NCBI GenBank assembly: GCA_030684555.1
Contig: JAUXVN010000109.1
Span: forward strand, 1 to 39,690
DNA from: Ignavibacteria bacterium
Lineage (GTDB): Bacteria; Bacteroidota; Ignavibacteria; Ignavibacteriales; Ignavibacteriaceae
Length of the DNA stretch: 39,690 nucleotides
Direction: 5' to 3'
Position numbers and translations under genes: made by a program. This document shows positions 1-39,690 of the stretch, piece by piece; the first letter of the stretch is position 1; each line of letters opens with the position of its first letter. The notes beneath the pieces are model-generated. The model did no database searches. It was given only the letters and a program-made list of their open reading frames with translations, and had not been told where the DNA came from.

Positions 1-51
1 TACTTTCAGTCGTTTTCTTTCTTTTGTACTCATTGTCAGTTTTTGCTCCAT
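1..51 (-). CDS. Transposase, N-terminal fragment cut by the window edge (ISNCY-like)
   Basis: Only the first 17 codons are present, reading leftward out of the window. The start is ATG at 51, preceded on the minus strand by AGGTGA at a normal Shine-Dalgarno distance. The visible peptide begins MEQKLTMSTKERKRLKV, a short basic leader like those before the helix-turn-helix of ISNCY/IS1202-type DDE transposases. That resemblance is from memory and not a database match. Two direct repeats at 93-141 lie just upstream, as expected at an IS end. A non-transposase gene cannot be excluded from 17 residues. Confidence 0.5.
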   Translation of the reverse strand, partial: MEQKLTMSTKERKRLKV

Positions 52-92
52 TTGGATCACCTTTTTTTGATGCTCCAAGTTTACCATTTTAC

Positions 93-141
93 TGACATTT
101 CTATCGAGTTAACAACATGACATTTCTATTGTGTTATAACA
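93..141. repeat. Two 25-bp-spaced direct repeats at the IS end
   Basis: TGACATTTCTATCGAGTTA (93-111) and TGACATTTCTATTGTGTTA (118-136) match at 17 of 19 positions, with starts 25 bp apart. They lie between the transposase-like start codon and the chromosomal flank. They are likely transposase-binding subterminal repeats; this role is inferred from position. Confidence 0.7.
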
Positions 142-158
142 TAAAAAACATGGCTTTG

Positions 159-1391
159 TCAAACTTCGAACTCTTCAAGAAGCGTAAGTTTAATTAACTC
201 AATTTTTGTTTGGGTTGATTTGATTATTAGCAATTTATAATTGGAAATATTAATTGATTCCCCCTGCCCGGGTATTCGACCGATTTTTGCGAAAATAAAA
301 CCTGCCAGAGTTTCATAATCACCGGTTTCAATTTTCAAATGTAATTGCTCGTTGATTTGATCTATTTCAGTTTTTCCACTTAATAAGTAGTCTTTATCAG
401 AAATTTTACGACAAATATTTTCATCAACATCATACTCATCTTTAATTTCACCAAATAATTCCTCGATTATATCTTCCATCGTTACGATTCCCGCTGTACC
501 ACCAAATTCATCAACAACTATAGCAATCGAAACTCCTTTACTTAAAAAATCATTTAACATCTCGAAACTTTTCTTTGTCTCGGGAACATAAATTACATCT
601 CTTATTATCTCTCTTAGACTTCCAGGAAGTTTAAAAACATCGTAAGCTAAAACCATTCCTTTAATATTGTCAAGGTTCTCTTCATAAACCGGTAGTTTAG
701 AATATCCTGATTCAACAAATACATCGATAATATCCTCTAGTTTTGCATCAATTTCAACTCCAACAATTTCTGTCCTTGGAGTGAGGGCTTCATAAATTCG
801 TTGTTCCCTAAACTCAAGAACATTATTAATAATACTGCTATCTTTTTTATCAACAAAACCAGCCTCCTGGCTTTCACGAACAAGTTCACCAATATCATCA
901 CGACTGAATAATAATGAATAGTTTTCTTCGTGAAGAGTTCTTGATCCGGTAAACAATTTAGAAATTGATGATGTTATTTTTACAAGAGGATAAAGAATAA
1001 AATGAAGAACTCTGAGAAATAATGATGAAATTGGGAACAAAATATCCGCTGCTTGACTGGCAAGATATTTTGGAATTAACTCAGCAAAGATCAATAGAAT
1101 TAAGGTGGAGGTTATTAGAATTTGCCATTCTTCCATGGCAAACAATTTATGTAATAAATAAGCACTTATCGATGCAAATGCAATATTAGCAATATTGTTT
1201 CCGATTAGTATTGTTGAGAAAAAATCTTGTGGTCGATTAATAAAATAATCAGCACTTTTTGCAGATATATTATTCTTTCGAAGCTCAATTTCATTTTTGA
1301 TTTTGTTAGTAAGTACATAAGCCAATTCTGTGGCAGAAAACCATGCACTAAAGAGAATGAGTGTAAGCAGTATTAATACATCGTTAATCAT
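159..1391 (-). CDS. CNNM / CBS-pair / CorC_HlyC membrane protein (hemolysin family, GldE-like)
   Basis: Integral membrane protein of the CNNM/CorC family, which is linked to Mg2+/Co2+ transport or efflux; GldE-type members occur in gliding Bacteroidota. Residues 1 to about 185 are hydrophobic, with three to four membrane segments and the family's GNNIANI and AELIPKYLA motifs (the usual GE is AE here). A CBS pair follows (about 205-325; VVDEFGGTAGIVTMEDIIEE), then a C-terminal CorC_HlyC domain with GDYETLAGFI. I chose ATG at 1391, two bases after the upstream lipoprotein's TGA. A TTG at 1397 overlapping that stop by 4 nt would add two residues. It is the last gene of the unit that starts at 4364. 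The exact substrate is unknown. Confidence 0.88.
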   Translation of the reverse strand: MINDVLILLTLILFSAWFSATELAYVLTNKIKNEIELRKNNISAKSADYFINRPQDFFSTILIGNNIANIAFASISAYLLHKLFAMEEWQILITSTLILLIFAELIPKYLASQAADILFPISSLFLRVLHFILYPLVKITSSISKLFTGSRTLHEENYSLLFSRDDIGELVRESQEAGFVDKKDSSIINNVLEFREQRIYEALTPRTEIVGVEIDAKLEDIIDVFVESGYSKLPVYEENLDNIKGMVLAYDVFKLPGSLREIIRDVIYVPETKKSFEMLNDFLSKGVSIAIVVDEFGGTAGIVTMEDIIEELFGEIKDEYDVDENICRKISDKDYLLSGKTEIDQINEQLHLKIETGDYETLAGFIFAKIGRIPGQGESINISNYKLLIIKSTQTKIELIKLTLLEEFEV

Positions 1392-1393
1392 GA

Positions 1394-1828
1394 TCAATAG
1401 ACTTTTTCTATAGAAAGTTTATTTAATGTTATACTAAATCTATCACCATTTACATCGAAAATTAGAATTACATCAACTAAACTATCTGAATTTATTAGAT
1501 TTGAAGGAAGCCCTTCTTTAATACCAAAAATGTAAAGATATTTATTGTACTGCGGCACTTGTTTCGACAATCTTGTAAAAAAAGGTTTTTCTGAGAATAT
1601 TTGTTTTTGATTCTGAGAAATTCTGACTTCGATTAATTCTATATCCTCAGCTATTTCGATTTCAGCACCAACTTGTCCGCTAAAATGAAATGTTGGCGGT
1701 CCTCCCGGCATTAAATTAATCCAAAGATTAATTTCATTTACGGTTATCATTTTTTCATAGTTAATCGAAGAAGAAGTGCATCCAACTAATGAAATAATTA
1801 ATAGACATATGGGAATTATTTTCTTCAT
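1394..1828 (-). CDS. Small lipoprotein of unknown function
   Basis: A 144-residue protein with a short lysine-rich start, a hydrophobic stretch and the lipobox LVGC at residues 14-17, predicting a signal-peptidase II substrate anchored at Cys17. The mature part is predicted mostly beta (GQVGAEIEIAEDIELIEVRI) and carries no catalytic motif I recognise. It sits two bases after the prenyltransferase stop and two bases before the CNNM/CorC start, so it is almost certainly cotranscribed. Function unknown. Confidence 0.8.
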   Translation of the reverse strand: MKKIIPICLLIISLVGCTSSSINYEKMITVNEINLWINLMPGGPPTFHFSGQVGAEIEIAEDIELIEVRISQNQKQIFSEKPFFTRLSKQVPQYNKYLYIFGIKEGLPSNLINSDSLVDVILIFDVNGDRFSITLNKLSIEKVY

Positions 1829-1830
1829 TT

Positions 1831-2709
1831 CTAAATAATATGATATACTACTAATACAGTAAAAATTGCATATAATATTGAATTAATAATAAGTGGAAGA
1901 TCATTTAATAAGTCCTCGGAAGTATTCTCCCCTTTTTGATTATTTAAAACAATAAACATATACCTAAAGATTCCATATACCACAAATATTGTTGTATAAA
2001 TTAAGTTTTCTGTCTTAAAAATTGTAACTGTTCGAACAGAAACAGTATAAAGTGCGTAAGAAATTATAACTCCGGCTGCCGCAACTGTGGACATTTGATC
2101 AACAAATCCAATGGAATAATTTTCAAGTACTTTTCGGGTTGAAATTTCAGTCTCGTTAGTTTTTAATACTAATTCTGATCGACGTTTCATCACTGCAAGG
2201 AATAATGAAAGGAATAAAGTTGTTAGGATTAACCAACTCGAAAGCTCAACCTCAATAACAACAGCCCCGGATGCAATTCGTAACATAAACCCTGCGGCAA
2301 TGCTGAAGATATCTAACAATACAATATGTTTGAAGGAAAATGAATAGACAATATTCAACACAAAATATGCTAACGCAAAAAGGAGAAATTGAATGTTAAG
2401 TTTTGAAACTAAAACTGATGCCATAATAAATAAAACAGCAGCAATAATTAATGCTTTCTTTTTTGAAATTTTACCACTGGCAATTGAGCGAAATTTTTTC
2501 TTCGGATGTAATTTATCGGATTCAACATCTACAATATCATTGATAACATAAACTACACTTGAGATTAAACAAAACACGACAAATGCCAAAAGCGAAATTT
2601 CAAAGTAACCTTTGTGAAACAAATGCTTGGAAAAAACTAATGGAACAAAAACAAAAAAGTTTTTTATCCACTGTGTAAAACGGATTAGTTTTAAATATTC
2701 CATTAACAT
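1831..2709 (-). CDS. UbiA-family prenyltransferase, decaprenyl-phosphate phosphoribosyltransferase type
   Basis: Multi-pass membrane transferase of the UbiA superfamily, 292 residues. The first Asp-rich motif is NDIVDVESD (57-65), followed by the HPKKKFRSIASGKIS loop. The second conserved region contains DIFSIAAGFMLRIASG and later AVMKRRSEL. These fit DPPR synthases (Rv3806c type), which join PRPP to polyprenyl phosphate, better than menaquinone or haem prenyltransferases. The ATG overlaps the mutase stop as TAATG; a second ATG two codons later is possible. The product would feed decaprenyl-phospho-arabinose or ribose glycoconjugates. No DprE1/E2-type partner is visible in the window. Confidence 0.82.
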   Translation of the reverse strand: MLMEYLKLIRFTQWIKNFFVFVPLVFSKHLFHKGYFEISLLAFVVFCLISSVVYVINDIVDVESDKLHPKKKFRSIASGKISKKKALIIAAVLFIMASVLVSKLNIQFLLFALAYFVLNIVYSFSFKHIVLLDIFSIAAGFMLRIASGAVVIEVELSSWLILTTLFLSLFLAVMKRRSELVLKTNETEISTRKVLENYSIGFVDQMSTVAAAGVIISYALYTVSVRTVTIFKTENLIYTTIFVVYGIFRYMFIVLNNQKGENTSEDLLNDLPLIINSILYAIFTVLVVYHII

Positions 2710-4364
2710 TAGAATACTACGGTTTCTTCGTAAATACCAAAGACATCTTTCATCTCTGCTATCATTTCACCAAGTGTAACATAATTGTGAGCCGCTTCTA
2801 TCAATACCGGCATAAGGTTAGTCCCATCAATAGCTGCTTGTTTAATTTTATTCATAGAATTTTGTACAGACTCTTGATTACGACTCTGTTTAATATCTGC
2901 TAATCTGATTCTTTGCATCTTCTCGACTTCAGGGGAAACAGTTAAGATCGGGATATCAACTTTTTCATTCTCCTCAACAAACTCATTCACACCGACAATA
3001 AATTTCTCTTTTTTCTCAACTTCTCGTTGATAACGATACGCAGCATCGGCAATTTCTTTTTGGAAATAACCAGCCTCAATTGCGGCAATTACTCCGCCAA
3101 TCGAATCAATCTGATCAAATATTTCATTCGCTTGTTTTTCCATTTTGTCAGTTAATGATTCGATAAAATAACTTCCCCCTAATGGATCAACAGTATTAAT
3201 AACTCCGGTTTCGTAGGCTATCAATTGTTGTGTACGGAGTGCAATTTTAACAGCTTTTTCACTTGGGAGAGCCAAAGTTTCATCCATAGAATTTGTATGT
3301 AATGATTGAGTTCCGCCCATAACAGCCGCCAATGCTTGGAATGCTGTTCTTACAATATTGTTTTCTGGTTGTTGTGCGGTTAGTGTGCATCCTGCGGTTT
3401 GAGTATGAAATCTCATCCACCATGATCTTGGATTTTTCGCACTATATCTTTCCTTCATCCTTTTTGCGAATATGCGTCTTGCCGCCCTAAACTTTGCAAT
3501 CTCTTCAAAAAAATCGAGATGGGAATTGAAGAAGAATGATATGCGCGGGGCAAATTCATCCACATCTAAACCTCTTTCGATACAAGCTTCAATGTATGCA
3601 AAACCATCTGCGAGTGTGTACGCTAATTCTTGTACAGCAGTTGAGCCTGCTTCACGAATATGATAACCACTTACTGAAACAGGATTCCATTGCGGAACTT
3701 CATTTTTGCAATATTCGATCATGTCTACAATAATTCTCATTGACGGATGAGGCGGGAAAATGTATTCTTTCTGGGCGATATATTCTTTTAGAATATCATT
3801 CTGCAATGTACCTCTAAGCATCTCCAATGAAATATTTTGTTTCTGTGCAACTGCTAAGTAAAAGGCAAAGACCATTGCAGCCGGCGAATTTATCGTCATT
3901 GAAGATGAAACTTTATCTAATGGAATTTTATCAAAAAGAATTTCCATATCTTTTAAGGAAGAGATTGATACACCACATATTCCAACTTCACCTTGACTTA
4001 TTTCAGAGTCCGCATCCCATCCCATTAAGGTAGGCAAATCAAATGCGACCGACAAACCAGTCTGCCCATGTTTTAATAAGTAGTGGAATCTTTCATTAGT
4101 ATCTTCCGGTGAACCAAAACCGGCGAATTGCCTCATAGTCCATATTTTACCTCTATAACCGTTCACGTGAATTCCACGAGTAAACGGATATTCTCCCGGA
4201 AAATTTAGGTTTTCTAAATAATCATTTTGATTAAAATCGTCCGGTGTATAAAGAGATTTAATATTTTCACCACTTACTGTAGTAAACTTCATTCCGGTAT
4301 TTTTGGCGTTTAATTCTTTCTCTTCAAATTGCTTTTTAAGTTCGAAAAATTTTTCAGAAAGCAT
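2709..4364 (-). CDS. icmA: Coenzyme-B12-dependent acyl-CoA mutase large subunit, isobutyryl-CoA mutase type
   Basis: Catalytic TIM-barrel subunit (551 residues) of a radical-B12 carbon-skeleton mutase. It lacks the C-terminal cobalamin-binding domain, so a separate B12-binding subunit is needed, and none is in the window. Family motifs include [29 protein letters not shown] and SGYHIREAG. At the two residues that set substrate choice it has Phe80 (TMRQF; Tyr89 in methylmalonyl-CoA mutase) and Gln198 (EYIAQKEY; Arg207 in methylmalonyl-CoA mutase). Phe and Gln are the known isobutyryl-CoA mutase residues, at the same numbering as in Streptomyces IcmA as I recall it. AAAGGG precedes the ATG, and a TATCTTTG box lies 50 bp upstream. 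It is the first gene of its unit. Automatic annotation would probably say methylmalonyl-CoA mutase. Confidence 0.85.
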
Positions 4365-4413
4365 TTGTACCCTTTGGATTTATTAGATTATTACACATTT
4401 ATCAATCAATGTA

Positions 4414-4421
4414 CAAAGATA
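4414..4421 (-). promoter_or_regulatory. Bacteroidota-type -7 promoter box for the mutase unit
   Basis: The minus strand reads TATCTTTG, an exact TAnnTTTG match, 50 bp upstream of the mutase ATG. No clear TTG is seen at the -33 spacing. It lies in the 93-bp gap between mutL and the mutase gene, where a new transcript could begin. Confidence 0.45.
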
Positions 4422-4457
4422 TAAAAAGATTAATCGTAACGAAATTATTTTTGACAA

Positions 4458-6314
4458 TTAAGTTCTGCCAAATCTTCTATCAAATTCATCTAATGATATT
4501 TTTACAACAATTGGTCTCCCGTGTGGACAAACATATGGCATTGAAGTAGCAAATAACTGATCAATCAAAACTCTCATTTCCAATTCCGATAGCTTATCAC
4601 CGGTTTTTATAGCCGATTTACAAGAAAACGATTTTGCCATATTATCTTTTACTTCAAGTATTTTTTTCTCTCTTCTGTTAATAAGGTATTCATCTAAAAT
4701 TTCCAGTAATATTTCTTCTTCATTACCGGGATGAATATCTTGAGGAACGGCTTCAATTATAATTGTATTTTGTCCAAAGAATTTAATTTCAAAACCGAGT
4801 TTTAATAGGTAAGGATGCAATTCCTTTAACATTAATAATTTACTTGCATCTACTTCTATAGTTTTGGGAAACAATAAAGGTTGTGCAAAAGGTAAATTAA
4901 TATCAAACAGCTTTAATGCTTTTTCGTATAAAATTCTTTCATGGGCTGCATGTTGATCGATAATCATTAAACCTGATTTTATTTGAGAAAGAATATATTT
5001 ATGATGCAATTGAATTATAAAACTTGAGTTTTCTTTTTCTTCAGAAGAAGCCCGAATCGGAACACTCTTTTGAATAGTTTCATCAACAACATTTTCATTT
5101 TCAAATGGAGTTTTTATGTTTGATTCGGGTGATTCCCGATTAACATTTAGTGAAAGACTGCCGAATAACATATCAATATCTTTGTCATTAAAAGATTGTG
5201 ATTTGCTATTGTAATTAGGTTTAGAAGGTCTGTCTGAAAAATCACTTCTTTCACTTTTTTGAAATGGAGTGATTGTCATTCTTTCTTTTTCAGATGCTCC
5301 TTGTGTAAAAGTTAAATTTGGTACCAAATCATAAGAAGATAAACTTTTTCTTAAAACTGAAACTACAAATGAATAAATATCTTTTTCATCATCAAACCGA
5401 ACTTCTAACTTTGATGGATGAACATTTATATCAATTCTATGTGGGTCAATTTCAAGAAACAGAATAAAGAATGGATAATCACCTTTCTCCAGAACATTCT
5501 CATAGGCTGTAAATACAGCATGATTTATCTGCCTACTTACAACGTATCGATTATTTAAAAATAGATATTGATCCCCTTTTGATTTTTTCAATAACGATGG
5601 TTTACCGATAAATCCATAGAGAGAAAGAAATTCAGTTCTTTCTTCAACATTAATTAAAGCTGATAAAATACCTTCACCAAAGACATTTCCGATTCTATCA
5701 GTCAGTTCTCCCGATGGAAAATCAAGTGTAATTTCATCATCAATAAATAATTTAAAAGAAATTTTCGGGTGACTTAATGCGATTCGATTAAACGTCTCTA
5801 TGATATGTTTTGTTTCTGTTGTATCTGTCCTGAGAAAATTTCTTCTCGCCGGAGTATTAAAGAACAAATTCTTTACAGAGACACTTGTCCCTTTTGCAAA
5901 AGAACCAAACTCTTTTTCAATGTGTTGACCATCATCTATCCTAAGTTGTACACCGATTTCAGATTCATCAGTCTGTGTGCGCAGTTCAACTTGACTAACG
6001 GCTGTAATTGAACTTAACGCTTCACCTCTGAATCCTAGAGTTTTAATCGCCTCCAGATCTGAGTCTGTAATTATTTTACTTGTTGCATGTTTAAGAATAC
6101 ACAATATGGCATCTTCTTCAGCCATCCCATCACCGTTATCAACAACTTGAATAAGTACTTTTCCGGCACGTTTGATTAGTAATTTTATTTCTGTTGAATT
6201 TGCGTCAATCGAATTTTCAAGTAATTCTTTGACAACAGACTCAGGTCGCTGAACAACTTCGCCCGCTGCAATTTTATTAGATAGATTTTCAGGTAGTATT
6301 TTTATTTTGGGCAT
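4458..6314 (-). CDS. mutL: DNA mismatch repair protein MutL
   Basis: 618-residue MutL. The N-terminal GHKL ATPase carries its signatures: VVKELLENSIDA (catalytic Glu), DNGDGM and TLGFRGEALSSI. A polar, poorly conserved linker (about 335-430) precedes the C-terminal dimerisation domain. That domain retains the metal-dependent endonuclease motif DQHAAHERILYE (from residue 453), plus SCKSAIKTGD and CPHGRP. This is therefore the nicking type of MutL found in bacteria without MutH, not the E. coli type. It starts 15 bp after folA, so it is likely the last gene of the thyA-kinase-folA-mutL unit. Confidence 0.96.
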   Translation of the reverse strand: MPKIKILPENLSNKIAAGEVVQRPESVVKELLENSIDANSTEIKLLIKRAGKVLIQVVDNGDGMAEEDAILCILKHATSKIITDSDLEAIKTLGFRGEALSSITAVSQVELRTQTDESEIGVQLRIDDGQHIEKEFGSFAKGTSVSVKNLFFNTPARRNFLRTDTTETKHIIETFNRIALSHPKISFKLFIDDEITLDFPSGELTDRIGNVFGEGILSALINVEERTEFLSLYGFIGKPSLLKKSKGDQYLFLNNRYVVSRQINHAVFTAYENVLEKGDYPFFILFLEIDPHRIDINVHPSKLEVRFDDEKDIYSFVVSVLRKSLSSYDLVPNLTFTQGASEKERMTITPFQKSERSDFSDRPSKPNYNSKSQSFNDKDIDMLFGSLSLNVNRESPESNIKTPFENENVVDETIQKSVPIRASSEEKENSSFIIQLHHKYILSQIKSGLMIIDQHAAHERILYEKALKLFDINLPFAQPLLFPKTIEVDASKLLMLKELHPYLLKLGFEIKFFGQNTIIIEAVPQDIHPGNEEEILLEILDEYLINRREKKILEVKDNMAKSFSCKSAIKTGDKLSELEMRVLIDQLFATSMPYVCPHGRPIVVKISLDEFDRRFGRT

Positions 6315-6329
6315 AACGAACTTGTATTT

Positions 6330-6809
6330 CTATTTCTTCGAGTAATAAACAATGGAAAAATTGTCATTTGGAATTTCCTTCCGGATATTCCAATCGCTGA
6401 TAGTAAATTTTGGAAAATAAACATCACCTTCTGCATCAAAAGCTAAATGTGATAATATCATTTCATCTGCTAATGAAATTGATTGAGTATATATTTCACC
6501 TCCACCGATAATAAATAACTTTTCTTTATTGAATGATTTTGCCAACTCAATTCCGGCTTGAATTGTATTTAAAACATATGTCTGGTCAGAAGGAATTGAG
6601 TAATTTTTATCTGAAGTGACAATAATGTTCTCTCTTAATTTAAGTGGTTTTCCCAATGAACAGAATGTTTTTCTTCCCATTAAAACGGGGAAACCTAAAG
6701 TTGTTTTTTTAAAATGTTGAAATTCTTCTTTAATATGCCATGACATTTCACCATTACTTTTTCCAATAACTCCGTTTTTCGCAATTGCAGCGATGATGAC
6801 AATTTTCAA
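6330..6809 (-). CDS. folA: Dihydrofolate reductase
   Basis: Reduces dihydrofolate to tetrahydrofolate with NADPH, regenerating the cofactor consumed by ThyA. At 159 residues it has normal family length. The visible signatures are IAAIAKNGVIG, the acidic active-site residue in HIKEEFQHFK (Glu at the position of E. coli Asp27), GFPVLMGRKTF and FIIGGGEIY. The usual Pro of the M-P-W loop is Ser (EMSWH). The first beta-strand requires the TTG start at 6809; no nearby ATG would keep it. That TTG overlaps the kinase stop as TTGA and has GGGAG seven bases upstream. Confidence 0.95.
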   Translation of the reverse strand: MKIVIIAAIAKNGVIGKSNGEMSWHIKEEFQHFKKTTLGFPVLMGRKTFCSLGKPLKLRENIIVTSDKNYSIPSDQTYVLNTIQAGIELAKSFNKEKLFIIGGGEIYTQSISLADEMILSHLAFDAEGDVYFPKFTISDWNIRKEIPNDNFSIVYYSKK

Positions 6810-9800
6810 TCCACATCTCCCAATGTTTTGATAGGAATTTGTACGATGAATGTTGTCCCTTCACCTACTTTGCTCGTTGCCCAAACCTTCCCACCATGCA
6901 ATTTCACAATATTTTTAACTATTGAGAGCCCAAAACCGGTTGAAGATTCACCTCCGGTAGGTTTAGTTGATAGTCGCTGAAATTCTTTAAACAATAAATT
7001 CATTTCAACTTCAGGAATACCGGGACCAGTATCAACAACTCTAATCGTAAATGTTGAAGAATCTTTTTCTATAAATACATTTATATTTTTACCGGCAGGA
7101 GTATATTTTACAGCATTACTAATAAGATTGTCAATTGCGTGCGAGAACCAATCATAGTCAATTTCGGCAAAAACCTGATCTTCAAAGAACAATTCGATTG
7201 TCTGTGACTTTGCCACATATTGAGGTTTATAGTTTTGAATAACTTTTTGAACAAGTTCATTAACATTGTTTAATCGTTTGATAATTTTAATTTCTTTAGC
7301 CCTTGCAGTCGCATTCTGGAGGATGTCTTCAATTTGTTTAACCATAAATTGAGAACTCTCTATAATATAATTTGACATACTTTTGATTTCTTCATCATCT
7401 GAATCTTCTTTAATAAGCGATGAAAAACCAATTATAGAATGTAGTGGATTCTTTAAATCGTGTGCAGCTAAATTTAACAATTTGACTTTAAACTCATTTG
7501 CTTTAAAAAGCTCTTCTTTTGATTTTTCACTTTCTTTAAGCAGGTCCTCTGTTTTGATAAGAGACTCATTCAAATCATCTGTTCGCTCTTTGACAAGTTG
7601 AGAAAGTTTTTTCTCCCTTTCCTTTAACGAATTAATCCTAAACCGATTCAATCGCATGGTTAAAAATATTACAATTGCTATGGAAATAACTATATAGATA
7701 AAAATTACGACCGGTGAAGAATACCAGTTGTAACTAACTTTAAAATTATATGCTGATATTTTACTTCCGTTCTCTCCTGCATTTAGCGCAATAACCTGAA
7801 ATGAATAGTCCCCCGCCGAAAGATTGTAAAAAGTTATAGAATTAATTTTCATCGGGCTTGTCCAGTTACTATCGATATCTTCACCCAATAAACGATACTG
7901 ATATTCAATACGATCAGCAGGATATGCGATGGAGAAAAAATCAAACTCTATACTTGAGCCTTCGAACAATTCACTTTCATTAGAATGAAAAACTCTCACT
8001 TTATCAACGTTCTTTAAATATGCTGAAATTATTGGTGTCGGAGTCTCCTTGTAAAAATAGTCTGCCGATTTACTTACAGCAAGACCACCGGCAGTTCCAA
8101 CCCAAAGTCGGTTCAATCTATCAATAATAATTCCCCGGGCAATTACGGAAGAATTTGGGAGCTCATCACTCTTGTTAAAAAGAATATAATTATTCTTTGT
8201 AACAGCATAAACTCCATTTTCAGAACCGATCCAAAGTGTTGAATCACTCCCTTGAACAACAGATTTATTTAATTGGAGATTTAATTTTTGATTAAAATAC
8301 GTTGGTTCAATTTTACTTGCATTCTCATCAAAGATACCCACACTCGTTGAATAAAAAACTTTTTCCCCGATAAAAATATCAGTAATATATAAGTTTTTCC
8401 TTAGCTCAATCGGAAAAATACTACTCTTATTTAACATACTATTATCTTGTTTATTGAACTCAAAAAGAAATGCATTTCTTCCGTTTCCTGCAAAAAGGAT
8501 ATTCCCTTTCCGATCCTCTTTAATAAAAGAAATGTTAGAAATATCTCCATTATCAATGGGGACTTCCTCATAATGAAAATTATTATCAAATTTCAGAATA
8601 CGCTTGGAGCGACCGAGATAGCCCCATAATACGCCATCCGAGTCTGAGAAAAGTGCATTAAATCTGTCATCTACCGTTCTAAATTGGAAAAGTAGTTTAG
8701 CGGTTTTAAAATCGCGGTATTCCAGTTGCCCGTTTCTAAGTGAAATCCAAACCCCATTTTCACCAATTGCAATTGAATAGATATTATTCAATTCACTAGA
8801 ATAGTAGAGTGATACTTTAATCTCTTCCAACATCGAATTTATGTAATAAACAGATGCGCCGTCAGTAAAATAAATTCTTCCGGTTTTGTCACTCACTATC
8901 TGACTTATAAATGAAGTTGATGATGGTTGTGAAATTGTTGGCAGTTTAACTTTAGAAAAGAATGTTTTTTTTAGAAGAAGAACTCCGCCATCAGTTCCAA
9001 TCCAAATATTGTTATGTTTATCTCTGTAAATATCTTTAACAGATTTAGATATATCCAACTGAACTTGAATTGGATTAGACGATCCATTATTCAAAAGATA
9101 CAAACCATCATCCCATGTACCGATGAATAAATCATTTTCATCGTTGTAACATAGAGTTGAAATATTAGGAATTGCTGCGACTAACTCGAATGTCATTTGG
9201 TTAGAAGAATTCATTAATGAAGCTTTATATAATCCCTTTGATGTTCCAAGAAGAATGCTCTTTTTGTCAATATTTAAAACAGCATCAACACTTGGATTGA
9301 GGCTGTTAAGATTGTTTGGAAGTAATTCAAACTTGTTTTTATTAAAATCGAATTCGAAAAAAAAACCATTCATACTTACTGCAAATATTCTGTTGTTCCA
9401 TTCAATCACTTGATATGAGCGAAAATAACTGTCAGCATTATATTTAAGATCGAATAAATATTTACGTGGTTTTTGGTTCTCAAAAAGCATTATACCTGTC
9501 AAATCACTTATCCAAAGTCTTCCTTTGGAATCTTCATAAATTGTCTTTGGATAATTTAAAGTTGAATCAGTATCGATTTCTAAAGTATTTATTAAATTTA
9601 TAAAGTGGCTCACTCCATGTTTTTGTTCGAGAACCACAAGTCCATAATCAGTCAGTACAAGTAAATCACCCTTCAGGGTAAGGTAAACATCTTTAATATA
9701 AAGAGATGGAAGTTGATTTTGAAAATTTTCAAAATTCTTGCCATTAAATTTTACCAAACCACCGTCAGTTGCAATGTAACAAAAACCTAATGAATCTTGT

Positions 9801-9970
9801 GTAATTGCTTTAACAAGATTGCTGGATAAGCCATCCTCATTATTAAAAACAACAAATGAGTAATCTTGTGAAAAACCGATTTCTCCTAAAATTAAAAAAT
9901 GGAAAATCAAATAGAAAATAAAGTTTCTATTAAATATCTTAACCAAAAATATTTTTAGATTAAGGTTCAA
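6806..9970 (-). CDS. Membrane sensor histidine kinase with Reg_prop beta-propeller and Y_Y_Y domain
   Basis: 1054 residues. A signal-type hydrophobic N-terminus (1-35, ending near GFSQ) leads to a long periplasmic region of two-component regulator propeller repeats, with recurring GLxxAIxxDSxG and IWIGTDGGV-like strands. A Y_Y_Y domain follows (about 665-750), then one membrane segment (about 754-773), a coiled coil (775-830) and a DHp helix with His837 in AAHDLKNPLHS. The catalytic ATPase has an N box (DNLISNAVKY), VVDTGPGIP and STGFGLSIV. It lacks the receiver and AraC-type HTH of hybrid SusR-like regulators, so a separate response regulator is needed; none is nearby. The start is TTG at 9970, overlapping thyA as TTGA; downstream TTGs are possible. 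Confidence 0.92.
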   Translation of the reverse strand: MNLNLKIFLVKIFNRNFIFYLIFHFLILGEIGFSQDYSFVVFNNEDGLSSNLVKAITQDSLGFCYIATDGGLVKFNGKNFENFQNQLPSLYIKDVYLTLKGDLLVLTDYGLVVLEQKHGVSHFINLINTLEIDTDSTLNYPKTIYEDSKGRLWISDLTGIMLFENQKPRKYLFDLKYNADSYFRSYQVIEWNNRIFAVSMNGFFFEFDFNKNKFELLPNNLNSLNPSVDAVLNIDKKSILLGTSKGLYKASLMNSSNQMTFELVAAIPNISTLCYNDENDLFIGTWDDGLYLLNNGSSNPIQVQLDISKSVKDIYRDKHNNIWIGTDGGVLLLKKTFFSKVKLPTISQPSSTSFISQIVSDKTGRIYFTDGASVYYINSMLEEIKVSLYYSSELNNIYSIAIGENGVWISLRNGQLEYRDFKTAKLLFQFRTVDDRFNALFSDSDGVLWGYLGRSKRILKFDNNFHYEEVPIDNGDISNISFIKEDRKGNILFAGNGRNAFLFEFNKQDNSMLNKSSIFPIELRKNLYITDIFIGEKVFYSTSVGIFDENASKIEPTYFNQKLNLQLNKSVVQGSDSTLWIGSENGVYAVTKNNYILFNKSDELPNSSVIARGIIIDRLNRLWVGTAGGLAVSKSADYFYKETPTPIISAYLKNVDKVRVFHSNESELFEGSSIEFDFFSIAYPADRIEYQYRLLGEDIDSNWTSPMKINSITFYNLSAGDYSFQVIALNAGENGSKISAYNFKVSYNWYSSPVVIFIYIVISIAIVIFLTMRLNRFRINSLKEREKKLSQLVKERTDDLNESLIKTEDLLKESEKSKEELFKANEFKVKLLNLAAHDLKNPLHSIIGFSSLIKEDSDDEEIKSMSNYIIESSQFMVKQIEDILQNATARAKEIKIIKRLNNVNELVQKVIQNYKPQYVAKSQTIELFFEDQVFAEIDYDWFSHAIDNLISNAVKYTPAGKNINVFIEKDSSTFTIRVVDTGPGIPEVEMNLLFKEFQRLSTKPTGGESSTGFGLSIVKNIVKLHGGKVWATSKVGEGTTFIVQIPIKTLGDVD
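6817..6821 (-). promoter_or_regulatory. Ribosome binding site for the folA TTG start
   Basis: The minus strand reads GGGAG, seven bases before the TTG at 6809 and inside the last codons of the kinase gene. Together with the required first beta-strand of DHFR, it decides the start and indicates translational coupling to the kinase. Confidence 0.6.
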
Positions 9971-10806
9971 ACCGCAACTTCAAATTTAATTTTTGGATGA
10001 CTTACATAATTTATTAATTCAAAATCCTCAAAGACTAACTCACTCATCGGTTTATTTGCAATTTTAATCTGTGGAAGTTCAAAAGGTTCACGTAATAATT
10101 GCTCTTCAAGTCCAGATAGATGATCATATTTTTCTGTCTCTGTTCCCTTCTCGGCAACATATATATGAGCATCTACAATAGTGTGTGAGAAATAACCAAC
10201 TTCAAGATTAGTTTCTCTTGCAATAAGATGAGTCAATAAAGAATAAGCCGCTAAATTGAAGGGAATTCCCAGTGCGATATCGCCGGAGCGCTGGGTTAAA
10301 TGACAATTAAGTTTTCCCTCTGAGACATTAAAAACGAAAGTGTAATGACACGGAGGAAGTTTGCTGTTAATCGCATTGCCCGGTTCCCAGGCTGTAACAA
10401 CTAACCTGCGGCTGTACGATTTATTTTTTATTTCATTAATTACATAACTAATTTGATCAATCTCCGTTACTTGCCAATTTCCGTTTGAATCCTTTTGTGC
10501 GCTCGGAAAATGCCGCCAATAGTAACCGTAAGCCGTTTCAAGATTTCCATTTTCATCTGCCCAGGCATCCCATATTTTTGTAAATTTTCTCAAATTCCGG
10601 ATGTGGTTATCTCCGGACAAATACCACAATAGTTCATAAATCATTGATTTCCACTCCATTTTTTTTGTTGTTAATAATGGAAATCCTTTTGCTAAATCAA
10701 CTCTGTAATGTGCTGAAAAATATGAAATTGTATCAACACCGGTTCTCGATTTCTTTCGAGTCCCTTCATTAATAACTAACCGAACTAAATCAAGATATTC
10801 CTTCAT
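9967..10806 (-). CDS. thyA: Thymidylate synthase (ThyA type)
   Basis: Methylates dUMP to dTMP using methylene-tetrahydrofolate and releases dihydrofolate. 279 residues. The catalytic nucleophile is Cys153 in LPPCHY. The dUMP-binding stretch QRSGDIALGIPFN (172-184) and the C-terminal HTIVDAHIY motif are present, and the N-terminus has the RTGVDTISYF phosphate-binding loop (Arg21). It is slightly longer than E. coli ThyA (264), with an extra loop near VAEKGTETEKYD. ATG at 10806 is preceded by AGGG. It is the first gene of the unit with the kinase, folA and mutL. Confidence 0.96.
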   Translation of the reverse strand: MKEYLDLVRLVINEGTRKKSRTGVDTISYFSAHYRVDLAKGFPLLTTKKMEWKSMIYELLWYLSGDNHIRNLRKFTKIWDAWADENGNLETAYGYYWRHFPSAQKDSNGNWQVTEIDQISYVINEIKNKSYSRRLVVTAWEPGNAINSKLPPCHYTFVFNVSEGKLNCHLTQRSGDIALGIPFNLAAYSLLTHLIARETNLEVGYFSHTIVDAHIYVAEKGTETEKYDHLSGLEEQLLREPFELPQIKIANKPMSELVFEDFELINYVSHPKIKFEVAV

Positions 10807-10863
10807 TTTGCCCTAATTTTTGAAAAGATTTAATATTTGTTATTGGTTAAGATAATGATTTTT

Positions 10864-10873
10864 TTTGATCAAA
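10864..10873. promoter_or_regulatory. Palindrome TTTGATCAAA upstream of thyA
   Basis: A perfect 10-bp palindrome in the divergent region between thyA and the methyltransferase gene, 7 bp downstream of the putative thyA -7 box in the transcription direction. It would overlap the transcription start, a typical operator position. Such short AT-rich palindromes also arise by chance. Confidence 0.25.
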
Positions 10874-10879
10874 GTGTGT

Positions 10880-10887
10880 CAAAAATA
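10880..10887 (-). promoter_or_regulatory. Possible -7 box for the thyA unit
   Basis: The minus strand reads TATTTTTG, an exact TAnnTTTG match, 74 bp upstream of the thyA ATG. No clear TTG is seen at the -33 spacing. Confidence 0.35.
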
Positions 10888-10964
10888 TCTCTAATAAATT
10901 CATTTCTTTTGAATGTGAAAGAAAGCATTTATCTTGAGTCATTATTTATAATTACTCTTGAAAA

Positions 10965-11696
10965 ATGAACACAGAAAAATTCGATTACATAAACCACTAT
11001 AAAATTGATGCAGAGGAATTCGACTATTTTGAAGAAAGAACCGGCGCAACAGAAGATGATGAAAAAAGAGTCCACGAATTTATTATTTCAACAGTCAATC
11101 AAAAAACAAAATCTATTCTTGATGTAGGCTGCGGTAGTGCTTGGGTCGCCGGATATTTTACAAAAAAGGGAGTTTCGGTTATCTCTTTCGATATATCTGA
11201 TAAAAACGTAAAAAAAGCTGTTCAAGAAGTAGTTTCAGATCACCATTTTGCAACCGTAGGTGATTCTTTTAAGCTCCCGTTCAAGGATAATTCAATTGAT
11301 TCAGTTATCGCATCCGAAGTAATAGAACATGTAATTAATCCGCCTGATTTTGTTAACGAATTATTTCGTGTAGTTAAACCGGGCGGTTCATTAATCATTA
11401 CAACACCATATAAAGAGAAATTAAGATATTATCTCTGTATTCATTGTAATAAAAAAACTCCCGTTCACGCTCATATTCATTCTTTTGATGAGAAACGACT
11501 TTTTAGTCTCATAACGAGTGCAAATCTTAAGACAACTGATTGGAAAACTTTCGGTAATAAATTGCTTATTTTTGGTAGGACTTATATTGTGCTAAAGTAC
11601 TTTCCATTCAAGTTGTGGAAGATTATCGACAGTATTTTTAATATGATTTATAACGTCCCCGTACATATTATTGTAGAGTATAAAAAACTCTCATAA
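10965..11696 (+). CDS. Class I SAM-dependent methyltransferase
   Basis: 243 residues. The SAM-binding motif I is ILDVGCGSAW (51-60), an acidic residue ends strand 2 (ISFDIS), and motif IV/post-motif is SEVIEHVINP with RVVKPGGSLIITTPY, as in Methyltransf_11/UbiE-like enzymes. A C-terminal insert holds CIHC (158-161) followed by three histidines in VHAHIHSF, a possible metal site. It stands alone on the plus strand between minus-strand units, and its 3' end overlaps the convergent GT4 gene by 6 bp. The substrate is unknown; a surface sugar or lipid is plausible from the neighbourhood. Confidence 0.85.
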   Translation: MNTEKFDYINHYKIDAEEFDYFEERTGATEDDEKRVHEFIISTVNQKTKSILDVGCGSAWVAGYFTKKGVSVISFDISDKNVKKAVQEVVSDHHFATVGDSFKLPFKDNSIDSVIASEVIEHVINPPDFVNELFRVVKPGGSLIITTPYKEKLRYYLCIHCNKKTPVHAHIHSFDEKRLFSLITSANLKTTDWKTFGNKLLIFGRTYIVLKYFPFKLWKIIDSIFNMIYNVPVHIIVEYKKLS

Positions 11697-12797
11697 TGTT
11701 TTCAGAAGATTGCTGACCTCGTTTTCCCAATTCAATTCTTCTTTAGCAATAATACAGTTCTGCTTGTAGGTATCGTAATTATCAACAATCGTTTCAAAAC
11801 CTTTTTGTATTTCTTCAATATTATTTGGACTAACAATAACGCCTACCTTATACTTTTCAACAATATTTCTCATTTGAGGAAGATCTGAGACAATAACCGG
11901 AATTTCAGCCATTATATACTCGAACAACTTATTTGGAAGAGCATAATAATAACTTAAACTAAGGTTTTCGATTATCGCTAATCCGATATCGGCTGAGTGT
12001 GTAAAATTCAACAAATCCATTTGATCAACTTTACCTCCGAAAATAACTTTTTCCGAAATTTTATAGTTTTCGACGATACTTATTAGTTCTTTTCGATAAT
12101 CTCCGTCACCCAAAACTAATAATGTGTAATTTGTTATATTTTTTAATGCATCGATAGTCGGTAGTAAACCACGCCCCTTTAATACCACCCCCTGATACAA
12201 AATAATTTTATTTTGGGATTTAATTTTAAATCTATCTTTCAAATCAACATTATGAAACTCGGTTTTATAGAGAGGAAGGTTTCTTAAAAGGATTGTATTA
12301 ATATTTTTATACTTGTTTATGAGATAGTCAGCGTCCATTTCTCCGGTTACAAGTACATAAACTATATATCGGATAAACAGTTTTTCAAGAAAAGCTAAGA
12401 TTGACTGAGTTTTTCTTTTTCCGGTCAGTCCTGCAAGATGGCCGTAAAGTTCTCTTGAATCGTAATATAATTTTCCGCCATAGATTTTAGAGAAGATTGA
12501 AACTAAAGGAAGAGTATAAACGTCTTCAGCAAAATAATAATCAGCTTTATTGATTAACAAATTTTTGGTTAGCAAAAAAAGAAAATTTAGGTAGTAGAAT
12601 AAAGATGATTTAGATTTATCTAACCGGTAAATGGTAATTCCACCAAATTTTGTCAGAAAACCGGGAGTTAACCAATCAAATGCTATGACCCTAACTTCAA
12701 TATTATTCTCAGTTAAAGATTTATAAAGGTTAAAACTTCTTGTGTCATAATTTAGATTTCCTAGAAATGCAATAATCGCTTTTTTCTTTTTTAGCAT
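11691..12797 (-). CDS. GT4-family glycosyltransferase
   Basis: 368-residue retaining GT-B glycosyltransferase, probably cytoplasmic or membrane-associated. The C-terminal Rossmann half shows YQGVVLKGRG (201-210), a LVLGDGDYR strand-turn (228-235), KVIFGGKV and the nucleotide-sugar region IENLSLSYYYALPNKLFEYIM, with Glu277 and Glu293 as the likely E-x-E pair. The N-terminal half begins KKAIIAFLGNLNYDTRSFNL, a GT4 acceptor-side start. ATG at 12797 lies 10 bp after the FemAB-like gene. Last gene of the fourteen-gene surface cluster. Sugar and acceptor unknown. Confidence 0.87.
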   Translation of the reverse strand: MLKKKKAIIAFLGNLNYDTRSFNLYKSLTENNIEVRVIAFDWLTPGFLTKFGGITIYRLDKSKSSLFYYLNFLFLLTKNLLINKADYYFAEDVYTLPLVSIFSKIYGGKLYYDSRELYGHLAGLTGKRKTQSILAFLEKLFIRYIVYVLVTGEMDADYLINKYKNINTILLRNLPLYKTEFHNVDLKDRFKIKSQNKIILYQGVVLKGRGLLPTIDALKNITNYTLLVLGDGDYRKELISIVENYKISEKVIFGGKVDQMDLLNFTHSADIGLAIIENLSLSYYYALPNKLFEYIMAEIPVIVSDLPQMRNIVEKYKVGVIVSPNNIEEIQKGFETIVDNYDTYKQNCIIAKEELNWENEVSNLLKTL

Positions 12798-12807
12798 TGA
12801 TTACAAA

Positions 12808-13767
12808 TCATAACTTAAGTCTTAGAGTATTGCGCATAATAGTTTTTGCATCAAATTTTTCTTTGAAGTCAATTAAACTGATACTTGGAGTCATAGGATT
12901 TACAGCCTTAGTATCTTGCGATACACCAATATCTACATATTTAAAATTGTTTTCGGTTGACCATTTAACTACTTCATACATTACACGATGAATCGGCTTT
13001 AAATGTTCAAATTCATATCGAAGCATATTATAAAAACAGAGAGAAACATTTTCATTTGCCAGGAACAAAAGTGATCCAGCAATTGGTTCACCTTTATAAT
13101 AAACCATAATAAGTTTTAAATTCTCAGGCATTAATTCGTGAAGTTTGTAAATATCTTCAAGTGAATGAGTCGGTTTTACATTATGACGTTGTTTGTTCTC
13201 AATAAGTATCGGATAAAATTCATCATATTTTTCATTGATTTCAATAGTAACATCGTCGTTATTTAATGATTTCCGGATATTCCTTCTAACTGTTGATTGA
13301 AAACGAGAAATGATATCACGTTGATTATCAAGTTTTATTGCACTTGAGATGTAGTGTAAATCGTATTTGAAGTCGCGCCACAGTAAGGCAAAGTCAAGAT
13401 TTTGATTTTGATAGGTTTCATAAATCATTGGTGCTGATGTTAGTACAAACTCATTAATTCCGTTTGATTTTCCATAGTCGATTAAAGTATCAACAATTTC
13501 AAGTGCAGTATTAAATTTTAAATCTGATGTAACAATAGAGCCGTAACTTGCCCCAATCGGAGATTCGTAAACTCCATTTCTTAAAGCTCCGGGAAGAACT
13601 GCCTGAATTTCCCCTTTTTCAAGAAATATTAAATGATTAAATGAAAATTTTCCGGGGGTGTGATAATCAAAAAATTTTTGTAAATGGAACATTGTTCCAT
13701 TGCTTGATTTTTTAACAAAACTGTCCCATTTGTCCCGCCAATTATCCGAGTATTCTATAATTTGCAT
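12808..13767 (-). CDS. GNAT/FemAB-like acyl- or aminoacyl-transferase
   Basis: 319 residues with the two-half GNAT layout of FemAB/BioF2-like proteins (Acetyltransf_6). Features include a basic helix VRRNIRKSLNN, the central LIENKQRHNV segment, and the acceptor-half signature GEPIAGSLLFL followed by YVDIGVSQD. The family includes peptidoglycan bridge-forming transferases and enzymes of exopolysaccharide loci. No signal or membrane segment is seen. The stop of the GT-C-like gene lies two bases before its ATG. Its place among glycosyltransferases favours modification of a surface polymer or lipid-linked sugar; the substrate is not determined. Confidence 0.78.
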   Translation of the reverse strand: MQIIEYSDNWRDKWDSFVKKSSNGTMFHLQKFFDYHTPGKFSFNHLIFLEKGEIQAVLPGALRNGVYESPIGASYGSIVTSDLKFNTALEIVDTLIDYGKSNGINEFVLTSAPMIYETYQNQNLDFALLWRDFKYDLHYISSAIKLDNQRDIISRFQSTVRRNIRKSLNNDDVTIEINEKYDEFYPILIENKQRHNVKPTHSLEDIYKLHELMPENLKLIMVYYKGEPIAGSLLFLANENVSLCFYNMLRYEFEHLKPIHRVMYEVVKWSTENNFKYVDIGVSQDTKAVNPMTPSISLIDFKEKFDAKTIMRNTLRLKL

Positions 13768-13768
13768 T

Positions 13769-15079
13769 TTATTTCTTCAATTTAATTTTGAAAATATTTG
13801 TAATTATTTGGTTGAATCCGGGGGTTGCAATTATTAGTCCTAATAAAATGAAAGGATACTTATATCTTGCATCACCTGATGTTAACAATGGAATAACAAT
13901 ACTGATTGTTATTATACCTAATATAAAAATAAAACTTACATTCAATGGATTCTTAAATAAATCCCTTATTGCAAAAGCAATTAAAACCACTAATAAAAAA
14001 TAATAGATATGATGCAGAATCTGAAATAACCAAAAAATATTTTTTTGATAAGATGTCATGCCCTGGAAAATTGTTGAAAGCTCAGAATAATTATAAAAAT
14101 GTTTGCTGAGAAAGAACAAATTGATTTCTTTCCCCCCAATTATTTCAGTAAACGCAAAATCATCCCTCGCAAATATGTGAATGAATTTCTGAGGAATTAA
14201 TAAAAGCCATTGAATTGGATTTTCTTTAATCCAAGTTATAGCTGCATTACTCCAGTAATTATTTTTCTCATAATAGGTTCTTTTATCCATGTCTTCAATA
14301 AACCCGGCATTACCATTTTCAAAGACTTTTGAACTAAATCCTCCATGTGCATCTGCATTTGCACCAATCAAAAGATTAGCACCTCCATTTGTGGATGTAA
14401 AAATGAAATGCCCAAACGAGTTATTAATGGTAAAACCAGCTATTGTTAACATTATGCAAAATGATAAAGCTACAATAATATTCCCTTTTAATATATCTTT
14501 GTTTTTATAGAATACGATAGATGTAATAACTAATGCCACTATTATTGACCAACCTACAGGTCTTATTCCCAACGTTAAATAAGCTGAGATACCTGAAAGG
14601 ATGTAAAATATATTCTTCTTAAACAAATAAAAATAGATCGTTAATAACAAAAAAACTCCAAACAGTAATTCTGTTAGATTAAAAAAGACAAGTCCAAAGA
14701 AATTGAGATAAAGTATATATGAAACAACAGCAGAATTAATAAACTTCTCTCCCCATAATTTTTTTATAATTAATATGAAGATCAAAAGTTGTATTGCATT
14801 GAGAATTATATTGCCGAAAATAATAATTTTAAAGCTGGTTGAAATGTGGAGCAATAATAAAAGATAGTTAATATAGATGGGGGTAATTATATAATCATCA
14901 TATAGATGGAAAGAAGCTGGATATATCGAACCAGCATAAAATGATTCCAAAGCCTTATTATAATTATAAAGTGAATCCGAAGAAAATGGTTGGTTATAGT
15001 TCAGAGCAAGTATTATCTGTAACAAGAAGTAGACAAAAACGAATATTGGTAGAAAACTTCTTGTGAAATATCTACTCAA
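13769..15079 (-). CDS. Multi-pass membrane protein, GT-C / GT39-like glycosyltransferase candidate
   Basis: 436 residues with about ten to eleven hydrophobic helices and a basic tail. The first outer loop has acidic and aromatic residues (SSDSLYNYNKALE, then LYDDYIITPIY), as in polyprenyl-phosphate-sugar-dependent GT-C transferases. A large polar loop lies around residues 225-310. Similarity to PMT/ArnT-type enzymes is judged from topology, not a firm motif. The start is TTG at 15079, with AGGTG seven bases upstream overlapping the previous stop region; no nearby ATG fits better. It could also be an O-antigen ligase- or polymerase-like protein. Confidence 0.7.
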   Translation of the reverse strand: MSRYFTRSFLPIFVFVYFLLQIILALNYNQPFSSDSLYNYNKALESFYAGSIYPASFHLYDDYIITPIYINYLLLLLHISTSFKIIIFGNIILNAIQLLIFILIIKKLWGEKFINSAVVSYILYLNFFGLVFFNLTELLFGVFLLLTIYFYLFKKNIFYILSGISAYLTLGIRPVGWSIIVALVITSIVFYKNKDILKGNIIVALSFCIMLTIAGFTINNSFGHFIFTSTNGGANLLIGANADAHGGFSSKVFENGNAGFIEDMDKRTYYEKNNYWSNAAITWIKENPIQWLLLIPQKFIHIFARDDFAFTEIIGGKEINLFFLSKHFYNYSELSTIFQGMTSYQKNIFWLFQILHHIYYFLLVVLIAFAIRDLFKNPLNVSFIFILGIITISIVIPLLTSGDARYKYPFILLGLIIATPGFNQIITNIFKIKLKK

Positions 15080-15089
15080 AATAGAACAC

Positions 15090-15983
15090 CTAAAAACTTA
15101 ATTTTATTGAAAAAGTATGTCCCGTCCCTAAATCATTACTTAAAGGAGTTAATGCATAATCGAAATTCAATCCTCCCCAATAAAGACCAAAACCGGTACT
15201 AATATTTTTTGCTTCATACATAGTTTGATAACCTAATCTCAACGCAAAAGTATGATCATAGACCACCTCGGTGCCAAATAAAATATGGTATTCGTCGTTA
15301 TGAATAAATTTTTGGAATTCAGCCCCTATTACAGCTGAAATTTTTTGTACAGGGAAAAACAAATCATATGAAGAACCAATTCTTACTTCAGTTGGAAGTT
15401 TAGTGGACTCATTTCTAAGTTTATTCATTGCTCCAATATTTCTTATAACACCTGAAAAGTGTAAATCGTCATTAAATCTATAGGATGATGATAAATCAAA
15501 CCCCCATCCGTTTGCATCATCTACCCATATCTCTTCGTAGATATATTTAATCGAAGCTCCCACAGAAATATTTTTTGTAATTTCATAACCTGTAGCCAAT
15601 GTTCCAAATACATAATGAGAAGTGAACGTCCCTTCACTATCACCCGGTTTTTGTCGTATCTCAATATCATTAATTGATGTGGAATTAAACCCAAATCCAA
15701 ATGGTAATCCGAGGAAATTAAATTTAACACCCAAGATTTCACTTCTAATTCCTTGTACCCACTCGTTATGCATTAGGAAAATCTCTGTTTTATAATTATC
15801 AGTCAATCGTGACGAATTGTAAAATAGTGAGGTTACATCATTTGCCATTGATGTTCCTGCATCTCCCAGAGCAATGTTTCGAGCGCCAAATCCAAGTTTA
15901 AGGAATGACAATCCGGAATTACCGGCGGATTGCCCAAAAGTTAGATTTAGTCCTAAAAGAAATATTAAGAATATTTTATACAT
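15090..15983 (-). CDS. PorV/PorQ-family outer-membrane protein
   Basis: 297 residues with a Sec signal (cleavage near TFGQ-SAG), then the family opening FLKLGFGARNIALGDAGTS followed by LFYNSS. The rest is alternating amphipathic beta-strands ending in an aromatic residue (KLSF), as in a FadL-like beta-barrel. In type IX secretion, PorV shuttles cargo from the translocon to the attachment complex, and PorQ-like proteins act nearby. A paralogue is directly upstream, and a candidate T9SS cargo protein precedes both. GAGAG precedes the ATG. Which of PorV, PorQ or another subfamily it belongs to cannot be decided here. Confidence 0.83.
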   Translation of the reverse strand: MYKIFLIFLLGLNLTFGQSAGNSGLSFLKLGFGARNIALGDAGTSMANDVTSLFYNSSRLTDNYKTEIFLMHNEWVQGIRSEILGVKFNFLGLPFGFGFNSTSINDIEIRQKPGDSEGTFTSHYVFGTLATGYEITKNISVGASIKYIYEEIWVDDANGWGFDLSSSYRFNDDLHFSGVIRNIGAMNKLRNESTKLPTEVRIGSSYDLFFPVQKISAVIGAEFQKFIHNDEYHILFGTEVVYDHTFALRLGYQTMYEAKNISTGFGLYWGGLNFDYALTPLSNDLGTGHTFSIKLSF

Positions 15984-16006
15984 TTTTCTCTCAAATTAAT
16001 CGAACA

Positions 16007-17008
16007 TTAAAACAAAATGCTTATTCCTGCAATATGCCGTGACTGCGGAGAATAAGGTTCATACGCAAATGCATAATCAACCCCGACATTTATTTTACCG
16101 AGTTGATGTGTGTAACCAAAACCAAGAGCGGGACGAATTGGAGAATCAGTAGTTGAAATATTAATATTGTCAATCCCGGCTCTTAATTGAAAATAATCGA
16201 ATATTTTGTATTCGGCACCGAATCGCATTAGCTTATTATGCATGTTATTAAATTCAAATTCGCCTGCCAGGATAATATCCGGTTCACCAAGGAAATAACT
16301 TACAGATATTTTTTTTGTCATAGGAAATTTGTTTTCAGATGTACTTCCGTCAGTACCGAAAAGGGGTGATGTATCCCACTTATATTTGGCATTTAAATCA
16401 GATATTGTAAAAGCAATAGTTAATTGAGGATTAAGTAAATAAATTGCTCCAATATCAAACCCTAATCCTGTAGAAGTAATATCCTCATACAATTTATAAT
16501 AGTAAAATTTTATGCCAATGCCTGCAGCAAATTTATCCGAAAATCGATTTGCAAATGCCATAAAAAATTGATTCTCCGAAGTAGATAAATCTCCTTTTTT
16601 GAATCCTTGATTATCTCTTCCATCAATTTTTGAGACACCGGCATTGATTAAACCAAAGCTTATACCTGCTGTAGCCCGTGGTTTTCTCGGAACAATTAAT
16701 GAATCTTTATCAGAATAAAATTCAAACTTTCTTGTAAAGTTTACAAAGTTCAAAGATCTGTCTAAACCTAAAAAAGAATATGCTGATGAAAATGAATTGT
16801 CATTCTGAAATACTGATAAAGCCGGATTGTAATATGAATTGACATTCCCTTTATTTATAGCACCTGCTGCATTACCCAATGAAATTCCTCTTGGTCCAAA
16901 ACCCATACGGCTGAATGTTCCGGGAGCAACACTGGTCTCGCTAAATCCTTGTTGAGCGAAAGAAAAATTTGCCAACAATATTATAATGACAAAAAAGAAA
17001 ATTCTCAT
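16007..17008 (-). CDS. PorV/PorQ-family outer-membrane protein (second copy)
   Basis: 333 residues, with signal peptide ending near NFSFAQQ. The family N-terminus is FSRMGFGPRGISLGNAAGA followed by SYYNPALSVFQ. Beta-strand-rich throughout, ending GISILF with a terminal Phe typical of outer-membrane barrels. It is a diverged tandem paralogue of the next gene downstream (24 bp away). It follows the secreted propeller protein by 8 bp, so the three are almost certainly expressed together. Confidence 0.82.
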   Translation of the reverse strand: MRIFFFVIIILLANFSFAQQGFSETSVAPGTFSRMGFGPRGISLGNAAGAINKGNVNSYYNPALSVFQNDNSFSSAYSFLGLDRSLNFVNFTRKFEFYSDKDSLIVPRKPRATAGISFGLINAGVSKIDGRDNQGFKKGDLSTSENQFFMAFANRFSDKFAAGIGIKFYYYKLYEDITSTGLGFDIGAIYLLNPQLTIAFTISDLNAKYKWDTSPLFGTDGSTSENKFPMTKKISVSYFLGEPDIILAGEFEFNNMHNKLMRFGAEYKIFDYFQLRAGIDNINISTTDSPIRPALGFGYTHQLGKINVGVDYAFAYEPYSPQSRHIAGISILF

Positions 17009-17016
17009 TTAATACC

Positions 17017-18645
17017 TTACTGTAAAACCATTATCTTGCCATACACAGGATCATTGGAATTAATATCAATCCTATAAAAATAAACTCCATTGGGGACCAC
17101 ATTTCCATTTTGATCTCGTCCATCCCAAAAATCAATTACTCCATTAATATCATCAGAATTTGCAGTATTAATTTGATGAACAGTATTTCCGCGTTGCGCA
17201 TTTTGAATTACTGTTCTGACATAGTTCATCCCAAAATCAAAAATCCTTATGGTTACAGACGCAGTCTCGCCCGAAGTATTGTACTTAATTTTTATTGATT
17301 CCGATTTTGGTGAAAAAGGATTGGGATAAGCATAAGTTTCATTTTTTGAACTAAGCTGTTGAGAGGCAAAAAATATTTTCCAATCATCATTCCAATATTC
17401 GTTGATACCGCTGACTCTAACCAAACCATCAGTTGTTCCCAACCAAATAAACTCACTATTCTGTGTAAAAAATGCCGAATAAAAAATTGAAGTACGCAAA
17501 GTTAAATTCGTGAATTTATCTTTAATCAAACCTGGTAAAATCCAACTCTTACCATTGTCAGCAGAACGAAAAGCGCCGTTATCGGTAGCTGAAATTACTT
17601 TGTTTCCGAATAAGCCGAAATTATGAGCTTTTTCATTTAATAATGAAACACTCCAAGTAGCTCCACCATCAGTTGATGAACTTACTCCATAATCTTCATT
17701 CAAATCTTCAGCTTTCCATGAAGCAGCCCAAATTGTATTTGAGTTTTTATTATAATCAACAGCCACAATAAAATTGCCGGACATACCATCGGTTTGATTT
17801 TGATGATTAAATTTTATCCAGATAATTTGATCTGCGGGAAGTAGAGCTTGGGTTGTTTTATTTATTCCATTTGCAGTTCCGACATATACTGTTGAATCAT
17901 TTGCGGCTACAATCGAAAAAAGTCTATGGTTAAGATTACCTTCTTTACCAAATTTACCTGCTACCGGTAGTAAAGTAAAATCCAAAGTATCATTAGGGGA
18001 AATAGAATTAAGTCTGTCGGGAGGTAACAAGATTCTTTCCCATCTTCGATTAGGATTTAGAATTAAACTGTCAATATTGCATCTTCGAAGTCCGCCGGCG
18101 AATGAGGTAATCCAGACATAATTTTTTGTTGTAACTATATCATAAGAAATATTTTGAATAGCAACTGTAACGGGTAAAGCTCTAATTTGATTAATTCCGT
18201 AAGTTAAAATTGAATCGCCTTCTTCATCAATAGGTTGTGGAACTAAAATCCAATCATCTCCATTATTAGTTGAAAAACGGATACCGCTTCCCTCCGGCAA
18301 ACTTTGTCCGTCTCGTTTTACTGAATGAGCTGTTGTTGTCCACACAATACTATTATACGTATCAAAGTGGAGAGCGGCAATTGATTCTGTTCCAAATGAA
18401 CTTGAGCCGTAATAATTTATCCAACTATTACCATTGTCAGTAGTTTTGCTGACCCCGCGTGAAGTCCCAATCCAAATCGTATCACCATTTGCAACTATAT
18501 CATTTATGCTATTACTTGCCGGAGTCTCAGATGTTACAGTTTTATTAAAACTCTCGTGAGCCTCTATCGAAAAAGATTCCGGTTTGAATTGAGAAAATAC
18601 TTCTAAGCAAAAAATTATAGATATTATAAATATTTTATGTGTCAT
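17017..18645 (-). CDS. Secreted beta-propeller protein with FlgD-Ig / T9SS-type C-terminal domain
   Basis: 542 residues. A signal peptide (1 to about 19, ending VFSQ) precedes BNR/sialidase-type propeller repeats with DNGNSW, NNGDDW, DGGATW and DNGKSW turns. From residue 438 there is a YPNPFSP-led domain with IRIFDFGMNYVRTV, WDGRDQNGNVVPNGVYFYRI and the ending YGKIMVLQ, matching FlgD-Ig-like and type A T9SS sorting domains. It is therefore probably exported across the outer membrane and surface-anchored or released. The ATG overlaps the upstream lipoprotein stop as ATGA, and PorV-like genes follow. Ligand or enzymatic role unknown; the Asp-box repeats alone do not show sialidase activity. Confidence 0.84.
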   Translation of the reverse strand: MTHKIFIISIIFCLEVFSQFKPESFSIEAHESFNKTVTSETPASNSINDIVANGDTIWIGTSRGVSKTTDNGNSWINYYGSSSFGTESIAALHFDTYNSIVWTTTAHSVKRDGQSLPEGSGIRFSTNNGDDWILVPQPIDEEGDSILTYGINQIRALPVTVAIQNISYDIVTTKNYVWITSFAGGLRRCNIDSLILNPNRRWERILLPPDRLNSISPNDTLDFTLLPVAGKFGKEGNLNHRLFSIVAANDSTVYVGTANGINKTTQALLPADQIIWIKFNHQNQTDGMSGNFIVAVDYNKNSNTIWAASWKAEDLNEDYGVSSSTDGGATWSVSLLNEKAHNFGLFGNKVISATDNGAFRSADNGKSWILPGLIKDKFTNLTLRTSIFYSAFFTQNSEFIWLGTTDGLVRVSGINEYWNDDWKIFFASQQLSSKNETYAYPNPFSPKSESIKIKYNTSGETASVTIRIFDFGMNYVRTVIQNAQRGNTVHQINTANSDDINGVIDFWDGRDQNGNVVPNGVYFYRIDINSNDPVYGKIMVLQ

Positions 18646-19457
18646 TGAACAAGAATAGTTTGAGTTATTTGATTGCTTAATTTATTACCTCTGTCACGCG
18701 CTTGAAACTTAAATTCCCAACTACCTGTTTGGGTTGTGGTTGTATCAAGGAAAGAATTTTTGAATGAGAATCGTCCGTCATTTGCAGTTGTATCGCCATA
18801 GATTTCAACATTACCATTGTCATACATACTAAATTTAGTAAATCCTGGCGATGCTTCTACCATTGTGCCATCAGGTCTTTTCAACTCAAAATAGACAGAT
18901 GCTAAATCGCTGAGTCCATTGGGATCTGAAGCATCAACTGAAAAGACAAAAGATACGCCCCTTAGTATTTCAGATGGGAGTCGAACATTATCAATTATCG
19001 GGGCTATGTTCGTCTGTCCATTATTATATAAAAAATTTTCTTCGCCGATTTGTTTCGAGTAATTGCTTTTATCGAGGACAAAATATTCAATTCGATAATT
19101 ACCATTAAGCATTACTTCACTGAAAGGGATTTTATTTGAGAATTTACCATCTCCCGAAACAACATCTCCATTTGCTGAGTTTCCGTTATCTAATAAATAC
19201 AATAAAGAATTATTAATCTTCTTTTGATCCGGTCCGTAAATGTTACAATAAACTGAACTGACCTGATCAAAAGTTACAAATTCAACACTTACTGTTAAAA
19301 ATGAATCTAAAGGATTGTAATTGTATTCATTAATTGAAGATAATGTTTTAACTCTATAAGATTGTTCGATTGGATTAATCACTCCCGATAAATCCGGTTC
19401 ACATCCATTTAGAATTAGGATGAAGAGGACGAAACTTAAAAATTTTATTTTATTCAT
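18642..19457 (-). CDS. Lipoprotein with two Ig-like repeats (choice-of-anchor X-like)
   Basis: The ATG at 19457 gives a compact lipoprotein signal, MNKIKFLSFVLFILILNGC, with lipobox LNGC. A reading start at 19505 would add 16 residues that spoil it. The mature protein holds two similar beta domains, each with an acidic Ca-binding-like turn: LLDNGNSANGDVVSGDGKFS and MYDNGNVEIYGDTTANDGRFS. The spacing resembles choice-of-anchor X domains common in secreted proteins of this group. It is coupled by ATGA to the propeller-protein gene, suggesting a surface partner. No catalytic motif seen. Confidence 0.8.
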   Translation of the reverse strand: MNKIKFLSFVLFILILNGCEPDLSGVINPIEQSYRVKTLSSINEYNYNPLDSFLTVSVEFVTFDQVSSVYCNIYGPDQKKINNSLLYLLDNGNSANGDVVSGDGKFSNKIPFSEVMLNGNYRIEYFVLDKSNYSKQIGEENFLYNNGQTNIAPIIDNVRLPSEILRGVSFVFSVDASDPNGLSDLASVYFELKRPDGTMVEASPGFTKFSMYDNGNVEIYGDTTANDGRFSFKNSFLDTTTTQTGSWEFKFQARDRGNKLSNQITQTILVQ

Positions 19458-19509
19458 TGTGTAAATATGGTATTGACCGAGTTTGTTCAAAAGGTAAAAA
19501 ATCATCTAC

Positions 19510-20523
19510 TTAAAAAGTTATTGAAAATGGTGAAGGCGAAAATGACAATATAAAAATTAAGTAACTGAAGTATCCGGTTACTTTTCTTTTGAAATCTATT
19601 TCCGAATCATCATAAACCGGAGGATGTTTAACCTTTATAAAAAAATAAAGAATTAATGCCCAAAAAAGCCATCCGCTCCAACCAAACTCAAATGGTAATT
19701 CTAATAATGATGATACTATTCCACCTGCACCAAGTATAAAAAGAATAATCATCGAAATAGAAGCCACTGTAACTTGATTCTTCTCTCCAAACATTGCGTA
19801 TGTAATATGTCCCCCGTCTAATTGTCCAACGGGAATTAAGTTCATAGCTGTCACGAATAATCCAAACCAACCAACACACAAATATGGATAATGGTACATC
19901 TCATTCATCGGTGGAACAAAATCATTTGCAGAAGTAAAAACTTGACTCAGAATATAATATAGTAGCGAAGTTCCAAACTCCAAATGCAGACCGGCTTTAC
20001 CATATTCAGCGGTAAAATAGTCAGGGTGAATTGATAAGATATATTCTTGCGGTGGTAAATTTGAAAAACCGTAAATCAAAATTAATAAACTTGCAAAAAA
20101 ACCGGCGATGGGACCGGAAACGCCAATATCAAACAAAGCTTTTTTATTTCCAATTGCTTGTTTAGTTTTAATCACTGCACCCATAGTTCCAAAATTCAGG
20201 AAACCTTCCAGCGAAGGGAATGGAATAAAATAAGGGAGTGTCGCTTTTACTCCGTGATATTTTGAGGCGAAGTAATGTCCGAACTCGTGTGTTGCGAGAA
20301 TAAATAATATCGAAATTGAATATGGTAGTCCTACTATCAGTTCAGTGAATTCAAACCTTGTTCCAAATCCTCTAATCCATTCTGCACCGGCTAATGTTGT
20401 GGTAAAGAAAGTAACAATAAACAAAACCACCGGAATAATAAATTTAGTTTTCTCCGAGGGAGTTACAGTATCAACATTTTTTTGATCGTGCGAGAAAAAG
20501 GGATCGTTATAATTTTCGCTCAT
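19510..20523 (-). CDS. Site-2 protease family (M50) intramembrane metalloprotease
   Basis: 337 residues with at least six membrane segments. The zinc-binding HEFGH is at 79-83 within a transmembrane helix. The third-ligand motif is NLIPVGQLDGGH (LDG at 235-237), and SGPIAGF (136-142) is the conserved central S2P motif. There is no PDZ domain between the motifs, so it is not RseP-type; it fits the S2P/M50B group closer to SpoIVFB or plant EGY-like proteases. It ends with hydrophobic segments and begins with about 30 cytosolic residues. The OM-protein stop lies two bases before its ATG. Substrate unknown; a membrane-bound anti-sigma factor is the usual guess, but none is visible here. Confidence 0.88.
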   Translation of the reverse strand: MSENYNDPFFSHDQKNVDTVTPSEKTKFIIPVVLFIVTFFTTTLAGAEWIRGFGTRFEFTELIVGLPYSISILFILATHEFGHYFASKYHGVKATLPYFIPFPSLEGFLNFGTMGAVIKTKQAIGNKKALFDIGVSGPIAGFFASLLILIYGFSNLPPQEYILSIHPDYFTAEYGKAGLHLEFGTSLLYYILSQVFTSANDFVPPMNEMYHYPYLCVGWFGLFVTAMNLIPVGQLDGGHITYAMFGEKNQVTVASISMIILFILGAGGIVSSLLELPFEFGWSGWLFWALILYFFIKVKHPPVYDDSEIDFKRKVTGYFSYLIFILSFSPSPFSITF

Positions 20524-20524
20524 T

Positions 20525-21349
20525 TTAAAAATCTAAATTAAATGAGATTGAAGTATATTTTTCATCATAATCGTAATATTCACCGTGTATACTTTTTCCA
20601 TTAAAATAATTTAACATGATACTAAAACCGGCTCCATTTTGATTACCGAATTTAATGCCTCCATTTATACTATTGGTACCCTCATATTTTTCAATTTTTG
20701 CAAGTTTAAAATCATAAGCAATAAAAGGGGTAATATTTAAGATTTTAAAATTAGTAAAATAATACTCCAATCCCATCTGGTAAATTTGCTTTCCAATTGA
20801 TTTGGGTACGACATGCAATAGATGAGTAAACCCGATATAACTTCTAAATCCGCCGATTTGAAAAAATGGGAAGAATTCCACAAATTCTCTACTATAAACA
20901 CGAGGGTATCGCCCTTCTTTCCACATAGCTGTCGGGTTATCATAATGACCATCAACAAAATGAGCGCTGATATGACTTAGCCTGAAACGGATTCCGTAGC
21001 TATATTCATTTTTAATTGTTTTATAACCGAAATTTATTCCGAATAGATAATCAATAGCATCCACAGGGAAATGGAATTCACCTTCACCACTCAATTTTGT
21101 AAATGTAAATAAATCAGCACCGAAAGATAAAATTCTATTCTCTTCAATTTTGTAATGAAGTATTTCCCTCGAATTTCCAATATCCAAACGTAATTCGTTT
21201 TTACCTGTATGGAATAAAAAACCCAATTTAGGCTCGATAGCATTTGCATTGAATGGTTGAATATTTAATTCATTCGGAAAGAAATTTAGTTTACTTTGTC
21301 CAAATAACGATGAGAGCAATAGAAAAAAAGTAAAAACATATAACTTCAT
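20525..21349 (-). CDS. Predicted outer-membrane beta-barrel protein, possibly DUF1207-like
   Basis: 274 residues with a signal peptide ending near LFGQ. The protein is dominated by alternating-hydrophobicity strands, has many aromatic girdle residues, and ends SISFNLDF with a terminal Phe as in barrels. The GIRFRLSHISAHFVDGHYD stretch resembles DUF1207 proteins, judged from memory. The ATG overlaps the radical SAM stop as ATGA. Function unknown. Confidence 0.7.
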   Translation of the reverse strand: MKLYVFTFFLLLSSLFGQSKLNFFPNELNIQPFNANAIEPKLGFLFHTGKNELRLDIGNSREILHYKIEENRILSFGADLFTFTKLSGEGEFHFPVDAIDYLFGINFGYKTIKNEYSYGIRFRLSHISAHFVDGHYDNPTAMWKEGRYPRVYSREFVEFFPFFQIGGFRSYIGFTHLLHVVPKSIGKQIYQMGLEYYFTNFKILNITPFIAYDFKLAKIEKYEGTNSINGGIKFGNQNGAGFSIMLNYFNGKSIHGEYYDYDEKYTSISFNLDF

Positions 21350-22347
21350 TTATTAACCTGAACAGTTTTGGTTGTGTTTTTCAAAAAAAATTTTTGTCTA
21401 ATTAATTTTTGGTAACTATATCTAATTTTTGAAGGAAGACTGATTAATCCATAAAGATTAGTCGGGAAAGCAAAAGAAGGTTCGAAGTAACAATTGACTG
21501 TACAACCTTCGCAGAAATCAAATCTTCCCTCCATCTTTATTAAATCTTTAATTTTTTGCGTATTTCTAATTTCTTTAATAGGGCGATCAATTTTAATTTT
21601 TTCATTTCCAAAATGATAACATGGTAAAATTATTTCATTATCAGGCGATATAACAATTACACGGCTGACTGCTTTACAAAGTGGTTTATCTCTTTTATTA
21701 CCGCCATTTTTTCTCAATTCAAGATATGCGCTATTGAGATAAATATTAGATTTTCCTTTACTATAATTTTCTATAAACTCAATCGCCTGACCATTTAATC
21801 CGGGGTTTCCAAAATAGCTAAAGACGGGATTTACAATCAAAACTAAATCGAACTTTAGTGCTAACTTATACATCTCCGGTAAAGATTCATAAGTATCATT
21901 AGTTACAGTAAATAAAATATCAGGGAATTCTCCCAAACTTTTTGCAAGTTCGATACTTTTTAATACGGACTGAAAACAATAAACTCCGCGAATTTTATTA
22001 TGGACAGCTTCATAAGGTGAATCAAGTGAAAAATGAAGCAAATTAACTTTACCGGCTAATTTTTCAGCATACTTAGGATAAAGTAATCCATTTGTTGTTA
22101 TACTCGTTTGTAATTTAAGTGACTTTGCATATTCAACCATCTCAACAATATTTTTATGAAGAAGTGGTTCGCCTCCTGTTAAGTCCAAAAATTTTACTCC
22201 GAGTTTTGCTATTTGTTCAATATTATTGCGGTAATCATCGAGGTCAGCGAATTTGGTATTTTTAAAATTTGTATGATCCCCGAAATGGCAAAAATCACAA
22301 TACGCATTACAACGATATGTAACATAATAATTACAGAGAAGCAGCAT
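21346..22347 (-). CDS. Radical SAM protein with auxiliary Fe-S (SPASM/twitch-like) cysteines
   Basis: 333 residues from ATG 22347, which overlaps the GT2 stop as TAATG and follows a purine-rich GGAAGGGAAG. A TTG at 22368 would add seven residues but is less likely. The N-terminal radical SAM motif is RCNAYCDFC (Cys13, Cys17, Cys20), followed by DLTGGEPLLH. The C-terminal part carries further cysteines in PLCKAV, ILPCYHF and FCEGCTVNC, which could bind one auxiliary cluster. Family members include peptide-maturing and MoaA-, PqqE- or HpnH-like enzymes; no precursor peptide gene is visible. It lies between envelope glycosyltransferases and an OM protein, so a lipid or surface substrate is possible. 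Specific reaction unknown. Confidence 0.85.
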   Translation of the reverse strand: MLLLCNYYVTYRCNAYCDFCHFGDHTNFKNTKFADLDDYRNNIEQIAKLGVKFLDLTGGEPLLHKNIVEMVEYAKSLKLQTSITTNGLLYPKYAEKLAGKVNLLHFSLDSPYEAVHNKIRGVYCFQSVLKSIELAKSLGEFPDILFTVTNDTYESLPEMYKLALKFDLVLIVNPVFSYFGNPGLNGQAIEFIENYSKGKSNIYLNSAYLELRKNGGNKRDKPLCKAVSRVIVISPDNEIILPCYHFGNEKIKIDRPIKEIRNTQKIKDLIKMEGRFDFCEGCTVNCYFEPSFAFPTNLYGLISLPSKIRYSYQKLIRQKFFLKNTTKTVQVNK

Positions 22348-23438
22348 TAATATTCTCTTCCCTTCCAAATAACTTTTTTGCTAAGTAATACAGCAATTGG
22401 TAAAACAACAACATATAAGATGTAGTATAATTGGAATGTGAAAAAATATTTCATCGCCTTTTCATTATTTAGCTTTTTCGTTACAAAATATAGTAACTGA
22501 AAATCAATCAATAGTTTAAATAAAATCAAAATAATTGCTGAAGAAGAAAAAAAGAATGGAGTTAATAAAATCATTAAATGAGTTAAAAATCCGGTACCGA
22601 CTACAAAAAAACCAACTAAGGGAGCTTTTAATCCACCTACAGCCCATCTCTTTTTCTGATGATATAGTTCTGCAATTGATTTACCGGGATTTGAAACAAC
22701 CATCCCCTCACTATCCATGGGATAAATGATTTTATATTTCTTTAATTCATTAATGGCAATCAATAAATTAAAATCTTCAGTAACACTGAAAGGAATATTT
22801 TCGTAACCGCCGACTTCATCGTAAACTGATTTACGGTACGACATATTATTTCCCATAGAACTCAGTGGTTTTTTCAGATTAATTGTTCCCGATGAAACAG
22901 TAAGTAAATAGAGAAAATCCAGATTTTGCATTCCGGTGAAATGTCCATCAAACTTTTGTGAAGTGAAGCCATTAACAACTGCAACATCCGGTTGGTAATA
23001 AGAGACAAGTGTTTTTGCCCAATTTTTATCCACGGCACAATCTGCATCTGTTGTTAAAATTATTTCTCCTTTTGCAATTTCAATTGCATTTGCAAGAGCA
23101 TTGGTTTTTCCTTTAAGTTTTCCAATTTCTTTTTTAGTAATGATCTTTTTAAATCGTGTTTTGTCCTTAATATAATCATCAATAAGATTTCCGGTTCGAT
23201 CTGTGGAATTATCATCAACTATAATAATTTCTAATTTCCCTTCAGGATAATCAAGTTCATTTAATGCTGAAAGACAACGCAAAATATTATGCTCTTCATT
23301 CCTGCATGCAACAATTACAGAAGCTGTAGGTAATTCATTTGCATTAATTTTAGGAAATGTTTTTTGAGTTCCGATTACAAAAATCAGTGACTGTATAAAA
23401 TACAATCCGATAACAATTATAAAAATCAGTTCAAACAT
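22347..23438 (-). CDS. GT2 glycosyltransferase, processive-type, membrane-anchored
   Basis: 363 residues. An N-terminal membrane helix (1-22) is followed by a GT-A domain: ASVIVACRNEE, EIIIVDDNSTDRT, the DxD-type TTDADC, the acceptor-base motif VTEDFN and the QxxRW motif QKKRW. Two to three C-terminal membrane helices follow. QxxRW is typical of processive GT2 enzymes such as PgaC, chitin or cellulose synthases. It overlaps the deacetylase gene by 13 bp. With that enzyme it could make and trim an N-acetylated sugar polymer or glycolipid. A related GT2 lies at 24067-25206. Confidence 0.87.
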   Translation of the reverse strand: MFELIFIIVIGLYFIQSLIFVIGTQKTFPKINANELPTASVIVACRNEEHNILRCLSALNELDYPEGKLEIIIVDDNSTDRTGNLIDDYIKDKTRFKKIITKKEIGKLKGKTNALANAIEIAKGEIILTTDADCAVDKNWAKTLVSYYQPDVAVVNGFTSQKFDGHFTGMQNLDFLYLLTVSSGTINLKKPLSSMGNNMSYRKSVYDEVGGYENIPFSVTEDFNLLIAINELKKYKIIYPMDSEGMVVSNPGKSIAELYHQKKRWAVGGLKAPLVGFFVVGTGFLTHLMILLTPFFFSSSAIILILFKLLIDFQLLYFVTKKLNNEKAMKYFFTFQLYYILYVVVLPIAVLLSKKVIWKGREY

Positions 23439-24061
23439 GAAGCAGCATCTCCAATGTTTAATTTTTTCTCTAAACTAATATCAAGGGCAAATTGAATTGA
23501 ATCGATTATTATATTTTTTGATTTTAAACTATCATGCATAACAATTATTGAATTATGACTTAAATAATTTTGAAGCGCAAATTTAACAACTTTTAAATCG
23601 TTTTTATAGTCATAAGTCAGGAGTGACCACATTATTACCTTTAGTTGATGTTTGTCAGAATTTCGATAAAAGCCAAAGTTAAATCTTCCGTGTGGAGGTC
23701 TAAATAGTTTAACTCTGTAATTAAACTTCTCAAGCATGTAAAAATTGAATTGACTAATCTCTTCTTGATAATCGTTAATTTTAAAATCAGTTACTTTTTT
23801 GTGATTCCATGTATGATTCCCAATAGAATGTCCTTCTGACAATATTTCATCAATAAGGGATGGGTATTGGGTCAAATTATTGCCAACACAAAAAAAAACC
23901 GATTTAATTTTCAGATCATTAAGTTTTTTCAAAATGATTGGCGTAGTTTCTACGTTTGGTCCATCATCAAATGTAAACAGAATTTTGCTGTTCGAAGTAT
24001 TCCAAATAAAATTATCGAATAACAATTTAATTATTTTAGGCGGGTTGAAAGAGGATTTCAT
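23426..24061 (-). CDS. Polysaccharide deacetylase (CE4, NodB-like)
   Basis: 211 residues consisting almost entirely of the NodB homology domain. All CE4 motifs are visible: TFDDGPN (Asp32 catalytic, Asp33 metal), HTWNH (His83, His87 metal), RPPHGRF and VMHDS. No signal peptide or membrane anchor is seen, unusual for peptidoglycan deacetylases. It may therefore act on a cytosolic or membrane-face lipid-linked amino sugar. It overlaps the downstream GT2 by 13 bp and starts five bases after the upstream GT2 stop. The AGG of that stop region can serve as its ribosome binding site. Confidence 0.88.
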   Translation of the reverse strand: MKSSFNPPKIIKLLFDNFIWNTSNSKILFTFDDGPNVETTPIILKKLNDLKIKSVFFCVGNNLTQYPSLIDEILSEGHSIGNHTWNHKKVTDFKINDYQEEISQFNFYMLEKFNYRVKLFRPPHGRFNFGFYRNSDKHQLKVIMWSLLTYDYKNDLKVVKFALQNYLSHNSIIVMHDSLKSKNIIIDSIQFALDISLEKKLNIGDAASCLN

Positions 24062-24066
24062 CCGGA

Positions 24067-25206
24067 TTACCTTTTTAATTTCCTATCCTTCCAGATGAAA
24101 TTACCTCTCACACCTGAAAGTCCGGAAATAATTATGTAAAATGGATGAATTAACTCAGCGATTACAAAATCCAATAATTTTATTTTTTCAAACACCAGCC
24201 CTGATCCGCTTCGCAAAATGTTAAATTCGAGAAACATCTTTGCTCCCATCGAAGCTAAAAATGAGATTAAAAAAATTGAATTGTAAACCATTCCTAAAAT
24301 AAGTTGTACAATAAGACTTAGATAAAAAAAGAATATCCCGACTAATTTGAAAATCAATTTTTTATTTTTATAAAAGAAACCCTTACTAGCCCAGCGTTTA
24401 CGTTGTTGATAAAATTGAGACATAGTTTTATTCGGATTTGTTTTAACAACAGCATCACTTGAAAGACAAAACTTAACTCCCCATTCCGTTTCTTGAAAAA
24501 TTTTTTGCATGAGAAACTCATCATCACCCGAAGACAAATCTAAATTGTCTGTAAATCCTTTTACTCGATTAAATACTTCACGGCGATAGGCAATATTTGC
24601 CGCATTACAAATAATTGGAGTTCCATTTCCAATTAATCCAGCGCCTGTAAGTACTAATCCACCAAACTCTAATTGTTGAATTCTTTCAAACAATCCATTC
24701 ATCGCAATAAAACTAACCGGTGCTGAAACAAAACCTGTGTTTTTATCAAATGTAGAAATAAGAGTTGACAACCAGGCTTTATTATATAGACAATCAGCAT
24801 CAGTACCTACAATGATGTCACCTTCGGAATGTTCTATACCATATCTGATAGCTCTTTTTTTTCTAGAATTTGGTGAGAATCCCTCCGGTACTTTAATAAC
24901 TTGACGATTTATACTAGAAACTTTTCTGGTTAATAAATCATGTGATTGATCAGTTGAATCATCATCAACATAAATTACTTCGAATTTATTATGAGGATAA
25001 TCTTGATTCTCTAAGCTTACCAAATTTTTAATAATATTTTCTTCTTCATTACGGAATGGTATTATTACTGACACTGAAGGGAAGAAAGCATGATTTTTTA
25101 TTTTGGGCTGATTAAGCAAAGTTAATCCGCGCTTCACACTATTTAAAAATTTTAAGTAGTGAAACAAAAATGCTAAAAATATAAATAATAATATTATTTC
25201 AATCAT
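24067..25206 (-). CDS. GT2 glycosyltransferase, paralogous to 22347-23438
   Basis: 379 residues with the same layout as the neighbour: an N-terminal helix, SVIIPFRNEEENI, VIYVDDDSTDQS, TDADC, a SSGDDEFL acceptor-base segment (Asp-Asp-Glu in place of Thr-Glu-Asp), QQRKRW and C-terminal membrane helices. The two GT2 genes look like an old tandem duplication that now flanks the deacetylase. Its ATG overlaps the flippase-like gene end by 8 bp. It may add a different sugar or initiate the same glycolipid. Product unknown. Confidence 0.86.
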   Translation of the reverse strand: MIEIILLFIFLAFLFHYLKFLNSVKRGLTLLNQPKIKNHAFFPSVSVIIPFRNEEENIIKNLVSLENQDYPHNKFEVIYVDDDSTDQSHDLLTRKVSSINRQVIKVPEGFSPNSRKKRAIRYGIEHSEGDIIVGTDADCLYNKAWLSTLISTFDKNTGFVSAPVSFIAMNGLFERIQQLEFGGLVLTGAGLIGNGTPIICNAANIAYRREVFNRVKGFTDNLDLSSGDDEFLMQKIFQETEWGVKFCLSSDAVVKTNPNKTMSQFYQQRKRWASKGFFYKNKKLIFKLVGIFFFYLSLIVQLILGMVYNSIFLISFLASMGAKMFLEFNILRSGSGLVFEKIKLLDFVIAELIHPFYIIISGLSGVRGNFIWKDRKLKR

Positions 25207-26185
25207 ATTTTAATCGAATTACAAAAATGAGTCCTATTAAAGCCGGGGTTATAATATTTATAGTAAATAAAAGTAACGCCGCATTAAAACCTAACTCTGA
25301 AGCAATACCGAAATGAGTTACAATTAACATTGAAATTGTTTCTCGTATGCCGATTTCACCGATTGTTATTGAAGGGATAAGTGTTTTAATAAAGAATATT
25401 ATCGAACCAATCCAGATGCCTTCAACAAACATTATATTTGCGTTAAATGCCATCAACAGGAGTGAAAATTGAATTAAGAACGTCACATAATAGAAAACTG
25501 TGAACATTAATAAGTAGAAAGTATTACTTTTATCCTCACGGATGATTAAAAGAATTTTTGAGATCAGATTAAATTTCGAGTCATATTTTGCAATTACCCC
25601 ATTCATCTTTTGAGAAAAACTATACTTAAAAAAGAGGTATACAATAGTTATTAATACAACTATTCCCAAGAGCAACTCAATTAATAGGGGGAAAGTCAGT
25701 ATTTCTTTCTTCATTAAAAAAGCAGTAAAACTTAATAATCCGAACCCTGTCAGCACAATGAAGGTAAACCCTTTGTCAAAAATTGTTGCGAAAGTTATGT
25801 CGAGCATAGGCTTATTTTTAAATACTACTCCTCTTCCGACATACTCCCCAATTCGTGCCGGAGTAAAAACACCGGCGGTAAATCCATAAAATAATGAAGT
25901 TAAAATAGTCCGATTACTCCTCTCATCTAATAAGAGTAACGCAATTCTTTTCCATTTAATAAATTGGAAGAATAGGTTGACAAAGACCAATAAAGCTGCT
26001 ATTCCTATTAATTTCTGATTAGCTTTTAGTACTAAAAAGGATAGTTTCTGTAAGTCTAAAAAATAAACTAAATAAATTATTAGTGCAGTAGTGATAACCA
26101 GCTTTAAGAATAGTTTAAATTTACTCTCACTGTTTAAGATATCTTCAACTTTTAATAATTTAATTGTCTCAAAAATTCGTGACAC
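25199..26185 (-). CDS. Lysylphosphatidylglycerol synthase TM-region / UPF0104 flippase-like protein
   Basis: 328 residues with about eight membrane helices. Conserved features of the AglD/MprF-TM family are present: the segment GFTAGVFTPARIGEYVGRG and, later, SITIGEIGIRETISMLI. Family members flip or otherwise handle lipids and often accompany glycosyltransferases. The start is GTG at 26185; the purine-rich AAGAAGA upstream could be its ribosome binding site. It is the first gene of the fourteen-gene minus-strand cluster, and its upstream gap is shared with divergent bshC. Confidence 0.82.
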   Translation of the reverse strand: MSRIFETIKLLKVEDILNSESKFKLFLKLVITTALIIYLVYFLDLQKLSFLVLKANQKLIGIAALLVFVNLFFQFIKWKRIALLLLDERSNRTILTSLFYGFTAGVFTPARIGEYVGRGVVFKNKPMLDITFATIFDKGFTFIVLTGFGLLSFTAFLMKKEILTFPLLIELLLGIVVLITIVYLFFKYSFSQKMNGVIAKYDSKFNLISKILLIIREDKSNTFYLLMFTVFYYVTFLIQFSLLLMAFNANIMFVEGIWIGSIIFFIKTLIPSITIGEIGIRETISMLIVTHFGIASELGFNAALLLFTINIITPALIGLIFVIRLKYD

Positions 26186-26299
26186 ACTGATCTTCTTGTT
26201 CGTTCTAATTATATTCCTTAATTACGGGAAGTGATTACCATTAATTTCAATCGTCAATATAGCATAATATCTTTACTTTTAAAATCGAACTAAATTGAT

Positions 26300-26307
26300 T
26301 AATTTTG
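26300..26307 (+). promoter_or_regulatory. Possible -7 box for bshC
   Basis: TAATTTTG matches TAnnTTTG exactly, 30 bp before the bshC ATG, which leaves a short leader. A clear TTG at -33 is not seen. Confidence 0.4.
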
Positions 26308-26337
26308 AACCAACATGATTTAATAGGATTATAACTG

Positions 26338-27966
26338 ATGTTTATCAATTTTAGCGATTTGCCCGGACATAGTAACTTATTTCTCGACTATCTGAATGAG
26401 TTCGATAATTTAAGTCACTTCTTTAATTTAAATTTTAGAGATAACACCAAATTCGTCTCTCAATTTCAATCGATTAGTAACTTCAACCGTGAACATAGAA
26501 GTGAACTTTCAAAAATTGTTAGAAAACAGTACGAAGGTGTTGAAATTTCACCAAAGACTGAGAAAAATATTTCCCTTCTTGCTGAACAAAACACAATCAC
26601 AATTGTTACAGGACAGCAGCTTGGAATTCTTGGCGGACCATTATACACAATCTATAAAGCTATTACAGCGATTAAGTTAGCGAGATACTTAAATGAGAAG
26701 TATACCAGATTTAATTTCCTATCTCTTTTCTGGATGGAAAGTGAAGACCACGATTTCGAGGAGATAAGTTCGATCTCATTTATTGATGAAAATAATAATC
26801 TTCAATTAGTGACCTATAATGACAACCTTCCGGTTGAGGAAAATCGTGGGAGTACCGGTAATATCAAATTGAAAGATTCAATTAATGAATTTATTGTTGA
26901 GATAAATAAATTACTCCGTCAATCCGATTTTAAGGAGAAAAATCTTCAACTTATAAATGATTGTTATAAACCCGGAGTTACATTCAAGTATTCCTTCAAA
27001 AAACTTTTACTCCACTTATTTGATATTTATGGGCTTATCATTTTTGATCCCCAGGACGTAGAAGTAAAAAATATTTTGAAACCTATTTTCAAAAATGAAA
27101 TCCTAAATTTCAGGAAGCACTCTGAAAAATTAATCCAGGTTAGTGCAGAGCTTGAAGAATTATACCACGCACAGGTAAAAGTTAGAGCAGTGAATCTTTT
27201 TATGAATTATGAAGGAGGCAGATATTTAATTGAGCCTGTTGAAGAAAATTCTTTTAGGTTAAAAAATAAAAGAGTCCGTTTTTCAGAAGATGAATTACTT
27301 AAACTTGTTGATGATAAGCCTGAAAGTTTTAGTCCGAACGTCTTGTTGCGTCCGATTTGCCAGGACTATTTATTTCCAACCGGTTTTTATGTTGCTGGTC
27401 CCGGAGAAATTGCTTACTTCGCACAGGTTATGCCGTTATATAAGTTTTATGATATTCCGGAACCGATAATTTATCCCAGGTCTTCAGCTACAATTATCGA
27501 AAAGAATATTTCAAGTGTTTTAGCTAAATATCGTTTAACTCTACCGGATTTCTTTATCGGTAATGAAAAAGTAATAGTTAAATTGATAAAAAAACTTTCT
27601 TCTGTTGGTGTGGAAGATATGTTCTTAAATTTCTCAAAAGATATTGATAATTCAATGTTAAAGCTTAAAACTGAGCTAAGTGAAATAGATAAATCAATTG
27701 CCGATTCATCAGAAAGATATAAACAAAAAATTTACAGCTCTATCGAAGATTTTAGGAATAAAGCACTTGAGGCTGAGAAAAGAAAATATGAAAGTGCAAT
27801 TCGTCAAACGAATCGTGTTTTAGTAAATGTTTATCCAAATTCGGTATTGCAGGAAAGAGAACTCAATTATTTCGCATTCTCAAATAAATACGGAATGGAT
27901 TTCATTAACTTCGTATTTACTCAACTTGAAATAAATAAGTTTGAACATCAAATAATTGAATTGTGA
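26338..27966 (+). CDS. bshC: Bacillithiol biosynthesis cysteine-adding enzyme BshC
   Basis: Adds cysteine to glucosaminyl-malate in the last step of bacillithiol synthesis. 542 residues, usual for the family. Signatures are TIVTGQQLGILGGPLYTIYK (88-107), FWMESEDHDFEEI (131-143), RPICQDYLFPTGFYVAGPGE and IAYFAQ. A long C-terminal helical coiled coil (about 430-515) precedes the ending, where YPNSVLQERELNYF is conserved. It is monocistronic on the plus strand, divergent from the surface cluster. BshA and BshB are not in the window, although the adjacent cluster contains GT4 and deacetylase enzymes; the local deacetylase is CE4-type, not BshB-type. Confidence 0.94.
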   Translation: MFINFSDLPGHSNLFLDYLNEFDNLSHFFNLNFRDNTKFVSQFQSISNFNREHRSELSKIVRKQYEGVEISPKTEKNISLLAEQNTITIVTGQQLGILGGPLYTIYKAITAIKLARYLNEKYTRFNFLSLFWMESEDHDFEEISSISFIDENNNLQLVTYNDNLPVEENRGSTGNIKLKDSINEFIVEINKLLRQSDFKEKNLQLINDCYKPGVTFKYSFKKLLLHLFDIYGLIIFDPQDVEVKNILKPIFKNEILNFRKHSEKLIQVSAELEELYHAQVKVRAVNLFMNYEGGRYLIEPVEENSFRLKNKRVRFSEDELLKLVDDKPESFSPNVLLRPICQDYLFPTGFYVAGPGEIAYFAQVMPLYKFYDIPEPIIYPRSSATIIEKNISSVLAKYRLTLPDFFIGNEKVIVKLIKKLSSVGVEDMFLNFSKDIDNSMLKLKTELSEIDKSIADSSERYKQKIYSSIEDFRNKALEAEKRKYESAIRQTNRVLVNVYPNSVLQERELNYFAFSNKYGMDFINFVFTQLEINKFEHQIIEL

Positions 27967-28099
27967 ATTATCAGAAATAGAACGACTATCTTGCAGAAAA
28001 CCATTAAACGGAAGAACAAAGCCAATAATTACAAAAATACCGAAAGCGAAAACGTCGTCCGCTTGTTTGACTGGATATGTGTAAACCTTGGGTAAGGCA

Positions 28100-28630
28100 C
28101 TATTTTATTTCTGCTTTTATTAATGTCCTTCTATAATATACAAAACCATTTTGAACAGAATTGGTAATTCCAATTCCTCTTTGAAAAGTAATGCTATTAC
28201 CATAATCTACTCTAAAAGGAGTTTCAAATTTTATAATGTCTTTAGTTTTCTGAACTACTGTTAAATCATTTTGCCAATAAGCAGTGTCATTTAAGTTGAG
28301 AGAAAAATCAGCTACAGTTTGTTCATCATAATTTATTCTTCTACTAAATAAAGTATCTCCACTAATTCTATAAAATATAGTATCTAGAAAATTATACTGA
28401 AGATTTTGTTCTACTATCCTATAATATTTTTTATGATTTATGTCTTCTTGCCCATGTACTTCACAAATAATATTTACAGAAGTTGTATCTGGAAATGCAC
28501 TATTATAATACCATTTATTGCCGATTTGAAGAGGGAAATATTCTTCTGGATTTGAAGAAGGTTCACTGGGCGATTTACAACCAAATAGTAAAAGAAACGA
28601 TAAAAAAATAAACAAATAAATCTTTTTCAT
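28100..28630 (-). CDS. Lipoprotein of unknown function
   Basis: The ATG at 28630 gives the lipoprotein signal MKKIYLFIFLSFLLLFGC and has AGGTG five bases upstream. A GTG at 28663 would add 11 residues and hide the signal. The mature protein (about 160 residues) opens KSPSEPSSNPEEYFPLQIGNKW, a Ser/Pro linker then the FPLQIGNKWYY motif common in Bacteroidota/Ignavibacteria lipoproteins, and is beta-rich. It ends the housekeeping unit behind the ABC ATPase, convergent with bshC. No enzymatic motif seen. Confidence 0.8.
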   Translation of the reverse strand: MKKIYLFIFLSFLLLFGCKSPSEPSSNPEEYFPLQIGNKWYYNSAFPDTTSVNIICEVHGQEDINHKKYYRIVEQNLQYNFLDTIFYRISGDTLFSRRINYDEQTVADFSLNLNDTAYWQNDLTVVQKTKDIIKFETPFRVDYGNSITFQRGIGITNSVQNGFVYYRRTLIKAEIK

Positions 28631-28662
28631 AACTTCACCTATAATTTCCTTTGCATATAACA

Positions 28663-28679
28663 CTATCGTATGTCGATAG
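28663..28679. repeat. Inverted repeat over the ABC ATPase stop codon
   Basis: CTATCG and CGATAG are separated by five bases and include the last codons and TAG of the ABC ATPase gene. No T-tract follows, so it is not a classic intrinsic terminator. It might tune expression of the downstream lipoprotein. Confidence 0.35.
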
Positions 28680-29775
28680 CTATTTCACTTTCAAATTCAA
28701 AGAAGTGCATTTTACTTTTATCATAGTAGAGATTCTGCTTATATCCTACATTAGGTTTTTCGCGTGCAGAAATTCTTGATGTAAATTGATTCCCTTCTAA
28801 TTGAAAATAGAGGAATATCTCATTCCCCATCGGTTCTACAACTTCTAATACTGCATCGTGTTGATGTAAGGTTTCAGAATTCGGTTTGGTTGTTGAATCG
28901 TAAATATCTTCAGGGCGAATTCCTAACCAGACTTTTTTATCAATATGATTCTTAAGCAGACTGCTTTGAGTCGTTGATAAATCAAAAATGAATTCATTAT
29001 TATCTGAAATGAATTTGAGTCCGTTATCTTTAATAATTTTTCCACTGACAAAATTCATTGAGGGACTTCCTATAAAGCCAGCAACAAATTTGTTATCTGG
29101 TTTATTATATAAACTTAACGGAGCATCAATCTGTTGAACAATTCCATCTTTCATAACAACAATCTTATCCCCCATTGTCATGGCTTCTGTTTGGTCGTGG
29201 GTAACATAAATCATAGTGGCTTCAAGTCGCTGATGTAATTTGGATATTTCAGTCCGCATCTGAACTCGAAGTTTTGCATCAAGATTGCTCAATGGTTCAT
29301 CAAACAAAAATACTTTCGGTTTCCTTACAATTGCACGCCCAACTGCTACTCTTTGTCTTTGACCTCCAGAGAGTGCTTTTGGTTTACGTTGCAGATAATC
29401 TTCCAGACTCAAAATTCTTGCTGCTTCATTTACCCGTTTACTAATTTCATCTTTTGAAAATTTTCTCAGTTTTAATCCAAAAGCCATATTATCAAAAACA
29501 GTCATATGTGGATATAGTGCATAATTCTGAAACACCATTGCGATATCACGATCTTTTGGTGAAACATCATTCACAAGTTTGTCGTCAATAAATAATTCAC
29601 CTTTAGAAATCTCTTCTAAACCTGCAATCATTCTTAATGTAGTTGATTTACCACATCCCGAGGGACCAACGAGGACAACGAATTCTTTATCCTTAATCTC
29701 AATATTGACATCTTTAACGGCAACATTTCCGCCTTCATAAATTTTATTTACGTTTACAAGTTTTACATAAGCCAT
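28663..29775 (-). CDS. ABC transporter ATP-binding protein, sugar-type (UgpC/MalK/MsmX-like)
   Basis: 370 residues. The nucleotide-binding domain has Walker [10 protein letters not shown] (37-45), Q-loop Gln83, signature LSGGQ (135-139), Walker B FLFDE (156-160) and an H-loop in [12 protein letters not shown]-terminal OB/TOBE regulatory domain (about 240-370; WLGIRPEDI) places it with carbohydrate-importer ATPases of the MalK group. No permease or binding-protein gene is in the window, so it may serve transporters encoded elsewhere, like multitask MsmX. It lies three bases after aroA. Confidence 0.92.
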
Positions 29776-29778
29776 AAA

Positions 29779-31059
29779 TCACCCGATAATTTGGTTTAGT
29801 TGTGCAATAAATTGTGGATTAGATATCTTGACACATTCAAAATTATTGATTTTTCCACTTTGTTGCAAAAGTAAAGATAGAATTGAGAAAGCCATGGCGA
29901 TCCGATGATCACCAAAACTTTCAAATAAACAATTATTATTTTTTATTTCACCTGAAACTGAAAACCCATCTTCATACTCTTCAACAGATAGACCTAACTT
30001 CTTTACATTATTAACAATAGCATTTATCCTATCCGATTCTTTTACTCTTAATTCTTTTGCATTTTTTATTTTAAATTTTCCTTCTGCAAATATCCCGGCG
30101 ATTGTAAGAATTGGAATTTCATCTATAATATTAGGGATTATGTTACTATCAATTTCAACATTAACAAGTTTACTTGATTCAACCAAAATATCACCATAAA
30201 TTTCTCCGCAGGAAATATTTTGATTTATGATTTCAATTTTTGCCCCCATCGCTTTCAACACTGTTAAAATGCCGGTACGCGAAGGATTCAATGAACAATT
30301 TTTAATGATAAGGGTTGAGTTCTTGGATAACAAAGTCAAGACAATAAAAAAAGAGGCTGTTGAAATATCTGACGGAATAATATACTCATTTGGAATCGGT
30401 GCATATTTAATTGATGAACTTATTATGGTTTGATTTCCATTTTTTTGAATTGGAAGCGAAAGCATTACTTCAGTATGATTTCTGGTTTCAACATTTTCAA
30501 TAACTTTGGTTACATCATTTAGAAAAAGTCCAGCAATCAATATCGCACTTTTTACTTGTGCACTCGGAACATCTAATTCATAGGAAATAGCTTTTAAGCT
30601 TTCGGATGGTTCTATTCGAATAGGTAAATAATTATTACCAGTTAAAGATAGCTTTGCTCCCATTTGAATCAAAGGTTTTGTGACTCTGTTCATCGGGCGT
30701 TTAGATAAAGATTCATCTCCCGATATTACTGAACCAAATTTTTGCATCGTTAGTAAACCTGCTAACAATCTGGCAGTTGTCCCCGAATTACCGGCATAAA
30801 GTATCTTTTCCGGTTTCAGTAATCCCCAAATACCTTTCCCAAATACTGAAATTTTTGAATCATCATTTAAAATATCAATACCACAATTTTGCAAAATCCC
30901 TTTGGTTGAGTTAACATCCTCTGCGTTTGATAGATTTGAGATAACTGATTTACCATTCCCCAAAGAAGAAAATATTAACGCGCGGTGCGAAATTGATTTA
31001 TCACCGGGCAAGAATAATTCACCTGAGACTGATTCAATATGATTAAACTCTTGAATCAT
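29779..31059 (-). CDS. aroA: 3-phosphoshikimate 1-carboxyvinyltransferase (EPSP synthase)
   Basis: Transfers enolpyruvyl from PEP to shikimate-3-phosphate in aromatic amino acid synthesis. 426 residues, normal length. Visible motifs: LPGDKSISHRAL near the N-terminus, AGNSGTTARLLAGLL, RPMNRVTKPL, DVPSAQVKSAIL, ELRVKESDRI and FGDHRIAMA. All substrate-binding basic residues expected in these motifs are present. Its ATG overlaps the upstream TrmH-type stop by 4 nt. Other shikimate genes are absent from the window, so it is embedded in a mixed housekeeping unit. Confidence 0.95.
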   Translation of the reverse strand: MIQEFNHIESVSGELFLPGDKSISHRALIFSSLGNGKSVISNLSNAEDVNSTKGILQNCGIDILNDDSKISVFGKGIWGLLKPEKILYAGNSGTTARLLAGLLTMQKFGSVISGDESLSKRPMNRVTKPLIQMGAKLSLTGNNYLPIRIEPSESLKAISYELDVPSAQVKSAILIAGLFLNDVTKVIENVETRNHTEVMLSLPIQKNGNQTIISSSIKYAPIPNEYIIPSDISTASFFIVLTLLSKNSTLIIKNCSLNPSRTGILTVLKAMGAKIEIINQNISCGEIYGDILVESSKLVNVEIDSNIIPNIIDEIPILTIAGIFAEGKFKIKNAKELRVKESDRINAIVNNVKKLGLSVEEYEDGFSVSGEIKNNNCLFESFGDHRIAMAFSILSLLLQQSGKINNFECVKISNPQFIAQLNQIIG

Positions 31060-31649
31060 TTCTTAGTTAACCATTCGTTAATTTTTAATTGTAAACATTC
31101 ATCACTCAATTCCGAATTATCATACATCCCATTTAGATATCTCTGTCTTGCTGCCTCGTAAAGAGTTATTGCTGCAGCTACAGATACATTAAGACTCTGA
31201 ACCATTCCAACCATCGGAATGTAGAAGAGTTCGTCTGCCTCATCTGCAGCTTCATCTGAAATACCGCGATGTTCATTTCCCATCACGATAGCTGATTTAC
31301 ATGTGAAGTCAAGCTCGAAGAGATTTTTGGAATTTGGTTTAAGAGTAGAAGAATAAATTTTAAACCCTTCATTTTTCAGCTTTGAAAAACATTCATTGAC
31401 CGAATTATATTTTTCTTTTTCAACCCACTTGAACGCAGAAGCAGAGCTCTTCTTCCCAATCTTTGGGAATTTTTCGCAATTGTAAATCAACGATACTTTT
31501 GGAATTCCAACCGCATCGCATGTTCGAAAAATTGCACTCACATTGTGAGGATCATGAATATTTTCTAAAACGAGATGAAGTGAATGTTGTCTATGAGAAG
31601 CAACTTCTATAATTTTATTCTTACGTCTTTCGGTAATCACTCTTCTCAT
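31056..31649 (-). CDS. trmH: SpoU-family RNA 2'-O-methyltransferase, TrmH-like
   Basis: 197 residues. SPOUT knot motifs are complete: motif 1 LENIHDPHNVSAIFRTCDAVGI with the catalytic Arg, motif 2 IVMGNEHRGIS, and motif 3 IPMVGMVQSLNVSVAAAI. The IPMxGMVQSLNVSVA form and the extended C-terminal EAARQRYLNG match TrmH, which methylates G18 of tRNA, more than RlmB or TrmL. The substrate is still inferred. The ATG lies one base after the HicB-like stop, and aroA follows with a 4-nt overlap. Confidence 0.88.
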   Translation of the reverse strand: MRRVITERRKNKIIEVASHRQHSLHLVLENIHDPHNVSAIFRTCDAVGIPKVSLIYNCEKFPKIGKKSSASAFKWVEKEKYNSVNECFSKLKNEGFKIYSSTLKPNSKNLFELDFTCKSAIVMGNEHRGISDEAADEADELFYIPMVGMVQSLNVSVAAAITLYEAARQRYLNGMYDNSELSDECLQLKINEWLTKK

Positions 31650-31650
31650 T

Positions 31651-31881
31651 TTAGAGATTCTTGTCGATGATTAGTTTATAATGCGATTGGTTATTTTTAA
31701 CCGAGGCTTTATCAATTTTCACTTTAGAATCGTCTGCTAAATTCAAGTAGTATTTTGCGAGAGAAATTATTTCAGTTAATAGAATTTCTTCATCTGCATG
31801 CCATGTTTCGCAGCCTTTTAAGGAAGGTATTTCAGCGGTGAATCCATCATCAGATTTGAGTACGATAATATCTAAAATCAT
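31651..31881 (-). CDS. Solitary HicB-like (UPF0150) protein
   Basis: 76 residues. The partial RNase-H-like HicB fold is visible in LKSDDGFTAEIPSLKGCETW followed by ADEEILLTEIISLAKYYLNL, the usual Gly-Cys plus amphipathic helix. There is no DNA-binding C-terminal domain and no HicA toxin gene next to it; the flanking genes are deoC and trmH. It is therefore unlikely to be a working antitoxin of a local pair and may be a stand-alone HicB-fold protein. ATG at 31881, 21 bp after deoC. Confidence 0.72.
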   Translation of the reverse strand: MILDIIVLKSDDGFTAEIPSLKGCETWHADEEILLTEIISLAKYYLNLADDSKVKIDKASVKNNQSHYKLIIDKNL

Positions 31882-31902
31882 TCTGGTTTAAATAATCTTT
31901 AA

Positions 31903-32769
31903 TTAATATGAAGATTCTGATTTTTCACCAAGAACAATTTTCACACTTGCGCTTGCACCTATTCTATCCGCACCGCTTGCGATCATTGCTTCAGCATCTT
32001 CTTTAGAACGAATTCCTCCTGAAGCTTTCACACCAATTGCAGAACCAACTACATATTTCATTAGTGCTATATCGCCTACAGTTGCACCCCCTTTTGAAAA
32101 TCCGGTTGAAGTTTTTACAAAATCCGCACCTGCTTTTTTACAAATCATACATGCGGCAACTTTTTCTTTATCATCCAATAAAGCGGTTTCAAGAATAACT
32201 TTAGTTATAACTCGTTTTCTTTTTGCAGCGAGTACCACTTGATTTACATCGTTAAAAACATAATCATAATCACCTGACTTTAGATGTCCCACGTTGATAA
32301 CCATATCAATTTCTTGAGCACCATTTTCAATTGCTTCTTCAGCTTCAGCTCTTTTGATTTTTGTTGTAGTTGCTCCGAGTGGAAATCCAATTACAGTACA
32401 AACTTTTACTTTAGTTCCTTTTAATAGATCCGCACAATGTTTTACATAAGAAGGATTTATACAAACGGAAGCGAATAAATATTTTGCGGCTTCTTTACAA
32501 AGAGTAGTTATTTCTTCTGGTGTGGCTTCAGGTTTCAACATTGTGTGATCAATCATTCTTGCTAAACTGATTTCAGAAAGGTGATCGCCAACGCCTATTC
32601 CAGCGGAAATTCTGTCTGCTCCAACTTCTACAATATTCTTAACAGCAGCCGGTTGAGTGATAACATTAGTTTCCCAACCCTTGCATGAATCTCCTTGACA
32701 ATAAAAATCACGCAGAGCTTTTTCCATAAAAACTTGAGAAACAACTTTTTGTATATTTGATGAGTTCAT
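31903..32769 (-). CDS. deoC: Deoxyribose-phosphate aldolase with N-terminal extension
   Basis: Splits 2-deoxyribose-5-phosphate to glyceraldehyde-3-phosphate and acetaldehyde. The class I aldolase core starts near residue 68 ([10 protein letters not shown]). Catalytic residues are Asp155 (EIDMVIN), Schiff-base Lys219 (DFVKTSTGF) and Lys248 (GVKASGGIR). At 288 residues it is about 65 longer than typical DeoC because of an N-terminal extension. That extension has an amphipathic helix (residues 4-23), then a Cys-rich CQGDSCKGW (Cys24, Cys29) and a [10 protein letters not shown] segment. The start is ATG at 32769, five bases after folD; the extension is in frame and gap-free. Core function is secure; the extension's role is unknown. 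Confidence 0.94.
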
Positions 32770-32774
32770 AATTC

Positions 32775-33647
32775 TTATCTTAAATTGTTATATGCTTTTA
32801 ATGTATTTTTTAATAACATCGCTATAGTCATTGGACCAACACCTCCCGGAACCGGAGTGATAAATGAGGTTAATGGAGCAACATTGTCATAGTCGACATC
32901 ACCAACTATTTTATATCCTTTTGGACTATTCTTATCTTCAATACGATTAATCCCAACGTCAATAACAACGGCATTTTGTTTAACCATATCTTTTTTAATA
33001 AAATTAGGAACTCCAATAGCAGCAATTAAAATATCAGCCTGTTTTGTATAAATTGAAACATCAGCGGCTGAATGGCAAATAGTTACAATCGAGTTAGCAA
33101 AGTCTTTTTTCTGAACAAGTAAATTTGCAATGGGTTTCCCAACAATATTACTTCTACCGACTACAACTACATGTTTTCCTTTCGTTTCAATATTATATCT
33201 TTTTAAAAGTTCCTGAATTCCTGCCGGCGTACATGGAGCGAAAGTATCATTCCCAATGACAAGATTCCCGACACTTATCGGATGAAATCCATCTACATCT
33301 TTTAGAGGTGAAATGGAATTAATAATATCGTTCTCGTTAATAATTTTTGGTAATGGAAGTTGAACTAAAATGCCGTGAAAGTCTTTATTGTTGTTATAAG
33401 ATTTGATTACTTCAATTAAATCAGTTTGAGAAATATTTTCATCTAACTTTTCAATTGATGATTTGAAGCCAATCTCATCGCAGGCTTTAGCTTTGCTATT
33501 CACGTAAACTTTTGAAGCAGGGTGATCTCCAACTAGAATTGCAACCAATCCCGGAACTGATTTCCCTTCTTTCTTTAATAAATCGACTTGTAACTTAAGT
33601 TCACTGCGGATTTCAGAAGCAACTTTTTTACCGTCAATTATCACCAT
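32775..33647 (-). CDS. folD: Bifunctional methylene-THF dehydrogenase / methenyl-THF cyclohydrolase
   Basis: Interconverts methylene-, methenyl- and formyl-tetrahydrofolate. 290 residues. Catalytic YVNSKAKAC (Tyr and Lys of the YxxxK motif), [15 protein letters not shown], the cofactor-binding [11 protein letters not shown] and C-terminal [11 protein letters not shown] are all present. It overlaps the YmdB-like gene by 14 bp and precedes deoC by 5 bp. With thyA and folA about 22 kb away, it covers one-carbon and dTMP metabolism in the window, though in a separate unit. Confidence 0.96.
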
Positions 33648-34455
33648 TTTTCAACTCCAAAGTTTTATCAAAATCGGGGAAAAATATTCTTTCAACTTCT
33701 AAAGTCTTACCACTTTTAATATCCATTTTAAAAAACATTCCGGCTATATGTATATCACCTTCGGCTGTTTCATATTTTTGAGGAGTTTGAAATAGGAAAC
33801 GATTTATTGCAGCTTGGACTTTCATTCCGATAACTGAATTGTATGGACCAGTCATTCCTACATCAGTAATATAGCCCGTTCCCTTGGATAATATCTTTTC
33901 ATCAGAAGTTTGAATGTGGGTATGAGTTCCAACCATTGCACTCACTTTACCATCAAGATAAAGTCCCATTGCGATTTTTTCTGCCGTAGCTTCAGCATGA
34001 AAATCTACGAATATTAAATTTGTTTCACTTTTAATTTTTGATAAGACCCAATCCGCAGTTCTAAACGGGCAATCAATAGATGCCATATATGTCCGTCCTT
34101 GCAAATTGATAACAGCTATTTTCCCAAGTTTAGAATTTAAAATGTAGTATCCATTACCATGTGCACCTTTCGGATAGTTGAGTGGTCTTAAAGCTCTTGG
34201 CTCGGTTCTGATGTACTCTTGTGACTGAAACTTATCCCATGTATGATTTCCGCCCGTAATCACATGCACACCTAAATTAAATAGCAATTCCCCTTCTTTC
34301 GAAGTTAGCCCTTTTCCGTCTGAAGCATTTTCACCATTAGCAATTACAACATCAGCTTTGTATTTTTGGATTAAACTTGGCAGCCATGTTTGTACAAACT
34401 CAAGTCCCGGTTTGCCAATAATGTCGCCGATAAATAGAAGATTTAAAGTATTCAT
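33634..34455 (-). CDS. ymdB: YmdB-family metallophosphoesterase
   Basis: 273 residues matching the TIGR00282/YmdB family of cyclic-nucleotide phosphodiesterases. Metal-binding motifs are FIGDIIGKPG (Asp), IANGENASDGKG, TGGNHTWDK, FVDFHAEATAEK and VGTHTHIQTSD. B. subtilis YmdB hydrolyses cAMP and cGMP in vitro and influences biofilm and sporulation decisions; the substrate here is not shown. First gene of the minus-strand housekeeping unit, divergent from the exonuclease/GIY-YIG gene. Confidence 0.92.
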   Translation of the reverse strand: MNTLNLLFIGDIIGKPGLEFVQTWLPSLIQKYKADVVIANGENASDGKGLTSKEGELLFNLGVHVITGGNHTWDKFQSQEYIRTEPRALRPLNYPKGAHGNGYYILNSKLGKIAVINLQGRTYMASIDCPFRTADWVLSKIKSETNLIFVDFHAEATAEKIAMGLYLDGKVSAMVGTHTHIQTSDEKILSKGTGYITDVGMTGPYNSVIGMKVQAAINRFLFQTPQKYETAEGDIHIAGMFFKMDIKSGKTLEVERIFFPDFDKTLELKNGDN

Positions 34456-34509
34456 AATTCCTGATTATTTGAAATCGAATATATCTAAATTAGCTGTAAA
34501 CTAAAAGAT

Positions 34510-34523
34510 TGATTAACTAATCA
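34510..34523. promoter_or_regulatory. 14-bp palindrome between divergent genes
   Basis: TGATTA-AC-TAATCA is a perfect inverted repeat in the 97-bp gap between the divergent ymdB-like and exonuclease/GIY-YIG genes. It is a plausible operator, but AT-rich palindromes this short can be chance. No clear promoter box was found beside it. Confidence 0.3.
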
Positions 34524-34552
34524 TTTACTCAACTGAATGAAATACCGGTTAG

Positions 34553-36277
34553 ATGATGACGAACATTGACGAAATACTCGAACTTCAAACTGATGAAGCA
34601 TGTTATTCTGTGCTTGATGTTGAAACAACCGGTTTGAGTCCAACTTCAAATAATATAATCGAAATCGGTATTATTAAAATTCAAAATAATGTAATAATTG
34701 ATCAATACAGTTCTTTAATAAATCCGGGACGTACAATTCCAATGTACATCACCACTATAACCGGATTAACTGATGATGATGTATATGATGCCCCATTTTT
34801 TGAAGATATCGCTTACGATATTTCAGAATTTCTTAGTGACTCTATCGTCACCGGACATAATCTTCAATTTGATATGAGTTTCATAAAGCGTGAATTAAGA
34901 TTAGCCGGTATCGAAAACTTCAAACCACTTCAACTATGTACTTTAAAAGTTGCAAGACGTTTGTTTCCTCAACTTAGGAGCAGATCTTTAGGAAATTTGG
35001 CATATCACCTAAACATTAAGCCTATAGATGCTCACCGTGCAACAGGCGATGCAGAAACTACTGCAAAAATATTGGAGCAAATGATTCAGCTTTTAAAAAA
35101 TGATTTTGATATTAACTCAGTAAAACAATTAATCGAGTTTCAATATCTGCCCGGGACAACTTTATCAAAACCAAAGTTATCGAAAAAAATGAATAATGAT
35201 TTAATTTCAGTGCCGGAAAATCCGGGCATCTATTATTTCTTAAATTCAAAATCGGAACCTATATACATTGGGAAAGCTAAATCTTTACGTGAAAGGATTA
35301 AATCATACTTAACCGATTCAACTCAGAAAAAAAGCAAAAAGATATTATTAAAAGCGAGCCGGATAAAAACAGAGACTACTAATTCCGAGTTGACCGCCCT
35401 CCTTGCTGAAGCTGAAATGATAAAAGCTCACAAACCAAAATTCAATACTCTTCTGAAAAAATATAGTTCAAAATATTACTTACGGTTTGATGTCACTAAA
35501 GATTTTCCAAAAGTATCGATCACACACAGTTTTTCATATGATGGAGATGATTATTTCGGATTATTTATCTCAAAACGAAAAGCACAAAAAATAGTTGATA
35601 TTATTGACCGAACCTTCTCCCTCCGCGAGTGTGATGAGCGAGAATTCAATCAAAAGAAAGGATGTTTTCTATCAGAAATTGGACGTTGCACAGCACCCTG
35701 TTTAAATGGGGATAAAGAAATTTATAATGATGAACTTTTTAAAGTATATGAATTATTATATGGTAAACATCAAACAGCGGTTAATCGTCTTCTAAAGAAA
35801 ATGAAAGACTTTTCAGATGAATTGAAATTTGAAAAAGCCGCCGAGATAAAAGAACTTCTTACTCTGGTTTTAAACCAAATTCATAAATCTTCGCTACTGC
35901 AAGAGCCTATTAACCGTGCCAGTGTATTAGTTGAAGTTACAGGTTACAATTATGTTAAAGATTACATTTTACTTCTCGAAGGAAAAGTTGTAATCAAAAA
36001 ATATTTAATGAACAGTGAAGATATTTTTGATAAATCCTTAGATGATTATTTTGAACAGGTAATAAATTATTCTCATGCCGCGACTGATGAAGACCTTGAA
36101 AAAATGAAAACGATTCTAAATTGGATAATAAATCATCGTAATCATGTAAGAATTTTTTATTTAAATGATTACTCATCTAAAGAAGCTTTATTTAAGGAAG
36201 TATCTCAGTTCAGAATTAACAAATCGGAATCCGAGATTTCCGAGTTTGACATCAAATCAATAATAAATAATATTTAG
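34553..36277 (+). CDS. DEDDh exonuclease fused to a UvrC-like GIY-YIG nuclease
   Basis: 574 residues. Residues 15-180 form a DnaQ-type 3'-5' exonuclease: Asp22 and Glu24 in LDVETTGL, Asp107 in HNLQFD, His161 and Asp166 in AHRATGDAE. Residues 218-310 form a GIY-YIG domain (PGIYYF, PIYIGKA, RERIKSYL). UvrC-like elements follow: cysteines 360, 371, 379 and 383 matching the UvrC Fe-S quartet, and a UVR-like helix (DELKFEKAAEIKELL). The UvrC RNase-H endonuclease and HhH domains are missing. The architecture resembles the polymerase-epsilon/UvrC fusions of Actinobacteria and the Cho nuclease. It probably acts in DNA repair. A second ATG one codon later is equally usable. Confidence 0.92.
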   Translation: MMTNIDEILELQTDEACYSVLDVETTGLSPTSNNIIEIGIIKIQNNVIIDQYSSLINPGRTIPMYITTITGLTDDDVYDAPFFEDIAYDISEFLSDSIVTGHNLQFDMSFIKRELRLAGIENFKPLQLCTLKVARRLFPQLRSRSLGNLAYHLNIKPIDAHRATGDAETTAKILEQMIQLLKNDFDINSVKQLIEFQYLPGTTLSKPKLSKKMNNDLISVPENPGIYYFLNSKSEPIYIGKAKSLRERIKSYLTDSTQKKSKKILLKASRIKTETTNSELTALLAEAEMIKAHKPKFNTLLKKYSSKYYLRFDVTKDFPKVSITHSFSYDGDDYFGLFISKRKAQKIVDIIDRTFSLRECDEREFNQKKGCFLSEIGRCTAPCLNGDKEIYNDELFKVYELLYGKHQTAVNRLLKKMKDFSDELKFEKAAEIKELLTLVLNQIHKSSLLQEPINRASVLVEVTGYNYVKDYILLLEGKVVIKKYLMNSEDIFDKSLDDYFEQVINYSHAATDEDLEKMKTILNWIINHRNHVRIFYLNDYSSKEALFKEVSQFRINKSESEISEFDIKSIINNI

Positions 36278-36311
36278 CATACATTCCTTTTAAAACATGC
36301 ACAAACTAATT

Positions 36312-36327
36312 ATTAATTGGAATTAAT
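36312..36327. promoter_or_regulatory. 16-bp palindrome overlapping the -33 element
   Basis: ATTAATT-GG-AATTAAT is a perfect inverted repeat that covers the TTG (36317-36319) of the putative promoter of the pseudo-receiver/GAF gene. Its position suits a repressor site. It is AT-rich, so chance is possible. Confidence 0.35.
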
Positions 36328-36347
36328 CCATTCTTTTTATAAGTTTC
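36317..36347 (+). promoter_or_regulatory. Possible promoter of the pseudo-receiver/GAF gene
   Basis: TTG at 36317-36319, 20 bp spacing, then TAAGTTTC at 36340-36347, one mismatch from the Bacteroidota -7 consensus TAnnTTTG. The start codon at 36367 follows with AAGAGG as ribosome binding site. Confidence 0.4.
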
Positions 36348-36366
36348 CACAAAAAAAAGAGGACCA

Positions 36367-37554
36367 ATGAATACTCCCAAAAAAATTATAGCTTTTTCTG
36401 AGAGTAGTGACAGTCAATCACTTTACTTAGCTTTTGCTTCACAGCATGAATACATACTCCAGATTAAAAGTAAATCGACCTCAACTCTTTCTTCATTACT
36501 TGAGAACAGACCCGATTTAATTATAGTCGAGATACTTCAACCAATAATGAGTGAAATTGAGTTCGTGGATCAGATTCATAATTTATTAGGTGATGTACCA
36601 ATCGTAATTGTTTCATCCTACTTTTATGATACCAAGGAAATTGTTTTTGGAAATAAAATAAGAGATTTTATTATTCGTCCTTTCGAATTTGAACCATTCT
36701 CTATTCGAATTCAAAAAATTCTTGTTAAAGAGGAAAAAGTTGATCTTAAACCTCTTCCACAAAAAGATGTTCATTACGAAAACAAAAAACTTTCCATTTT
36801 ATTTGAAATTTCAAAAAGTTTAAACGCCAACAGAAATCTTGATGATCTTCTTGACCAGGTTGTACTCCTTTCAGCGGAAGCATTAAATGCGGAACGGGCA
36901 ACTCTGTTTCTTGTTGACAGACAGAATCAGCAGCTATGGTCAAGAAGCGGAATAGGACTTGAAACAAAAGAGATACGTATTCCTATTGATTCCGGAATTG
37001 CAGGTGAAGTGGCTGCATCGGGTGAAACTCAGATTATAGATGACCCTTATTCACACCCAAAATTTAACCGAAAAGTAGATTTGCAAACCGGTTTTGTAAC
37101 AAGAAATTTACTCTGCCTTCCTATGAAAAAACTTCATGGTGAAGTAATGGGAATTTTTCAAATTCTAAATAAAAAATCGGGGAATTTTAACGAAGAAGAT
37201 GCAATGTTTCTTAGTGCAATGGGAGCAAGCACCGGAATCGCTATCGAAAATGCACTGCTTCAAGAAGAACTTAAGAGACAACTCGGACAAATAAAAAATT
37301 CATACGAGGAATTATATATTGCTCAGAATGTGATATTGAAGGAATCTAAAATATCTACTACTTCAGAAATTTCAGGTTTCATAGTTTCTGAACTTCAAAA
37401 TAAAAATAATATACCAGCAATAATTTCAGGAATAAAGAGTTCGTATAAATTAGATGATAAGCTTACTGCAATGATTGATTCGATTGAAACAAGTTATTCC
37501 AATTTGGTTGAGACTCTTTTAGATTACATTCATAATTTTAGCAAAAACTCTTAA
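36367..37554 (+). CDS. Pseudo-receiver, GAF and degenerate DHp signalling protein
   Basis: 395 residues. Residues 5-120 have the receiver fold pattern, but the phospho-acceptor Asp is Glu55 (LIIVEILQP), the acidic pair is Ser11-Glu12, and the conserved Lys is Arg104 (IIRPF); Ser83/84 remains. Residues 155-300 form a GAF domain with SGIAGEVAASGE and a partial cyclic-nucleotide-type NK-x4-F-x3-D motif (268-278) whose last Glu is Ala. A coiled coil follows, then a DHp-like segment (328-356; SEISGFIVSELQN) with Ser341 where the phospho-His would be and no ATPase domain. It probably works as a ligand-sensing scaffold, not a kinase. ATG has AGAGG upstream. Confidence 0.85.
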   Translation: MNTPKKIIAFSESSDSQSLYLAFASQHEYILQIKSKSTSTLSSLLENRPDLIIVEILQPIMSEIEFVDQIHNLLGDVPIVIVSSYFYDTKEIVFGNKIRDFIIRPFEFEPFSIRIQKILVKEEKVDLKPLPQKDVHYENKKLSILFEISKSLNANRNLDDLLDQVVLLSAEALNAERATLFLVDRQNQQLWSRSGIGLETKEIRIPIDSGIAGEVAASGETQIIDDPYSHPKFNRKVDLQTGFVTRNLLCLPMKKLHGEVMGIFQILNKKSGNFNEEDAMFLSAMGASTGIAIENALLQEELKRQLGQIKNSYEELYIAQNVILKESKISTTSEISGFIVSELQNKNNIPAIISGIKSSYKLDDKLTAMIDSIETSYSNLVETLLDYIHNFSKNS

Positions 37555-37607
37555 TAGAATTACATAAAATATAAATTAAACCACCTCACAATTAATAGAA
37601 GAATTTT

Positions 37608-39491
37608 ATGAAATCATTTCTCTCCTTCCGGTTTATTTTTAGCAGTCTGCTTCTAACTTTAATTCTTAACCTACAAATTAATTCGCAAACTTTTTTACCT
37701 ACCAATATTAAAAAAGGGTATGAAAAGCAGACGCGTGATTTAAGTGGAAAGCCCGGCCAAAAATATTGGCAGAATTATGCCGATTACAAAATCGATGTTG
37801 AGGTTATTCCCGAAAAGAAAAATATTTTGGGGAAGGCAGAAATTGTATACCACAACTTTAGTCCGGACTCATTAAATATTGTGGTAATGCGGCTATATCA
37901 AAACATCTTTAAAAAAGGTGTTCTAAGAAATTTTAATTTAAATGAAGTGGATATTCACGATGGAGTAATATTAAAAAATATTTCCGTGGATAATGAAGTT
38001 TATTCTGAAGATTCAGATAATCGATATTCCTTACAAGGCACCAATCTAATAATTAATCTTAAACAGAAAATCTCTCCTTCTGCAACTTGTAAAATTAATA
38101 TTGAATGGGAATTTCCATTACCAAAGGTTAGTCGTGTAAGAATGGGAGCGTATGACTCAACTTCATTTTTTGTTGCGTATTGGTATCCACAAATTGCTGT
38201 GTACGATGATATCAATGGATGGGATTTATTACCGTTCAACGGCGAACAAGAATTTTATAACGACTTTAACAATTATGAGGTTAATATAAAAGTACCGAAT
38301 AATATTGGTGTCTGGGCGACAGGTGAGATACAAAATATCAATGAATTACTCAAACCAGATATTCTTAAACGTTACAACGAAGCCCGTTTATCGGAAGCGG
38401 TAGTTAAGATTTTTAGTGAAGATGATTATAAATCAGGGAGTCCATATAATACAGAAAATGTATACAACATTTGGAAATTCGTAACAAAGTCAGTCCCCGA
38501 TTTTGCATTTGCTACAAGCGATCATTATTACTGGGATGCTTGCAGATATAATTCTAAAAATTCAGAATTAAATGGCGTTTTTATTAGTGCCGTATATAAT
38601 AGGAATTCAAAAGATTTTTATGAAGTTGCAGCAATTTCTAAAGAAGCTATAGAATTTTTTGAAAATAAATCTCCTGCTTATCCTTTCCCCTATCCAACAA
38701 TGACAGTGTACAACGGAGATGGTGGAATGGAATTTCCTATGATGGTTAACGATGGCACTACAACCTCACGACCATCAACAGTTGGTTTAACCTCTCACGA
38801 GATCGCACACACTTATTTCCCTTTTATGATGGGAACAAATGAAAAATTATATGCGTGGATGGATGAATCATGGGCAGTAATGCTTCCGTTTGACTTTCAA
38901 CATGAAAATGGTGGGAAACAATTAGCGAATAATGTTTCAGCTTATAACGATTTTGCCGGACATGAATCGGAAGTTCCGCCGATTGTCCCTTCTTATCAGC
39001 TAAGAGGAAGAGCTTATAGAATGACGGCTTATACGCGTCCAGCCCTTTCTTACTATTTCCTAAAAGATTATTTAGGCGAACAAAATTTTTATGAGTGTCT
39101 TCATGATTTTATGAATACATGGAAAGGGAAACATCCAAGTCCATACGATTTCTTTTATACTTTTAATCGTGTCTCAAATGAAGACTTAACCTGGTTTTGG
39201 GAGCCATGGTTCTTTGATTACGGTTATCCCGATTTAGCAATAAACAAAGTTGAGAAAAAAGATAAATCAGTATCAGTTGTCATTTCAAAAAAAGGAAATA
39301 TTCCGGTACCGATTAAATTGAAAATTACTACTTCGAAAGAAGAAATAATTATCTATAAGACAGTTGAAGTTTGGAAAGATAAAAACGACTACAAAATAAA
39401 TCTTGAATTAGATTCAGAATTAGTAAAAATTGAATTAGGCGATGAAACTATTCCGGATGTAGATGTCAACGGTCATATAATTCCCCAGTAA
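37608..39491 (+). CDS. M1-family metallopeptidase (aminopeptidase N-like), secreted
   Basis: 627 residues. The signal peptide ends near residue 27 (QINSQ), predicting export. The N-terminal beta domain is followed by a gluzincin domain with substrate-anchoring GGMEF (372-376), zinc motif HEIAH (397-401) and the third ligand Glu420 exactly 18 residues later (HExxH-x18-E). A catalytic Tyr probably lies further on in LSYYF. The C-terminal about 90 residues form a beta domain. It lacks the long ARM-repeat domain of PepN. The last codons (ATT CCC CAG TAA) coincide with the 10-bp core of the adjacent tandem repeat. It lies 53 bp after the GAF gene. Confidence 0.92.
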   Translation: MKSFLSFRFIFSSLLLTLILNLQINSQTFLPTNIKKGYEKQTRDLSGKPGQKYWQNYADYKIDVEVIPEKKNILGKAEIVYHNFSPDSLNIVVMRLYQNIFKKGVLRNFNLNEVDIHDGVILKNISVDNEVYSEDSDNRYSLQGTNLIINLKQKISPSATCKINIEWEFPLPKVSRVRMGAYDSTSFFVAYWYPQIAVYDDINGWDLLPFNGEQEFYNDFNNYEVNIKVPNNIGVWATGEIQNINELLKPDILKRYNEARLSEAVVKIFSEDDYKSGSPYNTENVYNIWKFVTKSVPDFAFATSDHYYWDACRYNSKNSELNGVFISAVYNRNSKDFYEVAAISKEAIEFFENKSPAYPFPYPTMTVYNGDGGMEFPMMVNDGTTTSRPSTVGLTSHEIAHTYFPFMMGTNEKLYAWMDESWAVMLPFDFQHENGGKQLANNVSAYNDFAGHESEVPPIVPSYQLRGRAYRMTAYTRPALSYYFLKDYLGEQNFYECLHDFMNTWKGKHPSPYDFFYTFNRVSNEDLTWFWEPWFFDYGYPDLAINKVEKKDKSVSVVISKKGNIPVPIKLKITTSKEEIIIYKTVEVWKDKNDYKINLELDSELVKIELGDETIPDVDVNGHIIPQ

Positions 39492-39512
39492 AAAGCTAAA
39501 AAAGTTCAGAAG

Positions 39513-39594
39513 ATTCCCCGGTGCTGGGTTCACATGATTCCTCACTTTGAGGTTCACGAGATTCCCCAGTTCTGGGTTCACAAGATTCCCCACC
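39513..39594. repeat. 24-bp tandem repeat, about 3.5 copies, each with a small palindrome
   Basis: Cores beginning ATTCC start at 39513, 39537, 39561 and 39585, exactly 24 bp apart. Unit form is GATTCCnCnnnnnTGGGTTCACn; the second unit has GAGG for TGGG. Each full unit holds a short inverted repeat: CCCGG/CTGGG, CCTCA/TGAGG and CCCAG/CTGGG. A further exact 10-bp core lies at 39480-39489, over the peptidase stop. Placed just before an outward-reading start codon, this looks like the subterminal repeat block of an insertion sequence. Confidence 0.8.
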
Positions 39595-39655
39595 TATAAC
39601 TAACAAGATGTATAAAAATATGACATCTTTACAGCCTTAAATAAAAGGAGAAAAG

Positions 39656-39690
39656 ATGTACTATCAAAAGGTGAGGTTTATGGATTTAGC
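39656..39690 (+). CDS. N-terminal fragment of a gene, probably a transposase
   Basis: Eleven complete codons (MYYQKVRFMDL) plus part of a twelfth before the window ends. AAAAGGAG lies five bases upstream of the ATG, a strong Shine-Dalgarno. The position behind a subterminal-type repeat block suggests a DDE transposase beginning with its HTH domain. The peptide alone is too short to assign a family. Confidence 0.4.
   Translation, partial: MYYQKVRFMDL

Follow-up and report, generated by a model that had tools for sequence, protein, structure and literature searches.

This locus raises the question of what a protein assembled from two-component folds does once the residues that carry phosphate have been lost. 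The window, that is, the whole stretch of 39,690 nucleotides that was analysed, comes from an Ignavibacteriaceae genome of 4.34 Mb and contains an open reading frame (36367-37554, +) with an ATG start that encodes 395 amino acids. An earlier note, made from the DNA letters, had described the product as a receiver with Glu55 for the phospho-accepting Asp, Arg104 for Lys and a broken acidic pair, followed by a GAF domain and by a DHp-like helix pair with Ser341 for His and no kinase domain behind it. The three substitutions and all of these parts are found where that note placed them, and the ORF list and the orthologues together describe the whole gene as pseudo-receiver, GAF domain, helical stem and DHp remnant. 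What the note said of lost phosphotransfer was also borne out: the residues for it have been lost in both halves of a protein that is under selection. This anatomy, together with the origin described below, is in our own judgement highly probable.

Orthologues were detected in 26 of the 164 Ignavibacteriales genomes, representing 17 of the 68 genera and three families, and full-length matches were confined to Ignavibacteriales in a sample covering the whole phylum. The closest named orthologue, from an Ignavibacteriaceae MAG, is 74% identical. The residue counts below were taken on 25 aligned orthologues; L082 and L153 belong to the same genome, and alignment A1 refers to the 16 orthologues that were aligned first. 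Mean pairwise identity among the orthologues is 59% in the GAF domain, 45% in the stem (residues 299-336), 40% in the receiver and 17% in residues 337-395, and the corresponding values for the closest pair (the window protein and L068) are 86, 92, 71, and 40%. In the GAF domain of that pair, pN is 0.10 and pS 0.73; pN and pS are quoted alone because dS was saturated in the closest usable pairs. An AlphaFold2 model built from 18 sequences (mean pLDDT 81.7) begins with a receiver fold that runs as far as residue 120, continues with the GAF domain and a single long helix (276-345), and closes with a helical hairpin that reaches the C-terminus. The earlier statement that the folds are kept thus stands for the receiver, the GAF domain and the stem, but applies only loosely to the DHp body after residue 336. 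Conservation, as judged from sequence, is strongest in the GAF pocket and also extends over the pseudo-receiver and the helical stem.

The pseudo-receiver (residues 1-120; 36367..36726, +) is weakly recognized when the window protein is compared alone with the Pfam receiver family (20.7 bits, below the cut-off of 30.2; E 0.00048). Response_reg was matched by all 16 orthologues of A1 in Pfam (best 2.9e-9), and the first 121 residues of the model superimpose on the receiver 2qxy with a Z-score of 16.7 and 2.1 Å over 118 residues. The receiver fold and a replaced phospho-Asp, two features of an aspartate-less receiver, are both present. At the phospho-Asp site (Glu55; 36529..36531, +), Glu is present in 24 of the 25 orthologues and Asp in one (L082), which answers the question in the earlier note of whether Glu55 is fixed. 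On a tree computed without columns 55 and 104, a single change at the L082 tip accounts for position 55, and the sister of L082 has Glu; the lone Asp is thus read from the tree as one late change, and the family ancestor already had Glu at this site. The L082 orthologue (L082:6634-7854) is the only one with Asp at the phospho-site and it also has Lys104; phosphorylation may have been regained in it. A sigma-70 factor gene lies just downstream of it (L082:8083-8943).

The other receiver positions have had different fates. The acidic pair, here Ser11-Glu12 (36397..36402, +), is only half broken, for position 11 is Ser, Thr or Pro, whereas position 12 is Asp or Glu in every orthologue (25/25). 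Arg104 (36676..36678, +) was correctly reported for the window protein but does not typify the family: the receiver Lys site has Lys in 17 orthologues, Asn in five, Arg in two and Tyr in one, and Arg104 is therefore a change of the window's genus, the only one that has it. Pro59, Phe86, Thr89, Phe94, Gly95, and Pro105 are invariant in all 25 sequences, as is Ser83 (36613..36615, +), the Thr/Ser switch residue of receivers, and position 101 is always aromatic (Phe in 22, Tyr in three). It was reported that the coupling Ser/Thr and aromatic residues are both kept in 47% of pseudo-receivers, i.e., in less than half (PMC12632262); their retention in all orthologues favours a receiver that is still able to reach the active shape. 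Among Asp-less receivers, no replacement of the Asp is more frequent than Glu, which can act as a phosphate mimic in many of these proteins, though not in all (PMC4395418; PMC12632262). Receivers with Glu are not always active by means of it, and ChxR stayed active after its Glu had been replaced (PMC4395418).

The GAF domain (residues 140-298; 36784..37260, +) was identified by Pfam (1.1e-15), and its nearest solved relatives are the cyclic-nucleotide GAFs of CyaB2 and PDE2/5/10. In a structure search the GAF domain of the model matched those of PDE5A, CyaB2 and an HD-GYP protein. CyaB2 contacts cAMP through Arg291, Thr293, Ile308, Asp356, and Asn359 (PMC4411481), and counting along the alignment places Arg177, Thr179, Ser194, Asp238, and Thr241 of the window protein opposite these residues. 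Three of the five contacts, Arg177 and Thr179 (36895..36903, +) and Asp238 (37078..37080, +), are the same as in CyaB2 and invariant in the 25 orthologues; the position of Asn359 is Thr or Ser, and that of Ile308 is mostly Ser, Thr or Val. In the NKFDE motif (37168..37203, +), Asn268, Lys269, Phe274, and Asp278 are present in all 25 orthologues and the final Glu in 13, with Ala279 in the window protein. The window genome encodes two class III cyclase domains. The likeliest candidate for the ligand is a cyclic nucleotide, and the earlier suggestion that the GAF domain is a ligand sensor is upheld to the extent that the pocket appears to fit such a molecule.

The stem (37261..37374, +), in which Tyr313 and Gln320 are invariant, leads into the former DHp (residues 337-395; 37375..37551, +), a two-helix hairpin of which the length has been kept and the sequence has drifted. 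Pfam gave no HisKA match for the window protein nor, among the families listed and even at E 10, for the orthologues. Descent was seen through intact GAF-kinases: BLASTP aligned the window protein with L086 (42% identity over 254 residues, E 1e-66) and with L087 (39% over 249 residues, E 1e-60), and the alignments cover window residues 140-393 with one gap, reaching the end of the HisKA domain of these kinases. HisKA is present in both, HATPase_c in L087, and L086 ends at a contig edge. When the DHp part was compared alone, profile against profile, it aligned in register with a score of 25.8 (probability 69%), while 30 column shuffles gave at most 13.2 and the reversed profile 12.5; the shorter CNB-GAF-kinases showed no relation (probability 3%), so that the signal is particular to the long-stem kinase clade. 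BLASTP and the profile score thus agree on a descent shared with histidine kinases, and the tail descends, by these alignments, from a kinase DHp, in keeping with the likeness to a DHp that the earlier note had pointed out. The phospho-accepting His is missing: Ser341 (37387..37389, +) faces the His of HEIKN (alignment GFIVSELQN / ASGINHEIKN) in the intact sister kinases. The earlier note had asked whether Ser341 is fixed, and it is not: the orthologues have nine residue types at this position (S, E, D, H, G, T, N, Y, and Q), or a gap. The DHp has therefore drifted as a remnant and has not been preserved as a docking surface. Pfam detected no HATPase (CA) domain, and no kinase domain follows, since the stop codon lies 53 bp before the next gene.

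In a tree of GAF plus stem, the window family (23 rows) forms one clade (support 100/95), the sister of which is a clade of eight active long-stem GAF-kinases (99/91); both together have support of 100/100 and are split from the CNB-GAF-kinases with full support. The sister kinases (L087 and L180-L186) are without a receiver. Judging by these alignments, the C-terminal part of the protein descends from a GAF-histidine kinase that lost its ATP-binding domain and its phospho-His, and the simplest history is that the receiver was gained and the ATPase domain and the His were lost in the ancestor of the window family. The active kinase gene (L087:2363-5259, and L180-L186) is in most loci directly followed by one for a GAF-SpoIIE phosphatase, and at L087 also by a STAS protein; it is possibly coupled to a partner-switching set. 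The anti-sigma pathway proposed earlier as a possible setting for the window protein thus finds at most an indirect parallel in the sister kinases, but these neighbours have no counterpart beside the window family. Another group, the CNB-GAF-histidine kinases (L241:426-2645 in the window's own genome, G000:C79, and L018, L019, L021-L028, and L030), has a replaced phospho-His in a motif of the 'xDIKKP' type, by Gln, by Ser in L026 and by Thr in the window's genome. They keep an intact HATPase domain (Pfam 1.9e-19 for the copy of the window genome) and form one well-supported clade, so the loss of His looks old and fixed.

The gene neighbourhood adds some hints on function. The gene lies about 90 bp downstream of an exonuclease gene (34553..36277, +) and 53 bp upstream of an M1-type peptidase gene (37608..39491, +), all on the forward strand. 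The upstream product, of 574 amino acids, joins a DEDD exonuclease to a UvrC-like GIY-YIG half and scores just under the cut-off of the NCBIfam DEDD-exonuclease families (best 448 bits; cut-off 495). Five of the Ignavibacteriaceae relatives examined (L068, L069, L074, L075, and L076) have the exonuclease gene immediately before the pseudo-receiver gene, and three of these (L068, L069, and L076) have the peptidase gene immediately after it; in other relatives an S9 peptidase takes the upstream place. In Melioribacteraceae, the pseudo-receiver-GAF gene is the last of an operon after genes for a HisA-like protein, a single-domain cyclic-nucleotide-binding (CNB) protein, Usp and an IF-2B-like protein. 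This operon was read in four loci (L085:5419-9194, L082:4052-7854, L079, and L083), and a spacing of 2 to 3 kb between the CNB and pseudo-receiver genes implies it in three more. The linkage suggests nucleotide or stress signalling. The window's family does not share this arrangement; in the window genome, the HisA-like, CNB and Usp genes lie together on another contig (L240:3163-5020), without the IF-2B-like and pseudo-receiver-GAF genes. Co-occurrence with the small CNB protein was considered as a functional clue and found uninformative, as this protein is present in 148 of the 164 genomes.

Based on these observations, the protein may be a dimeric, probably cyclic-nucleotide-sensing, non-enzymatic switch with an 'on-like' pseudo-receiver that docks on partners, a mechanism to which, taken as a whole, we give even chances. 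Dimerization would run through the long helical stem that follows the GAF domain, and when this domain binds a small molecule, a cyclic nucleotide being the likeliest, its helices would shift. Glu55, with Ser83 and Lys/Arg104, would hold the pseudo-receiver in or near the 'phosphorylated' shape and offer an unusual, near-invariant surface of loop and helix 4, SxxFxxTxxxxFG, around residues 83-105, to a partner protein; this docking surface is a guess from sequence, and AlphaFold2 predicts a short helix 4 (residues 90-93). Ligand binding would alter the availability of the surface, the output being a protein-protein contact without a phosphate step, and the DHp tail would now serve mainly as a dimer clamp. 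Counted against this mechanism are the two of five CyaB2 contacts that differ, the NKFDE Glu that is absent in the window protein, the Asp of L082 with Lys104, the activity that ChxR kept without its Glu, and the lack of the Melioribacteraceae operon in the window's family.

Other explanations have to be weighed against it. The joint loss of several catalytic features might mean that a kinase is decaying on its way out, which is barely credible: the frame is open, mean identity in receiver and GAF is 40-60% across three families, the pocket residues are invariant and pN is far below pS in the GAF domain of the closest pair. Conservation in the alignment ruled out a pseudogene, and the losses are not those of one decaying copy, for they are shared by the orthologues, and the intact homologues form a sister clade. 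A view that we consider doubtful, yet the least improbable of those set against the switch, is that the tail is functionally no DHp and that residues 337-395 are a free-running leftover on a plain pseudo-receiver-GAF dimer. The mean identity of 17%, the nine residue types at position 341, the weak fold match (best Foldseek E 0.15, Z 8.3) and an orthologue (L081) cut short within the tail speak for it. The tail length, however, is 55-68 amino acids in 24 of the 25 orthologues, which places their ends close to that of DHp helix 2, and pN is still below pS in this segment. The whole-model structure search was filled by GAF domains, and the tail was for this reason modelled separately; it gave a confident hairpin (mean pLDDT 88) with top fold matches that are mostly DHps (ERS1, GacS, and CpxA). 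The matches fit what the sequences show and are too weak to stand alone.

It is unlikely, somewhat more so than a leftover tail, that the protein is a decoy or regulator in which the pseudo-receiver, in its 'phosphorylated' shape, fills the docking face of an active two-component partner, with the GAF domain merely gating it. There are other kinases whose own pseudo-receiver binds a small molecule and controls the enzyme, as in ShkA, where the molecule is c-di-GMP (PMC7010744), and possible partners are plentiful, with 93 receiver and 64 HisKA matches in the window genome. On the other side, the DHp face is not conserved, and no kinase is a conserved neighbour of the pseudo-receiver gene in any locus read. 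No evidence was found for the earlier idea of docking on a particular kinase. At the threshold used, none of the genomes with the pseudo-receiver gene had a member of the closest active GAF-kinase clade; within the window's family this clade occurs, among the sampled genomes, only in G456, which has no match to the window gene. The ligand-gated switch is the reading that we prefer. A far bolder extension, which we regard as a long shot, is that two separate Ignavibacteriales GAF-kinase lineages, the receiver-GAF-DHp proteins and the His-less CNB-GAF-kinases, abandoned His-Asp phosphotransfer and jointly form a branch of cyclic-nucleotide signalling in which two-component folds serve only for docking under the control of a ligand.

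According to a 2025 review, the switching of bacterial pseudo-receivers is mostly unknown (PMC12632262). In this family a single small soluble protein unites the Glu with its partners in the pocket and with a candidate ligand domain, and comparison is possible with an active sister clade as well as with one Glu-to-Asp change that arose naturally; in such a conserved single-protein case, it is easy to test whether the Glu is a built-in phosphate mimic. The significance is modest and mainly for specialists, and this family alone leaves the general picture unchanged.

Several known systems resemble parts of this protein. With the aspartate-less receivers (ChxR, plant PRRs, and the PsR of Rim15) it shares the receiver fold, Glu at the Asp site, which marks the commonest kind of pseudo-receiver, the Ser/Thr and aromatic coupling residues and a proposed function free of phosphotransfer. 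It differs from them in its output, a GAF domain with a kinase-derived stem, and in keeping, as far as spacing shows, the second acidic residue whereas most of them keep the first. The cyclic-nucleotide GAFs (CyaB2, PDE2/5/10, and PDE6) have the same NKFD residues and Arg/Thr/Asp contacts, and CyaB2 is about 35% identical in this domain, but the window protein has a single GAF, two changed contact residues and no cyclase or phosphodiesterase attached. The GAF-histidine kinases of Ignavibacteria (L087 and L180-L186) are 39-42% identical through GAF, stem and DHp, and unlike the window protein they have the phospho-His and an ATPase domain, lack a receiver and mostly lie beside a GAF-SpoIIE phosphatase. 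Phytochrome HKRDs and subfamily-2 ethylene receptors are degenerate kinases that act as scaffolds after the loss of kinase chemistry; in them, too, a GAF or receiver is joined to a DHp-type helical dimer, although at least remnants of the ATPase domain are kept. The hybrid response regulator LvrB is similar by fold match only. No published account of a pseudo-receiver-GAF-DHp-remnant family was found in the literature searched. None of the three components, pseudo-receivers, cNMP-type GAFs and kinases reduced to their helices, is new by itself; the novelty lies in finding them combined, in a form fixed across much of an order and with an active sister clade alongside.
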